Below are positions 1 through 64,000 of a DNA stretch of 64,000 nucleotides, in pieces (the first letter of the stretch is position 1; every line of letters begins with the position of its first letter). Source of the DNA: Bacillota bacterium (GTDB lineage Bacteria; Bacillota; DSM-12270; Thermacetogeniales; Thermacetogeniaceae); the NCBI GenBank assembly GCA_013177945.1, contig JABLXW010000001.1, forward strand, positions 124,001 to 188,000. The letters run 5' to 3'. The translations under genes and the position numbers were made by a program. The notes under the pieces are model-generated. The model searched no databases. It was not told the DNA's origin and saw nothing but the letters and a program-made list of their open reading frames with translations.

Positions 1-1
1 T

Positions 2-565
2 CCTGCAGATGTCAGGAGCAAGCCGGCTGTGGAAGAAATGGTGGAAACGATCCAGAAACATTTCGGCAGCCTTGACATCCTCGTTAACAACGCGGGAATT
101 ACAAGGGATCAGTTGCTCCTCCGGATGAAGGATCAGGACTGGGAAGATGTTCTCTCCACCAATTTAACCGGGGTGTTTTACTGCACCCGTGCCGCTTTAA
201 AGCTGATGCTCAAGCAGCGGTGGGGAAGGATTATCAACATTGCCTCGGTAATAGGAGTTACAGGCAACGCGGGGCAGGCTAATTACGGCGCGGCAAAGGC
301 AGGAGTCATCGGCTTCACAAAATGCGTTGCCCGGGAGGTGGCCACGCGGGGGATTACCGTAAACGCCGTGGCACCAGGTTACATTGAAACAGAAATGACC
401 GAAAAAATACCGCCGGAAGCAAAAGAGGAACTGCTGCGGAGAATTCCCCTGGGAAGAGCCGGAAAGCCGGATGATGTTGCCGGAGTGGTTGTATTTTTAG
501 CTTCTCCTGGTGCAGATTATATTACCGGGCAGGTAATACATGTCGATGGAGGAATGGTCATATGA
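2..565 (+). CDS. fabG: 3-oxoacyl-ACP reductase FabG (5' truncated)
   Basis: NADPH-dependent reductase of type II fatty-acid synthesis that reduces 3-oxoacyl-ACP to 3-hydroxyacyl-ACP in the cytoplasm. The frame is open to the window edge, reading [13 protein letters not shown] before the first in-window GTG (29). That matches the inner part of the SDR fold, so the N-terminal Rossmann glycine motif lies outside the window. Visible family marks are the NNAG motif, the catalytic Ser in NIASV, the YGAAK segment holding the catalytic Tyr and Lys, and the C-terminal [10 protein letters not shown]. acpP follows 30 bp later and fabF comes next, so this is the usual fab cluster. Confidence 0.95.
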
Positions 566-595
566 TCTGGAAAGCGGGAGGGAGGTGAAAGGTGG

Positions 596-841
596 ATGGC
601 CGAGTATGATGAAAAGGCAATTTTTGAAAAGGTGAAATCGATCATTGTGGAGCAGCTTGGTGTGGAGGAAGATGATGTTACTCCCGAGACCACTTTTGAA
701 GAACTGAACGCAGACTCTCTGGACATTGTAGAACTAATCATGGCACTGGAAGAGGAGTTCGATCTGGAGATTCCCGACGAGGAAGCTGAAAAAATCCTCA
801 CCGTAGGAGCAGCCGTCGAATATATCAAAGAGAATCAGTAA
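596..841 (+). CDS. acpP: Acyl carrier protein
   Basis: Small acidic carrier (81 aa) that holds growing acyl chains on a 4'-phosphopantetheine arm during fatty-acid synthesis. The attachment serine is Ser41 in the [10 protein letters not shown] motif. Length and helix layout are normal for AcpP. The ATG has a GGGAGGTG ribosome site about 8 bp upstream. It lies between fabG and fabF. The hairpin just downstream may set the ratio of this abundant protein to FabF. Confidence 0.97.
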
Positions 842-847
842 ACCAGG

Positions 848-875
848 GTCCCGTGGGAAAACTACGGGACTTTCT
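848..875 (+). terminator. Weak hairpin, possible attenuator between acpP and fabF
   Basis: Perfect 7-bp stem (GTCCCGT at 848-854 with ACGGGAC at 864-870) and a 9-nt loop, followed by a short run TTTCT. It starts six bases after the acpP stop. The tail is too short for a strong terminator, so partial termination that favours acpP mRNA is the inferred role. Confidence 0.4.
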
Positions 876-921
876 AAGTTTGAGTTCTTTTCTCGATCCC
901 ATATGAAAGGATTAAGATTTT

Positions 922-2178
922 ATGGCTAAGGTCACAAGGGAACAAGTCGTTGTTACGGGCCTTGGTGTAGTTTCCCCGGTTGGGATTGGTAAAGAATCTT
1001 TCTGGTCTTCCCTGGTGCAGGGGAGATCCGGTGTGGGCACCATCACACGCTTCGATCCTTCTTCTTTTGCCAGCCGAATTGCCGCGGAAGTTAAGGACTT
1101 TAACCCCGAAGCTTACCTGGAGAAGAAGGAAGCAAAGAGAATGGACCGTTTCACCCAGTTCGGAGTCGCAGCTGCAAAACTCGCGTTAGAAGATGCTGCA
1201 CTTGATCTGGAAAAAGAAGACTTAGATCGGGTGGGTGTTTTTATCGGCTCCGGAATCGGTGGAATTGAAACCCTTGAAGAACAGCTGCGCCTCCTCATCG
1301 CCAAAGGACCCAGCCGGATCAGTCCCTTTTTTGTCCCCATGATGATCAGCAACATGGCTGCAGGGCAGATCGCCATTTGCCTGGGACCGAAAGGACCAAA
1401 CATGACGCTTGTAACCGCCTGCGCCTCGGGGACAAACGCCATAGGGGAGGCCTTTCGGGTCCTGCAAAGGGGAGAGGCAGATGTGATGCTTGCCGGGGGA
1501 ACGGAGGCTCCCATCACTCCAATTGCCCTCGGCGGCTTCTGCGCAATGCGTGCCATGTCCACCCGTAATGACGAACCTGCCCGCGCCAGCCGCCCCTTTG
1601 ATCGGCAAAGAGACGGCCTGGTGATTGGGGAAGGAGCAGGAGTTCTGGTTCTTGAAACTCTATCCCACGCCCTGGCAAGAAAAGCAAGGATTTATTGCGA
1701 AATTTCAGGATATGGAACCACAGCAGATGCTTACCACATCACCGCTCCCGATCCCGACGGTGCCGGAGCCGCCCGCGCCATAAGGCTAGCCCTGCTTGAT
1801 GCCAACATATCCCCCGAAAGCGTGGATTACATTAACGCGCATGGCACTTCTACAGAGTTAAATGATAGAATAGAAACCCTGGCGATCAAAAACGTCCTGG
1901 GAGAGCACGCCTACCGGATTCCGGTCAGCTCAATCAAGTCCATGATCGGGCACCTGATGGGGGCGGCGGGAGCTGTTGAAGCAATCGCGACAGTTCTCAC
2001 GATTGCCAGCGATTTGGTTCCGCCAACGATTAACTACGAGTTTCCGGACCCCGAGTGCGACCTGGACTATGTCCCCAATCAGGCGCGGGCGCATTCCGTC
2101 AGGGTTGCACTTTCTAATTCCTTTGGTTTTGGCGGTCACAATGCAGTTCTGGTTTTTCAAAAATTTCAGAGCGATTAA
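922..2178 (+). CDS. fabF: 3-oxoacyl-ACP synthase II
   Basis: Condensing enzyme that adds malonyl-ACP units to the acyl chain. The protein is 418 aa, normal for KAS II. The Cys-His-His triad is visible: Cys167 in TACASGTNA, His307 in INAHGTST and His344 in [10 protein letters not shown]. The C-terminal SFGFGGHNA loop is also present. An ATG start was chosen; the protein begins close to the conserved [11 protein letters not shown] strand. It follows acpP by 80 bp, which include the hairpin noted separately. Confidence 0.97.
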
Positions 2179-2210
2179 CGCACCTCCCTTGAGGGAGGCA
2201 GGGTACCTGT

Positions 2211-2927
2211 ATGGAAATAAACAGCCGCAGAAAGCTGGACCAGTTCCAAAAAATAATAAACATCCGCTTCAACCGGCCAGAGCTTCTCGAAAGGGCGCTC
2301 ACCCACCCTTCTTATGCTGCCGAACATACCGGAGGAAAAAACCATAACCAGCGGCTGGAATTCCTCGGCGATGCCATTTTAAGTTCGGTTATTGCCGATT
2401 ATCTCTACCACCATTATCCCGAACAGCCGGAAGGCCAGCTTACAAAAATGAGGGCAGCGGTTGTGTGCGAGCCTACCCTTGCCCGGCTGGCCGCACATCT
2501 TAAGCTGGGAAACTACCTTCGTCTCGGGCGGGGGGAAGAGCTTTCGGGAGGAAGAACGCGCCCTTCCAATCTTGCCGATGCCCTGGAGGCTCTTACAGGA
2601 GCTATTTTCCTGGATCAGGGTTGGGAAAGGGTCCGTGATTTTATATATAATTTATTTAAAGAAGAAATTGAAAAAACGGCGCGGGGTTTTTATCCGGACT
2701 ATAAAACATCTCTGCAAGAACTCATTCAGCAGCAGAATAATGGAAAGCTGCAGTACGTTGTTTTATCTGAATCCGGGCCCGATCACGCAAAGCAATTTAC
2801 TTCGGGAGTCATCTGGCGCGGCCAGATGCTGGGGAGGGGGAGTGGAAAATCAAAAAAGGAGGCCGAACAACAGGCGGCAAGGGCTGCCCTGGAGTACCTG
2901 AAGAACCAGAAGGTTAAAAAATCCTGA
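2211..2927 (+). CDS. rnc: Ribonuclease III
   Basis: Double-strand-specific endonuclease for rRNA precursor and mRNA processing. The catalytic domain carries the signature NQRLEFLGD (46-54), with acidic residues Glu50, Asp54, Asp123 and Glu126. A double-stranded RNA-binding domain occupies about 160-231 (KTSLQELIQ ... GKSKKEAEQQAA). Length (238 aa) is typical. The position between fabF and smc is the common Firmicute arrangement, here interrupted by spoVS. Confidence 0.96.
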   Translation: MEINSRRKLDQFQKIINIRFNRPELLERALTHPSYAAEHTGGKNHNQRLEFLGDAILSSVIADYLYHHYPEQPEGQLTKMRAAVVCEPTLARLAAHLKLGNYLRLGRGEELSGGRTRPSNLADALEALTGAIFLDQGWERVRDFIYNLFKEEIEKTARGFYPDYKTSLQELIQQQNNGKLQYVVLSESGPDHAKQFTSGVIWRGQMLGRGSGKSKKEAEQQAARAALEYLKNQKVKKS

Positions 2928-2947
2928 GATTGTGGAGATGATGCAAG

Positions 2948-2976
2948 GCAGGAATTTTAGCAACTCCGTCGAATAT
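2948..2976 (+). promoter_or_regulatory. Sigma-H promoter of spoVS
   Basis: The -35 box GCAGGAATT (2948-2956) and -10 box GTCGAATAT (2968-2976) match the sigma-H consensus RNAGGAWWW / RNNGAATWW at every specified base, with an 11-bp spacer. Transcription should start near 2983, about 70 bp before spoVS. B. subtilis spoVS is known to depend on sigma-H. Confidence 0.8.
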
Positions 2977-3054
2977 ACATGTAAAAAGCCGGGTTAATTT
3001 CACCCGATTATCAAGGTCAAATTTGGTAACTTCAGAAGTACAAAGGAGGAAATA

Positions 3055-3318
3055 ATGGTGGAAGTGCTCAAAGTTTCTGCTCAATCGAATCCTAAATCAG
3101 TTGCGGGTGCACTTACTGCTGTTTTAAGGGAAAAAGGAACCGCGGAAATTCAGGCTGTAGGTGCTGGCGCTGTAAATCAAGCTGTAAAAGCAATCGCGAT
3201 AACCAGAGGCTTTATTGCCCCCAATGGCATCGACCTTGTTGCAGTACCGGCTTTCGTGGAAATTACAATTGACGGTGAGGAGCGAACGGCGATTAAATTC
3301 ATTGTGGAGCCCAGATAA
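3055..3318 (+). CDS. spoVS: Stage V sporulation protein S
   Basis: Small (87 aa) Alba-like protein needed for normal sporulation past stage V in B. subtilis; its biochemical role is not settled. The sequence is nearly superposable on Bacillus SpoVS, with VSAQSNPKSVAGAL near the N-terminus, IQAVGAGAVNQAVKAIAI in the middle and DGEERTAIKFIVEPR at the end. The ATG has a strong AAAGGAGG site. A perfect sigma-H promoter lies upstream. It ends only 9 bp before smc, so sigma-H transcripts may run into smc at the onset of sporulation. Confidence 0.97.
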   Translation: MVEVLKVSAQSNPKSVAGALTAVLREKGTAEIQAVGAGAVNQAVKAIAITRGFIAPNGIDLVAVPAFVEITIDGEERTAIKFIVEPR

Positions 3319-3327
3319 AGGTATCCG

Positions 3328-6300
3328 ATGTACTTAAACCGCCTGGAAATCCAAGGTTTCAAGTCATTTGCCGATCGCGTTGAAGTGGAATTCGGACCGG
3401 GTATAACGGTTATTGTGGGCCCGAACGGTTGCGGAAAAAGCAACCTGATCGAGGCCGTGCAGTGGGTGCTGGGAGAACAAAATGTGAGGGCCCTGCGGGG
3501 CTACAAAATGGACGACGTAATTTTTTCGGGCACCACAAGACGCCGTTCTCTCGGCATGGCTGAAGTTTCAATAACTCTGGACAACACGACAGGCGTTTTG
3601 CCCCTTCCTTACCAGGAAGTTCGCATTACGCGCCGCGTTTACAGGTCGGGGGAGAGTGAATATTTCATCAACAAGTCACCCTGCCGGCTGCGCGATATCC
3701 AGGAGCTTTTTTCTGCCTGTGGTATCGGGCGGGCGGCTTTTTTTGTTATTCCTCAAGGGAAAATCGAGGAATTTGTTTTCCTCCACCCCGAGGAGCGGAG
3801 GCTTTATCTGGAGGAGGCAGCGGGGGTAAGCAAGTACCAGCGGAGGAAAGCCGAGGCCGTCAAAAAGCTGGAAGAAACGGAAAAAGACCTGGTGCGGCTC
3901 CGGGACATATTAGAGGAGCTGGAGAGACAGCGCCTCCCCCTCGCCGAGCAGGCAAAAACAGCCGAACTCTACCATCAGCTCCGGCACGAACTCCGGAGTT
4001 TAGAGGTGCGCTTGCTGGAGGAGCGATATTTCAAAGTAAAAAAAAGAAAAGAATTTATCACGAAGACATACCAGGAAACAGGAAGCTCCCTGGCGCAGAA
4101 GCAGCAGAGGATGGCTCCTCTGGAAGAAGAACTGAAAAATTTAAGAACCGGCCTCCATGAAAGAGGAGAAAAAATCTCTCAAATTGAAAGAGACTGCGAA
4201 GAACTTCAAAAGTATGTTCAGGATTTGAGTATTTTAAAGGTTCGCTGCGAAGAAAGGCTTGCTTCCGCCTCCTCGCGCAAAAAAGAACTGGAATCTCAAA
4301 TCCTTTCCCTCGCCCAAAAAGACGCAGAGGGAAGAGGGGAACTCAGGGGCCTGGAGGAAGAACTCAAGCGGCGTCTCAAGCAAAAAGACGACCTCGAACA
4401 ACATCACGACCACCTGGAAAAGGAGAAAAACAGCTGGGAAGAGAAAAGGAACCGGATAAATCAAGACTGGGAGCTCGCAAACAGGGAGTTCCTGGAAGCC
4501 TCTCATAAAAAAGCTTCTCTTATCAGCCGCATCCAGGAGGTTAAAAATCAAAAAGAAATGCTCAGGCAGCGCCAGGAAAACATTGAGAAAAGGGGAGAGG
4601 AAGAGAAAAGGCGGGTTGCTGAGCTGAAGGAGCAGATTCAGGAACGAACCCGGCGTTGCCACTCTCATGCCTCCTCGCTGCAGAAGGTTCTGCAGGAAAT
4701 TTCCCTGCACCAATCACGGCTTCAAAACCTGAGAAATGAAAAAGAAAAACTTGCCTCCTCCATTCGGAAAGTGCTTGAAAAAATTCAAGGAGCAGAGATG
4801 CGCCTCGGCTTTCTAAAAGAAGCCGAAGAGGCCAGAGATGGCTACGAAAAAGGCGTGAGGGAGATCCTGCGCGCTCTGGCCGAAGGAATTCTCTCCCGCC
4901 GTGAAATTTTGGGTTTGGTTGAAGAAATTTTTTCAATCGAATCTGAATATACGGCAGCGCTGGATGTGGCGCTGGGCCGTGCCGCTCATTACTTTGTTTG
5001 CACAACACCAGAGGCCGCCCACCGGGGCGTTGACTACCTGAAGTCTCTTGGTGCAGGAAGGGCCAGCTTCCTTCCCTTGACCGCGCTTGCCCGCTGGGCA
5101 GAAAAGGAGCATCTTCCGCGGTTTAAAGATGAATCAAAAATTCTCGGCCGGGCCGCAGATCTTGTCAGGTGCAGCCCAGAGTACCGGAATGTTGCTGAGT
5201 TCCTGTTGGGACGCACTTTCTTTGCCAGAGACTTGAAAAGTGCAAGACATTTCGCCGAAAGCAACCAGTACCGGGTCCGCGTTGTCACACTTGAAGGGGA
5301 TCTTATCCAGCCCGGGGGTTTAATTACAGGAGGAAAACTAAGTCCCCGTTTTTCCGCCTCTTTCCACCGGAAGCAGGAAATCGCCCGGATTTCAGCTCAA
5401 CTTTTCAAAGATCAGCAAGGTCTTGAGCTCCTCAAGAAGCAGGAGGAGTGCTTAAATTCGGAAATCAGTCACCTTGAAAGAAAACTCAGGGAGCTGGAAA
5501 GCCTCCGGCTTTCCCGGGAGATGGAAAAAAGCGAGGAAGAGCAACAGCTGTTTTTCTTAACCCAAGAGTTAAAGCAGCTGACCGAATTCACCCAAAAACT
5601 TTTTTCCGAAGGTGAAGTCCGCGGCCAGCTGGAGAACCTGGATCAACTGGTTGCCGGTTTAGAGCAGGAGCTTGCGGAGATTCTAGAAAAAGAAAGAGGC
5701 CTTGAAAGAAGGCGGGGAGAGGTTGAAGAAGCGCGCCTCTTTTGCGAAAAAAAACTCCAGGCGCTCGAGAAGGAAATTACAGCTTTGAAGGTCGAACTGG
5801 GCTCTTTAAACCAGGAACTCAAGCACCTGGCCCAGAGAAAATGTCAGATCCAAGATCTGCTAACCCAGCAGGATGGCCTCATTGAAAAGCTCAAAGGAGA
5901 GCTTGAAAAAGTCAGCCAGGAAATGCAAGAACTGCAAAACCAGGAAAGGGAAACCCGGGAAAAATTGAGCGAGATCGAAAACAAAAGAAACATTTTGGAA
6001 GGCGAACTTTCTTTCAGGAAAAAACAGTTTCGGGCCAGAAAGGCATATTTAACTGCAAAAGAGAAAAGATATCAAAAAATAAAGCAAAAAATTGGGCAGT
6101 ACCAGCAGCAACTGCGCAGTATGGAGCTTCAACTAAATCATTTAGAAGAACAAACTGAACAACTTCTAACCGAGGCCCGCGAATACGGAGTCGACCTCCG
6201 GGAAATCAAAAACAGCAGGGAGATGGGGGATCAGGAGAAGAATCTCATTAAAGAAAAAATTGCGGAATTAAAAGAAAGATTGGAGTCTCTTGGTGAAGTC

Positions 6301-6906
6301 AATTTTACCGCACCCGGTGAACTCCGCGCCCTTGAAGAAAGATTAAGTTTTCTCCGCCAGCAAAAAAAGGACCTGGAAGAAGGAAAGGAGGCCCTCCACC
6401 GGGTGATCAGGGAAATGGATCAAATTGTGGTAAGCCGTTTCCAAAAAACCTACCGGGAAGTCAGGGAAAATTTCGAAGAAATCTTTTCGATCCTCTGCGA
6501 GGGTGGAAGAGCCGAACTCCTGCTTACCGATGAAAAAAATCCTCTGGAAGCCGGTCTGGAGGTAGTGGTTTTGCCCCGGGGGAAAAAGCCGCGCCACCTC
6601 TCCCTTTTATCGGGAGGGGAAAAGGCCCTGGCAGGCATCACCTTCCTCTTTGCCCTGTTAAAAACGCGCCCGAGCCCTTTTTATTTCCTGGATGAGATCG
6701 AGGCATTCCTTGATGAGGCGAACATCGCCCGTTTCACGAATTTTCTTAAAAAAATGGGGGAAAGTTCTCAGCTTATCCTTATTTCCCACCGTTACCAGAC
6801 AATGCAGGTCGCCGATACCCTCTACGGGATCACCATGGAGGAGCCTGGAATTTCCAAGATAGTTTCTGTCAATCTTACTGATTCAAAATGGGTAAGGGCA
6901 GGCTGA
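3328..6906 (+). CDS. smc: Chromosome segregation protein SMC
   Basis: ATPase of the SMC-ScpAB condensin that organises and segregates the chromosome. At 1192 aa it is full length. Walker A GPNGCGKSN lies at 31-39, long coiled coils flank a hinge at about 510-665, and the C-terminal head carries LSGGEKALAG (from about 1094) and the Walker B Asp in FYFLDEIEAFLD (about 1122). The Walker B context is DEIEAFLD rather than the common DEVDAALD. A rho-independent terminator follows directly, so ftsY is transcribed separately, unlike organisms where smc and ftsY are co-transcribed. Confidence 0.98.
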   Translation: MYLNRLEIQGFKSFADRVEVEFGPGITVIVGPNGCGKSNLIEAVQWVLGEQNVRALRGYKMDDVIFSGTTRRRSLGMAEVSITLDNTTGVLPLPYQEVRITRRVYRSGESEYFINKSPCRLRDIQELFSACGIGRAAFFVIPQGKIEEFVFLHPEERRLYLEEAAGVSKYQRRKAEAVKKLEETEKDLVRLRDILEELERQRLPLAEQAKTAELYHQLRHELRSLEVRLLEERYFKVKKRKEFITKTYQETGSSLAQKQQRMAPLEEELKNLRTGLHERGEKISQIERDCEELQKYVQDLSILKVRCEERLASASSRKKELESQILSLAQKDAEGRGELRGLEEELKRRLKQKDDLEQHHDHLEKEKNSWEEKRNRINQDWELANREFLEASHKKASLISRIQEVKNQKEMLRQRQENIEKRGEEEKRRVAELKEQIQERTRRCHSHASSLQKVLQEISLHQSRLQNLRNEKEKLASSIRKVLEKIQGAEMRLGFLKEAEEARDGYEKGVREILRALAEGILSRREILGLVEEIFSIESEYTAALDVALGRAAHYFVCTTPEAAHRGVDYLKSLGAGRASFLPLTALARWAEKEHLPRFKDESKILGRAADLVRCSPEYRNVAEFLLGRTFFARDLKSARHFAESNQYRVRVVTLEGDLIQPGGLITGGKLSPRFSASFHRKQEIARISAQLFKDQQGLELLKKQEECLNSEISHLERKLRELESLRLSREMEKSEEEQQLFFLTQELKQLTEFTQKLFSEGEVRGQLENLDQLVAGLEQELAEILEKERGLERRRGEVEEARLFCEKKLQALEKEITALKVELGSLNQELKHLAQRKCQIQDLLTQQDGLIEKLKGELEKVSQEMQELQNQERETREKLSEIENKRNILEGELSFRKKQFRARKAYLTAKEKRYQKIKQKIGQYQQQLRSMELQLNHLEEQTEQLLTEAREYGVDLREIKNSREMGDQEKNLIKEKIAELKERLESLGEVNFTAPGELRALEERLSFLRQQKKDLEEGKEALHRVIREMDQIVVSRFQKTYREVRENFEEIFSILCEGGRAELLLTDEKNPLEAGLEVVVLPRGKKPRHLSLLSGGEKALAGITFLFALLKTRPSPFYFLDEIEAFLDEANIARFTNFLKKMGESSQLILISHRYQTMQVADTLYGITMEEPGISKIVSVNLTDSKWVRAG

Positions 6907-6925
6907 ATTTGTTTACCGGACCAAG

Positions 6926-6950
6926 GGGTGCCTTCTGCGGCACCCTTTTT
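6926..6950 (+). terminator. Rho-independent terminator after smc
   Basis: Perfect 7-bp GC-rich stem GGGTGCC (6926-6932) / GGCACCC (6939-6945) with loop TTCTGC, followed by TTTTT (6946-6950). It begins 20 bp after the smc stop and ends the fab-rnc-spoVS-smc transcription unit. Confidence 0.9.
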
Positions 6951-6974
6951 CAGCTTTTTACAGTCCGGCTCTAA

Positions 6975-7004
6975 TTGAGCAGGCCTTTCTGGTTGTGGTA
7001 AAAT
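6975..7004 (+). promoter_or_regulatory. Sigma-A promoter of ftsY
   Basis: TTGAGC (6975-6980), 18-bp spacer, TAAAAT (6999-7004), with an extended -10 TGG just upstream. The expected start near 7011 gives a leader of about 28 nt before the ftsY ATG. The smc terminator upstream makes a promoter necessary here. Confidence 0.7.
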
Positions 7005-7038
7005 GTGCTTGAACTAAAAAAGAAAAAGAGGGTTCAAA

Positions 7039-7959
7039 ATGGTTTCCTTTTTTGCCAAACTAAAGGAAAGCCTTACAAAAACACGGCAGGGTTTCGTAGA
7101 AAAGGTAACCCAGCTTGTTTCCGTACATCGGAAAATTGATGAAGATCTTTTTGAGGAGCTGGAGGAAATTTTGCTTCAGGCCGACGTAGGGGTAGCGGCC
7201 TCAAACCACTTGCTGGAGGAGATCCGGAAAGGGGCAAGACAGCAGAGGCTGAAAGAGGCAGAACAGGTAAAGGGGCTTCTGCGCGAAAAAATGGAAGAGC
7301 TATTGGGACCCCGCGTTCCCCTTGTGATAAGCGATACCCCCCCTACCGTGATCATGGTGCTGGGGGTGAACGGCGTGGGCAAAACCACAACAATCGGGAA
7401 ACTGGCATACCGTTTCGGCGCCGAGGGAAGAAAGGTTCTTCTTGCTGCAGCCGACACCTTTCGTGCCGCTGCCATTGAACAGCTGGAGATCTGGGGAGCG
7501 AGAACGGGAGCCGAACTGGTCAAGCATCAGCCAGGTTCCGATCCTGCGGCTGTTGTTTTTGACGCCCTTCAGGCAGCACGCCGGAGGGGTACAGATGTGG
7601 TAATTATTGATACAGCCGGCCGCCTCCATACAAAAGTGAATCTGATGGAGGAAATCAAAAAAATTAAAAGAATTGTCGAGCGGGAAATACCGGGTGCACC
7701 CCACGAAGTGTTGTTAGTGGTAGATGCGACAACCGGTCAAAACGCCCTCCGCCAGGCCGAATTGTTTCAGGCGGCTACCGGTGTGACCGGCATTGCCCTG
7801 ACAAAACTGGACGGCACCGCCAAGGGGGGGATTGTCCTCGCAATTAAAGAGGAACTAGGAATTCCTGTAAAATTAATCGGGATCGGTGAAAAGCCCGATG
7901 ATTTAAAAGATTTCGATGGAAGAGAATTTGTTGCTGCACTTTTTGGTGAGGAGGCTTAA
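7039..7959 (+). CDS. ftsY: Signal recognition particle receptor FtsY
   Basis: Membrane-associated SRP-type GTPase that receives Ffh-ribosome complexes and hands nascent membrane proteins to SecYEG. It has an NG domain only (306 aa), with a short A region as in most Firmicutes. P-loop GVNGVGKTT is at 109-117, DTAGR at 191-195, and [10 protein letters not shown] near 255. Its partner ffh lies 4 kb downstream, separated by the nucleoside-salvage operon. The next gene starts 5 bp after the stop, so the salvage genes probably share this transcript. Confidence 0.97.
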
Positions 7960-7964
7960 AAAGA

Positions 7965-8774
7965 TTGAAATTTGGGATTATCGGTGGAACAGGTTTTTAC
8001 GAACCCGGCTTTTTAGAAGACGAAAGGGACCTTAAAGTGAAAACCCCTTATGGAGAGGTCAGCTTAAAAGTTGGCTGCTACAAGGGGAAAGAGGTTGCCT
8101 TTCTTCCGCGGCATGGGGAGGGCCATGTAACACCTCCGCACCTGATCAATTACCGGGCGAATATCTGGGCACTCAGAGAAATCGGCGTGATCAAGGTAAT
8201 TGCTACCGCAGCAGTTGGCTCCCTTCAAGAAGACTTAAAGCCCGGCGAAATTGTTCTCGTCGATCAGTTTCTTGATTTTACGAAGAGCCGTCCCCAAACC
8301 TTTTACGAGGGAGGGGAAGCAGGGGTCTTGCACGTAGACATGACTTCACCTTACTGCCCAAGCCTCCATGAAGAGATCTACCAGGTAGCGCGCCACGCGG
8401 GGGTTAGGGTGCACCGGAGCGCCACCTACGTCTGCACAGAGGGTCCCCGTTACGAAACTCCTGCAGAAATCCGCATGTTCCGCATGCTGGGCGGGGATGT
8501 CGTCGGGATGACCAGCGTTCCCGAGGTGGTGCTGGCGCGGGAGGCAACCCTTTGCTACGCGACTGTTGCGTTGATTACAAATTATGCAGCAGGCATTTCT
8601 CTGCGCCCCCTGTCCCACCGGGAAGTTGTCGAAGCAACAAGCAAAGCTCAGGGTCTCGTGCGGAATCTAATTTTTACCGTGATTGAACGATTAAAAGAAA
8701 CACGCACCTGTTCCTGCCCCTATGCTGCCCAGGAATTGGGCTCCCTGGGGAAACCAAAAAAAGAAGGAGAGTAA
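7965..8774 (+). CDS. mtnP: Methylthioadenosine/methylthioinosine phosphorylase family
   Basis: Phosphorolysis of 5'-methylthio (or 5'-deoxy) nucleosides to a free purine and the ribose-1-phosphate. The start is TTG. The sequence shows GGTGFYEPGF, the PRHGEGH phosphate loop (48-54), INYRAN (61-66), EGPRYET (159-165) and MTSVPEVVLARE (182-193). At the purine-recognition strand it reads TNYAAG with Asn206, where classical MTA phosphorylases carry Asp. Asn at this position goes with 6-oxopurines, so methylthioinosine may be the real substrate; the MtaD-type deaminase in the same operon would supply it. That preference is inferred. The family assignment is firm. Confidence 0.88.
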   Translation: MKFGIIGGTGFYEPGFLEDERDLKVKTPYGEVSLKVGCYKGKEVAFLPRHGEGHVTPPHLINYRANIWALREIGVIKVIATAAVGSLQEDLKPGEIVLVDQFLDFTKSRPQTFYEGGEAGVLHVDMTSPYCPSLHEEIYQVARHAGVRVHRSATYVCTEGPRYETPAEIRMFRMLGGDVVGMTSVPEVVLAREATLCYATVALITNYAAGISLRPLSHREVVEATSKAQGLVRNLIFTVIERLKETRTCSCPYAAQELGSLGKPKKEGE

Positions 8775-8780
8775 CCTGCT

Positions 8781-9833
8781 TTGGAGATTCTGCGCTGGGA
8801 GAAGAACAGCTTGCTGATTCTCGATCAGTCGGAACTACCAGGAAAAATACATTATCTTTTGTGCACCCGCTATCAACAGGTGGTTCAGGCTATTCAGGAA
8901 ATGCGGATCCGGGGCGCTCCCGCAATCGGAGTTGCGGCAGCCTTCGGCTTCGCCCTGGCCGCTTTTAACTTTTCGGGGGGTGGGGAACACGCCTTAGATC
9001 GGTACCTGTCTGAAGCCGCCCAGAATTTAAAAGCAGCAAGGCCGACGGCAGTTAATCTCAACTGGGCCGTTGAAAAAATGGTTCGCGCGTATCAAGATTT
9101 AAGAGGCAGGCCGTTGGTTCAAATCAGGGAAGGACTCCTGGAGGCGGCACAACAACTGCTCAAAAAACAGCGGGAACAGGACGAAAAAATCGGCGCCTTT
9201 GGTGCGGCCTTAATTCCTCCCCGCGCCCGCATTCTCACCTATTGCAATACCGGGGCGCTGGCGACGGGGGGACTGGGCACTGCTTTAGGAGTGATTTTGA
9301 AAGCTCACCAGCAGGGAAAGGAGATCCACGTTTACGTTCCTGAAACAAGACCCGTGCTCCAGGGGGCACGCCTTACGGTCTGGGAATTAAAGGAACGGGA
9401 GATTCCTTTTACGTTAATTACCGATAACATGGCAGGATATCTCTTTGCCCAGGAGAAAATCGACCTGGTTCTGGTCGGTGCAGACCGGATTGTTGCCAAC
9501 GGTGATTTCGCAAATAAAATAGGCACTTACGGTTTGGCCGTGCTCGCGGCTTACCACCATCGTCCCTTTTATGTTGCCGCCCCCCTGTCAACCTTTGATC
9601 TGAGCCTGGCGAAAGGGGACGAGATCCCCGTCGAAATTCGAAACCCGGAGGAAGTAAGAAGAATTAAAGGGAATTTGATAACGTATGAGAATTGTCCGGT
9701 CTTCAACCCTGCCTTTGATGTGACCCCTTCCCACCTGGTTTCGGCTTTTATTACGGAGTGGGGAATCATTAACCCCCCCTTCCATAATCTGGTATGCTCT
9801 TTGAGAGATCTAGAGTCCAAACAACAGGAGTAA
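8781..9833 (+). CDS. mtnA: 5-methylthioribose-1-phosphate isomerase
   Basis: Converts 5-methylthioribose-1-phosphate (and probably 5-deoxyribose-1-phosphate) to the ribulose-1-phosphate. The protein is 350 aa with a TTG start and a GGAGAGTAA site just upstream. Family motifs are RGAPAIG (44-50), catalytic Cys155 in TYCNTGALATGG, PETRP (187-191) and catalytic Asp235 in GADRIVANGD. It is the eIF2B-like isomerase fold; the Cys/Asp pair separates it from true eIF2B subunits. It sits 6 bp after the phosphorylase and feeds the aldolase encoded next. Confidence 0.95.
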   Translation: MEILRWEKNSLLILDQSELPGKIHYLLCTRYQQVVQAIQEMRIRGAPAIGVAAAFGFALAAFNFSGGGEHALDRYLSEAAQNLKAARPTAVNLNWAVEKMVRAYQDLRGRPLVQIREGLLEAAQQLLKKQREQDEKIGAFGAALIPPRARILTYCNTGALATGGLGTALGVILKAHQQGKEIHVYVPETRPVLQGARLTVWELKEREIPFTLITDNMAGYLFAQEKIDLVLVGADRIVANGDFANKIGTYGLAVLAAYHHRPFYVAAPLSTFDLSLAKGDEIPVEIRNPEEVRRIKGNLITYENCPVFNPAFDVTPSHLVSAFITEWGIINPPFHNLVCSLRDLESKQQE

Positions 9834-9837
9834 AAAA

Positions 9838-10524
9838 GTGGAGAGAACTTCAAGAGATCTAAAAGAAGTAATTAAAATTGGGCGGATCCTGCTGCGAACA
9901 GGCCTCGTCCTTGGCACCTGGGGAAACATTAGCATCCGCGCTCCAGGCCGGCAAGGCTTTTTCATTACCCCGAGCGGGGTTCCCTACTCCGAGATGCGCC
10001 CCCAGGACCTTGTCTTTGTTGACTTTACGGGAAAAAAGAGGGAAGGAAAAATGCGGCCCTCGACGGAAACTCCCCTTCATGCAGCAATCTACCTGGCGCG
10101 GCAGGATGTGCACGGAATTATCCACACCCACAGCCCATTTTCTTCTGTTTTCGCCGTAAACAGGATGGAAATACCCCCGGTTCTCGAGGAGGTGGCTCAA
10201 ATAATCGGGGGAAGCGTCAGAGTAGCCCCCTATGCGCCGCCTGGCTCCGGGGAACTGGCTGAGGCTGCGGTTTCTGCTTTGGAAGGGCGAACTGCGGTTT
10301 TGCTGGCAAATCACGGCCTCGTGGGGGTGGGGAGTTCGCTGAAAGAGGCCCTCCTGGTATGCCAGGTCGTGGAAAAGGCGGCCCAGGTCTTTCTCTGGGC
10401 GAAATTAAGCGGAGCTCCCTGTCTTCTGGCGGAGACAGAAGTGCAGAGGCTGCGTGAAAATTTCATAAAAAATTACGGGCAACGACCCGGAGGGGAAGAT
10501 GATGAAAGAGAAGATTTTAATTAA
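9838..10524 (+). CDS. Class II aldolase, probable 5-(methylthio)ribulose-1-phosphate aldolase
   Basis: Zinc-dependent class II aldolase of the fuculose-phosphate aldolase / MtnB superfamily (228 aa, GTG start). Visible are TWGNIS, SGVPYSEM, the catalytic Glu77 in PSTETPLH, metal ligands His96 and His98 in HTHS, and His159 in ANHG. MtnB dehydratase and fuculose aldolase share this fold. The operon lacks mtnC, mtnW, mtnX and mtnD, which favours an aldolase splitting the ribulose-1-phosphate to DHAP plus (methylthio)acetaldehyde, as in the DHAP shunt. It overlaps the next gene by 26 bp, so translation is coupled. Confidence 0.8.
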   Translation: MERTSRDLKEVIKIGRILLRTGLVLGTWGNISIRAPGRQGFFITPSGVPYSEMRPQDLVFVDFTGKKREGKMRPSTETPLHAAIYLARQDVHGIIHTHSPFSSVFAVNRMEIPPVLEEVAQIIGGSVRVAPYAPPGSGELAEAAVSALEGRTAVLLANHGLVGVGSSLKEALLVCQVVEKAAQVFLWAKLSGAPCLLAETEVQRLRENFIKNYGQRPGGEDDEREDFN

Positions 10525-11833
10525 GGAGTGCCTGATTTTACCGATGACCCATCAACCCGGGGAAAGGAGGAAAGATCCTGGAGAACTGGTCCTCAACGGG
10601 GACATTGCAATTGAAGGAGACCGCCTTCTGAAAGTAGGACCGGAAGGCGAGCTCCCTCCCGGTTGGGAACCCGACAAGATCATCAACGGTCAGGACTTTC
10701 TTTGCCTGCCCGGACTGGTTAACTGCCATACCCATGCCGCAATGACCCTGCTGAGAAGCTATGCCGATGACCTTCCTCTCATGTACTGGCTGGAAAAGAA
10801 AATCTGGCCGGTTGAAGCGCGTTTGACAGGGGAAGATGTTTACTGGGGAACTCTTCTCGCCTTAATCGAAATGATCAAATCGGGGACAACTACCTTTAAC
10901 GACATGTATTTTTTTATGGACGAAGTTGCCCAGGCGGTAGATAAGGTGGGAATCAGGGCGTGTCTGGCGCGGGGTTTGATCGGGATCGGGAGCCAGGCCG
11001 AAAGGGGTCTTGATGAAAGCCGCACTTTAATCGAAAAATGGCAGGGAGGAGCAGGAGGAAGGATTAAGGTGTGGCTCGGGCCCCATGCACCCTATACCTG
11101 CCCCCCTTCGTACCTGGAAAAAGTACTCGCCCTCGCCCGGGAGTATCGCGTGGGGATTCATATCCACGTTTCAGAAACCCGGGACGAAGTAAAGCAAATT
11201 GAGGAGCAGTACAAAAAAACACCTGTGCGTTACCTCCAGGAAATCGGCCTCTTCCAGGTTCCCGTGCTGGCCGCCCATTGCGTTCATCTCACCAGGGATG
11301 ACATCAGGATCCTGGCGGAATCCGGAACAAGCGTTGCCCACAACCCAGAAAGCAACATGAAACTGGCAAGCGGAATCGCTCCGATTAAAGATTTACGCGC
11401 GGCAGGAATTACCGTTGGTTTAGGAACAGACGGGGCGGCAAGCAACAACAATCTGGATATGTTCGAAGAAATGCGGACTGCAGCGCTCCTGCACAAAGTT
11501 GCCAGTGAAGATCCTTTAACCTTGCCGGCCTCTGAAGTGATTTTGATGGCAACCCGGGAGGGAGCGCGCGCCCTGGGCCTGGAAAACGAAACCGGCATGC
11601 TGAAGCCGGGCCTGAAGGCGGATCTGATTCTGGTTAACCTCAACCGGCCGCACCTCTGCCCCAGGCACAATCTGGTCGCGCATCTGGTTTATGCCGCCCA
11701 GGCGCATGACGTTGAAACCGTAATTATTGACGGCAGGATCGTGATGGAAAACAGGAGAATCCTTACAATTGATGAAGAAACAGTCCGGAGAGAGGTGGAA
11801 AGGCGCGCCCGGCGCCTGGTTTCCCCGGGCTGA
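10499..11833 (+). CDS. mtaD: 5'-deoxyadenosine / methylthioadenosine / S-adenosylhomocysteine deaminase
   Basis: Amidohydrolase-fold deaminase (444 aa) that turns adenine nucleosides derived from SAM into inosine forms. Metal and catalytic motifs are NCHTHAAMT (His77, His79), HIHVSETRDE, AAHCVHLT and LGTDGAASNNN. The start is ATG (10499 or 10502) with CGGAGGGG upstream, inside the end of the aldolase gene. Relatives act on MTA, SAH and 5'-deoxyadenosine with overlapping preference, so the exact substrate cannot be read from the sequence. Placed with a phosphorylase whose purine pocket suits 6-oxopurines, it probably carries out the first step of the salvage route. Confidence 0.9.
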   Translation: MMKEKILIKECLILPMTHQPGERRKDPGELVLNGDIAIEGDRLLKVGPEGELPPGWEPDKIINGQDFLCLPGLVNCHTHAAMTLLRSYADDLPLMYWLEKKIWPVEARLTGEDVYWGTLLALIEMIKSGTTTFNDMYFFMDEVAQAVDKVGIRACLARGLIGIGSQAERGLDESRTLIEKWQGGAGGRIKVWLGPHAPYTCPPSYLEKVLALAREYRVGIHIHVSETRDEVKQIEEQYKKTPVRYLQEIGLFQVPVLAAHCVHLTRDDIRILAESGTSVAHNPESNMKLASGIAPIKDLRAAGITVGLGTDGAASNNNLDMFEEMRTAALLHKVASEDPLTLPASEVILMATREGARALGLENETGMLKPGLKADLILVNLNRPHLCPRHNLVAHLVYAAQAHDVETVIIDGRIVMENRRILTIDEETVRREVERRARRLVSPG

Positions 11834-11841
11834 AGTTGTAT

Positions 11842-11870
11842 TTGACAAGATTTTCTCTGTGGGCTAAAAT
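11842..11870 (+). promoter_or_regulatory. Strong sigma-A promoter of the ylxM-ffh operon
   Basis: TTGACA (11842-11847), 17-bp spacer, TAAAAT (11865-11870). It begins 8 bp after the mtaD stop. The leader to ylxM is about 30 nt. This should drive ylxM, ffh, rpsP and the genes following. Confidence 0.85.
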
Positions 11871-11905
11871 GCTGTTAAGGTTTAACCCTTGACAGGTTGG
11901 TGGCA

Positions 11906-12175
11906 ATGCTGCTGAGCAAATTGGGCCGCGTCATGCTTTTATATGATTTTTACGGTTCCCTGTTAACTTCGAAACAACAGGAAGTGATGCGGCTTTACTA
12001 TGAGCATGATTTGTCTTTAGGGGAAATTGCGGCTGAGCTTAAAATAAGCAGGCAGGCAGTGCATGACATTCTCAAACGCGCCGAGCGGTCTCTGGAGGCA
12101 TATGAAGCAAAGCTCGGCCTGCTTGCGGGATACCTGAAGGAGCGTACTTCTTTGAGATCCGGAGAAGGGGGGTGA
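11906..12175 (+). CDS. ylxM: YlxM-family helix-turn-helix protein, SRP-associated
   Basis: Small (89 aa) sigma-70 region-4-like HTH protein encoded immediately before ffh in most Firmicutes; in streptococci YlxM binds SRP components. The HTH is clear: LSLGEIAAELKISRQAVHDI. The ATG at 11906 was chosen because it fits family length; an in-frame TTG at 11897 is possible. The ribosome site is weak (AGGTTGGTGG). The stop overlaps the earliest possible ffh start by four bases. Confidence 0.9.
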   Translation: MLLSKLGRVMLLYDFYGSLLTSKQQEVMRLYYEHDLSLGEIAAELKISRQAVHDILKRAERSLEAYEAKLGLLAGYLKERTSLRSGEGG

Positions 12176-12180
12176 AGGTT

Positions 12181-13536
12181 TTGCTTTTTCAGGGACTGGC
12201 AGAAAAGCTGCAGAACACCTTTAAAAAACTCAAGGGAAAAGGGAAGTTAACCGAAACCGATATTAAGGAAGCCCTCCGCGAAGTGCGGCTGGCCCTGCTT
12301 GAAGCAGATGTAAGTCTGCCCGTTGTAAAAGAGTTTACACAGCGGGTCAGGGAACGAAGCATGGGAGCAGAGGTTTTAGAAAGCCTGACCCCTGCCCAGC
12401 AGATGATCAAAATTGTCAATGAAGAACTTGCTGCACTGATGGGCGAGGGTCTCAGCAAAATTAACTTCAGCAGTTCCGGCCCTACAATCCTCATGCTGGT
12501 TGGACTTCACGGCAGCGGAAAAACCACAACAGCAGGCAAGCTTGCCCTTCTGCTCCGGAAACAGGGAAGGTCTCCGCTGCTGGTGGGGGCAGATGTTTAC
12601 CGTCCTGCAGCAGGGAAACAGCTGGAGGTTCTGGCAAAACAAATCAACGTCCCCTGCTTTACCCCTGGCGAAAAATTTACTCCGGTCAAAATCGCGCAGG
12701 ATTCCCTTGAATTTGCCCGAAGCCGGGGGTGCGACTTAATTATCATTGATACTGCGGGAAGGTTGCATATTGATGAAGAACTCATGCAAGAACTCAAAAA
12801 CCTCAAAAAGGCGCTCGAACCCCAGGAGATTTTGCTGGTCGTAGACGCAATGACGGGTCAGGATGCTGTCAATATTGCAAAAAGTTTTCACGAAGAGTTG
12901 GGTTTAACAGGGGTTATTTTAACAAAACTGGATGGAGATGCCCGGGGAGGAGCAGCGCTTTCTGTTAAAGCGGTGACGGGGTGCCCGATCAAATACATTG
13001 GAGTCGGCGAAAAGCTGGATGCCCTGGAGCCCTTTTACCCCGACCGCATGTCGGCCCGGATTCTCGGGATGGGCGACGTTCTGAGCCTGATCGAAAAGGC
13101 CCAGGCGGCTTTTGATCAAGAGAAGGCCAAGGAGCTGGAACAAAAACTCCGGAAGCAAGAATTTACGCTGGAGGACTTCCTGGCTCAAATTCACCACGTA
13201 CGGGCGATGGGGCCCCTGGAGCAGGTTCTGAGTTTGATTCCAGGCCTGGGCGGGGCGAAGCAGCTTCGCAAAATTCAGGAGGAGTTTGATGAGAAAGAAC
13301 TTGTTTATATCGAAGCAATTATCAACTCCATGACTCCGGAAGAGAGAAGAAATCCTTCGATTATCAACGGGAGCCGGAAGAAACGGATTGCCCGGGGGAG
13401 CGGTACCACAGTTCAGGATGTCAACCGTCTCCTGAAACAGTTTGAACAAACACGGAAGCTTATCAAACAGTTCAGTGAACTGAGCACGGGGAAAGGTGCC
13501 CGTAAACTAAAATCACTAAGATTTCCGTTATTTTAA
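12181..13536 (+). CDS. ffh: Signal recognition particle protein Ffh
   Basis: SRP54 GTPase that binds signal sequences of nascent membrane proteins and docks to FtsY. TTG 12181 was chosen because the protein then aligns exactly with Bacillus Ffh ([11 protein letters not shown]) and AAGGGGGG lies 8-9 bp upstream; an in-frame GTG at 12172 overlapping the ylxM stop is the alternative. Motifs: P-loop [10 protein letters not shown] (His where most have Gln), [17 protein letters not shown], and the RNA-binding [11 protein letters not shown]-type segment. The C-terminal M domain has only about two methionines, which is unusual and discussed as a finding. Confidence 0.97.
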
Positions 13537-13550
13537 AGGAGGTCTGCTTC

Positions 13551-13829
13551 TTGGCAACACGGATTAGATTGAAAAGGATTGGAGCGAAAAAAAACCCTGC
13601 CTACCGCATCGTTGTCGCTGACTCCCGTTCTCCCAGGGATGGAAGGTTTATTGAAGAAATCGGCTACTACCAGCCTGCCTCCAACCCCGAGGTAATCAAA
13701 ATCGACGAAGAAAAGGCGCTTCTTTGGCTTGCCCGGGGAGCACAACCCTCCGAGACCGTGAGGGCGCTTTTGAAAAAAACCGGGGTCTGGCAGAAACGCA
13801 CAACTCAATCGGCAGTTCCAGAAAGCTGA
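13551..13829 (+). CDS. rpsP: 30S ribosomal protein S16
   Basis: Small-subunit assembly protein. The TTG start sits behind an AAAGGAGGTC site, and the N-terminus reads [20 protein letters not shown] with [18 protein letters not shown] following, the usual S16 signature. Length is 92 aa. It is cotranscribed with ffh upstream and khpA, rimM and trmD downstream, the conserved order for this locus. Confidence 0.97.
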
Positions 13830-13854
13830 AGGCCCCAGGCAGGGGGATTGACAA

Positions 13855-14085
13855 ATGCGGGAACTGATCGAGCTTCTAGCAAAATCTCTTGTAGATAATT
13901 CCGAAGCCGTGCAAGTAAACCAAATCGAGGGAGAAAAAGCAATCATCATCGAATTGAAAGTTGCCAGTGAAGACATGGGCAAGGTGATTGGAAAGCAGGG
14001 AAAAATAGCAAGGGCAATTCGTACTTTGGCAAAAGCCACAGGGGCAAAGATGGGAAGAAAGGTCTTCGTTGAGATCACGTCTTGA
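13855..14085 (+). CDS. khpA: KH-domain RNA-binding protein KhpA
   Basis: Small (76 aa) single KH-domain protein (B. subtilis YlqC). The RNA-binding GxxG loop is visible in GKVIGKQGKIARAIR (about 42-56). In other Firmicutes KhpA pairs with KhpB/Jag and affects cell length and mRNA fate; here the role is by homology only. The ATG follows rpsP by 25 bp, with a GGGGG site upstream. Confidence 0.93.
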   Translation: MRELIELLAKSLVDNSEAVQVNQIEGEKAIIIELKVASEDMGKVIGKQGKIARAIRTLAKATGAKMGRKVFVEITS

Positions 14086-14133
14086 AGATGGTTTCACTGC
14101 AATTTTTATACACGGCGTTTTAGGGGAGTAAAA

Positions 14134-14649
14134 ATGGAGGAGTTTATTACGGTCGGGCAGATTACCGGTCCTTTTGGCTGCCGGGGGAAAGTCAAGGTGA
14201 CTCCTTATACTGATTTCCCCGAGCGTTTTCTTGCAACAAAGCGGATCTTTCTTCGCCTCGCGGATCTCTGCCTGGAAAAAGAGGTTGAGAGTGCTGTACT
14301 TCAAAAAAATCGCGTGATCTTGAAGCTCTCCACCATCAACACCCCGGAAGAGGCAAAAAAATTTCAGGGTGCTCTGCTCCAGGTGCCGCGCGCCGAGGTC
14401 TGGCCCCTGCCGGAAGGCCGGTACTATCACTTCCAGCTCCTCGGATTTTCCGTCTTCACGGAAGATGGTGAACTGGTAGGAAAAGTTGCAGAAATCCTGA
14501 CCACCGGGAGCAACGACGTCTACGTTATCAAGGACAGCAAAAAGGGAAAGGAGTACCTGATCCCTGCCATTAAAGATGTTGTGAAAAAAATTAATCTAGA
14601 GGAGAAATCCATCCTCATCCATCCTTTACCCGGTCTGCTCGGGGAGTGA
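14134..14649 (+). CDS. rimM: 16S rRNA processing protein RimM
   Basis: Ribosome maturation factor that binds S19 and helps assemble the head of the 30S subunit. The 171-aa protein begins with the family's [16 protein letters not shown] and ends with a PRC-barrel domain containing [17 protein letters not shown] and [13 protein letters not shown]. The ATG lies behind TAGGGGAG. It shares a translational junction with trmD, whose earliest possible start overlaps the stop. Confidence 0.95.
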
Positions 14650-14654
14650 TCTTT

Positions 14655-15398
14655 ATGGTGATCAAAATCCTGACTATTTTTCCGGAGATGTTCTGGGGCC
14701 CTTTTCAAAGCAGTATTCTCAAACGCGCCCAAACGCGGGGAATGCTTCAAATCGAAGCCATCGATCTCCGGGAATATTCCGAGGATAAACACTACAAGGT
14801 TGACGACTATCCTTACGGTGGCGGGAGTGGGATGGTGATGAAGCCAGAGCCCTTTTTCCGGTGTCTCGAGGCAGTACGAACAGATCCGCGCTCCCGCACC
14901 ATTCTCCTTACCCCCCAGGGAGAAACCTTTACTCAGGCCAAGGCCCAGGAATTCGCGCACGCACCGGAACTCATTTTGATCTGCGGACACTACGAAGGCA
15001 TTGATGAAAGGGTCAGATACCTGGCAACCGACGAAATTTCAATTGGAGACTTTATTCTAACAGGCGGAGAAATTGCAGCAATGGTCCTCGTTGATGCCGT
15101 TGTCCGTCTGATCCCCGGGGTTATCGGTGAAGAGGGTTCGCTAAAAGAGGAGTCCTTCAGCTTTGGTTTCCTGGAATACCCCCAGTATACAAGGCCCCGG
15201 GTTTTTCGGGGCTGGGAGGTGCCGGAGATCCTGCTGAGCGGAAACCATCAGGCAATATCCCGCTGGCGCCGCGCCCAGGCCGTGAAGCGGACCTTTCTGC
15301 GCCGCCCTGACTTGCTGCAGCAGGCAAACTGGGAGGAGGAGGACCGCAGGACTGTTGATGAAATTTTTAATTCCCGGGAAACGGACGGCGGATTGTGA
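14655..15398 (+). CDS. trmD: tRNA (guanine-N1-)-methyltransferase
   Basis: SAM-dependent enzyme that makes m1G37 in tRNAs and prevents +1 frameshifting. It is a SPOUT knot protein: [26 protein letters not shown] and the knot [23 protein letters not shown] 14655 was chosen because GGGGAG lies 8 bp upstream and the protein then begins [13 protein letters not shown] as in the family; an in-frame GTG at 14646 overlaps the rimM stop. The TGA stop is embedded in the -35 box of the rplS promoter. Confidence 0.96.
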
Positions 15399-15421
15399 TT
15401 TACCAGTTCCTGTGCTATAAT
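15393..15421 (+). promoter_or_regulatory. Sigma-A promoter of rplS
   Basis: TTGTGA (15393-15398), 17-bp spacer, perfect TATAAT (15416-15421). The -35 overlaps the trmD stop codon. It gives rplS its own promoter inside the conserved cluster and a leader of about 50 nt, in which an L19 autoregulatory structure is possible but not shown. Confidence 0.8.
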
Positions 15422-15477
15422 AAACGGCAGTGTTGGCAGGCGACCCTGAAACAAGAGCAGCAAGGAGGCTGAATCTC

Positions 15478-15819
15478 GTGGACTTAATGAAAATTGTCGA
15501 GCAGGATTATCTGAAAAAGGAGATTCCCCCTTTCCGTCCCGGCGACACCGTACGGGTACATGTAAAGGTTATCGAAGGAAACCGCGAAAGAACGCAAACC
15601 TTCGAAGGAACGGTGATCAGGAGACGGGGAAGCGGCCTTAATGAAACCTTTACCGTGAGGCGCATCTCTTATGGGGTGGGGGTTGAAAGGACCTTCCCCC
15701 TGCATTCCCCGCGCCTGGAAAAGATCGAGGTTCTCCGCAGGGGCCGGGTCAGGCGCGCCAGGCTTTACTACCTCCGGGAAAGGGTAGGGAAGGCTACTCG
15801 AATTCGAGAACGGAAGTAG
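15478..15819 (+). CDS. rplS: 50S ribosomal protein L19
   Basis: Large-subunit protein at the 30S-50S interface. GTG 15478 was chosen: AAGGAGG (15462-15468) lies 9 bp upstream and the protein (113 aa) starts [17 protein letters not shown] as in L19. The frame stays open further upstream to a TTG at 15430, but that part is leader. Family marks: [31 protein letters not shown] and [15 protein letters not shown]. Confidence 0.96.
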
Positions 15820-15828
15820 GGGAAAAGT

Positions 15829-16347
15829 TTGACTCAGGAGAAGCCACCCTTTTGGCGGGAAATTCTCGAATCGGTAATTCTTGCGGTAGTACTAGCTGCC
15901 GTAATCCGTCTCTGGCTTTTCGAACCTTTTTATATTCCTTCTCCTTCCATGCAACCAACGCTGTACCCCCGGGATCGGATTATTGTGAACAAGCTTTCGT
16001 ACAGGCTGCACCCTCCGAAACGGGGAGATGTTGTCGTATTTAAGTTTCCCCTCGATCCCCAACGGGATTTTATCAAGCGAATCATTGGCTTAGAAGAAGA
16101 GACCGTAGAAATTCGTCAGGGCTACGTGTACATCAACGGAAGAAGACTTGAAGAGCCTTATCTCTCCTATGAACCCGTACCGAACTACGGACCCGTTAAA
16201 GTGCCGCGGGGGTATTTGTTCGTAATGGGCGACAACCGGAATAACAGTGAGGACAGCCGGTTCTGGGGGTGTTTAAATAAAAAGTATCTTGTCGGAAAGG
16301 CCTTTTTTATCTACTGGCCCCCCCACCGCATAGGACTGATTAGATGA
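15829..16347 (+). CDS. lepB: Signal peptidase I
   Basis: Membrane serine protease that removes signal peptides from secreted proteins. It is 172 aa, the short Gram-positive type with one N-terminal transmembrane segment (about 13-31) and the catalytic domain outside. The Ser/Lys dyad is Ser40 in PSPSMQPTL and Lys83 in RDFIKRIIG; the last box is MGDNRNNSEDSR. The start is TTG. It overlaps rbgA by four bases (ATGA). Confidence 0.96.
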   Translation: MTQEKPPFWREILESVILAVVLAAVIRLWLFEPFYIPSPSMQPTLYPRDRIIVNKLSYRLHPPKRGDVVVFKFPLDPQRDFIKRIIGLEEETVEIRQGYVYINGRRLEEPYLSYEPVPNYGPVKVPRGYLFVMGDNRNNSEDSRFWGCLNKKYLVGKAFFIYWPPHRIGLIR

Positions 16348-17171
16348 GCACCGGAGTCCCGAAAAGACAGGTCAGGCTGCTTCTCAACAGCCTTAAAATT
16401 GTCGACCTTGTTTTCGAAATCGTTGACGCACGCTGCCCACGAAGCACCCGCAGCCCCCTGGTGGAACGATTGGCTGCCGGAAAAAAACAGTTGCTGATCT
16501 TGAATAAGGCCGATCTCGCCGAGCCTGCAGCAACAGAGCAATGGCTCCTCTTCCTTGCCCGCGAAGGAAAGGCCGCCCTTGCCGTTGATTCTCGCAAGGG
16601 TTGGGGATTTCGGGAGCTCTGGTTGTATTTGGAGGAGGCTGCCCTGGAGCTAAACCAGAAGCTGCAAAAAAAGGGGCGCCGCCCCAGGGAACTGCGAACC
16701 GCAGTGCTTGGGATTCCAAACGTGGGCAAGTCCACTTTTTTAAACAGGCTTCTCGGAAAACATGCCGTCGCTACGGGCAACCGGCCAGGCATTACCAGGG
16801 GTCCCCAGTGGGTTCACCTGCGGGGCGCGGTTTCCGTCCTGGATACCCCGGGCGTCCTTCCGCCGCAACTTGAAGATGAAGAAGCGATTTTCAAGCTGGC
16901 CGTGATCGGAGCGCTTGGCGAAAAAATGTACAATATAGAGGATGTCGCCAGAAAACTGCTCGAGTTTCTGGAAGTACGCTGCCCGGAAAGCTTCTCCCGG
17001 ATTTCCGGAATCTCTGCCGGCCCTCTCTCGCTGGAGGGTCTTGCTCAAGAGAAAAAATTCCTCCTGGCTGACGGCCTCCCCGACCTCCACCGGGCGGCCG
17101 GCTTCCTGCTCAGTTCGTTTCAAAGCGGCAAACTCGGCTCTCTTACGCTGGAACTCCCCGATCATTTTTAG
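16344..17171 (+). CDS. rbgA: Ribosome biogenesis GTPase RbgA (YlqF)
   Basis: Circularly permuted GTPase needed for late 50S assembly. The permuted order is visible: G4 NKADL near residue 52 comes before G1 GIPNVGKSTF (about 125) and G3 DTPG (about 170). Length is 275 aa. It starts in the lepB stop (ATGA), so translation is coupled. The order lepB-rbgA-rnhB is conserved in Firmicutes. Confidence 0.96.
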   Translation: MSTGVPKRQVRLLLNSLKIVDLVFEIVDARCPRSTRSPLVERLAAGKKQLLILNKADLAEPAATEQWLLFLAREGKAALAVDSRKGWGFRELWLYLEEAALELNQKLQKKGRRPRELRTAVLGIPNVGKSTFLNRLLGKHAVATGNRPGITRGPQWVHLRGAVSVLDTPGVLPPQLEDEEAIFKLAVIGALGEKMYNIEDVARKLLEFLEVRCPESFSRISGISAGPLSLEGLAQEKKFLLADGLPDLHRAAGFLLSSFQSGKLGSLTLELPDHF

Positions 17172-17198
17172 GAGATCAGGGAGGAAGATGAGGATCAG

Positions 17199-17858
17199 AT
17201 GAGGGGAGAAACGAAGATATTAAACGAAAAAGAACGGGCTCGTCTGGAGCAGCTGCATTTTCACGAAAGGTTGCTCTGGAAAAGCGGGGTCAGCCTGATT
17301 GCGGGTGTTGACGAGGTCGGAAGGGGCCCTCTTGCGGGCCCCCTGGTTGCGGCAGCGGTGGTTATCGAGAGGGAGCTGATGATCCCCGGGTTAAACGACA
17401 GCAAGAGCGTTCCCCCTTCTCTTCGCACGCGGCTGGCTCAAGAAATCAAAAGACACGCAAAAGGATGGGGAATCGGGATTGTTCCTGTAGGCTTTATCGA
17501 GCGCTATAACATTCATCAGGCGACCTTCTACGCGATGAAGCTCGCTTTAGAGCGTCTTCCGGTTCCCCCCGACCACGTTTTGATAGACGGCTGGGCATTG
17601 CCGGATTTAATTATCCCTCAAACCCCACTGGTAAAAGGGGATGCCAGGAGCGCCGCGATTGCGGCGGCCTCTCTCCTCGCAAAAACGCTCCGGGATGAAA
17701 TCATGATTTACTACAGCCGGATTTACCCCAGGTACGGGTTTGAAAAAAATAAAGGGTACGCCACTCCTGCCCATCTTGAAGCACTGAGAAAGTACGGCCC
17801 CTGTTTTCTCCACCGGTTTACTTTTTGCGGGGTCAAGGTGACCGGAGATGGAAATTGA
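17199..17858 (+). CDS. rnhB: Ribonuclease HII
   Basis: Cuts RNA in RNA-DNA hybrids and starts removal of misincorporated ribonucleotides. The metal-binding acidic residues open the protein's core: GVDEVGRGPLAGP (Asp38, Glu39), with LIDGW and KGDARSAAIAAAS later. Length 219 aa. It reads 11 bp into the next gene. Start ATG 17199; the preceding bases GGAAGATGAGGATCAG give only a moderate ribosome site. Confidence 0.95.
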   Translation: MRGETKILNEKERARLEQLHFHERLLWKSGVSLIAGVDEVGRGPLAGPLVAAAVVIERELMIPGLNDSKSVPPSLRTRLAQEIKRHAKGWGIGIVPVGFIERYNIHQATFYAMKLALERLPVPPDHVLIDGWALPDLIIPQTPLVKGDARSAAIAAASLLAKTLRDEIMIYYSRIYPRYGFEKNKGYATPAHLEALRKYGPCFLHRFTFCGVKVTGDGN

Positions 17859-18969
17859 GCAACTCTCTTTCCTCCAGTTCCACAGGGAACCGGGGAAACA
17901 AGACAAGGACCTTTTTTTAATCAAAATTTTAGAGGTCAGCGGGGAGACGGCAGTTGTCTCTGCGCGGGGGATGCTTTACAGAGTGCGCACGCAAATTCCC
18001 CTTGCTCCAGGGCAGTATTTTTTCGTAAAACAGGAGCAAAAGGGCGGGAATCAAACAACCTGGCGAATCGTCCAGGAGGTTCTGGAGCCTCCTCTTCTGG
18101 GGAGTTTGCCGGAAACCCGAAACCGTGCCATTTTTTCTGTTCTCCATAACGCAGGACTTCCCATCTCCGAGAAAAATTTCCTCCTTGTCCAGGAGATCCT
18201 TTCAAAACTCGGGAGCTCATCTCCTGTCAGTTTTCTCATTGCAGCAACCCTGGCAAAGCTGGCTCTCTCTCCTCACCCCCTGCTCCTGGAATCTCTTGCC
18301 AGTTTTCTAAACAAAGCAATACCTCAGATTTATCTTGAACCTAAAAAAGCAGAAAATGTTGAGCAGAATGCCAGGGAGCAAAAATTGTTCGGCTTTCGCC
18401 TGAAAGCGGCGGTGGATCAACTCCGGGGAATACTCCTGTCGCTCCTGGAGCACCTGGAAAAGCCTCTTGAAAGCGAACATTGCAAACAATATCAACTTCC
18501 TCTAAAACTGGAAGGGGAGTCAGCAAAACAATTGCTGGGCGGACAAATTTTTGCCTGGGCCCAGGAAAATTCTCCAGACCAGTCGCCCTTCTTTTACATC
18601 CCCCTTTTCTTGTTTTCAGATCAAAACCCTTCCCTAAAGGGGGAGATCTCCATTTATTCTTCCCCCCAGGAGGAAACCCCGAAATCATCCGTCTGGTCTT
18701 TTCTTATCTCCCTGGAAACTCCGTCCCTGGGGTGGGTCCAGGTCGAACTGACTTTCAAGAACCCGATCCTGTACGCCCGCGCCCTTGTCGAGCAGAAAGA
18801 AACGAAGGTTCTCTTCGATGAGTGCTGGCCTTGCCTTGCAGATTCGCTGCGAAATCTAAATTTTTATCTCCATTGGTTGGGCTGTGCGGTGGGAACCGTC
18901 AGGACCGTATTTGCGAAGCTTCGCAAAGAGCATTTCCCAGCTGCCCCGGTGATAAACCTTCTGGTATAA
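17848..18969 (+). CDS. FliK C-domain-like protein of unknown function (YlqG position)
   Basis: 373-aa protein without a clear named homologue. The gene stands where B. subtilis has ylqG, between rnhB and the flhB-like ylqH. The last 100 residues look like the hook-length-control FliK C-domain: SLETPSLGWVQVELTF, then ILYARALVEQKET, then a CLADSLRNLNFYLHWLG helix, a Leu-rich pattern of strand-strand-helix. The N-terminal 90 residues look like a small beta domain (VSGETAVVSARGMLYRV, APGQYFFVKQE). No signal peptide or membrane segment. It overlaps rnhB by 11 bp. Function inferred only from fold resemblance and from pairing with the FlhB-like protein; the true flagellar fliK lies at 44418. Confidence 0.6.
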   Translation: MEIEQLSFLQFHREPGKQDKDLFLIKILEVSGETAVVSARGMLYRVRTQIPLAPGQYFFVKQEQKGGNQTTWRIVQEVLEPPLLGSLPETRNRAIFSVLHNAGLPISEKNFLLVQEILSKLGSSSPVSFLIAATLAKLALSPHPLLLESLASFLNKAIPQIYLEPKKAENVEQNAREQKLFGFRLKAAVDQLRGILLSLLEHLEKPLESEHCKQYQLPLKLEGESAKQLLGGQIFAWAQENSPDQSPFFYIPLFLFSDQNPSLKGEISIYSSPQEETPKSSVWSFLISLETPSLGWVQVELTFKNPILYARALVEQKETKVLFDECWPCLADSLRNLNFYLHWLGCAVGTVRTVFAKLRKEHFPAAPVINLLV

Positions 18970-18970
18970 T
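18962..18970 (+). promoter_or_regulatory. Possible extended -10 promoter of the flhB-like gene
   Basis: TGG-TATAAT (18962-18970) overlaps the stop of the upstream gene and lies 26 bp before the ATG at 18996. No good -35 is present 17 bp upstream, so only an extended -10 promoter is possible. Confidence 0.35.
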
Positions 18971-18995
18971 CTGGCATAAGAGGGGATTAAGTAAA

Positions 18996-19313
18996 ATGGA
19001 AAAAGAAAAGGCCGGCCTGAAACAAGCGGTTGCCTTGAGGTACCGAAAAGATAAGGACCGCGCCCCCCGGGTTGTTGCAAAGGGAAAGGGTGAGGTCGCA
19101 GCACGCATTATTGAAGAAGCCGAAAGGCACGGGGTGCCCCTTTACGAAGACCCGGAACTGGCCAGTCTGCTTGTAAAACTCCCTCTGGAATCTGAAATTC
19201 CTCCTGAGCTTTACCACGCCGTTGCAGAGGTTCTCGTTTTTATTTATCAGCTTGATCGGAAATCCCGCCTCTCAAAACCCGGGAGGGAAGAGGCTGAAGG
19301 AGCATTCTCCTGA
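18996..19313 (+). CDS. FlhB C-terminal domain homologue (YlqH family)
   Basis: 105-aa soluble protein equal to the cytoplasmic FlhB domain after the NPTH autocleavage site: AVALRYRKDKDRAP, ARIIEEAERHGVPLYEDPEL and EIPPELYHAVAEVLVFIYQ align with the end of the flagellar FlhB at 55553. It has no NPTH motif and no membrane part. B. subtilis YlqH is the counterpart in the same neighbourhood. ATG 18996 was chosen; the frame extends upstream but the AGAGGGG site and the homology start here. Role unknown; it could bind export substrates or the FliK-like partner next door. Confidence 0.85.
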   Translation: MEKEKAGLKQAVALRYRKDKDRAPRVVAKGKGEVAARIIEEAERHGVPLYEDPELASLLVKLPLESEIPPELYHAVAEVLVFIYQLDRKSRLSKPGREEAEGAFS

Positions 19314-19353
19314 ATCTCCATTTCTGATAAGGGGGAGAAAAGAGGTCCAGGCA

Positions 19354-19713
19354 ATGGCCTTAAAACGTCGGGAAACCGGTCTCAAGGGAGAGGAAATCGC
19401 CCTTTCCTTTCTTTCTTCCCTGGGGTACCGTCTTCTTGCGAAGAATTTCCGCTGCCGCTTGGGAGAAATCGATTTAATCATGCAGGATGGACCCGTCACC
19501 GTTTTTGTGGAGGTGAAAACGCGGCGCAATCTTCTTTACGGAACCCCCCAGGAAGCGGTTTCCCCGGCGAAGCAGGCGAAAATCAGACGCCTCGCGCAGT
19601 ACTACCTGCTCACCAAAAAAGAAGAAGAGGCGCCCCTTCGCTTTGATGTGATCGCAATTACCTTTACGGAGAAGGGAAGACCCGTAATCGAACACCTAAA
19701 AGGGGTTTTTTAA
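19354..19713 (+). CDS. yraN: YraN-family endonuclease-like protein (UPF0102)
   Basis: 119-aa protein of the UPF0102 family, a small Holliday-junction-resolvase-like nuclease fold of unknown physiological role. The predicted active-site pattern is visible: GEIDLIMQDG, then FVEVKTRRN, with GTPQEAVSPAKQAKI after. ATG 19354 was chosen by family length; open frame upstream is not conserved. The adjacency to rnhB and ylqH is common in Firmicutes. Confidence 0.92.
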   Translation: MALKRRETGLKGEEIALSFLSSLGYRLLAKNFRCRLGEIDLIMQDGPVTVFVEVKTRRNLLYGTPQEAVSPAKQAKIRRLAQYYLLTKKEEEAPLRFDVIAITFTEKGRPVIEHLKGVF

Positions 19714-19726
19714 GGGAGTGTTTCCA

Positions 19727-20533
19727 TTGCGGATTGCATTGCTTCAACTGGCGCCGGGCCAGAAAACTCCCGAAGACTGCCGGGCCCATGTAAAATCCCT
19801 GGTCGAGGAAAAAGTTCCCCATGACGTTGATCTGGTCGTCCTTCCGGAGCTCTGGACAACAGGACACCTTCACCAAAATGTTATGAGGGAAGCCGAGATG
19901 CTCCAGGGCCCGACAAATGCGCTCCTGGCCGGACTGGCCAGAGAAAGGGGGATCTACATTGTAGGGGGCTCGCTCCCGATCAAAACCCCCCAGGGAATTC
20001 ATAATTTCTGTGCAGTCCACGGCCCGGGAGGATACCTGGGAGGTTACGCGAAGGTTCATCCCTTCGGGCCTTTGGGAGAGAAAGAATGGTGTATACCCGG
20101 CAGGAACCTGTACCTTTTTTCGACAGCTTATGGTAAGATGGGAGTGATGATTTGCTACGACCTGCGCTTTCCGGAGGTGGCGCGCCTCCTGGCAAAAGCC
20201 GGGGCGCTGGTAATTTTCGTGCCCGCCGCTTTTCCCGATGCCCGCATTGAACAGTGGGAACTCCTTCTAAGGGCACGTGCGGTTGAAAATCAAGTTTTCA
20301 TAGCAGGTGTAAATAAAGCAGGAAGAGAGGGAAGTCTAATCTTTCCCGGAAGGTCACTTGTGGTGGCTCCCGATGGGAAAGTCCTCGCTGCAGGCTCAAA
20401 TGACGAAGATATTATCTTGTGCGAGATAGATTTTAAACTGATCGATCAGGTCCGGAGCGCAATTCCCTGCTGGTGCGACCTTTCTCCCTGGGCCTACCGG
20501 CTGCCTGAAGAAGATCGGGAGGTTCTGTCATGA
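19727..20533 (+). CDS. Nitrilase-superfamily C-N hydrolase
   Basis: Carbon-nitrogen hydrolase, probably an omega-amidase-like or other small-amide hydrolase; the substrate cannot be told. The Glu-Lys-Cys triad is Glu41 in LPELWTTG, Lys109 in YAKVHPFG and Cys143 in MICYDLRFPE (numbering from TTG 19727). TTG 19727 was chosen because GGGAG lies 8 bp upstream and the protein begins MRIALLQLAP; GTG 19718 is the alternative. The stop overlaps the racemase-like gene by four bases (ATGA), which suggests a linked function. Confidence 0.9.
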   Translation: MRIALLQLAPGQKTPEDCRAHVKSLVEEKVPHDVDLVVLPELWTTGHLHQNVMREAEMLQGPTNALLAGLARERGIYIVGGSLPIKTPQGIHNFCAVHGPGGYLGGYAKVHPFGPLGEKEWCIPGRNLYLFSTAYGKMGVMICYDLRFPEVARLLAKAGALVIFVPAAFPDARIEQWELLLRARAVENQVFIAGVNKAGREGSLIFPGRSLVVAPDGKVLAAGSNDEDIILCEIDFKLIDQVRSAIPCWCDLSPWAYRLPEEDREVLS

Positions 20534-21774
20534 GATATCCTGTAATGTACCGGGCGCTTTACAACCTGCCTGCCCCCCGGGTTGAAAACGTTCAGGATGA
20601 GGTAAAAAAGGCCCTTCAAAAAGCAAAATTCTGGAGGGGGATCAAAAAGGGGGCGCGCATTGCGGTAACAGCAGGAAGCCGGGGGATTTCGGACATCCTG
20701 CCGATTCTGGTTACTATTCTCAACATGCTCAAGGAAAACGGTCTCCGGCCCTACCTCGTCCCCGCCATGGGGTCCCATGGAGGAGGCACACCCGAGGGGC
20801 AGAAAAAAGTTCTGGCCAGCCTGGGAATCACCGAGGAAACAACAGGTGTTCCCATCAAAGCAACAGGGGAAGCAATAAAACTTGGCGAGATTACACCTGA
20901 AGTTCCTGTTTTTTTCAATCAGGCAGCCCTGGAAAGCGACGGCATTATTGTGGTCAACCGGGTGAAACCCCATACTTCGTTTCGGGGCCCGGTGGAAAGC
21001 GGCTTGATGAAAATGCTTGCCGTCGGCCTGGGCAATCCCCAGGGAGCGGCTGCACTCCATAAATTTGGCCCCGCGGGGCTCAGGGAGTACATTCCGCAGG
21101 TGGCAAACTTTATTCTTGCCAGACTTCCCGTTTTATACGGCATTGCGATCATCGAAAACGCGCGGGAGCAAACCGCCCACATCGAGGGAGTAGAACCAGA
21201 GGAATTTTTCGGCAAGGAACAACAGTTATTGAACAGAGCCCGCTCTTTAATGCCCCGGCTGCCCTTTCAGGAACTTGATCTGCTTGTCGTGAAAGAAATG
21301 GGGAAGTGCTTCAGCGGCACCGGGATGGATACCAACCTGATCGGGCGCCTGCGGATTCAGGGCGAACCCGAACCCGAAGCACCCCGGATTAAACGGATTG
21401 CCGTCCTCGACCTGGCGGAGCGCTCGGAGGGCAACGCTACAGGAATTGGTCTTGCCGACTTCACAACAGACCGCCTCCTCTCTAAAGTCGACTGGGAGGC
21501 GACATACCTCAACGTGCTCAGCACGACCTTTGTCCAGCGGGCGATGATCCCCATGCACTTTCCTACAGATGAGGAAACGATTCAAAAGGCGCTTCTGAGT
21601 CTGGGAAGCAGGAATCCCGAAGGGGCCCGGGTTCTGGTGATTCAAAATACACTAGAGTTGGAGGAGCTCGTGTTTTCCGCGGCCCTTTTCGAGGAGGCAA
21701 AAGCTCACCCTTTTTTGACGATCCTGGGGGAAGGGCGGGAAATGACCTTTGATGGTGGAAAGCTTCTTCTCTGA
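20530..21774 (+). CDS. LarA-like 2-hydroxyacid racemase/epimerase family (DUF2088)
   Basis: 414-aa protein of the nickel-pincer lactate-racemase superfamily. Marks are MGSHGGGTPEGQ (80-91) and RVKPHTSFRG (144-153), the latter a conserved Lys-His region. The MGSHGG form marks a LarA homologue group rather than classical LarA, and members act on diverse 2-hydroxyacids. No LarB/LarC/LarE cofactor genes lie nearby. Its place before a GlcD/GlcF-type oxidase suggests it interconverts stereoisomers of the acid that the oxidase takes; this is inferred. Confidence 0.75.
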   Translation: MRYPVMYRALYNLPAPRVENVQDEVKKALQKAKFWRGIKKGARIAVTAGSRGISDILPILVTILNMLKENGLRPYLVPAMGSHGGGTPEGQKKVLASLGITEETTGVPIKATGEAIKLGEITPEVPVFFNQAALESDGIIVVNRVKPHTSFRGPVESGLMKMLAVGLGNPQGAAALHKFGPAGLREYIPQVANFILARLPVLYGIAIIENAREQTAHIEGVEPEEFFGKEQQLLNRARSLMPRLPFQELDLLVVKEMGKCFSGTGMDTNLIGRLRIQGEPEPEAPRIKRIAVLDLAERSEGNATGIGLADFTTDRLLSKVDWEATYLNVLSTTFVQRAMIPMHFPTDEETIQKALLSLGSRNPEGARVLVIQNTLELEELVFSAALFEEAKAHPFLTILGEGREMTFDGGKLLL

Positions 21775-21812
21775 AAACTAAAAACGGTTCTCTCAACAGG
21801 AGGTTCCGGAAA

Positions 21813-23204
21813 ATGCTTCAGTCCTCTTTGATCAACGAAATCAAGAAGATTGTGGGTAAGGAAAACGTCCTCGCCACCCTTGAGGAACGGTTGTGCTACG
21901 GCTACGACAGCACCCCGGAGGCCTTTCTTCCCGACCTGGTGGTCCGCCCGGATTCCGCCGAGCAAATACAAAAAATCATCAAACTGGCCAATCTTCATCT
22001 TTTTCCCGTCATTCCCCGGGGAGCCGGAACGGGTCTGAGCGGCGGATCACTGCCGGTTAAAGGCGGGGTTGTCCTGGACCTCACCAGGATGAACCGCATT
22101 CTGGAAATAGATGAAGAAAACCTGGTTGCCGTAGTGGAACCCGGAGTTGTGACATCCCATCTCCAGGAGGAAGCGGAAAAACGCGAGCTGTTCTATCCAC
22201 CTGATCCCGCCAGCTTAAAGACCTCAACTATTGGCGGCAATGTTGCGGAATGTGCAGGAGGCCCCCGCGCCTTTAAATACGGTGTCACCAGGGACTACGT
22301 ACTCGGCCTGGAAGTGGTGACGCCAACGGGGGAAATTTTAAGAACAGGCGGCAAAACGGTCAAGAGTGTGACCGGCTATGATTTAATCCGGCTTTATACA
22401 GGTTCCGAAGGTACTTTGGGAATCATTACGAAAATTATTCTCCGTTTGATCCCTAAACCGGAAGCAAAAGAAACGATGATGGCGGTTTACGAGCGGCTTG
22501 ACGATGCCGCTAAAACCGTAACGCTCACCATTAAACGGGGAATCATTCCCGTCACCCTGGAATTGATGGATGACCTGACCATCCGCTGTGTGGAAAACTA
22601 CCTTCAAATCGGGCTTCCCTTAGATGCCGAGGCGATTCTGATCATCGAGGTCGACGGGCCCGCCGATCTGGTGAAAAAACAAACCGAACAGGTGGCAGAA
22701 CTCTGCAGGGCAAGTGGGGCACGAGAAATTAAGATCGCAAGGAACGAAAAAGAAAGAGAGGAGATCTGGGCGGCCCGCAGGGCTGTTTCTGCTGCAGTTG
22801 TTCAGATCAAACCCACAAAGATCAGCGAAGACATTGCCGTGCCCCGGAGTCAAATCCCCCAGATGATCAGAAGGTTAAAGGAAATCGCCTCCCGCTACCA
22901 GCTGAATTTGGTGATTTTCGGGCATGCAGGGGACGGAAATCTGCATCCCAACATTCTTTGCGACCAGAACGATCCCGAGGAAATGGAACGGGTCGAAAAA
23001 GCGATAGGAGAACTGTTTCAGGCAGCAGTGGAATTGGGAGGGACTTTATCCGGCGAGCACGGGATCGGGACGATGAAGGCACCTTACCTTAAACTGGAAA
23101 CCGGAGAAGCAGGGTATGAGGTCATGCGGGCGATCAAGAAAGCGCTAGACCCCAACAACATTCTCAACCCTGGCAAAATCTTTGGGAGTGAGCGAAATGG
23201 ATAA
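21813..23204 (+). CDS. glcD: FAD-linked 2-hydroxyacid oxidase subunit (GlcD/D-lactate dehydrogenase type)
   Basis: FAD-binding type 4 oxidoreductase (463 aa). The PCMH-type FAD domain is at about 40-215, with PRGAGTGLSGG and GGNVAECAGGPRAFKYGVT. The C-terminal FAD-oxidase domain holds FGHAGDGNLHPNI and GTLSGEHGIG and ends LDPNNILNPGKIFG. The ATG follows AGGAGG. The stop lies 8 bp inside the Fe-S partner gene, so the two are made together. Substrate is glycolate or D-lactate; the sequence does not decide. Confidence 0.93.
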   Translation: MLQSSLINEIKKIVGKENVLATLEERLCYGYDSTPEAFLPDLVVRPDSAEQIQKIIKLANLHLFPVIPRGAGTGLSGGSLPVKGGVVLDLTRMNRILEIDEENLVAVVEPGVVTSHLQEEAEKRELFYPPDPASLKTSTIGGNVAECAGGPRAFKYGVTRDYVLGLEVVTPTGEILRTGGKTVKSVTGYDLIRLYTGSEGTLGIITKIILRLIPKPEAKETMMAVYERLDDAAKTVTLTIKRGIIPVTLELMDDLTIRCVENYLQIGLPLDAEAILIIEVDGPADLVKKQTEQVAELCRASGAREIKIARNEKEREEIWAARRAVSAAVVQIKPTKISEDIAVPRSQIPQMIRRLKEIASRYQLNLVIFGHAGDGNLHPNILCDQNDPEEMERVEKAIGELFQAAVELGGTLSGEHGIGTMKAPYLKLETGEAGYEVMRAIKKALDPNNILNPGKIFGSERNG

Positions 23205-24489
23205 CCTTGCAAGGGCTGCGGATTATCTCAACCGGTGCAGCAAGTGCGGCGGGTGCCAGGCTGTTTGCCCCCTTTATCAAGAGACCAGGGCCGAGCCTTA
23301 TGTCGCAAGAGGAAAGCTTTTTCTTTTAAAAAACCACCTTGAGGGGAAGCTTCCCCTCTCTGCCAAAATGAAAGAGATTATGAGTTTATGCCTTTTGTGC
23401 AAAGCCTGCGTAAACCAATGTCCCAATAACATCCCGGTGGATCAGCTGGTCCTGGGAGCACGCCAGAAAATTGCGCAGGAAAAAGGGATCTCATTTGTCA
23501 AAAAGAACGTTTTTCAGCACCTCCTCAAGAACAACGGCAGGCTCACCCTGGCAGCCCGGCTCGGGTGGTTGTACCAGCGCGCCGGAGTCCAGTGGCTGGT
23601 ACGAAAGAGCAACATTTTAAAAGTTTTTGGGGAAGAAATCGTTCAAAAAGAACGCCTTCTTCCCAAAATGGCGAAGCGCCCCTTTCGGAAACAGGTCCCC
23701 AGGTTTTTGACGTGCTCCCGGCCCAAGCTCCGGGTCGCGTATTACACAGGCTGCCTTACTAACTTTGTCTATCCCGCCACAGGCCATGCGGTGGTCAACG
23801 TCCTCCGCCGCCACGACCTGGAAATTTTAATCCCCGAGCAGTGGTGCTGCGGCATTCCCGCCCTGGCCAGCGGCGATGAAAAGACGGCAGCCGAACTGGC
23901 CCGAAAAAATGTGGAGGTATTCCAGAGAGCCGGAGTAGATGCTGTGATTACCGATTGCGCCTCCTGCGGAAGCATGCTGAAAGAATACGCCGATCTTTTA
24001 GGAACGCCTGAAGCAAAAGCCTTTGCCGGTAAAGTTTTAGACTTCAGCCAGTTCCTGAGCGAAGCTGTTTCTTTCCGGGCAGGTGAAATTGAAGTTCCGC
24101 GCCTTGCAACCTACCATGATCCGTGCCACCTGAAACGGGGGCAGGGGGTATTCGAAGCTCCCCGGAGGTTGATCAGGAAAGTGCCGGGCCTCAGATTCAA
24201 GGAAATGAAGGAGCCTGATCGGTGCTGTGGAGCGGCCGGTTCCTTCAACCTGACCTATTACAATCTCGCCGCCAAAATCGGCCGGCGCAAAGTGCAAAAT
24301 ATCCGGGAGACAGGTGCCGATTTCCTGGTTACAGGGTGTCCTTCCTGCATCATGCAACTTCGCCATATGCTTGAACTGGAAAATTCCCCTGTTCAGGTTC
24401 TTCATTTAGCCGAACTGCTGAGCATGACCTATAGCTCACAGGGTCAAGCAAACGAATCGGGGAGGGGGTGTTCTCATGCAGTATCTTGA
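23197..24489 (+). CDS. glcF: Fe-S / CCG-domain subunit of 2-hydroxyacid oxidase (GlcF type)
   Basis: 430-aa electron-transfer partner of GlcD. Two 4Fe-4S sites: Cys14, Cys17, Cys20, Cys24 and Cys65, Cys68, Cys71, Cys75. Two CCG (heterodisulfide-reductase-like) modules follow: one with GCLTNF, WCCGIPA and DCASCGSM, the other with HDPCHLKRGQG, RCCGAAGSFNL and CPSCIMQL. ATG 23197 was chosen with GGGAG 8 bp upstream. It passes electrons from GlcD-bound FAD to a membrane or soluble acceptor; a menaquinone or ETF route is possible but unseen. Confidence 0.92.
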   Translation: MDNLARAADYLNRCSKCGGCQAVCPLYQETRAEPYVARGKLFLLKNHLEGKLPLSAKMKEIMSLCLLCKACVNQCPNNIPVDQLVLGARQKIAQEKGISFVKKNVFQHLLKNNGRLTLAARLGWLYQRAGVQWLVRKSNILKVFGEEIVQKERLLPKMAKRPFRKQVPRFLTCSRPKLRVAYYTGCLTNFVYPATGHAVVNVLRRHDLEILIPEQWCCGIPALASGDEKTAAELARKNVEVFQRAGVDAVITDCASCGSMLKEYADLLGTPEAKAFAGKVLDFSQFLSEAVSFRAGEIEVPRLATYHDPCHLKRGQGVFEAPRRLIRKVPGLRFKEMKEPDRCCGAAGSFNLTYYNLAAKIGRRKVQNIRETGADFLVTGCPSCIMQLRHMLELENSPVQVLHLAELLSMTYSSQGQANESGRGCSHAVS

Positions 24490-25078
24490 AACTTTGCTGG
24501 AAGCCCAGCGGGAGTTCGCAAAACACGATCCCCAAAAAATGGCGGAAGCAAGCGGCGCCGAATATGATCCCCGCGAAAACGTGATTCGGGTTCTCTATCT
24601 GAACAAATCTTACAGGGTTTTTTATCCGGAAGGAAGAATCTTGGCAGAAGAAGAGCCGACCAATCTGGCTGTTGAAGAAAAAGCGCTGATTCTCCAATAC
24701 CTCAGCCAGGCCCCGGGGCATCCCCTAACAAAGCGCTGGATTTCCTATTCCGAGCTTCCAAACGGAATGTACCATGATCGCCCTTTTAAGGTCGAAGCTG
24801 TCGAGCCTCTTGCCGAAACCTTTGGAGGCCAACCCGGAAAATTGCTGGAAGCTGCACAGGCCCTGGGTGGAAGTGAACTGAAAATCGGAGATCTCGGGGT
24901 TGTGATCCCGGTTCTCCCACGCATCCTGGTTGCGGTCATTCTATGGGTGGGAGATGAGGAATTTCCGGCAAGGGCCAACATGGTTTTCGATGCTGTAACC
25001 CCAAGGTACCTTTCTACCGCTGCCGTATACGTTTTGGGTTCCATTCTCACAAAACGCCTGAAAGAAGCCGCAGCTTGA
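24476..25078 (+). CDS. DUF3786 domain protein
   Basis: 200-aa protein of the DUF3786 family, function unknown. Conserved features seen are NLAVEEKALILQYLSQA, WISYSELPNG (about 98-107), IPVLPRILVAVILW and PARANMVFDAVTPRYLSTA. The family is common in acetogens and sulfate reducers, often near C1 or redox genes. It overlaps the GlcF gene by 14 bp and is the last gene of this operon. No signal peptide or cofactor motif. Confidence 0.8.
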   Translation: MQYLETLLEAQREFAKHDPQKMAEASGAEYDPRENVIRVLYLNKSYRVFYPEGRILAEEEPTNLAVEEKALILQYLSQAPGHPLTKRWISYSELPNGMYHDRPFKVEAVEPLAETFGGQPGKLLEAAQALGGSELKIGDLGVVIPVLPRILVAVILWVGDEEFPARANMVFDAVTPRYLSTAAVYVLGSILTKRLKEAAA

Positions 25079-25081
25079 AAA

Positions 25082-25111
25082 GCATAAAAAGCCCCTCCTG
25101 TTTTCATAATA
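25082..25111 (+). promoter_or_regulatory. Sigma-G-type forespore promoter of the starch-binding-module gene
   Basis: GCATA (25082-25086) and CATAATA (25105-25111) with an 18-bp spacer fit the sigma-G consensus GHATR-N17/18-CATWHTA with no mismatch. The expected start is near 25118. The -10 box lies in the left arm and loop of the hairpin described next. Confidence 0.6.
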
Positions 25112-25136
25112 AAAATAATAAATGAAAACAGGAGGG
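25093..25136 (+). promoter_or_regulatory. Hairpin masking the ribosome site of the downstream gene
   Basis: Perfect 15-bp stem: CCCTCCTGTTTTCAT (25093-25107) pairs with ATGAAAACAGGAGGG (25122-25136) around a 14-nt A/T loop. The right arm contains the Shine-Dalgarno AGGAGGG of the gene at 25145. Read-through RNA from the upstream operon would fold and hide the site; RNA started near 25118 lacks the left arm and would be translatable. On the - strand the stem is followed by a T-run, so it may also act as a terminator for leftward transcription. Confidence 0.7.
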
Positions 25137-25144
25137 ACTTGAAA

Positions 25145-25444
25145 GTGTACGATATGCATCCCGCATTCTCTATTTCACCGATTCCCAAGCGGGTCGGAGA
25201 CAAAGTGAAAATCAGATACCACGGCATCCTTGCCCAGGCCGGGGCGGATCAGATCTGGCTTCACACCGGTTACGGAACGGGACCCTGGCAGAACATCTAC
25301 GATTATAAAATGAGCAAAGCAGGAGATGAATGGGAGCATACCATCGAGATTACAAGAAGCGGTCGGTTCAACTTCTGTTTTAAAGACAGCGCCAACAACT
25401 GGGACAACAATAACGGCCTCAACTGGAGCTACCAGATTAGCTGA
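25145..25444 (+). CDS. Stand-alone carbohydrate-binding module protein (CBM25-like)
   Basis: 99-aa protein that looks like a single starch/glycogen-binding module and nothing more. It shows the beta-sandwich pattern with VKIRYHGILAQAGADQIWLH, a WEHTIEI strand and the C-terminal FNFCFKDSANNWDNNNG segment typical of CBM25. No signal peptide, linker or catalytic domain, so it should act inside the cell. GTG 25145 was chosen because AGGAGGG ends 8 bp upstream; TTG 25139 is too close. The sigma-G-like promoter and masking hairpin suggest expression in the forespore. Function unknown; binding to storage glycogen is a guess. Confidence 0.75.
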   Translation: MYDMHPAFSISPIPKRVGDKVKIRYHGILAQAGADQIWLHTGYGTGPWQNIYDYKMSKAGDEWEHTIEITRSGRFNFCFKDSANNWDNNNGLNWSYQIS

Positions 25445-25468
25445 AATTAGCAGGGGTAAACGAGATGG

Positions 25469-25495
25469 GGAGAGAAATTTTTCTCTCCTCTTTTT
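25469..25495 (+). terminator. Rho-independent terminator after the CBM gene
   Basis: Stem GGAGAGAA (25469-25476) / TTCTCTCC (25481-25488) with a 4-nt loop, then TCTTTTT. It lies 25 bp after the stop and closes the rightward transcription unit. The remaining bases to bfn (25496-25644) hold no gene; bfn and this unit converge here. Confidence 0.85.
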
Positions 25496-25644
25496 AATTC
25501 CCTGTTTTTTATTCTCATTGTTTCAGATAATGCAAGGGAGCAATCAGGATCGTTCGCCAGGGGTTCCGTAACTTTAACGTTCCTGCCCGTCGGCAGCCAG
25601 GGTATGGGCCCGGCGATTTGAGTGTAAATTTCCGAAAGAGGTTT

Positions 25645-26124
25645 TTAATGCAGGGATTTCTTGTAATCATCGGGACTGATCAGCCCTAAAATACGCCTCA
25701 CTTCTTCCTGCTGCTCTTCGTTTACCAGTTCTTCAATAGACAGGGTGTAACTGGCAACCTTCTCTGAAATATATAATTTGGCGCCTGTACGTAAAGCCAG
25801 GGCAATTGCGTCACTTGGACGGGAATCAACAATTACTTCTCCAGACATGGTTTGTAAATACATTTCTGCATAGTACGTACCATCCCGGATGTCGCTGATC
25901 ACGACACGGCGTACAGATGCTCCTAAATGTTCACAAACCGACTTCATCAGATCGTGGGTCATGGGGCGGGGTGCTACAATTCCCTGGATGGCCATGGCTA
26001 TTGCCTGCGCCTCAAAGGGTCCTACCCAGATGGGGAGGACGCGTTCCTCAGTCTGATCTACTAAAAGAACAACAGGACTCAGGGAAAGGTCAAAGGCGAT
26101 CTCTTTTACCTGAACGGGAATCAT
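25645..26124 (-). CDS. Bifunctional nuclease family protein (DUF151)
   Basis: 159-aa protein of the bifunctional nuclease (BFN/DUF151) family. Some members show DNase and RNase activity; the bacterial role is unclear. Family marks are LPIWVGPFEAQAIAMAIQG, RPMTHDLM and the strongly conserved VDSRPSDAIALALRT. A short C-terminal UVR-like helical tail (EELVNEEQQEEVRRIL) is present. ATG start with GGAGG upstream. It follows comM on the same strand, 54 bp away, and probably shares its transcript. Confidence 0.9.
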   Translation of the reverse strand: MIPVQVKEIAFDLSLSPVVLLVDQTEERVLPIWVGPFEAQAIAMAIQGIVAPRPMTHDLMKSVCEHLGASVRRVVISDIRDGTYYAEMYLQTMSGEVIVDSRPSDAIALALRTGAKLYISEKVASYTLSIEELVNEEQQEEVRRILGLISPDDYKKSLH

Positions 26125-26178
26125 GCGAGATACCTCCTTCCATGGGAAACATTTTTAAAACAATTTTTAAAATTAAGA

Positions 26179-27726
26179 TCACCAGAGAGGTCGGTCAAAG
26201 CAACGGTACTGCACCGCTTCTGCAAGATGCAGGGGTTCAATCTCTTCGGATTCTGCCAGATCTGCAATGGTACGGGCAACCTTTAAGACGCGGTCGAGGG
26301 CGCGCATGCTGAGATTTAAATTTTGGAAAATCCTGGTGAGCAGTTGCCAGGATTCGCTTTTCAATTGACAAAACATTTTGATATGGCGGTTTTGCATCTC
26401 TGAATTATATCTAATTCCTTCATTTTGAAAGCGCCTCCGCTGCCTCCGGTGGGCGTTGAGCACCCTTTTTCTTATCTCAAAAGACGTTTCTCCTTTTGAA
26501 CCCTTCTCAAGATCTTTCAGTTCCAAACGGGGAACTTCAACCTGGAGATCGATCCGGTCCAGAAGAGGTCCGGAAACCCGGTTGCGGTAGCGCTGGGCCT
26601 GATAGGGAGTGCACGTGCACTCCTTCTTGGGATCGCCCAGGAATCCGCAAGGGCAGGGGTTCATCGCAGCGACAAAAATAAAGTTGGCCGGATAAGTAAA
26701 AGAACCGGAGGCGCGGGCAATCGTGACCACCCTCTCTTCTAAAGGCTGACGCAGGGCCTCGAGAACATCCCGGTTGAATTCGGGCAATTCATCCAGAAAG
26801 AGAACTCCATGCGACGCCAGGCTAACTTCACCAGGGCGGGGCACTTTCCCTCCTCCGATAATGCTAACCGCCGATGCCGTGTGGTGCGGTGCCCGAAAGG
26901 GCCTCGTGAGGATGTAGGGGCTGTCCTTGGGAAGCAACCCCGCCACACTGTAAATTTTGGCAATTTCTAAATACTCATCCCAACTTAAAGGCGGCAAAAT
27001 CGAGGGAAGGCGCCTTGCCAAAAGGGTTTTTCCTGTCCCAGGCGGCCCTACCAGAAGAATATTATGGCCACCTGCAGCAGCAATTTCAAGCGCCCGTTTC
27101 GCTTTTTCCTGTCCTTTTACGTCTGCAAAATCGGGATAGGTCTCAGATGCTGCTTTTTCGAGAATATGTTTTTTCTGGGCCTCGAGGTCTTGGGTACCTG
27201 TTTGAAGATCTCCTTCCCCCCGCAGAAAATAGATCACGTCTCTTAAATGACCACCACCGTAAACGGAAGCTCCCTCAACTAAAGAAGCCTCCCCCAGGTT
27301 ACAGAGGGGAACGATTAAAGAGAACCCTGCTTTGTTCCTGACAATGTCCCCCGCCATCAGGAGGATCCCGGGAACGGAGCAGATTGTTCCGTCAAGGGAT
27401 AACTCGCCCACAAAAACCAGGCGGCCAAGCTGGTTCTGGGGAATTTGCTCTGTGGCAGCCAGGATCCCGACGGCGATTGGAAGGTCAAAAAGGGAACCTT
27501 CCTTTCTCAAGTCAGCCGGCGCGAGATTAACCGTAATCCTTTTCAAGGGAAACTCGAGACCCGTATTTCTGATCGCTCCCCGGACCCTCTCCGTGGACTC
27601 CCGGACTGCAGGGTCCGGGAGCCCTACAATGTTAAATGAAGGCAAACCAGGGGAAACATCCACCTCAACCCTTACGAGGTAAGTTTCCATTCCTAAACAG
27701 CAGCAACTGTTTACGATGGCCAGCAC
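26179..27726 (-). CDS. comM: ComM/YifB-family Mg-chelatase-like AAA+ helicase
   Basis: AAA+ ATPase related to magnesium chelatase subunit I. ComM is a hexameric helicase that drives branch migration during integration of DNA in natural transformation. It has an N-terminal ChlI domain (FNIVGLPDPAVRES), Walker A VGPPGTGKT, Walker B GVLFLDELPEF, PCPCGFLGDPKKECTC zinc-like cysteines, and a C-terminal Mg-chelatase domain. GTG at 27726 was chosen: the protein then starts VLAIVNS like the family (515 aa), with GAGGG upstream and a fair leader from the sigma-H-like promoter. The frame runs on to TTG 27783, adding 19 basic residues without a ribosome site. Confidence 0.93.
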   Translation of the reverse strand: MLAIVNSCCCLGMETYLVRVEVDVSPGLPSFNIVGLPDPAVRESTERVRGAIRNTGLEFPLKRITVNLAPADLRKEGSLFDLPIAVGILAATEQIPQNQLGRLVFVGELSLDGTICSVPGILLMAGDIVRNKAGFSLIVPLCNLGEASLVEGASVYGGGHLRDVIYFLRGEGDLQTGTQDLEAQKKHILEKAASETYPDFADVKGQEKAKRALEIAAAGGHNILLVGPPGTGKTLLARRLPSILPPLSWDEYLEIAKIYSVAGLLPKDSPYILTRPFRAPHHTASAVSIIGGGKVPRPGEVSLASHGVLFLDELPEFNRDVLEALRQPLEERVVTIARASGSFTYPANFIFVAAMNPCPCGFLGDPKKECTCTPYQAQRYRNRVSGPLLDRIDLQVEVPRLELKDLEKGSKGETSFEIRKRVLNAHRRQRRRFQNEGIRYNSEMQNRHIKMFCQLKSESWQLLTRIFQNLNLSMRALDRVLKVARTIADLAESEEIEPLHLAEAVQYRCFDRPLW

Positions 27727-27794
27727 CGGTCGGTTTCCCTCGCTTGATTTTTTCCCCTGAATCTTTTTATCTTTTTTTCTCAATTAATGTATAT

Positions 27795-27824
27795 CTATTC
27801 GGTGCCGGGCCTTCTGTTTCCTGC
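27795..27824 (-). promoter_or_regulatory. Sigma-H-like promoter of comM
   Basis: Read on the - strand: GCAGGAAAC (27824-27816), 12-bp spacer, ACCGAATAG (27803-27795). Each box matches 8 of 9 positions of the sigma-H consensus RNAGGAWWW / RNNGAATWW. The start would fall near 27788, giving a leader of about 60 nt to the GTG start at 27726. Confidence 0.5.
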
Positions 27825-27889
27825 TCCCGGTTCATTTTTTATTCCTGCAGGGATCATTCCCGTCTTCCTGTGCCTTTTCAGTCTCCCCT

Positions 27890-27919
27890 GTATGTTCGTC
27901 TTTTTTCGGGGTCAGAATA
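27890..27919 (+). promoter_or_regulatory. Sigma-G-like promoter of ku
   Basis: GTATG (27890-27894), 18-bp spacer, CAGAATA (27913-27919). One mismatch from GHATR / CATWHTA. The start would be near 27926, 25 bp before the ku ATG and just ahead of its AGGAGGG site. B. subtilis ku (ykoV) is a sigma-G gene, which supports the reading. Confidence 0.4.
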
Positions 27920-27950
27920 TATGATAAATGCAGACAGGAGGGTGGGAAGG

Positions 27951-28772
27951 ATGCGCCCCTTATGGCGTGGTTCAATAAGTTTCGGACTGGTAAACATCCC
28001 GGTAAAATTGTATGCAGCAATCGAAGATCGCAATTTTAAATTTCGTTTTCTTCACAAGAAGTGCCATACCCCTTTAATCTACGAACGAAGATGTCCCACC
28101 TGTGAAGTCCCGGTTCCCCTTGAAGAAATCGAAAGGGGATATGAATACGAAAAAGGAAGGTTTGTTATTATTGAGGATGAACTTCTCGCCGCACCGGGCA
28201 AGCCTCTGCACAGCATCGAGATCCTTGACTTCGTGAATCTGGCGGAGATCGATCCCATCTTCTTTGCGAAGCCGTACTATCTTGCGCCCGGCGAGGGGGG
28301 AGAAAAAGCGTATTTTCTGCTGCGCCAGGCAATGCAGGATACAAAACGGATTGCCATCGCCAAGGCGAGGTTGCGAAACAGAGAATCTCTTGTAGCGCTG
28401 AGAGTTTACCGGAACTGCCTGCTGATGGCTCTGATGTACTATTCCGATGAAATTCGTTCCCTTGAGGAAATTCCAGAACTTGAAAAAAAGGTGGACCTGC
28501 ATGAAAACGAAATCAAGATGGCAACCAGTTTGATCGGAAACCTTGCAGGCAAGTTCCAGCCTGAAAAATATGAAGATGAATACCGGAAATCGCTAAAGCG
28601 CATAATCAATTCAAAAATTACGGGAGAAGAAATCACGATCGCGCCTGCTGCTCCGGCTCCAAAAGTTGTGGATCTTATCGAGGCCCTTCGGGCAAGCATT
28701 GATATGACAAAAGAAAGAAAGGAAGGAAAAAAGGAGCGAGGTAAAACTCGAAAAAAAACTGCCATTTCCTGA
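27951..28772 (+). CDS. ku: Non-homologous end-joining protein Ku
   Basis: Homodimeric ring protein that binds double-strand DNA ends. It is 273 aa, starts RPLWRGSISFGLVNIPVKLY as in bacterial Ku, and carries the Zn-like HKKCHTPLIYERRCPTC segment. The C-terminus is a lysine-rich tail (about 250-273), a DNA-binding feature of some Ku proteins. ATG 27951 has AGGAGGG 8 bp upstream; open frame farther upstream overlaps comM antisense and is not coding. No ligD lies in the window. The gene diverges from comM. Forespore expression is suggested by the promoter at 27890. Confidence 0.95.
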   Translation: MRPLWRGSISFGLVNIPVKLYAAIEDRNFKFRFLHKKCHTPLIYERRCPTCEVPVPLEEIERGYEYEKGRFVIIEDELLAAPGKPLHSIEILDFVNLAEIDPIFFAKPYYLAPGEGGEKAYFLLRQAMQDTKRIAIAKARLRNRESLVALRVYRNCLLMALMYYSDEIRSLEEIPELEKKVDLHENEIKMATSLIGNLAGKFQPEKYEDEYRKSLKRIINSKITGEEITIAPAAPAPKVVDLIEALRASIDMTKERKEGKKERGKTRKKTAIS

Positions 28773-28800
28773 AGAGAACCGCGCGCCAGCAACAAGAGAT

Positions 28801-28829
28801 TTTTCAGCACGGTCATGATTGCGTATAAT
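28801..28829 (+). promoter_or_regulatory. Possible sigma-A promoter upstream of dprA
   Basis: Perfect TATAAT (28824-28829) with TTTTCA (28801-28806) 17 bp upstream. The -35 is weak. The leader to dprA would be about 110 nt. A competing sigma-H-like site lies nearer the gene. Confidence 0.35.
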
Positions 28830-28880
28830 AAGTACTTACAAAAACAGGCTTAACGGCATCCAAAAAAATAAAAGGTAAGG

Positions 28881-28910
28881 GAAGGATTATCCATTCTTAA
28901 TTTCGAAAAA
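28881..28910 (+). promoter_or_regulatory. Sigma-H-like promoter of dprA, overlapping an inverted repeat
   Basis: GAAGGATTA (28881-28889) fits the sigma-H -35 at all positions; after 12 bp TTCGAAAAA (28902-28910) fits the -10 at 7 of 9. Overlapping it is the inverted repeat TTAATTT-N4-AAATTAA (28897-28914), a loose match to a CodY box and a possible operator. codY is encoded 7.5 kb downstream. Confidence 0.3.
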
Positions 28911-28948
28911 TTAAAAAAACTAAAAGTATAAAAAGGGAGAGGTTGAGG

Positions 28949-30055
28949 TTGGAAGAGCGTCTTTGCTGGGCGGCGCTGCAGGCAGCACTGGATTTGAGCG
29001 CCCGCAATTTACTTCACCTTTACCGTTGCTTTCCCTCAGGAGAAGCCCTTTTGAATGCCGGTGAAGAAGAACTCAAACAGGTGCCCAACCTTTCCCGGCA
29101 TCTGGTAGAAAAGATTATTGAGCGCCGACGCCACATCAACCTCGAAAAAACCGCAGAGGAACTGCTTAAAAAAGAAATCAAGCTGATCCTGCTGGGAGAT
29201 CTTGAATACCCCTCTTACCTGGCCGAAATTCCAGATCCCCCGGTAGTCCTTTACTACCAAGGAAAACTTCCGCCCAGAGCGCTGCCCTTACTTGCCATCG
29301 TGGGCGCACGCCGTGCTACCCCCTACGGGCTGGCGGTGGCAAAAAAACTTGCGCAGGAGCTTGCTGAAGCAGGCTGGGGAATCGTAAGCGGAATGGCGCG
29401 TGGCATTGATGCTGCAGCCCACTCAGGAGCGCTTGCAGGAAACGGCTATACGCTGGCGATTCTAGGTTGTGGTGTAGACGTCTGCTACCCCCGGGAAAAT
29501 CAAAAATTAAAAGAACAAATTCTAGCAACCGGCTGCATCCTAAGCGAATTTCCGCCTGGCACTGCTCCCCAACCGCATTACTTTCCGGTGCGCAACCGGC
29601 TCGTCAGCGGGTGTTCTCTGGGAACACTGGTAGTAGAAGCAGGGGACAAAAGTGGGGCCCTAATTACCGCAGGGTTCGCGCTGGAACAGGGGCGAGACGT
29701 TTTCGCGGTGCCGGGTCCCGTCACGAGCACCCGCAGCAAAGGCACCCACAGTTTAATCAAACAGGGAGCAAAACTGGTGGAAACCGTTGAGGATATTCTC
29801 GTAGAATTTCCTTATCTTAATTTTCCAAAACAGCAAACAAAGGAGGCGCCCCGAAAGGCAGCGGAGCTTACACCTGAAGAAGCCGGTTTGTTAAAATTCT
29901 TAAGCCTGGAACCGGTTCACATCGACCAGCTGGCCAGGTTGACGCGTCTATCTGTTTCCGTGGTGAGCGGACTCCTGACGTTGCTGGAGATAAAAGGGCT
30001 CGTGAAACAAATGCCCGGGCATTTTTTTGTGAGCACCAGTTTTCCGGATGATTGA
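28949..30055 (+). CDS. dprA: DNA processing protein DprA
   Basis: Binds incoming single-stranded DNA in transformation and loads RecA. The Rossmann-like DprA core is clear: LAIVGARRATPYG, IVSGMARGIDAAAH, AILGCGVDVCYP and EFPPGTAPQPHYFPVRNR. A C-terminal winged-helix (DprA_WH-like, about 310-365) follows. TTG 28949 was chosen with GGGAG 9 bp upstream; TTG 28943 is the alternative. It ends inside the leader of topA, the usual neighbour. Together with comM it makes a DNA-uptake/processing theme here, although no com pilus genes are in the window. Confidence 0.95.
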   Translation: MEERLCWAALQAALDLSARNLLHLYRCFPSGEALLNAGEEELKQVPNLSRHLVEKIIERRRHINLEKTAEELLKKEIKLILLGDLEYPSYLAEIPDPPVVLYYQGKLPPRALPLLAIVGARRATPYGLAVAKKLAQELAEAGWGIVSGMARGIDAAAHSGALAGNGYTLAILGCGVDVCYPRENQKLKEQILATGCILSEFPPGTAPQPHYFPVRNRLVSGCSLGTLVVEAGDKSGALITAGFALEQGRDVFAVPGPVTSTRSKGTHSLIKQGAKLVETVEDILVEFPYLNFPKQQTKEAPRKAAELTPEEAGLLKFLSLEPVHIDQLARLTRLSVSVVSGLLTLLEIKGLVKQMPGHFFVSTSFPDD

Positions 30056-30080
30056 GTTGCAGAAATGGAGGGAGAAGAAA

Positions 30081-32156
30081 TTGTCGAAGGTGCTGGTAAT
30101 CGTAGAATCTCCCGCAAAGGCACGAAGCATCACAAAGCTTTTGGGGCGTAAATACCTTGTTAAAGCCTCCCTTGGGCACATCAGGGATTTACCCAAGAGT
30201 CAGTTCGGTGTGGATGTTGAAAATGATTTTGCACCTAAATACATCACAATCCGGGGCAAGGGGGAAATTATCAGGGAGTTGCGCGAGGCTGCCCGAAAAG
30301 CAGAGCGGGTTCTGCTCGGCCCCGACCCTGATCGGGAAGGAGAGGCAATTGCGTGGCACCTGCAAAAAATCCTGGAACTGCCTCCGGATCTCCCCTGCCG
30401 GATTGAATTTCACGAGATCACCAAAAGGGCTCTGGAGCAGGCAGTCAAACATCCTCAATTGATCAACCAGCGCCGCGTCGATGCTCAGCAGGCAAGGCGA
30501 ATCCTTGACCGGCTCGTAGGATACAATTTGAGTCCTTTGCTCTGGCGCAAGATCCGGAGCGGCCTCAGCGCCGGCCGGGTACAATCCGTGGCCGTCCGCC
30601 TGATCTGCGAAAGAGAAGAAGAAATTAGAAATTTCCAGCCCGAAGAGTACTGGACGCTGACAGCCCGCTTGAAATCGAATCAAGCCTCTTTCGAAGCAAA
30701 GCTATTCGGGAGAGGGGAGGAGAAAATCCACCTGGCGCGGGAAGAAGACGTTAATAAAGTGCTCCAGGAATTAAACGGTGCCCCTTTCATCGTTCACAAG
30801 ATCACAAAAAGAGAGCGAAAACGAAACCCTCTCCCGCCTTTTACAACAAGCACCCTGCAACAGGAAGCAAGCAGGAAGCTTAATTTTCCAGTACGTAAAA
30901 CGATGCTGATTGCCCAGCAACTGTACGAGGGTCTGGATCTGGGAAAAGAGGGGACGGTGGGCCTGATCACTTACATGCGCACCGATTCCACAAAGCTTTC
31001 TCAGGAGGCAGTAGAATCGGCGCGTGCGTTTATTAAAAACACTTTTGGAACCGATTACGTTCCGGAAAAGCCCCCCCAGTTCAAAAAAACCGGGAGGGCG
31101 CAGGAAGCCCACGAAGCGATTCGTCCCACGGTTGCCGGGCGCCGTCCCGATGATGTAAAAAGTTTTCTTAACCGGGATCAGTATAAGCTGTATAAACTGA
31201 TCTGGGAAAGATTTATTGCAAGCCAGATGAGCCCGGCGCTTTACGAAGCTACCACCGTGGAGATCAGGGCAGATTGCTATGTTTTTCGGGCAACCGGCAC
31301 GGTCCTCCGCTTCCCGGGTTTTATGCAGGTTTATGCTGAAAACGAGGAAGCCGAGACCATCCTGCCCCCGCTTGTTGAAGGTGAAACCCTGGAACTCGAA
31401 GCGCTGCTTCCCAAACAGCACTTTACCCAGCCGCCTCCCCGCTACACCGAAGCGACCCTGGTGAAAGCACTGGAGGAAAACGGGATAGGCAGGCCAAGCA
31501 CCTATGCCCCAATTATTGAGACAATCCAAAGCCGGGGCTATGTTGTCAAAGAAGAAAGAAACCTTTATCCGACTGAACTGGGTTTTATTGTTGTGCTTCT
31601 TTTGAAGGAGTACTTTCCAGAAATTATTGATGTTGAATTTACCGCTCAAATGGAGGAAAAGCTTGATCTGATCGAGGAAGGAAAGATGGCATGGCAAGAG
31701 GTAATCAAAGACTTTTACGGGCCTTTTAAGAAAAACCTGGAACAGGCCGAAAAAGAAATTGGAACAATTGAGGTAGAAGAAGAAAGGAGTGAGGAGAGGT
31801 GTCCCAAGTGCGGGAGGTATCTGCTGATCAAACAGGGGAGGTACGGAAAATTTCTGGCCTGCCCGGGTTTTCCCGAGTGCCGCTACACGCAGCAGTATTA
31901 TGAAGAGGCAGGCGTTCCCTGCCCCCGCTGCGGCGGGAAAATAGTAGCAAGAAAAACGCGGCGCGGGAGAAAGTTTTACGGATGCATTAATTACCCTGAT
32001 TGCGATTTTACCACCTGGGACGAACCTGCTTCCAGGCAGTGCCCCCAATGCAACCACTTTCTGGTTTACCGGGGAAAGAATAAAAAGCTTGCCTGTCCTG
32101 TTTGCGGAATCTCATACGATGAGATCAGTTTACCTGAAGCAACCGGGGTGAAATAA
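30081..32156 (+). CDS. topA: DNA topoisomerase I
   Basis: Type IA enzyme that relaxes negative supercoils. 691 aa from TTG 30081, chosen because GGAGGG lies 8 bp upstream and the protein then starts [13 protein letters not shown]. The TOPRIM domain includes [14 protein letters not shown]; the active Tyr is in [11 protein letters not shown]. Three C-terminal zinc modules are visible at [18 protein letters not shown] and CPQCNHFLV, the last with CPVCG. The stop overlaps the trmFO start by one base. Confidence 0.97.
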
Positions 32157-33463
32157 TGGCTTCAATAACGGTCATCGGAGGAGGTCTGGCAGGGTGCGAG
32201 GCAGCCTGGCAGGCCGGACAGCGAGGAATCCAGGTAAACCTTTTTGAAATGCGTCCGGTCCGGCAAACACCCGCCCATCACACAGGTCTGCTGGCAGAGC
32301 TTGTGTGCAGCAACTCACTTCGCTCCAACTCCCTGGAAAATGCTGTAGGCTTGCTGAAAGAAGAAATGCGGCGTGCCGGCTCCCTTATTATGGAGTGCGC
32401 CGAAAAAACCGCTGTGCCTGCAGGGGGAGCGCTGGCCGTAGACCGCACCGAATTCGCGCATGCCGTGACCGACGCAATTTTGAGTCACCCCCGGATCACG
32501 CTAATCAGGGAGGAGGTTGAGGAAATTCCTCTTTCCCGGCCTCTGGTCATCGCAACCGGTCCTTTGACCTCCGAATCTTTCAGCGAGAGCCTCGCACGCC
32601 TGACCGGAGAAAACCACCTCTTTTTTTACGATGCTGCAGCCCCCATTGTAACTCAGGAGTCTCTGAACATGGATAAGCTGTTTCCGGCCTCACGCTACGG
32701 AAAAGGGGAGGGTGTTTATTTAAACGCCCCCATGACCGAAGAGGAATACGACCGCTTCTGGCGCGCCCTTGTTGCGGCAGAGGTTCACGAGCCCAAGGCT
32801 TTTGAAAAAAACTGCTTCTTTGAAGGATGTCTGCCGATTGAAGTCATGGCAAGACGCGGGCGCGACACCCTCCGCTTTGGCCCCTTGAAACCGGCGGGAT
32901 TAATCGACCCGCGAACCGGACAAAAACCCTTTGCGGTTGTCCAGCTGCGCCAGGACAACCGGGCGGGAACACTTTACAACCTGGTTGGCTTCCAAACCCA
33001 ACTGAAATTGAGGGAACAGAAGCGTGTTTTCCGGCTTATTCCCGGCCTGGAAAAGGCAGAATTTGTGCGTTATGGGGTTATGCACAGGAATACCTTTATC
33101 AACAGTCCCAGGCTTCTCCAGCCGACCCTTCAAATGAGGTCGCATCTCGATATCTTCTGTGCAGGGCAACTGACAGGGGTCGAAGGGTATGTCGAATCCG
33201 CTGCAAGTGGATTTATTGCCGGTGTCAACAGCGCGCGTCTTGCCCAGAGTAAAGAACCCCTGACCCCTCCTCCCGAATCGGCGCATGGTGCTCTGTGCTG
33301 GTATGTAGCCACCTCAACAAGTCCTAATTTTCAACCGATGAACATCAATTTCGGCATCTTTCCTCCCCTGCCGAAGCGAATCCCACGCCGCGCCAGAACT
33401 CACGTCCTTGTTCAAAGAGCGCTCTCCGCCTGGACTAAATTCTTAGAAGATTTAGACAAATAG
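32156..33463 (+). CDS. trmFO: Methylenetetrahydrofolate-tRNA-(uracil-5-)-methyltransferase
   Basis: FAD- and folate-dependent enzyme that makes m5U54 in the tRNA T-loop. 435 aa. Signs: the FAD motif [15 protein letters not shown] at the N-terminus, [17 protein letters not shown] with the conserved Cys, [14 protein letters not shown], and [16 protein letters not shown] near the end. ATG overlaps the topA stop (TAATG), so translation is coupled. The Firmicute order topA-trmFO-xerC is kept. Confidence 0.97.
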
Positions 33464-33465
33464 AC

Positions 33466-33494
33466 TTGTCGAAATTCGTATTCTATGCTAGCAT
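33466..33494 (+). promoter_or_regulatory. Possible sigma-A promoter of xerC
   Basis: TTGTCG (33466-33471), 17-bp spacer, TAGCAT (33489-33494), starting three bases after the trmFO stop. Both boxes are imperfect, but this is the only candidate in the 64-bp gap. Confidence 0.4.
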
Positions 33495-33527
33495 GTGTTT
33501 ATAAGTTAGGAGGAAGGCTTGTGAGAT

Positions 33528-34439
33528 ATGGACCCTTTCCAGGAACTGAAAAATAACTTTAATGATTATCTGAGAAATCAGAAAAACTTGAGCGAAAAAT
33601 CGGTGATCAATTATCTGTCTGATCTGGATCATTTTTTTGATTTTCTAAAAATTTCAAAAATAACAGAACCCGCCCGGGTAGATCAGAGAACCATTCGCCA
33701 TTACCTGTCCAGGCTGTATGAAGCCGGCTACGCCCGCGCTACCGTGGCCCGCAGGCTTGCCTGCTTGCGTACCTTTTTTAAATATCTTTCAGAACAAAAA
33801 ATCATCGAAACAAGTCCTCTGGCTCTCATTCGCGCCCCTAAAAAAACCAGGCGCCTGCCCCAGTTTCTTTATTCTCACGAAATAAACACCCTCTTCTCTT
33901 CGCTTGAACAGGAAAATATCCTGGATCTGCGGGACCGTGCTCTCCTGGAGCTGCTTTACGGTTCAGGGCTGAGGATAGGTGAAGTCGTTCAGATTAACAT
34001 CGGTGATTTGGATTTTTCTCTGCGTTCTCTCTTAGTAAAAGGAAAGGGAAAGAGGGAGCGGGTTGTACCTTTTGGATCCTATGCTGCGGAGGCCCTCAAA
34101 ACCTATTTAACCAGAGCAAGGCCGCTCATCACGGGAGAGCTGCAACCCCCCTGCTCTGATCCCCTCTTTGTCAACTGGAGGGGAAAGCGTTTAAGCACGC
34201 GGGGTGTATACGGAATTGTTTCAAAGCACTTAAGGCGGCTCGATCCGACCCGGAATTTGACACCCCATGCCCTGCGCCACACCTTTGCCACACACCTTTT
34301 GGAGGGGGGAGCCGACCTCCGTTCCGTTCAGGAACTCCTGGGACACCAGAGGCTTTCCAGCACTCAAATTTATACACATGTCTCAGGAGAGCGGATTAAA
34401 GCTGCATATGAAAGAGCTCACCCGAGGGCGAAAGCTTGA
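33528..34439 (+). CDS. xerC: Tyrosine recombinase XerC
   Basis: Resolves chromosome dimers at dif together with a partner recombinase. 303 aa with an N-terminal SAM-like DNA-binding domain and a C-terminal catalytic domain. The catalytic set is Arg149 (SGLRIGE), Lys173, His247 and Arg250 ([12 protein letters not shown]), His273 (LLGHQRLSS) and nucleophile Tyr282. ATG 33528 is the first in-frame start after a stop at 33522; GAAGG lies 10 bp upstream. Chromosomal position beside topA and hslV marks it as the housekeeping enzyme, not an integrase. Confidence 0.95.
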
Positions 34440-34467
34440 AAAGGATGAGGGGAGGGTTACCAACCAG

Positions 34468-34998
34468 TTGTTTTCCGGAACGACGATTATTGCAGTCAAA
34501 CGGGGGAACCAGGTAGCAATAGGGGGGGATGGGCAGGTTACGCTGGGAAACAATACCATTATGAAAGAACGTGCGTGCAAAATTAGAAAACTTTACAACA
34601 ATCAGGTTTTAGCGGGGTTCGCCGGTTCTGTTGCCGATTCTTTAACCCTTTTCGATAAATTTGAACAAAAACTCCAGGAGTACCGGGGCAATCTCCTGCG
34701 GGCAGCAGTGGAGCTGGCGCGGGATTGGCGCCTCGACCGCTTTCTGCGGCGTCTGGAAGCCCTGCTGGTGGTTGCCGACCTGGAACACCTTTTAATCATT
34801 TCGGGCAACGGAGAAGTTATCGAGCCCGACGACGGGATTGCTGCGGCCGGTTCAGGCGCACCCTATGCTTTGGCCGCGGCGCGGGCGCTTCTCCGCCATA
34901 CCTCCCTGGAGGCTCCCGAAATCGTTCGTTCGGCGCTGGAAATCGCAGCCTCGATTTGTGTTTACACAAACAACTTTGTAACCATAGAAAAGATATAG
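34468..34998 (+). CDS. hslV: HslV (ClpQ) protease subunit
   Basis: Threonine-type peptidase ring of the HslUV protease. Family motifs: [10 protein letters not shown] at the start, [41 protein letters not shown]-like [15 protein letters not shown], and ICVYTNNF at the end. TTG 34468 was chosen: it leaves a four-residue leader MFSG before the catalytic Thr, close to family practice, with GGGGAGGG about 12 bp upstream. The frame runs on upstream into xerC, where an ATG at 34408 has no ribosome site. 176 aa. Confidence 0.93.
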
Positions 34999-35010
34999 GA
35001 GAGAATGGGA

Positions 35011-36411
35011 ATGGAAGAGCTGACTCCGCAAAAAATTGTTGCCGAGCTGGACCGGTATATTGTCGGTCAGGAAGAAGCCAAGAAAGCCGTTGCGGTTGCC
35101 CTGAGAAACAGATACCGGAGGCGCCGGCTCCCTCCGGAACTCCGAGACGAAATTGTTCCGAAGAATATCATCATGATCGGACCGACCGGAATTGGAAAAA
35201 CGGAAATCGCACGGCGTCTGGCAAAGCTGGTAAACGCCCCCTTTATCAAGGTAGAGGCCACCAAATTTACAGAAGTCGGGTATGTAGGGCGCGACGTCGA
35301 GTCGATGGTCCGGGATCTGGTCGAGGTCTCCATTCGCATGGTCAAAAACGAAAAACTTGCTGAAGTCGCGGAAAAGGCTGAAAAATTAGCAGAAGAAAGG
35401 ATTCTGGACATCCTGCTTCCTCCCCGCCGGCAAAAGCAGGCACCCAAAAACCCCTTTGAGCTTTTATTCGGAGAATTCGAAAAGGTGCAGGGAGAAGAAG
35501 ATCGGGAAGAAGAAAAAGCAAGCAGGTCCCAGCGGCGCCGGCAGTTCGCGGAAAAACTGCGAAGCGGAGAGCTTGAAGATAGATACATAGAAATAGAAGT
35601 GGAAGAGAGAACCCCCCAGATGCTGGAGGTCTTTTCCGCCGGGGGAATGGAAGAAATGGGAATCAATCTCCAGGATATGCTGGGGAATATTTTACCCAAG
35701 AAGAAGAGGAAGCGCCGTGTAGCTATCAGGGAGGCGCGCCGGATTCTGGCCCAGGAAGAGGCCCAAAAGCTGATAGACATGGATGAAGTGATTGCGGAGG
35801 CAATCGAACGCGCCGAACAGACAGGTATCATTTTCCTGGACGAAATTGACAAGATCGCCGGTCGCGAAACAAACTACGGACCTGATGTCTCGCGCGGCGG
35901 AGTGCAACGGGACATTTTACCGATCGTGGAGGGTTCCACGGTAATGACGAAGTACGGCCCGGTAAAAACAGATTACATTTTGTTTATTGCCGCAGGAGCT
36001 TTCCACTTCACCAAGCCCTCCGACCTCATACCTGAACTTCAGGGCAGATTTCCCATCAGAGTTGAACTTAAACCCCTGACAAAGGAGGATTTTCTGCGAA
36101 TTTTAACAGAGCCCCACAACTCTCTGATCCGGCAGTACACCGAGCTTTTACGCACCGAAGGCCTCGAAATTGAATTCACTCCTGAGGCGCTGGCAGAAAT
36201 CGCAGAAATAGCCTATCTTGTTAACGCCCGAACAGAGAACATTGGAGCGCGGCGGCTCCATACTGTGCTGGAAAAGGTGCTTGAGGAAGTTTCTTTCCGG
36301 GCACCCGAAATCTCCCAAAAGGAGAAAAAAATAACCATTGACAAAAACTATGTTTCGGCGCGTCTTGCCGAGATCATCAAAGATGATGATTTAAGCAGAT
36401 ACATACTCTAA
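35011..36411 (+). CDS. hslU: HslU (ClpY) ATPase subunit
   Basis: AAA+ unfoldase that feeds proteins to HslV. Walker A GPTGIGKT (57-64), pore loop GYVG (90-93), an inserted I domain at about 110-235 rich in charged residues, Walker [11 protein letters not shown], and the C-terminal tail ending SRYIL that activates HslV. ATG 35011 was chosen with AGGAG 9 bp upstream; ATG 35005 is too close to that site. 466 aa. Directly follows hslV. Confidence 0.96.
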
Positions 36412-36428
36412 CGGAGAGGGGATGAGAC

Positions 36429-37226
36429 ATGCAAGCCCTGTTGGAAAAAACCCGTTCTCTCAGCAAATTAATCCAAAAGGCGGCAGGCAATCCGGTGGAT
36501 TTTGCGGCAATGGCTCAGGCTCTCAGCGAAAACATCGGGGTAAATATTTATCTGGTCGGGCGGCGGGGGAAGATTCTGGGGTACAGCTTTCTGGAGGGCT
36601 TCGCCTGCGAAATTATGACAGATATTATTCTGCACAGCGAGGGTTTTCCCGAAAGTTATAACCAGGAACTTCTTCTCATCACCGAGACGAAGGCAAATGT
36701 TTCCCAGCAAGCCAATAGCTGTTTCTTTCACCCCTCTGAAAAATGCCCTTTAAGCAACAAAAAAATGACTATCATTCCTATCTTCGGAGGGGGAGAACGC
36801 CTGGGAAGCTTGATCCTGACAAAGATCGGGTCTGATTTGGGGCCAGCCGAACTGGTTCTGGCCGAATACGGCGCCACCGTTGTCGGAATGGAAATCATGC
36901 GGATTAAAACCGAGCGGATAGAGGCAGATACGAGAAAAAAGGCCGCCGTTCAGATCGCTTTAGGAACTCTTTCCTTTTCGGAAATGGAGGCTGCAGAACA
37001 CATCTTTTTTGAACTGGGAGGCCCCGAAGGTTTGCTTGTTGCGAGCAGAATTGCAGACCGGGTAGGAATCACGCGCTCCGTAATCGTGAACGCCTTGCGC
37101 AAGCTGGAAAGCGCCGGGGTGATTGAGGCAAAGTCCCTGGGGATGAAGGGGACTTACATCCGAATTCTCAACGAGAATCTCCTGGACGAACTGAAAAAGA
37201 TCAGGTGGAACAAAAAGATCCGCTAA
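36429..37226 (+). CDS. codY: GTP- and branched-chain-amino-acid-sensing regulator CodY
   Basis: Global repressor of stationary-phase and nutrient-stress genes in Firmicutes. 265 aa: an N-terminal GAF domain (about 1-150, with NIYLVGRRGKILGYSF) that binds Ile/Val, and a C-terminal winged helix (ASRIADRVGITRSVIVNAL, then GMKGTYIRILN). GAGGGG lies 8 bp before the ATG. hslV-hslU-codY is the standard Firmicute order. It is followed by a terminator and then the flagellar operon, as in many Clostridia. Confidence 0.96.
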   Translation: MQALLEKTRSLSKLIQKAAGNPVDFAAMAQALSENIGVNIYLVGRRGKILGYSFLEGFACEIMTDIILHSEGFPESYNQELLLITETKANVSQQANSCFFHPSEKCPLSNKKMTIIPIFGGGERLGSLILTKIGSDLGPAELVLAEYGATVVGMEIMRIKTERIEADTRKKAAVQIALGTLSFSEMEAAEHIFFELGGPEGLLVASRIADRVGITRSVIVNALRKLESAGVIEAKSLGMKGTYIRILNENLLDELKKIRWNKKIR

Positions 37227-37283
37227 CTGCCGTAGGTCTTTAGTACTAAAAAGTTAGGAAAAACGTAACATACCAAAAGGTCC

Positions 37284-37336
37284 TGAAGCAGTGGTAAATT
37301 GGGGATAGAAAAAACTGACCACTGCTTCATTTTTTT
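37284..37336 (+). terminator. Rho-independent terminator between codY and the flagellar operon
   Basis: Perfect 12-bp stem TGAAGCAGTGGT (37284-37295) / ACCACTGCTTCA (37318-37329), 22-nt loop, then seven T. The rest of the gap (37227-37467) holds no gene. No convincing sigma-A, sigma-D or sigma-H promoter is visible in it; GAAGGATTT (37346-37354) fits a sigma-H -35, but its -10 is poor. Confidence 0.85.
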
Positions 37337-37467
37337 GTCGAAAAAGAAGGATTTTGGAAGGCAACCTCGAAACTATTAGTTAAAATTAGCAAGGCTGGAG
37401 GCCTGCTGTCGTTTTATATGGCAGAATGCCCCTGTTCAGCTAGTATCTTACATGGGAGGGAAGAAGA

Positions 37468-37884
37468 GTGTGGCAGCAACTGGGAGCCCCGCTGATCCCG
37501 CTTTTGGAACGGGCGCTCGACTGCACCTGGCTGCGCCAGCAAGTGATTGCCAGCAATATTGCAAATGTTGATACACCTTACTATAAACGCCAGGAGGTAA
37601 GTTTCGAGGAGAAACTAAAGGAAATACTGCAGAGCGCGCCAACCCTGCCGCTATCGAAAACAAATCCCCGCCACCTGGGAGGAAAGCCAGGCCTGGAAGA
37701 GGTTCAACCTGTCATTACCCGTTCACGCCAGGCGAGCTGGCGGAATGACGGAAACAACGTGGATATTGAAGCAGAAATGGCACAGCAGGCAGCAAATCTC
37801 CTGAACTACAACCTTCTTACCCGGCTGGTGACAGAGCACTTTGGAATGCTGCGAATCGCGATCACTGAAGGGAGGTACCGGTAG
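37468..37884 (+). CDS. flgB: Flagellar basal-body rod protein FlgB
   Basis: Proximal rod subunit, exported by the flagellar type III system. 138 aa with GTG start behind GGGAGGG. The N-terminal rod signature QQVIASNIANVDTPYYKRQEV is clear, and the C-terminal helix ends MLRIAITEGRYR. First gene of the long flagellar-chemotaxis operon. Confidence 0.95.
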   Translation: MWQQLGAPLIPLLERALDCTWLRQQVIASNIANVDTPYYKRQEVSFEEKLKEILQSAPTLPLSKTNPRHLGGKPGLEEVQPVITRSRQASWRNDGNNVDIEAEMAQQAANLLNYNLLTRLVTEHFGMLRIAITEGRYR

Positions 37885-37887
37885 GCC

Positions 37888-38337
37888 ATGGGTCTTTACA
37901 CCGGAATCGAAATAAGCGGAAGTGGTTTGACGGCGCAGCGCCTGCGCCTGGATGTGATTGCAAACAACATTGCCAATGCGGAAACCACCAGATCAGGCCA
38001 GGTCGACGCTGAAGGTCGCCCGCTTCCCTACCGGCGGCAGAGAGTGATCTTTGAGGCCCGGGTTCCTGCCTTTGCCTCCATCTTGAAGGAGTTCGAAGCT
38101 GCAATTCAGGGCGTAAGGGTAAAGGCAATTGAAACCGACCCCCGACCCTTTCCTCTTGTTTACAATCCCGACCATCCGGATGCAGATGAGCGGGGCTACG
38201 TCCGGATGCCCAATGTGAACATCGTTGAAGAAATGGTAGACCTCATCAGTGCAAGCAGAGCCTACGAGGCAAACGTAACAGCACTTAATGCAACAAAGGA
38301 AATGAGCATGCGGGCGCTGGAAATCGGGCGGAGTTAA
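37888..38337 (+). CDS. flgC: Flagellar basal-body rod protein FlgC
   Basis: Proximal rod subunit, 149 aa. N-terminal ISGSGLTAQRLRLDVIANNI and the C-terminal VNIVEEMVDLISASRAYEANV are the family signatures. Starts 4 bp after flgB; the ribosome site GGGAGGT lies in the end of flgB. Confidence 0.96.
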   Translation: MGLYTGIEISGSGLTAQRLRLDVIANNIANAETTRSGQVDAEGRPLPYRRQRVIFEARVPAFASILKEFEAAIQGVRVKAIETDPRPFPLVYNPDHPDADERGYVRMPNVNIVEEMVDLISASRAYEANVTALNATKEMSMRALEIGRS

Positions 38338-38383
38338 GTTAAAATTAAGTTAATAAAGCAGACCTTCTGGAGGAGGAGATCCA

Positions 38384-38695
38384 ATGCAGGAGCCTCTTTT
38401 GGGGACGGTACTGTATCCAACAAGAGAAACCTTGTTCGGGAACCAGAACAACAGAGGAGAAAAAGAGGCGCCCGGGATCCCGTTTAAGGAGATTTTCACG
38501 CGCGCCTGGCAGGAGGCAAACGCCCTTCAGAAAGAAGCAGAACAAAAGGCGATGGAGGCGGCCCTGGGAGAAGCCAAAAGCTTTCACGAGGTAATCATCG
38601 CAACAGAAAAGGCTGTGCTTGCTTTGCAGCTCCTCACCCAGATTCAAAACAAATTAATTGATGCATACCACGAAATTATGCGTCTCCAAGTTTAG
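38384..38695 (+). CDS. fliE: Flagellar hook-basal body complex protein FliE
   Basis: Joins the MS ring to the rod. 103 aa; the conserved C-terminal half is seen (EVIIATEKAVLALQLLTQI, then KLIDAYHEIMRLQV). ATG with GGAGGAGGAG upstream. The N-terminal 40 residues are variable and unordered, as usual. Located between flgC and fliF. Confidence 0.94.
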   Translation: MQEPLLGTVLYPTRETLFGNQNNRGEKEAPGIPFKEIFTRAWQEANALQKEAEQKAMEAALGEAKSFHEVIIATEKAVLALQLLTQIQNKLIDAYHEIMRLQV

Positions 38696-38704
38696 CTTCT
38701 GGGA

Positions 38705-40258
38705 TTGATCGAATTTATGCAAGTCTGGCTGAAGCAGAAGGAAGCCATTCTCAACTTCTGGAACAAGTTAACACTTAACCAAAAGGTTCTCTTTGGAGCA
38801 GGTGTATTGCTAATTGCGACCATTTCTGTCTTTCTTATCACCCAGGCGGGCAAGCCCGACTTTGTGCCGCTCTATACAAACCTTGATCCTCAGGATGCTG
38901 CTGCAATTACCGAGTATCTGAAGGAGAAAAAAATTCCTTACCAATTGAGCAACGAAGGAAGCACTGTTCTCGTTCCTGCATCCCAAAAGTACCAGCTCCG
39001 CCTTGACCTTGCCGGTGAAGGGCTGCCAAAGGGCGGAGGTGTTGGTTTTGAAATTTTCAACCAGACCCGCTTTGGAGAAACAGAAAGCGAGCGCAGAATT
39101 AAATACCTGGTTGCCCTGCAGGGAGAACTGGAGCGAACGATTCGCAAACTGGAAGCTGTTGAAGACGTGCGGATTCACATTGTAATTCCTGAACCCTCTC
39201 TCTTCACTGAAAAGGAAAAGGATGCCACTGCCGCTGTACTACTAAAATTAAAACCGGGCCGCCGTTTGCAGAACAACCAGATTGCCGGGATTGTGCACCT
39301 TGTTTCAAGCGGAGTTGAAGGCTTGAAACCGGAAAACGTTACAGTTGTGGATACCCAGGGGAACATCCTTTCTGAGGAGCTCGACGCCACCCAGGAAACG
39401 CCCCAGACAACCAGGCTGACAGCCAGCCAGATCCAGGTTGAGCGGGATTTCGAGAAGCAACTGGAAAAGTCGATTCAATCAATGCTGGAAAGGATTGTTG
39501 GCCAAGGGAAAGCCGTTGTCCGCGCCAACGCGGTCCTTGATTTCGATCGGGTTGAGATCCGCAGGGAGGACTTTGGAGATAAGACGGTAAGAAGCCAGCA
39601 GACAAAGGAGGAAACTTCTTCCTCGGAGAACCTCACTCCTGAGGGTGAACCTGGCCCCGGCGGGAACATCCCGCTATATACCCAACCGGAGGGGCAGGGG
39701 AGAAGCCAGTACCAAAAAACAGAAAAAACCACAAACTACGAAGTTGACAAGCAGGAAGAATACCGGGTAGTTGCTCCCGGCCAGATCAAGCAGCTATCTG
39801 TCTCTGTTGTTGTGGATGGACAACTTGATTTGCAACAGCAGCAGGAGATCGAAGAACTGGTTACCGCAGCTGCGGGAATCCGCCCCGAAAGGGGAGACAA
39901 CCTTACTGTAACCAGCATGCCCTTCAACACAGCGTGGGCGCGCCAGCTCGAAAAAGAGATGGCAGCAACAAGGCGGCGCCAGCAGCTTGTTACATACGGA
40001 ATAACTGCAGGGGCTCTGCTGGGGGCTTTGATCCTCCTGGGATGGGTTCTCCGCCGGCGCCGTCCCGAGGCGGAAATCGATTACCTTGCCGGTCCGCGGA
40101 TGACCGTGGAAGAAGCCCTGGCCGCACAGGAGCCGGAACTGACGGAGGAGGAAAGGGAAAGGGCCAGGATCTTCGAACAAATTCACCGGCTTGTCCGCCA
40201 AAACCCAAAGGAGGCTGCCCAGCTTCTCAAAACCTGGTTAACTGAAGAGTCGAGGTGA
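38705..40258 (+). CDS. fliF: Flagellar MS-ring protein FliF
   Basis: Membrane ring protein on which the basal body is built. 517 aa with a first TM at about 27-47 and a second at about 431-451, large periplasmic-side ring-building domains between, and a cytoplasmic C-terminus that binds FliG. Motifs include FVPLYTNLDPQDAAAI and LARTIRKLEAV-like LERTIRKLEAVEDVRIHIV. TTG 38705 is used; ATG 38717 is equally possible, since neither has a good ribosome site. Confidence 0.95.
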   Translation: MIEFMQVWLKQKEAILNFWNKLTLNQKVLFGAGVLLIATISVFLITQAGKPDFVPLYTNLDPQDAAAITEYLKEKKIPYQLSNEGSTVLVPASQKYQLRLDLAGEGLPKGGGVGFEIFNQTRFGETESERRIKYLVALQGELERTIRKLEAVEDVRIHIVIPEPSLFTEKEKDATAAVLLKLKPGRRLQNNQIAGIVHLVSSGVEGLKPENVTVVDTQGNILSEELDATQETPQTTRLTASQIQVERDFEKQLEKSIQSMLERIVGQGKAVVRANAVLDFDRVEIRREDFGDKTVRSQQTKEETSSSENLTPEGEPGPGGNIPLYTQPEGQGRSQYQKTEKTTNYEVDKQEEYRVVAPGQIKQLSVSVVVDGQLDLQQQQEIEELVTAAAGIRPERGDNLTVTSMPFNTAWARQLEKEMAATRRRQQLVTYGITAGALLGALILLGWVLRRRRPEAEIDYLAGPRMTVEEALAAQEPELTEEERERARIFEQIHRLVRQNPKEAAQLLKTWLTEESR

Positions 40259-40264
40259 GAGTGC

Positions 40265-41266
40265 ATGAAAGCCTTAACAGGAAAGCAGAAGGCCGCAATT
40301 CTTCTCATCTCGTTGGGACCAGAGCTTTCATCCCAAATCTTTAAATACCTGCAGGAAGAAGAAATCGAACAGCTCACCCTGGAAATTGCCAACATCAGAA
40401 AAGTGCCGCCAGAAAAGCGGGATGAAGTTTATCAGGAGTTTTACCAGATGTGTGTTGCGAACGAGTACATCAGTCAGGGGGGCATAGACTACGCACGTGA
40501 ACTCTTAGAAAAGGCCCTGGGCCCCCAAAAAGCATCAGAAATTATCGGGCGCCTTACGGCCTCCCTTCAGGTCCGCCCCTTCGACTTTATCAGGAAGGCA
40601 GATCCGGGTCAACTCCTCAACTTTATTCAGGGCGAACACCCGCAAACCATTGCTTTGATTATGGCTTACCTGGAACCGGATCAGGCAGCCTCTGTCCTCT
40701 CGGCGCTCCCCGCAGACCAGCAAAGCGAAGTGGCCCGGAGGGTGGCGTTGATGGATCGCACCTCCCCGGAGATTTTAAAAGAGGTCGAAAAGGTCCTGGA
40801 GCGCAAGCTGTCATCTGTGGTAACCCAGGACTACACGAGTGCCGGGGGCGTAAAGGCGCTTGTCGAGGTCCTGAACCGGGTCGACCGGAGCACGGAGAAA
40901 ACTATCATCGAAGCCCTCGAGGTTCAGGATCCAGAACTTGCTGAAGAAGTTAAAAAGCTGATGTTCGTTTTTGAGGACATTGTCCAGCTGGATGACCGCT
41001 CGGTCCAGCTGGTCCTGCGGGAGGTTGATTCCCATGACCTGGCGCTGGCCCTGAAGGGAGCAGGAGAAGAAGTGATGAACAAGATCGAGCGCAATATTTC
41101 AAAACGGGCAGCCCAGATGCTGAAAGAGGACATTGAATATATGGGACCGGTGCGGCTCCGGGATGTAGAAGAGGCCCAGCAAAGAATTGTATCAATTATC
41201 CGGAAGCTGGAAGAGCAGGGGCAGATCATCATCACCCGGGGAGGGAGGGAGGAAATTATTGTTTAG
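40265..41266 (+). CDS. fliG: Flagellar motor switch protein FliG
   Basis: Rotor protein that generates torque with MotA and sets rotation sense with FliM/FliY. 333 aa, normal. The EHPQTIALIMAYLEP segment belongs to the middle domain, and the C-terminal torque helix has the charged residues in LDDRSVQLVLREVDSHDLALALKG. ATG start. The stop lies 8 bp inside fliH. Confidence 0.97.
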   Translation: MKALTGKQKAAILLISLGPELSSQIFKYLQEEEIEQLTLEIANIRKVPPEKRDEVYQEFYQMCVANEYISQGGIDYARELLEKALGPQKASEIIGRLTASLQVRPFDFIRKADPGQLLNFIQGEHPQTIALIMAYLEPDQAASVLSALPADQQSEVARRVALMDRTSPEILKEVEKVLERKLSSVVTQDYTSAGGVKALVEVLNRVDRSTEKTIIEALEVQDPELAEEVKKLMFVFEDIVQLDDRSVQLVLREVDSHDLALALKGAGEEVMNKIERNISKRAAQMLKEDIEYMGPVRLRDVEEAQQRIVSIIRKLEEQGQIIITRGGREEIIV

Positions 41267-42041
41267 GCTGTCCAAAGTAATCAAGGCAACCAATCTTGTG
41301 GTAACCCTTCCCAGGCTGATTGAGTGGGAACAGAAATGTGGGGAAAAAGAAAAGAGAGGTCCAGAGCTTGAGATCCCGGACCCTGAAGCCTTTAATGCCG
41401 AAGCTGCCGAGGCCATCATTGCGGAAACGGAGGAAATGGTCCACCAGCTTTTAAACGAAGCCAGAGTCCAGGCAGAAAAAATCATTTCCGACGCCAAAGC
41501 AGAGGCCCAGGCGATCCTGCGGGAAGCCCGCGAAAAGATCGACGGCCTGAAGAAGGAGGCCGAAAAAACCGGATACGAGGCAGGTTTTACCGCGGGACGG
41601 CAGGCTCTTGCGGAGGAGTGGGAAAAATTCAATGCCTTTAAAGAGTCGGAAAGGGCTGCCCTTGAGGAGGAAAGACGCCGCTTAATCCAGCAAGCTGAAC
41701 CAGAACTGATCCAGCTTGCCGTAAACATAGCAAGGCAGATCATTCACGCCGAACTCAAGCTTGCTCCCGATCAGATAGCCTCGATTGCAAGGGCAACCCT
41801 GGCCAAGGCCCTGGCAGATGGAGATGTTACCCTGAAGGTTCACTCCAGCGATTATGAGTACATCGGGGATCTTCTGGAAAAAAATGGGCAGAACAGGGCG
41901 GTGGTCAGGGTAGAGATTGACAACTCAATCGAAAACGGGGGCTGTCTTGCGGAAACGCCCTACGGAGTCGTTGACGGCACCGTTGAAGGGCAGCTGCAGG
42001 CGGCGCTGTCGGACCTCCTGGAGGTAAGCCAGGGTGGTTAG
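41259..42041 (+). CDS. fliH: Flagellar assembly protein FliH
   Basis: Stator-like regulator of the export ATPase FliI. 260 aa. The long Ala/Glu coiled coil (about 40-150) precedes a C-terminal globular domain (LAVNIARQIIHAELKL ... SIENGGCLAETPYGVVDG) as in FliH and V-ATPase subunit E. TTG 41259 was chosen because GGGAGGGAGG lies 7 bp upstream; the open frame before it overlaps fliG. Stop overlaps fliI by 8 bp. Confidence 0.92.
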   Translation: MFRLSKVIKATNLVVTLPRLIEWEQKCGEKEKRGPELEIPDPEAFNAEAAEAIIAETEEMVHQLLNEARVQAEKIISDAKAEAQAILREAREKIDGLKKEAEKTGYEAGFTAGRQALAEEWEKFNAFKESERAALEEERRRLIQQAEPELIQLAVNIARQIIHAELKLAPDQIASIARATLAKALADGDVTLKVHSSDYEYIGDLLEKNGQNRAVVRVEIDNSIENGGCLAETPYGVVDGTVEGQLQAALSDLLEVSQGG

Positions 42042-43335
42042 CCTCAAAAGATACATTATGCGGAGTGAAGAACTTGATCCTATTAAATACCACGGCAGGA
42101 TCGTTCAGATTATCGGGCTTACGATCGAAGCCCTGGGCCCCCGGGGAAATGTGGGGGAACTCTGCTACATCACGACACCCGAGGGGAGAATTAAAGCAGA
42201 GATCGTGGGCTTCCGGGGGCAGCACACAATCCTCATGCCGCTCGGAGAAATGACCGGGATCGGACCTGGTTGCGAAGTCGTGGCAACGGGAGAGGTTTTT
42301 AAAATCGGGGTGGGCCCGGGGCTTATCGGGCGTGTGCTGGACGGTCTTGGAAGGCCCCTGGACGGGCGGGGACCCGTCTCCTTTGCGGACTGGTACCCCG
42401 TCACTGCCGAGGCGCGCAACCCCCTGGAAAGAAGGCGGATCCGCGAAGTTCTGCCTTTAGGAATCAAAGCAATTGACGGGCTCCTCACATGCGGGAAAGG
42501 GCAGCGGATCGGAATTTTTGCCGGGAGCGGAGTAGGGAAAAGCATCCTTCTGGGAATGGCCGCCCGCAACACGACGGCAGATGTCAACGTAATTGCCCTC
42601 ATCGGCGAGCGCGGCCGGGAGGTCAGGGAATTCATCGAAAGGGATCTGGGGGATGAGGGGTTGGCCCGTTCAGTGGTTGTTGCTGCAACCGCGGATCAGC
42701 CCGCACTCGTCCGGCTGAAGGGAGCCTTGCTGGCGACGGCAATTGCAGAGTATTTCCGGGACCAGGGGAGGGACGTGCTTTTGATGATGGATTCTGTAAC
42801 CCGCTTTGCGATGGCCCAGCGTGAAGTGGGTCTTGCAATCGGAGAGCCCCCGGCAACAAGGGGCTATACCCCTTCCGTCTTCGCCCTCCTGCCCAAGCTC
42901 CTGGAAAGGGCGGGCACCTCTTTAAAAGGGACGATCACCGGGCTTTACGCGGTTTTGGTGGATGGAGACGACCTGAACGAGCCGATTACCGACGCCGTGC
43001 GCGGCACCCTGGACGGGCACATCATTCTCTCGCGGGAGCTGGCCGCCCAGAACCACTACCCTGCGATCGATGTTCTAAATTCCGTAAGCAGAGTAATGAT
43101 CGATCTCGTCCCTTCAGAACATTTAGAAAAAGCTGCACGGTTAAGAAGCATTCTCGCAACTTACCAGGAGGCAAAGGATCTTATCGAAATCGGCGCCTAT
43201 CAAAGGGGCTCCAACCCCAAAATCGACGAAGCAATCCAGATGATCGAAAAATGCCGGACCTTTCTGCAGCAAGGCATCTGGGAGAAATACAGCTTTGAAG
43301 CAACGCAAGAGCTGCTCTTTCGCTTGTTTTCATAG
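42034..43335 (+). CDS. fliI: Flagellum-specific ATPase FliI
   Basis: F1-beta-like ATPase of the flagellar type III export apparatus. 433 aa. Walker A GSGVGKS is at about 164-170; VIALIGERGREVREF, LLMMDSVTRFAMAQREVGLA and GEPPATRGYTPSVF are typical. GTG start overlapping fliH, GGAGG about 10 bp upstream. Acts with FliH and FliJ encoded on either side. Confidence 0.97.
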   Translation: MVSLKRYIMRSEELDPIKYHGRIVQIIGLTIEALGPRGNVGELCYITTPEGRIKAEIVGFRGQHTILMPLGEMTGIGPGCEVVATGEVFKIGVGPGLIGRVLDGLGRPLDGRGPVSFADWYPVTAEARNPLERRRIREVLPLGIKAIDGLLTCGKGQRIGIFAGSGVGKSILLGMAARNTTADVNVIALIGERGREVREFIERDLGDEGLARSVVVAATADQPALVRLKGALLATAIAEYFRDQGRDVLLMMDSVTRFAMAQREVGLAIGEPPATRGYTPSVFALLPKLLERAGTSLKGTITGLYAVLVDGDDLNEPITDAVRGTLDGHIILSRELAAQNHYPAIDVLNSVSRVMIDLVPSEHLEKAARLRSILATYQEAKDLIEIGAYQRGSNPKIDEAIQMIEKCRTFLQQGIWEKYSFEATQELLFRLFS

Positions 43336-43379
43336 GTTTTGACACCTGCGAAGTCTTTCCAGAGGGGAATAAAGGAACC

Positions 43380-43820
43380 TTGAGGCGGTTTCGTTTTCGC
43401 TTTCAAAACTTTCTCAACTTAAAGGCACAGCAGGAAGAGATAGCCCGCCTGAAGCTTGGCCGGGCCCAGGCGGAGTACCAGAGAGAAGCGGAAATTCTGG
43501 CCGGGATCCAAAACGAGCTGAAGGAACTGCTGGAACGAAACCGGGAGGCGCGGCGCGGCCTGATTGAACTTGAGCTGCTTACCCTTGGCGAGGGGTATAC
43601 ACAGTTCCAAAAGGAAAAGAAAGAACAGCAGGCCCTGGTGGTCGCCGAAGCGAGGTGTAAATTGCTGCAGCAGCAGCAGGAATTCCTCGACCTGCGCAAA
43701 GAGAAAAGGATTCTGGAGCGCCTCCGGGAGCGGCTCTGGGCATCTTACTACGAGGACTTTCTCCGCGAGGAACAAAAGCACCTGGATGAAGCAGGAACAA
43801 TCCGTTTCTTGAAAGCCTAG
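43380..43820 (+). CDS. fliJ: Flagellar export chaperone FliJ
   Basis: 146-aa two-helix coiled-coil protein, the central stalk of the FliI ring. Starts MRRFRFRFQNFLNLKAQQEE and is Glu/Gln/Arg-rich throughout, with no globular domain. TTG start; a weak site (AAAGGAA) precedes it. The assignment rests on the coiled-coil pattern, length and location right after fliI. Confidence 0.9.
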   Translation: MRRFRFRFQNFLNLKAQQEEIARLKLGRAQAEYQREAEILAGIQNELKELLERNREARRGLIELELLTLGEGYTQFQKEKKEQQALVVAEARCKLLQQQQEFLDLRKEKRILERLRERLWASYYEDFLREEQKHLDEAGTIRFLKA

Positions 43821-43829
43821 GAGGGAAAA

Positions 43830-44387
43830 ATGGCGCGACCATTCCCTGTATCCTGGAAACTTTTTGCCGCCTGTTTGATTGTGATAGCCGGCGGGGGAAT
43901 TGTAGCCGCCTCCACCACGGGCTGGATCGATCTTAAAGACTGGGCGGCAAAGGTGCCATTCTTAGACCGGTGGATTTCAAGAGAAACGGTGGGCAAAAAA
44001 GAACCCGTTTCCCTGGCGGAAGAAAATAAGCGGCTCAAGTCTCGGGTTGCTGAACTCGAAAGAGAAGTCAAAGAGTTGCAGGAGCGGGAAAGGGCTTTAC
44101 GAGAGATTCAAAAGGACCTTGAAAAAACTCTTGCCCTGCAAAAGGAGGGGCTTGCCCAAAAACAGGCAAAAAAGGAGAGTTACCGCGCCCTTGCAGCTTA
44201 TTACGCAGACATGAAACCGGCAGCTGCGGTGGCGATCCTGAACAACCTCGATCCCGAAGTGGCAGCAGAAATTCTCCAGGCGATGGACAAAGAACAGGCA
44301 GGGCAGATTCTGGCCGCAATGGAACCGGCGCGGGCAGCCGAACTGCTGAAAGTAATCGCAAGCAGTGCAGCCCAGGCCGGTGCCTGA
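43830..44387 (+). CDS. MotE-like flagellar protein (MgtE N-terminal domain, YlxF type)
   Basis: 185-aa membrane-anchored protein: one N-terminal TM (about 11-28), a coiled coil (about 60-120) and a C-terminal MgtE-N-like domain with YADMKPAAAVAILNNLDPE and AAEILQAMDKEQAGQIL. Such proteins lie between fliJ and fliK in many Firmicutes and Alphaproteobacteria (MotE chaperones MotC in rhizobia). Here the partner is unknown. AGGAGG precedes the ATG. Confidence 0.85.
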   Translation: MARPFPVSWKLFAACLIVIAGGGIVAASTTGWIDLKDWAAKVPFLDRWISRETVGKKEPVSLAEENKRLKSRVAELEREVKELQERERALREIQKDLEKTLALQKEGLAQKQAKKESYRALAAYYADMKPAAAVAILNNLDPEVAAEILQAMDKEQAGQILAAMEPARAAELLKVIASSAAQAGA

Positions 44388-44417
44388 AAACAGCTTCAAG
44401 GAAAGGAGGTGAATCTA

Positions 44418-45887
44418 TTGGCAATCGAGACCCCATCTGTGCTCCTCCCGCCGGTTAACTCAGCATCTGTGTTTTTAACAGATGGAGGTTCCCCTGATCC
44501 TGCAGGCTCTCCCTTTCTCAACCTGCTTCTTGTCCTCATCGCGCAGCAGGGTATTCAAGGGGGAACCGGGAACTCGTCCGGCCTGCCCGGAAATTCGGTT
44601 CAGATTGCACCAAATCGAAGCGCTTTTCTTTCAGAAGCTGCTACATTCCAAACACCGGAGGATGAGAAACCGGAAAATGTCGAGGGGGAAATTCCCGGTT
44701 TCGGTCCGGAGTGGGGGGCCGTCCTCGCTTCTTGCCTCCAGCTGCCGCAATTCTCCCAAGCAGTTCTGCCCCAGGGGCATCCCCTGTTGTCCGTCAAAGG
44801 GGAACCTGTGATTTCTGTAAAATTAAACCAGGCGTTTCTGCTCCAGGACGGCACCTCCTCCACCGGCGGTCCGGTGCTGAGAGCTGCACCGCGATCTGGT
44901 TTCAACCCGGAATCCGCCTGGTTTCCGGGAACGGAAACGGACCCAGGAGAAGCAGGGCACGGCAGTTCAAGCACCGGCATCTCCCAATCAGTTAATCATA
45001 AACTGTCCGAAGCAAGCAAAGCAGCTTTTAGCGCACTTTCAGAAATGAAACCAGGAAATCTTCTGGAAAAAAGCCCGCCCGCTTCTTCAGAAGAACAGGG
45101 GCTGCCTCTTTCTGCCCGGAAAGTTGCAGCTGAACCGGTTGAACAGGCGGTTCAAGCTAAGGCCTTCCGGCCAGAACCCGGGAGCCTCTCATTCCATGCT
45201 GCAGGGGAGGATGCCGGAAACCGGAAAGCCAAACCTCTATCACCGGTTTTCTGCGAAACTTTCTTTGAAGAAGGGATGGGACAACAGGCTTCCAAAAAGG
45301 ACGGCACAACGAGCGTGCCGGAGGCAAAAGCCCTCTTGAACCGGGATAATTCACTCCAGGATATTTTCCGGACCGCGCCGGCCCTTCGGGAAGCACAGTT
45401 TAACTTCCACCTCCAGCCAGAGCCTGGCAACAGCAAGCCTGGCAAACCGGAAGGAATCATGAAACAGATCGTGGAACAGGTTGTGGAAAGGGCCCACCTG
45501 GCCGTTGGGAAGGAAGCAACCACCCTCAAGATCCACCTTAAGCCGGAATTTCTCGGGAAACTGGACCTGGTGATCAGTTTGGAAAAGGGGGTTCTCCAGG
45601 CCCGTTTCCTGGCGGAAAACCCTGCTGTAGCCAACCTGATCGAAACACGCCTTCCCGAACTGCGGCAGTCTCTCGAACAGCATGGCATTTCCTGGCAGCA
45701 GGTAAGCGTCGCCGTGGACAGCCAGACAAACTTCCAGGGATTTTCCCAAACCCATCAGGAGGCCCAGACACCTCAGCACAATCTTCCTTGCGCCGGCGCA
45801 CTTGAAGATGTCTCAGCCAGGGGTGAGAACGGCAAGGCGGAGAGTGCTTCCCGGGGAGCGCCGGGATTGGTTGATTACCTCGTCTAA
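44418..45887 (+). CDS. fliK: Flagellar hook-length control protein FliK
   Basis: Exported ruler that sets hook length and flips FlhB specificity. 489 aa with a long low-complexity, Pro/Ser/Gly-rich N-terminal part and a conserved C-domain: LKIHLKPEFLGKLDLVISL, GVLQARFLAENPAV, then ELRQSLEQHGISWQQVSV. TTG 44418 was chosen because AAAGGAGGTG ends 6 bp upstream; GTG 44409 lies inside that site. Compare the FliK-like protein at 17848. Confidence 0.93.
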   Translation: MAIETPSVLLPPVNSASVFLTDGGSPDPAGSPFLNLLLVLIAQQGIQGGTGNSSGLPGNSVQIAPNRSAFLSEAATFQTPEDEKPENVEGEIPGFGPEWGAVLASCLQLPQFSQAVLPQGHPLLSVKGEPVISVKLNQAFLLQDGTSSTGGPVLRAAPRSGFNPESAWFPGTETDPGEAGHGSSSTGISQSVNHKLSEASKAAFSALSEMKPGNLLEKSPPASSEEQGLPLSARKVAAEPVEQAVQAKAFRPEPGSLSFHAAGEDAGNRKAKPLSPVFCETFFEEGMGQQASKKDGTTSVPEAKALLNRDNSLQDIFRTAPALREAQFNFHLQPEPGNSKPGKPEGIMKQIVEQVVERAHLAVGKEATTLKIHLKPEFLGKLDLVISLEKGVLQARFLAENPAVANLIETRLPELRQSLEQHGISWQQVSVAVDSQTNFQGFSQTHQEAQTPQHNLPCAGALEDVSARGENGKAESASRGAPGLVDYLV

Positions 45888-45931
45888 ATGAAAAGGTGCT
45901 GGATTTTCTCATACGGCAAGGAGGTGAAAAT

Positions 45932-46372
45932 ATGGCTGCTGTAAATGCAATTTCTGCGCTGTCCCAACAACCTGCATCGGAAACAAACCAGGTGCTCGGG
46001 AAAGAAGATTTCTTGAAACTGCTGATCAGCCAGCTCCGGCACCAGGACCCTCTGGAGCCGGTGAAGAACACGGAATTCATCGCCCAGATGGCCCAGTTAA
46101 CCTCACTTGAGCAGCTGCAGGGCTTAAACAAAAATTTGAGTTACCTGGCTTACCTTCAGGAACTCTCTTGGGAGAAGGAAGTCCTCCTTTTTGCTGCAAA
46201 CATGCTGGGAAAAGAAGTAGAAGCAAAAAATCCAGAAACAGGAGAACTATTCGGGGGTCAGGTGCGGGGCTATTACCTCAAAGCAGGAGAAATCTGGCTG
46301 ATGCTGCCGGAAAAAGAAATCCCCATTTCGTGGGTTTACCGGGTTGGACTTCCTCAAGGTGGTGGGTCATAG
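45932..46372 (+). CDS. flgD: Hook assembly scaffold FlgD
   Basis: Hook-cap protein required for polymerisation of FlgE. 146 aa from ATG 45932, which has AAGGAGGTG upstream; the frame before it is leader. The N-terminal FlgD signature LGKEDFLKLLISQLRHQDPL and EFIAQMAQLTSLEQL is clear. It is a short form with little of the C-terminal Ig/Tudor domain seen in enterobacteria. Confidence 0.94.
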   Translation: MAAVNAISALSQQPASETNQVLGKEDFLKLLISQLRHQDPLEPVKNTEFIAQMAQLTSLEQLQGLNKNLSYLAYLQELSWEKEVLLFAANMLGKEVEAKNPETGELFGGQVRGYYLKAGEIWLMLPEKEIPISWVYRVGLPQGGGS

Positions 46373-46741
46373 GTGACGGAAAGGGTTTATTTTCCGCAAC
46401 CGCTCCTGCCGCCGGCGCCAGAGCAGGGAAAGGAGGCCCAAAGAGAAGTCAAGCAATCCGCTTCCTTTGCGGAGATTCTCGCCCAGAAAACACTGAAGTT
46501 TTCCCGCCACGCCCAGGAGCGGATTGCGAAAAGGGAGATCTCTTTAAGCCCGGACCACCTGCAGCGCATCCATGCCGCAGTGGAAAAGGCAGCCGCAAAG
46601 GGAGCACGCGACTCGCTGATCCTGGTAGACAACTTCGCCTTTGTGGTCAGCATCAAGAACCGCACGGTGATCACCGCTCTTGATGAAAAAAGTTTGCGTG
46701 GAAACGTTTTCACAAACATCGACAGCGCCGTGATTATCTGA
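46373..46741 (+). CDS. Flagellar operon protein (TIGR02530 type)
   Basis: 122-aa protein found between flgD and flgE in many Firmicutes, function unknown. Conserved segment: KFSRHAQERIAKREISLS, then DSLILVDNFAFVVSIKNRTVITA. No signal peptide. The GTG start follows the flgD stop with no gap. Synteny suggests a role in hook assembly. Confidence 0.85.
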   Translation: MTERVYFPQPLLPPAPEQGKEAQREVKQSASFAEILAQKTLKFSRHAQERIAKREISLSPDHLQRIHAAVEKAAAKGARDSLILVDNFAFVVSIKNRTVITALDEKSLRGNVFTNIDSAVII

Positions 46742-46764
46742 ACGCCAATTATTCTTGGGGAAAA

Positions 46765-46817
46765 GGGCCGGACCTCATGAGAGGGGGCCCGGGTTTACCG
46801 AAAGACCGAAGTAAACC
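46765..46817 (+). other. Two tandem RNA hairpins upstream of flgE
   Basis: First hairpin: GGGCC (46765-46769) with GGCCC (46786-46790), then an internal loop and CCTC/GAGG closing an ATGA loop. Second: GGTTTAC (46792-46798) with GTAAACC (46811-46817), 12-nt loop. No T-run follows, so they are not terminators. They fill most of the 103-bp gap before flgE. Processing or 5' protection of flgE mRNA is possible. Confidence 0.5.
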
Positions 46818-46844
46818 ACCCCGAAAAAGGAGGTTAGATTTAAA

Positions 46845-48110
46845 ATGATGCGTTCCCTGTTTTCCGCTGTTTCTGGCTTGAAAACTCACCAGCAGCGGAT
46901 GGATGTAATCGGCAACAACATCGCCAATGTAAACACCCCCGGTTTCAAAAAGAGCCGGGTTACCTTCCAGGACATGCTCAACCAGACCATCAGGGGGGCA
47001 AGCCGCCCTGTCGACAACGGGCGCGGAGGTACAAACCCGATCCAGATCGGACTTGGGGTCACCATGGGAAGCATTGACACCATCATGACCAGCGCCAGCC
47101 TCCAGGAAACAGGAAAAATGACCGATCTGGGAATCGACGGCGAAGGCTTCTTTATCCTCGCCGAAAAAGAAGCCGGTAGAGAGTTCTATACCAGGGTCGG
47201 CTCGTTCGACTTCGACAGCAACGGCAACCTCGTCAGCAACCTGAACGGGATGCACGTCCTGGGCTGGCTTGCCGATACTACAGGGAGAATTAACTCAGAA
47301 CAAGATCCCGTAATCTTGAAAATTAATTTAAATGAAACGGAGCCAGCAAAAGCCACAGAAAATATAGTTTTTGCTGGCAACCTTGATTCTCGTCTTGCGA
47401 TTAATGACACTGTAACAGTTCGCCAAACTGTCTACGATTCCCTGGGCAACACTTATACAGCTGTGATAGAATTTACAAACACTGGAGGCGGAAATTGGAC
47501 TTGCAAATTAATTAATATGCTTAACTCTGCAGGAAATAGTATCGCACCGCCTGGGACATATCAAGGGGAAGGTACTGTTTCGTTCAATAATGAGGGTAAA
47601 TGGCAAAGTTATTCAGAAACTAACCCCTTTAAGTTTGATCCTGACGGAACCGGGTATTTAGCAGAAGTCAACATCACTCCTGATTTTTCGAAAATGACGC
47701 AGTACGCTGCGGAGACCACGGCCACGGTGCAGTCTCAGGACGGGTACCCCTCGGGAGTGCTTGAGAGCCTGACCATAGACCAGTCTGGAACAATTGTGGG
47801 GGTATTTTCCAATGGGACCACAAGGGCGCTTGCCCAGGTGGCTTTGAGGCGCTTCACCAACCCGGCAGGGCTTCTGAAAGCAGGAAATTCCCTTTTCATC
47901 GAATCCAGCAACTCAGGAAAAATAGACCCGGCGCCACCCGGTACAAGTGGTTATGGGACAATCAAGCCCGGGTCGCTGGAGATGTCGAACGTGGATCTCT
48001 CCTCGGAGTTCACGGACCTGATTGTCACGCAGCGGGGGTTTCAGGCGAACTCCCGGGTGATCACGGCATCTGACGAGATGCTGCAGGAACTGGTTAATCT
48101 GAAGCGTTAA
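46845..48110 (+). CDS. flgE: Flagellar hook protein FlgE
   Basis: Subunit of the universal joint between rod and filament. 421 aa. The N-terminus SLFSAVSGLKTHQQRMDVIG with NNIANVNTPGFKKSR and the C-terminus EFTDLIVTQRGFQANSRVI are the conserved export/assembly helices. The central part (about residues 150-285) is the surface-exposed variable domain. Its DNA is clearly richer in A+T (41% G+C over 47341-47640 by hand count, against about 60% at both ends). AAAGGAGG precedes the ATG. Confidence 0.96.
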   Translation: MMRSLFSAVSGLKTHQQRMDVIGNNIANVNTPGFKKSRVTFQDMLNQTIRGASRPVDNGRGGTNPIQIGLGVTMGSIDTIMTSASLQETGKMTDLGIDGEGFFILAEKEAGREFYTRVGSFDFDSNGNLVSNLNGMHVLGWLADTTGRINSEQDPVILKINLNETEPAKATENIVFAGNLDSRLAINDTVTVRQTVYDSLGNTYTAVIEFTNTGGGNWTCKLINMLNSAGNSIAPPGTYQGEGTVSFNNEGKWQSYSETNPFKFDPDGTGYLAEVNITPDFSKMTQYAAETTATVQSQDGYPSGVLESLTIDQSGTIVGVFSNGTTRALAQVALRRFTNPAGLLKAGNSLFIESSNSGKIDPAPPGTSGYGTIKPGSLEMSNVDLSSEFTDLIVTQRGFQANSRVITASDEMLQELVNLKR

Positions 48111-48172
48111 GGTGGCTTTAATGGACTGGCGTTCCTTTTTCGTGCGCCTACTTTTCCCGGCCAGCACCCGAA

Positions 48173-48209
48173 GGGAGCGGACGCGCCCGCGCCGGCGCAG
48201 TCCGCTCCC
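48173..48209 (+). other. Large GC-rich hairpin between flgE and flbD
   Basis: GGGAGCGGAC (48173-48182) pairs with GTCCGCTCCC (48200-48209), and inside it GCGCC (48183-48187) pairs with GGCGC (48194-48198), with one bulged A and a 6-nt loop. Fifteen base pairs in 37 nt, no T-run after it. It lies 62 bp after the flgE stop and 34 bp before the likely flbD start. Confidence 0.7.
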
Positions 48210-48243
48210 CCGGGTAGGGACGGGGGCAGGAGTGAGAAGCAGG

Positions 48244-48504
48244 GTGATTAAAGTAACCCGTTTGAACGGGGAGGAGTTTTACGTTAATTCGGATTTGATC
48301 GAGTTCATCGAAAAGACCCCTGACACCGTTTTGACCCTCACCACAGGAAGAAAAATCGTGGTGAAGGAAGACATACCTGAAATCATCAAGAGAATCACGG
48401 TTTTTCGGGGGACCCTCGTCCGCGCATCTTTAAATTTAGAAGAAAATGCAGAACCGGAAGTGGATGGAAAGCAAGAACTGGAGAAAGATCAAGACGAGGT
48501 GTAG
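48244..48504 (+). CDS. flbD: FlbD family flagellar protein
   Basis: Small protein found between flgE and motA in many bacteria; role unclear (it is not the Caulobacter FlbD regulator). The conserved part is IKVTRLNGEEFYVNSDLIEF, then DTVLTLTTGRKIVVKE. GTG 48244 was chosen: AGGAG lies about 11 bp upstream and the protein begins where the family begins (86 aa). The frame runs on to GTG 48112, but the 44 added residues are Arg-rich and coincide with the large hairpin. Confidence 0.85.
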   Translation: MIKVTRLNGEEFYVNSDLIEFIEKTPDTVLTLTTGRKIVVKEDIPEIIKRITVFRGTLVRASLNLEENAEPEVDGKQELEKDQDEV

Positions 48505-48507
48505 GAA

Positions 48508-49302
48508 ATGGATTTCGCAACCGCGCTTGGCCTCTTATCAGGTTTGTTCCTTCTTTTCTGGGCAATAAAAATGGGTGGATCAATTGGGACCTTCTGGGAT
48601 CTTCCCTCGATCATGATCGTAATCGGGGGAACCCTGGCAAGCACTTTAATCAACTACCCCCTACCAAAGGTGATTGGGGTCGCGAGGGTTCTGAAGAACG
48701 CCTTTTTTACCAAGGTTAAGGACCCTACCGAAATAATCCGAATCCTGGTTGGCTTCGCCGAAAAGGCAAGACGGGAGGGGCTGCTGGCGCTTGAGGCCGA
48801 GGCGGAAACGGTGGATGACAGGTTTCTCCAGAAAGGAATTCAGCTTGTCGTGGACGGGACGGATCCGGAACTCGTGCGGAGCATTCTGGAGACAGATCTT
48901 ACTTTCCTGGAAGAGCGCCATAAAGCGGGCCAGGCCATTTTTGAAACAATGGGCCTTCTTGCTCCGGCCTTCGGAATGATCGGAACCCTCATAGGTTTAA
49001 TTCAGATGCTGGGAGTGCTCGATAAACCCGAACAAATCGGTCCGGGAATGGCCACTGCGCTGATTACAACCTTCTACGGGGCGCTGCTGGCAAATCTGAT
49101 CTTTAACCCGATTGCCGGCAAATTGAGGGTGCGAACCAGTGAAGAGGTGCTTTTACGGGAAGTGATGATCGAAGGAATTCTTTCCATCCAGGCCGGGGAA
49201 AACCCCCGGATTGTTGAAGAAAAGATGAAGGTTTTCCTGGCCCCGCGTTTGCGAGAGAACATTCACTACGCCCGGGAAATACGTTCAACAGGGGGTCTTT
49301 AA
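48508..49302 (+). CDS. motA: Flagellar motor stator protein MotA/MotP
   Basis: Ion-channel stator subunit with four membrane segments (about 3-22, 33-50, 148-170, 183-203). 264 aa. The cytoplasmic loop has the charged region expected to face FliG. The conserved PAFGMIGTLIGLIQML and ATALITTFYGALLANLI segments are present. The sequence does not separate H+ from Na+ use. Encoded directly before motB. Confidence 0.94.
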   Translation: MDFATALGLLSGLFLLFWAIKMGGSIGTFWDLPSIMIVIGGTLASTLINYPLPKVIGVARVLKNAFFTKVKDPTEIIRILVGFAEKARREGLLALEAEAETVDDRFLQKGIQLVVDGTDPELVRSILETDLTFLEERHKAGQAIFETMGLLAPAFGMIGTLIGLIQMLGVLDKPEQIGPGMATALITTFYGALLANLIFNPIAGKLRVRTSEEVLLREVMIEGILSIQAGENPRIVEEKMKVFLAPRLRENIHYAREIRSTGGL

Positions 49303-50055
49303 ATGAGGGCAAACCGGAGGAGAGGAGATCCCCCCAGGGTCGGGTCCCCATACTGGATGCTCACCTACGGAGATATGGTGACCCTACTTCTTGCCTTCTT
49401 TGTGGCTCTTTACGCCTTTTCTGTCATCGATGTAGAGCGTTTCCAGGCAGCCCTGCTCTCGATCCGGGGGTCCCTCGGCTTCTTCGAGGGCCAGACCGGG
49501 GTGCTCCCGAAAGGGCAGAGCCTGGAAGAACAGCTTCTGGCCGACGCCCAGCTGCGCGAAGTAAAAGAAGGGGCAGAACAGTTCCTGCAAAACCAGAGCT
49601 TTCAGGGGAAAGTAAAGCTGGTTTTGGATGAAAGGGGTTTGATTTTAAGGTTTCAGGAAACGGTTCTCTTCGATCCCGGAAAAGCAATTTTAAAACCAGA
49701 AGCAAAGAGGGCGCTGACAGTTGTTGCAGCCTTTCTCAAGCAGATTCCGAACCAGGTACGGATCGAAGGCCACACCTGCGATCTTCCCATCAAAACGCCC
49801 TCATATCCTTCAAACTGGGAGCTTTCCACAGCAAGGGCAACAACGGTAATTCAATATCTTATTTCCCTGGGCGTTCCGGGAGAACGCCTCTCCGCTGTAG
49901 GTTATGGCGAGTACCGCCCGGTTGTTCCCAATACCAGCGAAGAGAACAGGAGACAAAACCGGCGGGTAGATATTTTAATCCTGAAACAAGAACTGGGAAA
50001 AAAGGAGCCGGCTCCCCTGAATCAGAAACCGGGGGAACGGCAAAGTGCCGGATAA
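49303..50055 (+). CDS. motB: Flagellar motor stator protein MotB/MotS
   Basis: Peptidoglycan-anchored stator subunit, 250 aa. One TM (about 18-38) with the ion-binding Asp24 in TYGDMVTLLL, a plug region, and a C-terminal OmpA-like domain (IEGHTCDLPI, ELSTARATTVIQYL, RRVDILIL). The residue before Asp is Gly; neither the YAD of H+ types nor the YSD of Na+ types, so ion use is open. ATG follows the motA stop directly. Confidence 0.94.
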   Translation: MRANRRRGDPPRVGSPYWMLTYGDMVTLLLAFFVALYAFSVIDVERFQAALLSIRGSLGFFEGQTGVLPKGQSLEEQLLADAQLREVKEGAEQFLQNQSFQGKVKLVLDERGLILRFQETVLFDPGKAILKPEAKRALTVVAAFLKQIPNQVRIEGHTCDLPIKTPSYPSNWELSTARATTVIQYLISLGVPGERLSAVGYGEYRPVVPNTSEENRRQNRRVDILILKQELGKKEPAPLNQKPGERQSAG

Positions 50056-50097
50056 CACGGATGATCCGGGAGAAAGTTTCGCAAGGGAGGTCGCTCT

Positions 50098-50607
50098 ATG
50101 GCTCAAGAGGCAACAGGGGAACAGGGAAACCAGAGCAGGGCCCAACGGGGAATTTATCTGGATCAAAGGCTTCTTATGCTGGGGTTTGGAGCAATTATAG
50201 TCTGTGCTTTAGTGGCATTTCTCGTATTCTATCTGGCCATGAAGCACAACACCGGAAACCCTGGGGGAACCGGCTCTTCAGATCAAGCAAAAAACGAACT
50301 TTCTGCGATCGGCCCGCTTTTTGAGGCCGGAGAATTCACCACCAACCTTGCCCAGGGAGGAGAAAAGAAGTTCGTTAAAGTTAAAGTAGTATTTGAATTA
50401 AGTCAGCAATCTCTGGCAGAAGAGGTCAAACAGAAGCTCCCAGTTTTGCAAGACCGCATTCTCTTGTTTCTCAACAGCAAAACCAGTGAGGACCTGAGCG
50501 CCGAGAATCGCCCCCATTTTAAAGATGAACTGCTGGCAGACCTTAACCGGTACTTAAGCGGAGGCAAAATCATGAACCTTTACTTCTCGGATCTGGTAAT
50601 GCAGTAG
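50098..50607 (+). CDS. fliL: Flagellar basal body-associated protein FliL
   Basis: Single-pass membrane protein beside the stator. 169 aa, TM at about 26-50, then a periplasmic-side domain with GEFTTNLAQGGEKKFVKVKVVFEL and KIMNLYFSDLVMQ at the end. ATG with AAGGGAGG upstream. Confidence 0.93.
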   Translation: MAQEATGEQGNQSRAQRGIYLDQRLLMLGFGAIIVCALVAFLVFYLAMKHNTGNPGGTGSSDQAKNELSAIGPLFEAGEFTTNLAQGGEKKFVKVKVVFELSQQSLAEEVKQKLPVLQDRILLFLNSKTSEDLSAENRPHFKDELLADLNRYLSGGKIMNLYFSDLVMQ

Positions 50608-50627
50608 ACTTTTTCGGGGGTGACACT

Positions 50628-51620
50628 TTGACGGAAATTTTATCCCAGGCGGAAATTGACGCCCTGCTGGCCGCTCTTACAGCAGGAGAGGTAACAGCAG
50701 ATGAACTTAAAGAAGAAGAACAGACGAAAAAGGTAAGGGTCTACGATTTCCGCAGGCCCAACAAGTTTTCCAAAGAGCAAATCAATACATTTCAGGTCAT
50801 CTACGAAAATTATGCGCGGGCCCTGGCAACTTTTCTCTCGGCCCAGCTCCGGAGCCCGGTCCAGATATCGGTCGCCTCCGTTGAACAGTTAACATACGAG
50901 GAGTTCATCCGCTCCTTGCCTGATCCTTCGATCATCATCATTTTCAACATGGCTCCCCTTGAGGGAAACGGGATTATGGAAATCCAGCCCCCCATCGTCT
51001 TTGGGATGATCGACCGGCTCTTCGGGGGCCCCGGCCGAACTCCCCCAAAAACGCGTTCTCTCACGGAAATCGAACGGACCATTGTCGAACGGATTAGCCA
51101 GCGCATGCTGGATCTTTCGAGAGAAGCCTGGGAAAATATTTCAGCATTAGCCCCCCGGGTGGAGTTTATCGAATCCAATCCCCAGTTTGCGCAGATCGTT
51201 TCCCCAATGGAAATGGTAATTCTGATCTCCCTGGAAACAAAGGTGGGGGAACTGGAGGGATTCATTAACTTCTGTATTCCCTACATCGTGCTCGAGCCGA
51301 TCATTGAAAAATTAAGTGTTCATTACTGGTTTGCAAGGGCCCCCAAAGAACACAAACAGGAATACCGCCTCTCCCTTCAACAAAAAATTGAAGCCGCCCG
51401 GATTTCTTTGCGGGTGATTTTGGGTTCCACTTCGATTACAGTGCAGGAACTCCTTGACCTTCAAGCAGGTGACGTTGTTCCCCTCGACCGCAGGGTTGAT
51501 GCCCATTTAGACGTACTGGTCGGCAACCGCCTGAAATTTTACGCGAAACCCGGAATCCAGAACAACAGGCTGGCCGTACAGATTACAGGTTTTCATGAGA
51601 AAGGGGGAGAACTTTTCTGA
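50628..51620 (+). CDS. fliM: Flagellar motor switch protein FliM
   Basis: C-ring protein that binds phosphorylated CheY. 330 aa. The N-terminal CheY-binding motif is ILSQAEIDALLAAL; the middle CheC-like domain includes VFGMIDRLFGGPGR; a SpoA domain ends the protein (LGSTSITVQELLDLQAGDVV). TTG start behind GGGGGTGA. Its stop overlaps the CTG start of fliY (CTGA). Confidence 0.96.
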   Translation: MTEILSQAEIDALLAALTAGEVTADELKEEEQTKKVRVYDFRRPNKFSKEQINTFQVIYENYARALATFLSAQLRSPVQISVASVEQLTYEEFIRSLPDPSIIIIFNMAPLEGNGIMEIQPPIVFGMIDRLFGGPGRTPPKTRSLTEIERTIVERISQRMLDLSREAWENISALAPRVEFIESNPQFAQIVSPMEMVILISLETKVGELEGFINFCIPYIVLEPIIEKLSVHYWFARAPKEHKQEYRLSLQQKIEAARISLRVILGSTSITVQELLDLQAGDVVPLDRRVDAHLDVLVGNRLKFYAKPGIQNNRLAVQITGFHEKGGELF

Positions 51621-52729
51621 GCGAAAAGATCCTGACTCAAGAAGAAATCGATTTTTTGCTGCAGGGAAAAACGGAAGCCCTTTCGGACCTCGAAAAAGAT
51701 ACGCTGGGTGAAGTTGCCAACATCTCAATGGGTACAGCAGCCACAACTCTTTCAAGTCTCGTTGGGAAAAGGGTGGAGATCACGACACCCCGGGTGACAA
51801 TTACAACCCGAAACAAGCTTCAAACCGAATACCCTTTACCTTATGTTGTTGTAAACGTGCGTTATACCGCAGGACTTGTCGGAGAAAACCTTTTAATCAT
51901 CAAAAAACAGGACGCCGCAATTATTGTTGACCTGATGATGGGAGGGGACGGCAGCAACCCCCCGGAAGAATTAAACGAACTTCACCTAAGTGCAGTCAGT
52001 GAAGCCATGAACCAGATGATGGGTTCTGCTGCCACATCGATGTCGACAATCTTTCACCAAAAGGTCAGCATCTCTCCGCCAACTTTGCGTTTAATCAACC
52101 TTGCCGAGGAGCAGCTGGACCCTGCAATCGAGTGCGGAAGCGAACAGCTGGTTCAGGTTGTTTTTCAAATCTCGATCGAAGATCTGCTGAAGAGCGAAAT
52201 GATGCAGATCATCCCCCTCCCCTTTGCCAAGGAAATGAGCCTTGGTCTGCTTGGAGAATTAAAAGGAGAGGCTCCTTCTGAAGCAAAAGAACCAGCGCCA
52301 AAAGAGGAGGCAAAGGCCGTTTCCCGGCCCGAACCAGAAATGCCGGTCCAGCCTGCAGCCAAAGCCGGCGGTCATATTGCTGCAGCACGCCAGGAGGTGG
52401 CGGCTGGAAGTGTCGTCGTTCAGCCGGCAGAATTTGCCCCATTTACAGCTTCTTCACCGCCAAAGGAAACGGGCAATCTTTCTTTAATTCTGGATGTTCC
52501 GCTGCAGTTCACGGTAGAGCTGGGAAGAACCCAAAAAACCATCAAAGAGATCCTCGACCTGGGGCCTGGCGCGATTGTAGAGCTCGACAAGCTGGCAGGG
52601 GAACCAGTTGACATCCTCGTGAACGGAAAGCCGATTGCGAAGGGAGAAGTTGTAGTAATCGATGAAAATTACGGGGTAAGAATAACCGAAATTTTGAGTT
52701 CCGCAGAGCGGATGAGCAGCCTCCAGTAA
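51617..52729 (+). CDS. fliY: Flagellar motor switch phosphatase FliY (FliN-type)
   Basis: C-ring subunit that also removes phosphate from CheY-P. 370 aa. An N-terminal SEKILTQEEIDFLLQG peptide resembles the FliM CheY-binding motif; a CheC-like phosphatase domain follows (DTLGEVANISMGTAATTL, HLSAVSEAMNQMMGSAATSM); after a Pro/Ala linker a SpoA domain ends it (VPLQFTVELGRTQKTI). CTG 51617 is the likely start: GGGGGAG lies 7 bp upstream and the conserved N-terminus begins there, whereas ATG/GTG/TTG are absent before TTG 51656, which would remove the CheY motif. Confidence 0.93.
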   Translation: MSEKILTQEEIDFLLQGKTEALSDLEKDTLGEVANISMGTAATTLSSLVGKRVEITTPRVTITTRNKLQTEYPLPYVVVNVRYTAGLVGENLLIIKKQDAAIIVDLMMGGDGSNPPEELNELHLSAVSEAMNQMMGSAATSMSTIFHQKVSISPPTLRLINLAEEQLDPAIECGSEQLVQVVFQISIEDLLKSEMMQIIPLPFAKEMSLGLLGELKGEAPSEAKEPAPKEEAKAVSRPEPEMPVQPAAKAGGHIAAARQEVAAGSVVVQPAEFAPFTASSPPKETGNLSLILDVPLQFTVELGRTQKTIKEILDLGPGAIVELDKLAGEPVDILVNGKPIAKGEVVVIDENYGVRITEILSSAERMSSLQ

Positions 52730-52777
52730 AACATTTTTAAGAATTAAAATACCATCTTGAATCAGGAGGGAAAACTT

Positions 52778-53140
52778 TTGGGGAAGCGGATTTTAATTGT
52801 AGACGATGCGGCCTTTATGCGGATGATGCTTAAGGATATTCTTACGAAAAACGGTTACGTCGTGGTAGGAGAAGCCGAAAACGGCGCTGTTGCGATAGAC
52901 AAGTACAAAGAGCTGCGTCCCGATCTCGTAACCATGGACATCACGATGCCGGAGATGGATGGAATTACCGCCGTAAGGGAAATCAGAAAAATTGATGCCC
53001 AGGCAAAAATCATCATGTGCAGCGCAATGGGGCAGCAGGCAATGGTAATAGATTCAATCCAGGCGGGAGCGCGAGACTTTATTGTCAAGCCTTTTCAACC
53101 CGAAAGGGTTTTAGAGGCAGTAGCGAAGGTGCTGGGATAA
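52778..53140 (+). CDS. cheY: Chemotaxis response regulator CheY
   Basis: Single-domain receiver that, when phosphorylated by CheA, binds the switch. 120 aa. Acid pocket Asp9/Asp10, phospho-acceptor Asp54 in TMDITMPEMDG, Ser in MCSAMG and Lys in IVKPFQPERV. TTG 52778 was chosen with AGGAGGG 7 bp upstream; TTG 52757 has none. Between fliY and fliO as in Bacillus. Confidence 0.96.
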   Translation: MGKRILIVDDAAFMRMMLKDILTKNGYVVVGEAENGAVAIDKYKELRPDLVTMDITMPEMDGITAVREIRKIDAQAKIIMCSAMGQQAMVIDSIQAGARDFIVKPFQPERVLEAVAKVLG

Positions 53141-53158
53141 CGCGGGGGTTCCCGAAAG

Positions 53159-53692
53159 ATGAAGTGTCCTGTTCTCACAAAAGCTCTCAGGATCTTGGAG
53201 ATGATGGCCATACTGCCTGCTCAGGCCGCAGCACTTCCCAACTTAGACTACCAGGACCCGGCCCCTCTCAATCCCCCGAACATAGGTGCCCTGCTTTTGC
53301 GGCTGGTAATCAGCCTCATCGTTGTTATCGGACTTGCTCTGGTCGTAGTAAAGTTCTTGCAGCGGCGCCCTTTCTTCACGCGTCCTGCTCGCTGGATCAG
53401 AATCCTGGATCAGGTAACGGTCGGTCCCAACCGGGGCCTTCTGCTGGCAGAAATTGCCGGAAAAATATACGTCCTTGCCCTTACAGACCACAGCATTACG
53501 AAACTGCTTGAAATTGATGATGCTTCATTTTTAACGGCACTTCTCGAAGAGGAGGAGGCTGCACGGAACCCTCCTCTTCCGGGAAGCAGGACCTGGTACC
53601 CCTTTTGGGAAAGAAGAACCTTTCAAAATATCTTGTCAACGAAGAAAGAACATTTAAGCAGAGATATTTTCGAGCACCGGGAAGGGGAATAA
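53159..53692 (+). CDS. fliO: Flagellar biosynthetic protein FliO
   Basis: Small membrane protein helping FliP ring assembly in the export gate. 177 aa: a possible N-terminal hydrophobic/signal segment, one TM (about 43-65), and a cytoplasmic FliO domain with ILDQVTVGPNRGLLLAEIAG and YVLALTDHSITKLLEID. ATG 53159; weak ribosome site. Conserved slot between cheY and fliP. Confidence 0.9.
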   Translation: MKCPVLTKALRILEMMAILPAQAAALPNLDYQDPAPLNPPNIGALLLRLVISLIVVIGLALVVVKFLQRRPFFTRPARWIRILDQVTVGPNRGLLLAEIAGKIYVLALTDHSITKLLEIDDASFLTALLEEEEAARNPPLPGSRTWYPFWERRTFQNILSTKKEHLSRDIFEHREGE

Positions 53693-53696
53693 CGGA

Positions 53697-54464
53697 GTGG
53701 AGGCCAGGCGGAAAATCCTGATTCTTGCAACAACCGTACTCCTGATGTTTATCCTGCTTGGGGCCCGAGCAGCAGAAGCCCAGACCATACCTTTTCCCCG
53801 GATCAGCTTCGAGATCGGCAGTGCCGAAAGACCCGCAGAGGTGGCGCAAAGCCTCCAGATTCTTTTAATCATCACGCTTCTTTCTCTGGCACCGGCAATA
53901 CTGATGATGTTGACCTCCTTCACGCGTGTCATTGTTGTTCTTTCGTTTATGAGAAGCGCCCTTGCCACACAGCAAATGCCGCCCAACCAGGTGCTCGTGG
54001 GGCTTGCCTTATTCCTGACGTTTTTCATCATGGCGCCAACCTGGCAGGCGGTCAACCGGGAGGCGGTCCAACCCTATATGAAGGGTGAAATCACCCAGCA
54101 AGAGGCTCTTAAAAAGGGGATGGAGCCCATCAGGGAGTTCCTGTTCAAGCAGACCAGGGAAAAGGACCTCGCCCTTTTTGTCTCCCTTGCCCAAATTCCC
54201 CGGCCTCGCAACTACCAGGATATTCCCAATTACGTTTTGATCCCGGCGTTTACAATCAGTGAATTAAAGACCGCCTTCCAGATCGGGTTTGTTCTCTATA
54301 TTCCTTTTCTGGTGATCGACATGATCGTCGCAAGTACTTTAATGTCGATGGGGATGTTGATGCTGCCTCCCATGATGATCTCGCTGCCGTTTAAGATCCT
54401 CTTATTCATTATGGTGGACGGCTGGCACCTGCTGGTCCGTTCTCTTGTGATGAGTTTCTCTTAA
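53697..54464 (+). CDS. fliP: Flagellar biosynthetic protein FliP
   Basis: Core export-gate protein (FliP5-FliQ4-FliR1). 255 aa with a cleavable-type signal peptide (about 1-28, ending AAEAQ) and four TM. Signatures: LAPAILMMLTSFTRVIVVLSF, RSALATQQMPPNQVLVGLAL and IPFLVIDMIVASTLMSMGM. GTG start after AACGGAGTG. Confidence 0.97.
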   Translation: MEARRKILILATTVLLMFILLGARAAEAQTIPFPRISFEIGSAERPAEVAQSLQILLIITLLSLAPAILMMLTSFTRVIVVLSFMRSALATQQMPPNQVLVGLALFLTFFIMAPTWQAVNREAVQPYMKGEITQQEALKKGMEPIREFLFKQTREKDLALFVSLAQIPRPRNYQDIPNYVLIPAFTISELKTAFQIGFVLYIPFLVIDMIVASTLMSMGMLMLPPMMISLPFKILLFIMVDGWHLLVRSLVMSFS

Positions 54465-54478
54465 AGGAGTCCGGGAAG

Positions 54479-54754
54479 ATGACGGAAGAATTCATTATCA
54501 CTTTAGGTCGCGACGCATTGTACGCGGTTCTCCTTGTATCCGCCCCTCTCCTGGGAGTCAGTTTGCTGGTTGGCTTGCTTGTGAGTATTTTCCAGGCAAC
54601 AACCCAGATCCAGGAGCAAACCTTAAGCTTTGTTCCGAAGATCATCGCCGTACTGGTGGCAGCTGTAATTTTCGCGCCGTGGATGCTTCAGATTCTGGTC
54701 TCTTTCACCCAGAGCCTCTACTTAAACATTAACCGTCTGGCTGGCGGTGGTTAA
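54479..54754 (+). CDS. fliQ: Flagellar biosynthetic protein FliQ
   Basis: 91-aa two-TM export-gate subunit. TM segments at about 14-38 and 53-76; QATTQIQEQTLSFVPKIIAV is the family core. ATG with AAGGAG upstream. Lies between fliP and fliR. Confidence 0.96.
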   Translation: MTEEFIITLGRDALYAVLLVSAPLLGVSLLVGLLVSIFQATTQIQEQTLSFVPKIIAVLVAAVIFAPWMLQILVSFTQSLYLNINRLAGGG

Positions 54755-54762
54755 AGAAGATT

Positions 54763-55545
54763 ATGGAATTTCTGGTGTCTCTCTTTCAAGAAATTGATCT
54801 TTACTTCCTGATCTGGGCCAGAATTACAGGTTTTATGCTCACGGCGATCCCATTTAACAGCCGGAACATCCCTGGTCAGGTCAGGGTGTGGCTGGCAGCC
54901 CTGATCACTTTCCTCATTTTTACGATCCACTCTCGTGAGAACTTCCAGATTTCTCAAACACCAGGAGGCTATCTCCTTCAATTTCTCGGGGAGGCACTGA
55001 TCGGGGCAATTTTAGGTTTCCTGACGCAACTAACTTTTAGTGCGCTCCAGCTTGCGGGGCAGATGATCGATATGCAGATGGGCTTCGGCATTGTGAATGT
55101 CATCGATCCCCAGTACGGAATTCAAATTCCGGTGCTGGGCAACTTCAAATATATTCTGGCGGTGCTTTTCTTTCTCACGATCAACGGGCACCACATGCTC
55201 TTAGCGGCCCTCGCCCGGAGTTACCGTTTTCTACCTCTTGGCAACCTGCATTTTTCGGGAGCCTTTTATTCGTTCATCTTTACTCTTGCCGGTGAAATGT
55301 TCCTCACCGCCTTTAAAATTTCCCTTCCGGTACTGGGGGCCCTGTTCATCACAGATCTTGCCTTGGGAATCATTGCCCGCACCGTCCCCCAAATGAACGT
55401 CTTTATCGTCGGCTTGCCCCTGAAAATCGGGGTCGGACTGGGCTTATTAATGCTTATTCTGCCGCTTTTTCTCTGGATCTTCAGTTCGATCTTTACCGGT
55501 CTTTTTGAGGACCTCAATAAACTCCTGGTGATTTTAGGAAGGTGA
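54763..55545 (+). CDS. fliR: Flagellar biosynthetic protein FliR
   Basis: Export-gate subunit, 260 aa, six membrane segments. Signature parts are FLVSLFQEIDLYFLIWARITG at the N-terminus (split by the first TM), AGQMIDMQMGFGIVNVIDPQ, and FIVGLPLKIGVGLGLLM. ATG start, 8 bp after fliQ. flhB follows 7 bp later. Confidence 0.95.
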   Translation: MEFLVSLFQEIDLYFLIWARITGFMLTAIPFNSRNIPGQVRVWLAALITFLIFTIHSRENFQISQTPGGYLLQFLGEALIGAILGFLTQLTFSALQLAGQMIDMQMGFGIVNVIDPQYGIQIPVLGNFKYILAVLFFLTINGHHMLLAALARSYRFLPLGNLHFSGAFYSFIFTLAGEMFLTAFKISLPVLGALFITDLALGIIARTVPQMNVFIVGLPLKIGVGLGLLMLILPLFLWIFSSIFTGLFEDLNKLLVILGR

Positions 55546-55552
55546 AGGCTTT

Positions 55553-56662
55553 TTGAGAAACCCTGGGGAGCCTCTAGATTTACAGCTCTTTGCGGAAGAA
55601 CGCACAGAAAAAGCAACTCCCCGGCGCCGGGAAGAAGCCCGGAGAAGGGGCCAGGTAATCCGGAGCATCGAAATAAATTCAGCGGTAATCCTCCTGTGCA
55701 CCTTTCTCTTTCTGAAAATCTTCGGCCCCTGGCTGGGTGCTCAGGTGGCAAATTTCGCAAAAACAGTGCTAACCGATTTAATTGCACGTGAGTGGGGAAC
55801 AAAGACCGTTTACCTGATCCTGTTTTTCAGCGCAGTAGCTTTTTTTCAGATCTCTCTCCCGGTCATGGGAATTGCCCTGGGGGCGGGTCTTGCCTCAAAT
55901 CTTCTCCAGGTAGGGTTCCTTTTCACACCATCGCCCCTCGCGCCAAGGCTGGACCGGATCAACCCCTTCGAAGGACTCAGGCGGATTTTCTCCCGGCGCG
56001 CCCTGCTCGAACTGGTGAAATCCGGAGCAAAGGTGGTGGTTGTAGGCTACCTGGCCTACAGTACAATCAAGGCGAATTTCAGCCTTTTTCCCCGTCTCCT
56101 GGACATGAGCGTTCCGGAGGCAGTAAGCAGCCTGGGAGAATTGAGCACCGCCATCATCCTGCGCATCGGACTTCTTTTACTCGTTCTTGCAATCTTCGAT
56201 TACGCGTTTCAGTACTGGGAGCATGAGAAATCCCTGCGGATGACAAAGCAAGAACTGAAAGAAGAGTTTCGCCAGTACGAGGGAGACCCCCGGGTTCGCG
56301 CCCGCATCCGGCAGCGCCAGAGGCAAATCTCGTACCGGAGGATGATGCAACAGGTTCCGAAGGCAGATGTTGTGATTACCAACCCCACCCATTATGCCGT
56401 CGCGCTGCAGTACATCCCGGAACAAATGGCAGCCCCGCTTGTTCTGGCAAAGGGGGTTGACGAGCTGGCATTAAGAATCAAAGCAATCGCCCGGGAGCAC
56501 GGAATCACCATATTTGAGGATCCTCCGCTGGCGCAGACTTTGTATAAAACCGTTGAGGTGGGCGATTTAATCCCGCCAGAACTCTACGAAGCAGTGGCCC
56601 AGGTGCTGGCTTTCGTCTACCGGTTGCGCCCGAATCATTTTCGGAAAAAAGGTGTGATCTAG
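55553..56662 (+). CDS. flhB: Flagellar export switch protein FlhB
   Basis: Export-gate protein that changes substrate class from hook to filament. 369 aa: four TM in the N-terminal 210 residues and a C-terminal domain with the autocleavage motif Asn277-Pro-Thr-His280. KATPRRREEARRRGQVIRS is the N-terminal basic segment. TTG start with AGGAAGGTG upstream. Its C-domain is the paralogue of the short protein at 18996. Confidence 0.97.
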   Translation: MRNPGEPLDLQLFAEERTEKATPRRREEARRRGQVIRSIEINSAVILLCTFLFLKIFGPWLGAQVANFAKTVLTDLIAREWGTKTVYLILFFSAVAFFQISLPVMGIALGAGLASNLLQVGFLFTPSPLAPRLDRINPFEGLRRIFSRRALLELVKSGAKVVVVGYLAYSTIKANFSLFPRLLDMSVPEAVSSLGELSTAIILRIGLLLLVLAIFDYAFQYWEHEKSLRMTKQELKEEFRQYEGDPRVRARIRQRQRQISYRRMMQQVPKADVVITNPTHYAVALQYIPEQMAAPLVLAKGVDELALRIKAIAREHGITIFEDPPLAQTLYKTVEVGDLIPPELYEAVAQVLAFVYRLRPNHFRKKGVI

Positions 56663-56663
56663 A

Positions 56664-58727
56664 TTGGCCGTGTTATCAACCGGAAGCCGCTATTTTAAAT
56701 ACGTTGATGTCGCAGTTGCCGTAGCGGTCATCCTGGCTGTAGTCATGATGATTATCCCTGTACCATCAGGACTGCTCAGTGTTCTTCTGATCTTCAACAT
56801 CGCCCTTTCTCTGCTGATTTTGCTCGTATCCCTTTTTACCCGGGAGCCCCTGGAATTCTCCGTTTTCCCGGCGCTCCTCCTGATCATGACGCTGTTTCGC
56901 CTCTGCCTGAACATCTCCACAACCCGGCTCATCCTCCTTCAAGCGTACGCCGGCGAGGTGATTCAAAAATTCGGAGGTTTTGTGATCGGAGGAAACCCCG
57001 CAGTTGGATTCATCATCTTTTTAATTCTCGTCGTCATTCAGTTCATCGTTATTACCCGGGGCGCAGAACGGGTTTCGGAGGTTGCGGCAAGGTTTACCCT
57101 GGACGCAATGCCGGGAAAACAGATGAGCATCGACGCGGACCTGAACACGGGTCTCATTACGGAAAACGAGGCCCGGGCAAGGCGCCGCAAAATCCAGCAG
57201 GAGGCAGATTTTTACGGGGCAATGGACGGTGCCAGCAAGTTCGTCCGGGGTGACGCCATTGCCGCCCTGGTAATCATCGTTATTAACATCCTGGGTGGCT
57301 TTCTTGTGGGTGTCGTGCAAAAGGGAATGACTTTTCAACAGGCCCTTCAAACGTATACAGTTCTTACCGTAGGAGACGGCCTCGTCACTCAGATTCCTGC
57401 CCTTCTTGTCTCAACATCGGCCGGGATTATCGTAACACGCGCAGCGGCGGAAGCCAGCTTTGGCCTGGATCTCTCCAGGCAATTGCTCAGTTATCCAAAA
57501 GCGCTGGGAATCGCCGGAGGGATCCTGGTGCTCCTTGCTCTTCTGGGTCTTCCTCCCCTTCCCATCCTCCTCATGTCCGGGATTCTCGGCGGCCTGGCTT
57601 ATACCCTTGAACGCTCCTTCAAGGAAGCCAGGCGGCAGGAGGAGGAAAAGGCGCGGGCTCAAGAATTCGAAGAGGCAAAAAAGCCGGAGCACGTTATCTC
57701 CCTTGTCCAGGTCGATCCCCTTGAAATCGAACTGGGCTACAACCTGATCCCTCTTGTAGACTCGAAACAGGGGGGAGACCTCCTGGACCGGATTGTGATG
57801 ATCAGGCGGCAGTGTGCGCTGGAGCTGGGTTTTATCGTGCCTCCCGTCCGCCTCCGCGACAACATGCAGCTAAACCCGAACACCTATGTAATCAAAGTAA
57901 AGGGGGTGGAGGTGGGGCGCGGCGATCTGATGCTGGACCACCTCCTTGCTCTCGGACCCGAGGTTCAGAGCAAATTAAAGGGGGTTAGAACGCAGGAACC
58001 TACTTTTGGACTGCCTGCCGTATGGATCCAGGCTCACCAGCGCGAGGAGGCCGAACTGGCCGGTTTTACGGTGGTGGACCCGACCTCGGTGATTGCCACC
58101 CATCTCACGGAAATTATCAAAACTCATGCCCACGAACTGCTGAGCAGGCAGGATGTCCAAAACCTCCTCGATCATGTGAAAAAAAGCTACGCCGCCGTTG
58201 TCAACGAACTTTATCCTGATTTGCTCAGCCTTGGAGAAATCCAGAAGGTGCTCGGAAACCTGCTAAGAGAAAAAGTATCCATTCGGGACCTGGTCACAAT
58301 TCTCGAAACTCTGGCAGACTACGCCCGCGTAACGCGCGATCCAGAGCTGCTTACCGAGTACGTCCGCCAGGCCCTGGGGAGGCAAATCGTCGGGCAGTAC
58401 CTGGAAGACCAGAAACTTTACGTTCTGACCCTTGATCCCGAAGTAGAGCAGATCATTAAAGACGGCATCCAGAAAACCGAGCATGGTTCCTACCTTGCCG
58501 TAGATCCTCAGAAAGCGCAGCAAATATTAAGCCGGCTACGCAGCCTCGCCCAGAAGATGATCGAGGCAGGACATCAACCTGTTGTCTTGTGTCCACCTGG
58601 CATCAGGCCTTATTTCAAGCGCTTAACGGAAAGGGTTCTCTCGGGCCTCGTCGTCCTCTCTTTCAACGAACTCCAACCGAACATTCAAGTTGAGTCTGTT
58701 GGGATGGTGAGCACTGTTGAAAGTTAG
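56664..58727 (+). CDS. flhA: Flagellar export protein FlhA
   Basis: Large export-gate protein forming a nonameric ring. 687 aa with eight TM in the first 320 residues, the FHIPEP region (TLDAMPGKQMSIDADLNTG) and a C-terminal substrate-docking domain. TTG start two bases after flhB. The stop overlaps flhF by 11 bp. Confidence 0.97.
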   Translation: MAVLSTGSRYFKYVDVAVAVAVILAVVMMIIPVPSGLLSVLLIFNIALSLLILLVSLFTREPLEFSVFPALLLIMTLFRLCLNISTTRLILLQAYAGEVIQKFGGFVIGGNPAVGFIIFLILVVIQFIVITRGAERVSEVAARFTLDAMPGKQMSIDADLNTGLITENEARARRRKIQQEADFYGAMDGASKFVRGDAIAALVIIVINILGGFLVGVVQKGMTFQQALQTYTVLTVGDGLVTQIPALLVSTSAGIIVTRAAAEASFGLDLSRQLLSYPKALGIAGGILVLLALLGLPPLPILLMSGILGGLAYTLERSFKEARRQEEEKARAQEFEEAKKPEHVISLVQVDPLEIELGYNLIPLVDSKQGGDLLDRIVMIRRQCALELGFIVPPVRLRDNMQLNPNTYVIKVKGVEVGRGDLMLDHLLALGPEVQSKLKGVRTQEPTFGLPAVWIQAHQREEAELAGFTVVDPTSVIATHLTEIIKTHAHELLSRQDVQNLLDHVKKSYAAVVNELYPDLLSLGEIQKVLGNLLREKVSIRDLVTILETLADYARVTRDPELLTEYVRQALGRQIVGQYLEDQKLYVLTLDPEVEQIIKDGIQKTEHGSYLAVDPQKAQQILSRLRSLAQKMIEAGHQPVVLCPPGIRPYFKRLTERVLSGLVVLSFNELQPNIQVESVGMVSTVES

Positions 58728-59859
58728 GCGTTTCATCGCAAACGACATGCAGGAGGCAATGCTCAAAGTAAAGGCTACGCTGGGCAAAGACGCCGTTATC
58801 TTACACACCCGTAAATTTCGGGAAGGGGGTATCTTTGGTTTTTTCGGACGCGATCGTGTCGAAGTTACCGCAGCAATTGAAGAGAAAGACCTGAACCATC
58901 TCTCGAAAAAAATTCAACCCCCTGGTCTTCCTTCTTCCATTGCTTCCTATCCTGCGAAAGAGGCGGCCAACCTGGATGTCAAAAAAGAAATTGCAGAAGT
59001 GAAAACCCTGCTTGGACAGATGCTCGAAGAGTTGGAGTTGAGCACTTTTCAGGGCGGCACCTACCCAAAGTATTTTGACCAGGCTTACCGGGTCTTAAGA
59101 TCCAGCGAGGTTGAAGAAAAGCTCGCCCGTAAAATCATCCATGAGGCCATTGAACTCCTGCAACCGGCAAAATGGCAGGACCGCACGGAGATTTATCAGA
59201 CCCTGGAGGATCTGATTGTGCGGCGGTTGCTGCGTCCCCAGCCAATCCTTTTTAAAAAGTCCGGAGGACAAAAAAGAATTGCTGTTGTGGGGCCCACCGG
59301 AGTCGGCAAAACCACAACAATTGCAAAACTTGCCGCGATTTTTGCCATCCTCGAAAAAAGACAGGTGGCCCTTGCAACAGTTGACACCTATCGCGTTGCC
59401 GCCGTAGATCAATTGAAAACCTATGCGGATATCATCTCCGTTCCCCTTGAAGTTGCCTACACCCCAAAAGAACTCCAGAATGCCCTTGCAAAACACGCAA
59501 ATAAAGATCTGATCCTCATCGATACTGCCGGAAGAAGTCCGCTTAACGAGGTGCAAATGACGGAGCTTAAAGCCTTTTTAGAACCCTGCACTGATGTCGA
59601 AATTTTTCTCGTGCTGGGAGCCACCACAAAGCAAACAGATTTATGGGACGCCGTGACACGGTTTAGCCAGCTACCAATCAAACACCTGATCTTCACCAAA
59701 CTTGACGAAACCAGAAGTTACGGTGTGATCCTGAATGTCGTCAACAGGCTGCGAAAAAATCTTGCCTATGTCACAACCGGACAGAATGTTCCTGACGACA
59801 TTGAAGTTCCGGATCCCGTTAAACTTGCAAAATTGATTTTGCAGGTGAAAGAAAAATGA
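58717..59859 (+). CDS. flhF: Flagellar biosynthesis GTPase FlhF
   Basis: SRP-type GTPase that sets flagellar position and number. 380 aa: a basic N-terminal region (VRRFIANDMQEAMLKVK), then an NG domain with P-loop GPTGVGKTTT near residue 190, DTYRVAAVDQL and DTAGRSPLN. TTG start inside flhA. Regulated by FlhG encoded next, with a four-base ATGA overlap. Confidence 0.96.
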   Translation: MKVRRFIANDMQEAMLKVKATLGKDAVILHTRKFREGGIFGFFGRDRVEVTAAIEEKDLNHLSKKIQPPGLPSSIASYPAKEAANLDVKKEIAEVKTLLGQMLEELELSTFQGGTYPKYFDQAYRVLRSSEVEEKLARKIIHEAIELLQPAKWQDRTEIYQTLEDLIVRRLLRPQPILFKKSGGQKRIAVVGPTGVGKTTTIAKLAAIFAILEKRQVALATVDTYRVAAVDQLKTYADIISVPLEVAYTPKELQNALAKHANKDLILIDTAGRSPLNEVQMTELKAFLEPCTDVEIFLVLGATTKQTDLWDAVTRFSQLPIKHLIFTKLDETRSYGVILNVVNRLRKNLAYVTTGQNVPDDIEVPDPVKLAKLILQVKEK

Positions 59860-60761
59860 AGGACCAGGCTGAAAGATTAAGAATGATTGCCAGGTCGCTC
59901 CAGGACCAAATTCGGAGTCAAATTTATAACTCTACAAAAGGGTGCCGGGTGGTTGCAGTAACGAGCGGTAAAGGAGGGGTCGGCAAAACCAATCTGGCGC
60001 TGGGATTGTCCCTTGCCCTTGCGAAGGCGGGGTATCGGGTCATGATCCTGGATGCAGACATGGGCTTGGCCAATATTGACGTAATTTTGGGTTTAATTCC
60101 GCGCTACAATCTGGCTCATGTTTTCGCAGGGGAAAGAAGGATCGAGGAGATTCTCCAGGCGGGCCCCGCGGGACTCTGGATTATTCCGGGCGGATCGGGG
60201 ATTGAAGAACTTGCCAATCTCGAACCTCTAGCCCTCACAAAACTCCTCCAGGAAATCGCGGCTTTAGGCCAAAATCTGGATTACCTTTTCATTGATACAG
60301 GCGCAGGGATCTCCAGGCAGGTGCTGGCCTTTATCCTGGCGGCAGACGAGGTCCTCCTGGTAACAACACCTGAACCCACCGCACTTACCGATGCCTACGG
60401 TTTAATTAAAGTTTTTAGCCGCCATCAGGGAAAGGGGAAAATTAAGCTTGTCATCAACATGGTAACCAGCGAGCAGGAAGGCCTTGATGCCGCCCAAAAA
60501 CTGATCAGCGTTGTTCACCAGTTTTTAAATATCAAAATTGAGGTCGCAGGGTTCATCCCATCTGATACTGCGGTTCAGGATGCAGTTCGAAAGCACCAGG
60601 CTTATCTTCTGGCTTTCCCCCGGTCCCCGGCCTCATTGAGCACCATCAAAATTGCTTCATCCCTTGGTGAGCGCTCCGGGAAACCACCGCGCGGGATCCA
60701 GAATTTTTTCGAGCAGCTGCTTGCTTTTTTTCGAGGTAAAGAAAACGAAAGACTTGGTTAA
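59856..60761 (+). CDS. flhG: MinD-like ATPase FlhG
   Basis: ATPase partner of FlhF (YlxH) that limits flagellar number. 301 aa. Deviant Walker A SGKGGVGKTN at about 33-42, LDADMGLANIDVILG, and a C-terminal helix that may act as a membrane-targeting segment (FFEQLLAFFRG). An N-terminal helix (RLRMIARSLQDQIRS) resembles the FlhF-activating DQAxxLR motif. Confidence 0.95.
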   Translation: MKDQAERLRMIARSLQDQIRSQIYNSTKGCRVVAVTSGKGGVGKTNLALGLSLALAKAGYRVMILDADMGLANIDVILGLIPRYNLAHVFAGERRIEEILQAGPAGLWIIPGGSGIEELANLEPLALTKLLQEIAALGQNLDYLFIDTGAGISRQVLAFILAADEVLLVTTPEPTALTDAYGLIKVFSRHQGKGKIKLVINMVTSEQEGLDAAQKLISVVHQFLNIKIEVAGFIPSDTAVQDAVRKHQAYLLAFPRSPASLSTIKIASSLGERSGKPPRGIQNFFEQLLAFFRGKENERLG

Positions 60762-60778
60762 GGAAGGGATCTGAAACC

Positions 60779-61447
60779 TTGGTAAAATTGGTAAAAGAAG
60801 AGCTTAAAATCAATCAAAGAGTAGAAATCCAACTTCGGGATAGTTCTTACGCCGGAAGCTATCCCAGCCGGGTTGAAGAGATCTTTCCGGATAAAATAGT
60901 TTTCGCTGCACCTTTAAAAAAGGGAACATTGATTCCCCTCCGGAAGGGAGACACCATTACCGTCAATTACTGGGGGCAAACGGGAAGCTACAGCTTCACC
61001 ACGAGAGTAATCAAAACACAGGTGCAACAGGTTCCTGTAATTATTGCGGAAAGACCACGCGAAGTAACGCGGATTCAAAGAAGAAATTATTTGCGCATTC
61101 CGGTTGCTCTACCCTTAACTTTTAGCATTCTCGAGGACCTGGAGCACGCCGCGCGGTCCGAAATTTTTCGCGCAGAAACAGTCGATCTCAGCGGGGGAGG
61201 AGTGATGATCAAATCCCCGGTCAAGCTTTCAAAAGATGAATATTTGGAGATAGAGCTAACCCTGCCGCGCAAAGGGACGATTAACCTGGTAGGAAGAGTT
61301 GTGCGAACTCAAGAGACAAAAGATCAAGGCGGGTTGTTCTATCTGGTCGGAATCGATTTTGTGGTAATTGATGAGTCGGACCGCGACAGGATTATCGCCT
61401 TTGTCTTCGAACGCCAGCGTGAACTGAGAAGAAAGGGTCTGGTTTAG
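60779..61447 (+). CDS. c-di-GMP receptor with YcgR-N and PilZ domains
   Basis: 222-aa flagellar brake protein (B. subtilis YpfB/MotI type). N-terminal YcgR beta domain (about 1-95, with IFPDKIVFAAPLKKGTLIPL) and a C-terminal PilZ domain with the c-di-GMP motifs RRNYLR and DLSGGGVMI. TTG start with AAGGAAGGG upstream. Its place between flhG and cheB ties second-messenger control directly to the motor operon. Confidence 0.93.
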   Translation: MVKLVKEELKINQRVEIQLRDSSYAGSYPSRVEEIFPDKIVFAAPLKKGTLIPLRKGDTITVNYWGQTGSYSFTTRVIKTQVQQVPVIIAERPREVTRIQRRNYLRIPVALPLTFSILEDLEHAARSEIFRAETVDLSGGGVMIKSPVKLSKDEYLEIELTLPRKGTINLVGRVVRTQETKDQGGLFYLVGIDFVVIDESDRDRIIAFVFERQRELRRKGLV

Positions 61448-61450
61448 GAG

Positions 61451-62548
61451 GTGCCCCAAATTTTCTCACAGGTTAAAGTTCTCGTGGTTGACGACTCTGC
61501 CTTTATGAGAAAAGTTATCACTGATCTGCTCGAAACAGATCCTGTCCTCAAAGTAGTCGGCACGGCTCGCAACGGGGAGGATGCTTTAAAAAAAATACAC
61601 GAGCTCAAGCCTGATGTTGTGACCCTAGACGTAGAGATGCCGGTAATGGACGGACTCGTTACCCTGGAGAAAATCATGCAGGAGAAGCCCCTTCCGGTAA
61701 TTATGCTCAGCAGCCTGACTCAAAGTGGAACAGAGATTACGATCAAAGCACTTCAGAGGGGCGCTGTTGACTTTATTCCCAAGCCTTCCGGCACTATTTC
61801 CCTTGATCTTGCTAAGGTAAAAGAAGAACTCATAAACAAGGTTAAAATCGCGGCAACGGTAAAGGTTTACCAGACCTTTATTCGTGAACCGGGGAGAATT
61901 CCTCAAAAAGCTTTTTATTCGACTGCACCGACAGTTCCTGCACCAACGGCTCCTAAAAAACTGGTTCTCATCGGAACTTCGACAGGAGGGCCGAAAGCCC
62001 TGAACGAGATCCTGCCCAGGTTGCCGAAAGATATCCCTGCTGCAGTGATTATTGTGCAGCACATGCCCCCTGGCTTCACGCGTTCTTTGGCAGAGCGCCT
62101 TGACCAGATTTCCGAAATACGGGTCAAGGAGGCCGAAGACCAGGAAAAGGTCATTTCGGGTACTGCTTACATCGCCCCCGGTGATTATCACCTTCTTGTG
62201 GAGCGAGTTTCTCCTCAGCAAAAAGATCCTCTGCTGCGGCTCAGCAAGGACCCGCCCGTAAACGGCCACCGTCCTTCGGTTGATGTGATGATGCAGTCGG
62301 CGGCAAGAGCCAACGGGTGGGAGTTAATCGGTGTGATCCTGACAGGAATGGGACATGACGGCCGGGAGGGAATCAGGGCAATTAAAGAAAAAAATGCAAA
62401 AGTCATCGCCGAGGATGAAACAACTGCGGTCGTCTTCGGAATGCCGAGGGCCGTAATCGAGGCAAAGCTGGCTGATTACATACTTCCCCTCCCGTCAGTC
62501 GCATCGGAAATCATCCATCTGTTAAATAAAGAATGTAAAGGAAGGTGA
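61451..62548 (+). CDS. cheB: Chemotaxis response regulator methylesterase CheB
   Basis: Removes methyl groups (or deamidates) chemoreceptor glutamates. 365 aa from GTG 61451. Receiver Asp60 in TLDVEMPVMDG; catalytic Ser177 in GTSTGGPKAL, His204 in VQHMPPGFT, and Asp in TGMGHDGREG. The start is uncertain: AGGAGGTG covers the GTG itself, and the best spaced codon after it is ATT 61460, which would give MFSQVKVLVVDDS. Confidence 0.95.
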   Translation: MPQIFSQVKVLVVDDSAFMRKVITDLLETDPVLKVVGTARNGEDALKKIHELKPDVVTLDVEMPVMDGLVTLEKIMQEKPLPVIMLSSLTQSGTEITIKALQRGAVDFIPKPSGTISLDLAKVKEELINKVKIAATVKVYQTFIREPGRIPQKAFYSTAPTVPAPTAPKKLVLIGTSTGGPKALNEILPRLPKDIPAAVIIVQHMPPGFTRSLAERLDQISEIRVKEAEDQEKVISGTAYIAPGDYHLLVERVSPQQKDPLLRLSKDPPVNGHRPSVDVMMQSAARANGWELIGVILTGMGHDGREGIRAIKEKNAKVIAEDETTAVVFGMPRAVIEAKLADYILPLPSVASEIIHLLNKECKGR

Positions 62549-62555
62549 ATCTTCT

Positions 62556-64000
62556 TTGGACCTGTCGCAATACATGGATTTGTTTCTGGCTGAAGCAAAA
62601 GAGCATCTGGAATCTTTAAACGAAAATCTCCTCAAGCTGGAGAGGAATCCTGGTGATTACGAGGTTCTGAATGAAATCTTTCGCTCCGCCCATACCCTGA
62701 AGGGCATGGCCGCCACCATGGGTTTTGAACAAATTACCGAGTTAACCCACGAAATGGAAAATGCCCTCGCCCTTTTAAAAGAGAAGAAACTCCGGGTAAC
62801 TCCGGAAGTTATCGACGTGCTTCTCAGATGTCTGGATGCCCTCGAAGTGATGATTAAGAATTTGCGAGACGGCGGGGAACAACCTTACCCCTATCACCCC
62901 CTTCTCAGCGAACTCCGGGATCTTGGCAAGGTCTGCAGCGACCACCTGGATTTACCCTCTTCCGAACCAGAGCAGCCCTCTTCTGAACCCCTGGAGTTCA
63001 ATGAATACGAAGTTTCGGTTCTCAAAGCCGCCGAAAACAGCGAGTACCAACCCTATTATATTAAAGTCGGTCTGGCCCCAAATACCGTGATGAAATCGGT
63101 GCGCGCCTTTATGGTTTTCCGGAATCTGGAAGAATACGGACAGATTATCAAGTGCCACCCTCCCGTTCAGGATTTGGAGGAGGAACGCTTTGGGGACAGT
63201 TTTGAGGTAGTCTTTGTCTCCCAGGCACCCGTGGAAACAATTTCCCAGGCTCTGGATAAAATTGCAGAGGTAAGGGTTTTATCCATCCAGAAAATCAGCA
63301 CCAGCAGCCTCAGCGGCCAGAAAGCGGCACCCCTGCAAACTAAAACCGAAGCCCTTAAAAACCAGACTGCGGTTCTTTCCTCACCTGGAGGCCGCGCCTT
63401 GAAAACGGTCAGAGTCGATATCGAACGCCTTGATAACTTAATGAACCTGGTGGGGGAGCTGGTGATCAATAAAACACGGCTCGAACAAATCGGGCTAACG
63501 CACCGGCTCACCGATCTCCTCGAAGCAATTGAACAGATGGGCCGGCTTACAGCTGATCTTCAGGCCCTCGTCATGAAAGTAAGGATGGTTCCCATCGAAC
63601 AGGTCTTTAACAGGTTTCCCCGCATGGTAAGAGATCTTGCCCGGGAGATGGGAAAAGACATTCAGTTTATCATCGAGGGTAAAGAAACAGAACTGGACCG
63701 GACCGTAATCGACGAAATCGGCGACCCCCTTGTGCACTTAATCAGAAATGCGATTGATCACGGAATTGAGCATCCCGAAGAAAGGATCCAGGCAGGTAAA
63801 GCAAAAACAGCCCGCCTTCGTCTTGTTGCTTACCATGAAGGAAATAACGTAATCATCGAAGTTGAAGATGACGGACGGGGGATAGACCTCGATAAAGTCC
63901 GGAGCCATGCAATCAGCAAAGGCTTTTTAACGGAAAAGGAAGGAGAATATTTGGATGACAACGCGGTTCTAAACGTAATTTTCCAGCCTGGCTTCAGCAC
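62556..64000 (+). CDS. cheA: Chemotaxis histidine kinase CheA (3' truncated)
   Basis: Sensor kinase that phosphorylates CheY and CheB. Open to the window end; about 481 residues are visible. P1 Hpt domain with His46 in RSAHTLKGMAAT, a P2-like region (about 160-260), the dimerisation P3 (RVDIERLDNLMNLVGELVI), and the start of the HATPase with the N box HLIRNAIDHGIEHPEER and G1 box VEDDGRGID. TTG start with AAGGAAGGTG upstream. The CheW-like P5 domain lies outside. Confidence 0.96.
   Translation, partial: MDLSQYMDLFLAEAKEHLESLNENLLKLERNPGDYEVLNEIFRSAHTLKGMAATMGFEQITELTHEMENALALLKEKKLRVTPEVIDVLLRCLDALEVMIKNLRDGGEQPYPYHPLLSELRDLGKVCSDHLDLPSSEPEQPSSEPLEFNEYEVSVLKAAENSEYQPYYIKVGLAPNTVMKSVRAFMVFRNLEEYGQIIKCHPPVQDLEEERFGDSFEVVFVSQAPVETISQALDKIAEVRVLSIQKISTSSLSGQKAAPLQTKTEALKNQTAVLSSPGGRALKTVRVDIERLDNLMNLVGELVINKTRLEQIGLTHRLTDLLEAIEQMGRLTADLQALVMKVRMVPIEQVFNRFPRMVRDLAREMGKDIQFIIEGKETELDRTVIDEIGDPLVHLIRNAIDHGIEHPEERIQAGKAKTARLRLVAYHEGNNVIIEVEDDGRGIDLDKVRSHAISKGFLTEKEGEYLDDNAVLNVIFQPGFS

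Follow-up and report, generated by a model that had tools for sequence, protein, structure and literature searches.

A forespore-type promoter overlapping a Shine-Dalgarno-masking hairpin in front of a lone CBM53/CBM25 gene, a candidate read-through insulator

Two described genes have, or are proposed to have, a promoter inside a hairpin that hides their own ribosome-binding site. The lysozyme gene e of phage T4 is carried on long early transcripts in which it is masked, while late promoters inside the 5' strand of the hairpin give RNA free of that arm, and the measured effect of masking is 100-fold (PMC3014915). In Bacillus subtilis, a hairpin of at least 20 pairs at sigG has been proposed to block read-through RNA from spoIIG, and RNA from the gene's own promoter cannot fold into it (PMC5942855).

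The locus described here resembles both. As at T4 gene e, the long RNA is masked (here by prediction) and the promoter lies within the region of the 5' arm; however, the T4 gene is a phage lysis timer, there is no homology between the two, and the 100-fold effect belongs to T4 only. The original prediction had named gene e as its precedent, and the shared logic holds, but gene e is not the sole closest case because B. subtilis sigG uses the same proposed device. In both sigG and the gene studied here a spore-specific forespore promoter overlaps the 5' arm, the gene stands behind a co-directional operon, and its own RNA lacks the hairpin. The B. subtilis gene encodes a sigma factor behind a sigma-F-type promoter, whereas here a late sigma-G promoter precedes a carbohydrate-binding protein. 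Thus, a promoter in a masking hairpin is a device of a known kind, with T4 gene e as the established example and B. subtilis sigG as a proposed one. What is newer is its cargo here, namely a CBM53/CBM25 protein that stands alone.

The genome studied here also has its own sigG (locus L116, positions 1426-1485, contig C13), where a stem covers the Shine-Dalgarno (SD) sequence and the -10 of GTATA...CGGTAATAAT falls within its left arm. The sigG promoter is sigma-F-like, and the layout is that seen at the CBM gene, apart from an additional terminator upstream of sigG. The device is apparently used at least twice in this genome, judging from these two layouts.

Layout of the locus

We analysed a window of 64 kb, meaning the whole stretch of DNA under study. 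The features around the CBM gene are as follows.

20530-24489, plus strand: 2-hydroxyacid oxidase-type operon (Lar_N-domain protein, GlcD-like FAD protein, GlcF-like Fe-S protein)
24476-25078, plus strand: DUF3786 gene, last of the upstream operon (Pfam DUF3786; same gene upstream in orthologues)
25082-25086, plus strand: sigma-G -35 box GCATA (GNATA kept in 16/17 close orthologues)
25093-25107, plus strand: left arm (anti-SD), CCCTCCTGTTTTCAT (perfect 15-bp pairing; co-varies with the SD in relatives)
25105-25111, plus strand: sigma-G -10 box CATAATA ([CA]ATAMTA at 18 bp in 16/17 orthologues)
25117-25119, plus strand: predicted transcription start, in the loop (from the usual -10 to +1 distance)
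25122-25136, plus strand: right arm, ATGAAAACAGGAGGG, with the SD inside (hairpin pairing and predicted fold)
25130-25136, plus strand: Shine-Dalgarno sequence AGGAGGG, 8 nt ahead of the GTG at 25145
25145-25444, plus strand: lone CBM53/CBM25 protein, 99 aa, GTG start (Pfam CBM53 over cut-off; start agrees with homologues)
25467-25498, plus strand: intrinsic terminator 3' of the CBM gene (terminator-like stem and T run)

The perfect 15-bp hairpin that had been claimed over AGGAGGG was confirmed, with 15 perfect pairs around a 14-nt loop. It is the sole perfect inverted repeat of at least 14 bp (loop up to 40 nt) in the window; eight shuffled windows together contained one. The promoter was described as a sigma-G site without mismatch, and GCATA-N18-CATAATA (25082-25111) indeed proved to be the only match to the strict pattern GNATA-N17..19-CATAMTA when both strands of the window were scanned. 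The sole inverted repeat of this length and the sole strict sigma-G site in 64 kb therefore overlap each other. Genome-wide, the strict pattern has 3 matches against about 2.6 expected by chance (our own estimate). Since this count is near chance, the sigma-G match alone proves little and we dropped the genome-wide pattern as proof; it is conservation that carries the case. A sigma-F promoter was rejected because no GG precedes the -10, unlike at sigG of the same genome, and a translation start at the TTG at 25139 was rejected because it is 2 nt from the SD and not common to the homologues.

The placement of the -10 box in the left arm needed correction. Only its CAT lies in the arm and the rest is in the loop; the arm occupies the -35/-10 spacer, as it does in relatives, and reaches three bases into the -10. 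The predicted start falls inside the loop, in agreement with the claim that the gene's own RNA lacks the left arm. The hairpin region folds at -31.9 kcal/mol (z = -7.6), and none of 200 shuffles was as stable. In contrast, RNA beginning at 25118 folds at -6.6 kcal/mol (z = +0.5), no better than shuffles.

Promoter conservation and the upstream operon

We compared the CBM gene with its close orthologues, which come from 17 genomes of the same family, the window's own genome included. The promoter GNATA-18-[CA]ATAMTA is present in 16 of the 17, with a spacer of exactly 18 bp in each. The CBM gene thus has a conserved promoter of the GNATA-N17/18-CATAMTA form that marks the sigma-G regulon. In all 16 promoter-bearing orthologues the anti-SD arm is located in the -35/-10 spacer, and because of this position the gene's own RNA cannot contain it. 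With the boxes kept at 18 bp, the predicted start is inside the loop in 15 of the 16. L012 has neither promoter nor arm, and the stem of L019 is weak. Conservation of promoter and hairpin in relatives had been suggested as a check, and it came out in favour of the original prediction.

The GlcD/GlcF/DUF3786 operon is a possible source of read-through RNA into the CBM gene. The stop codon of the DUF3786 gene is 3 bp before the -35 box in the window; in the 15 orthologues that allowed the measurement, the upstream gene either ends 2-5 bp short of this box or runs 6 bp into it. Thus, no terminator fits between the upstream gene and the promoter. The DUF3786 gene is kept beside the CBM gene in close orthologues, and in L008 only a short piece of it is seen, at a contig end.

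As the stem lies directly behind the operon, the hairpin could itself be the operon's intrinsic terminator or attenuator on the plus strand, so that insulation would act on transcription and not on translation. In L009 and L019 there are 5-6 T in the 8 bases after the stem, as this would require. However, the window has ACTTGAAAG after the stem, without a U tract, and the mean T count is 3.0 of 8. The loops are 14-40 nt long, the SD is always within the stem, and the consensus terminator scan does not list the CBM-gene hairpin. We therefore regard a plus-strand terminator as unlikely. It is less likely still that the hairpin is a minus-strand terminator, one that halts antisense RNA arising at the nuclease/ComM-like genes, which are convergent. 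Read on that strand, the stem runs into CTTTTTATGC, the flank is A-rich (mean 5.3 of 8), and the AAAA behind GNATA would serve as a U tract. However, Pelotomaculum-type CBM genes without a hairpin have the same A run after their -35 box, so the promoter explains it, and a minus-strand terminator would not need the SD inside the stem in every relative.

Masking of the SD was also compared with gene layout in 75 distant homologues. SD pairing at or below -12 kcal/mol was found in 14 of the 39 whose upstream gene is co-directional and not followed by a terminator, compared with 2 of the 36 where a terminator is present or the neighbour is divergent, a contrast built on simple ORF and terminator calls (p = 0.0016; 0.04 if the Moorella group is counted once). 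In Moorella the upstream gene differs, and it looks like a homocitrate-synthase-type gene, but the arm again lies between a -35-like and a -10-like box. From these layouts, masking of the SD appears to stand in for a terminator. Sigma-G-like sites scoring at least 10 of 11 occur upstream of 18 of 80 distant homologues (null 1.75%), among them the second CBM gene of this genome (L002, spacer 19), and on the reverse strand in 0 of 80.

Two single loci may be added. In the distant homologue L088 (about 2940-3010), AGCCTCCTTT and AAAGGAGGCT form the arms of a hairpin whose left arm lies just behind a GCATA box, apparently an independent case of a masking arm. A second lone CBM gene of the window's own genome (L002, 1489-1970, minus strand, contig C8) is preceded by GCATA-N19-CATACTA and lacks a masking hairpin; the closest ORF on its upstream side is divergently oriented.

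Covariation of the arms and a model for insulation

The arm and the SD match each other gene by gene. L014 pairs CCTCCG with CGGAGG, L015 pairs CACCCCC with GGGGGTG, and in the outer stem of L019 ATGAC pairs with GTCAT. The mean duplex energy was -16.6 kcal/mol for arms with their own partners, -13.5 for swapped partners and -8.6 for shuffled spacers. Not one of 20000 permutations paired as well as the own partners did, and a set reduced to 12 representatives gave p = 1.5e-4, although shared ancestry of the relatives inflates these figures. Column counting in the MAFFT alignment A1 gave two-sided changes in 8 of 13 stem pairs. The covariation score (0.327 versus 0.220; likewise inflated by shared ancestry) and the fraction of paired cells (76.9% versus 71.0%) were higher than in any of 500 shuffles or any slid register. 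In alignment A1 the right arm of L007 is put in the wrong place, and pairing is out of register in the window, L006, L008 and L014, so that column counts understate the pairing; for this reason the register-free permutation was used alongside.

That the pairing is a by-product, with a promoter spacer rich in pyrimidines matching a purine-rich SD as a matter of course, seems to us about as improbable as a minus-strand terminator, because own arms pair better than swapped arms, the stem is kept through U-A to C-G and C-G to A-U exchanges, and CBM promoters elsewhere lack such spacers, although CTCCTTTTT before the -10 is common to many relatives and short CTCCT...AGGAGG pairs are frequent genome-wide (117/120 versus 80/76 in controls), too common to be informative as evidence. 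The single-position exchanges would be hard to explain unless the arm and the SD co-evolve. The predicted fold and the covariation both indicate that the SD is sequestered in the longer RNA.

Based on these results, we propose that the CBM gene is probably a forespore gene that carries its own insulator against read-through, such that its own RNA is translatable and RNA running in from the operon is masked. RNA polymerase containing sigma-G would begin transcription in the hairpin loop. The resulting leader of about 27 nt would leave AGGAGGG exposed, and the CBM protein would be made in the forespore, apparently nowhere else. Conversely, RNA from the GlcD/GlcF/DUF3786 operon would carry both arms, fold the stem over the SD, and be translated poorly or not at all. 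The left arm may be placed in the -35/-10 spacer because RNA from the gene's own promoter never includes that stretch. Both SpoIVA and sigG are present in the window's genome.

The lone CBM protein and spore glycogen

The protein had been described as a 99-aa CBM25-like module. Its length and its lone state stand, but the Pfam match over cut-off is CBM53 (38.5 bits, cut-off 27.6), while CBM25 is just under (25.6, cut-off 27.3). Its sequence matches in the PDB are CBM25 only. The structure model (pLDDT 90) has 2c3x, a CBM25, as its best PDB fold match, which is modest (E = 1.6e-3, TM about 0.5). Residues H40, W48 and W86 align with H26, W34 and W74 of BhCBM25, which we take to be ligand residues. 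The two tryptophans, W48 and W86, do not vary among 22 homologues; H40 is mostly kept, with R in some orthologues.

Known CBM25/CBM53 starch-binding modules (2laa, 2c3v) are parts of amylases, whereas the protein here stands alone, without an enzyme domain. As no signal peptide is evident in its sequence, it probably remains cytoplasmic in whatever cell produces it. The statement that such a protein has no described function in spores agrees with the literature searched, where we found no lone CBM25/53 spore protein described; the main text of a Moorella spore proteome paper mentions none. We have narrowed this point to a hypothesis on glycogen.

Spores of Clostridioides difficile contain glycogen that matters for resistance, and its location is unknown (PMC11423593). 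Homologues of the CBM protein occur in 107 of 200 genomes. Across the 200 genomes, 82 have both CBM and the glycogen synthase GlgA, 25 and 25 have one alone, and 68 have neither, in counts not corrected for phylogeny; thus, 25 of the 107 CBM genomes have no GlgA over cut-off. The CBM also goes with SpoIVA across these genomes. Among GlgA-bearing genomes it is found in 81 of 95 with SpoIVA and in 1 of 12 without, again with phylogeny not corrected for. By our reading of the coordinates, nine genomes from four families have glgA no more than about 2 kb away from the CBM gene. At L048 (2911-4843), from a Moorella thermoacetica strain, glgA is the next gene and is convergent with the lone CBM gene. 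Lone CBM genes also occur in tandem pairs or triplets (L025 of genome G053, G023, G069, G107, and L032 of genome G130).

We suggest that the protein probably binds alpha-1,4-glucan, and that its ligand would most likely be glycogen stored in the spore. Plausibly, then, it is a forespore glycogen-binding protein, which is the simplest reading of the domain and its distribution. A wider hypothesis, which we hold only tentatively, is that the lone CBM53/25 family, widespread among spore-forming anaerobes, is a dedicated forespore glycogen binder that loads or organizes spore glycogen. Its genes would repeatedly have gained an SD-masking arm in the sigma-G spacer where the gene ahead is co-directional and no terminator follows it, and this would keep the protein out of vegetative cells.

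In sum, the CBM gene offers a clear natural case in which the same bases encode a promoter and an RNA insulator, and covariation across 16 genomes supports it. It also suggests a condition under which the device is used, namely where a terminator is missing. Additionally, it provides a candidate protein for the question of where the glycogen of C. difficile spores is held (PMC11423593). If the protein is a forespore alpha-glucan binder in spore formers that make glycogen, the handling of glycogen in the spore would become directly testable in harmless species, for example in Moorella thermoacetica.
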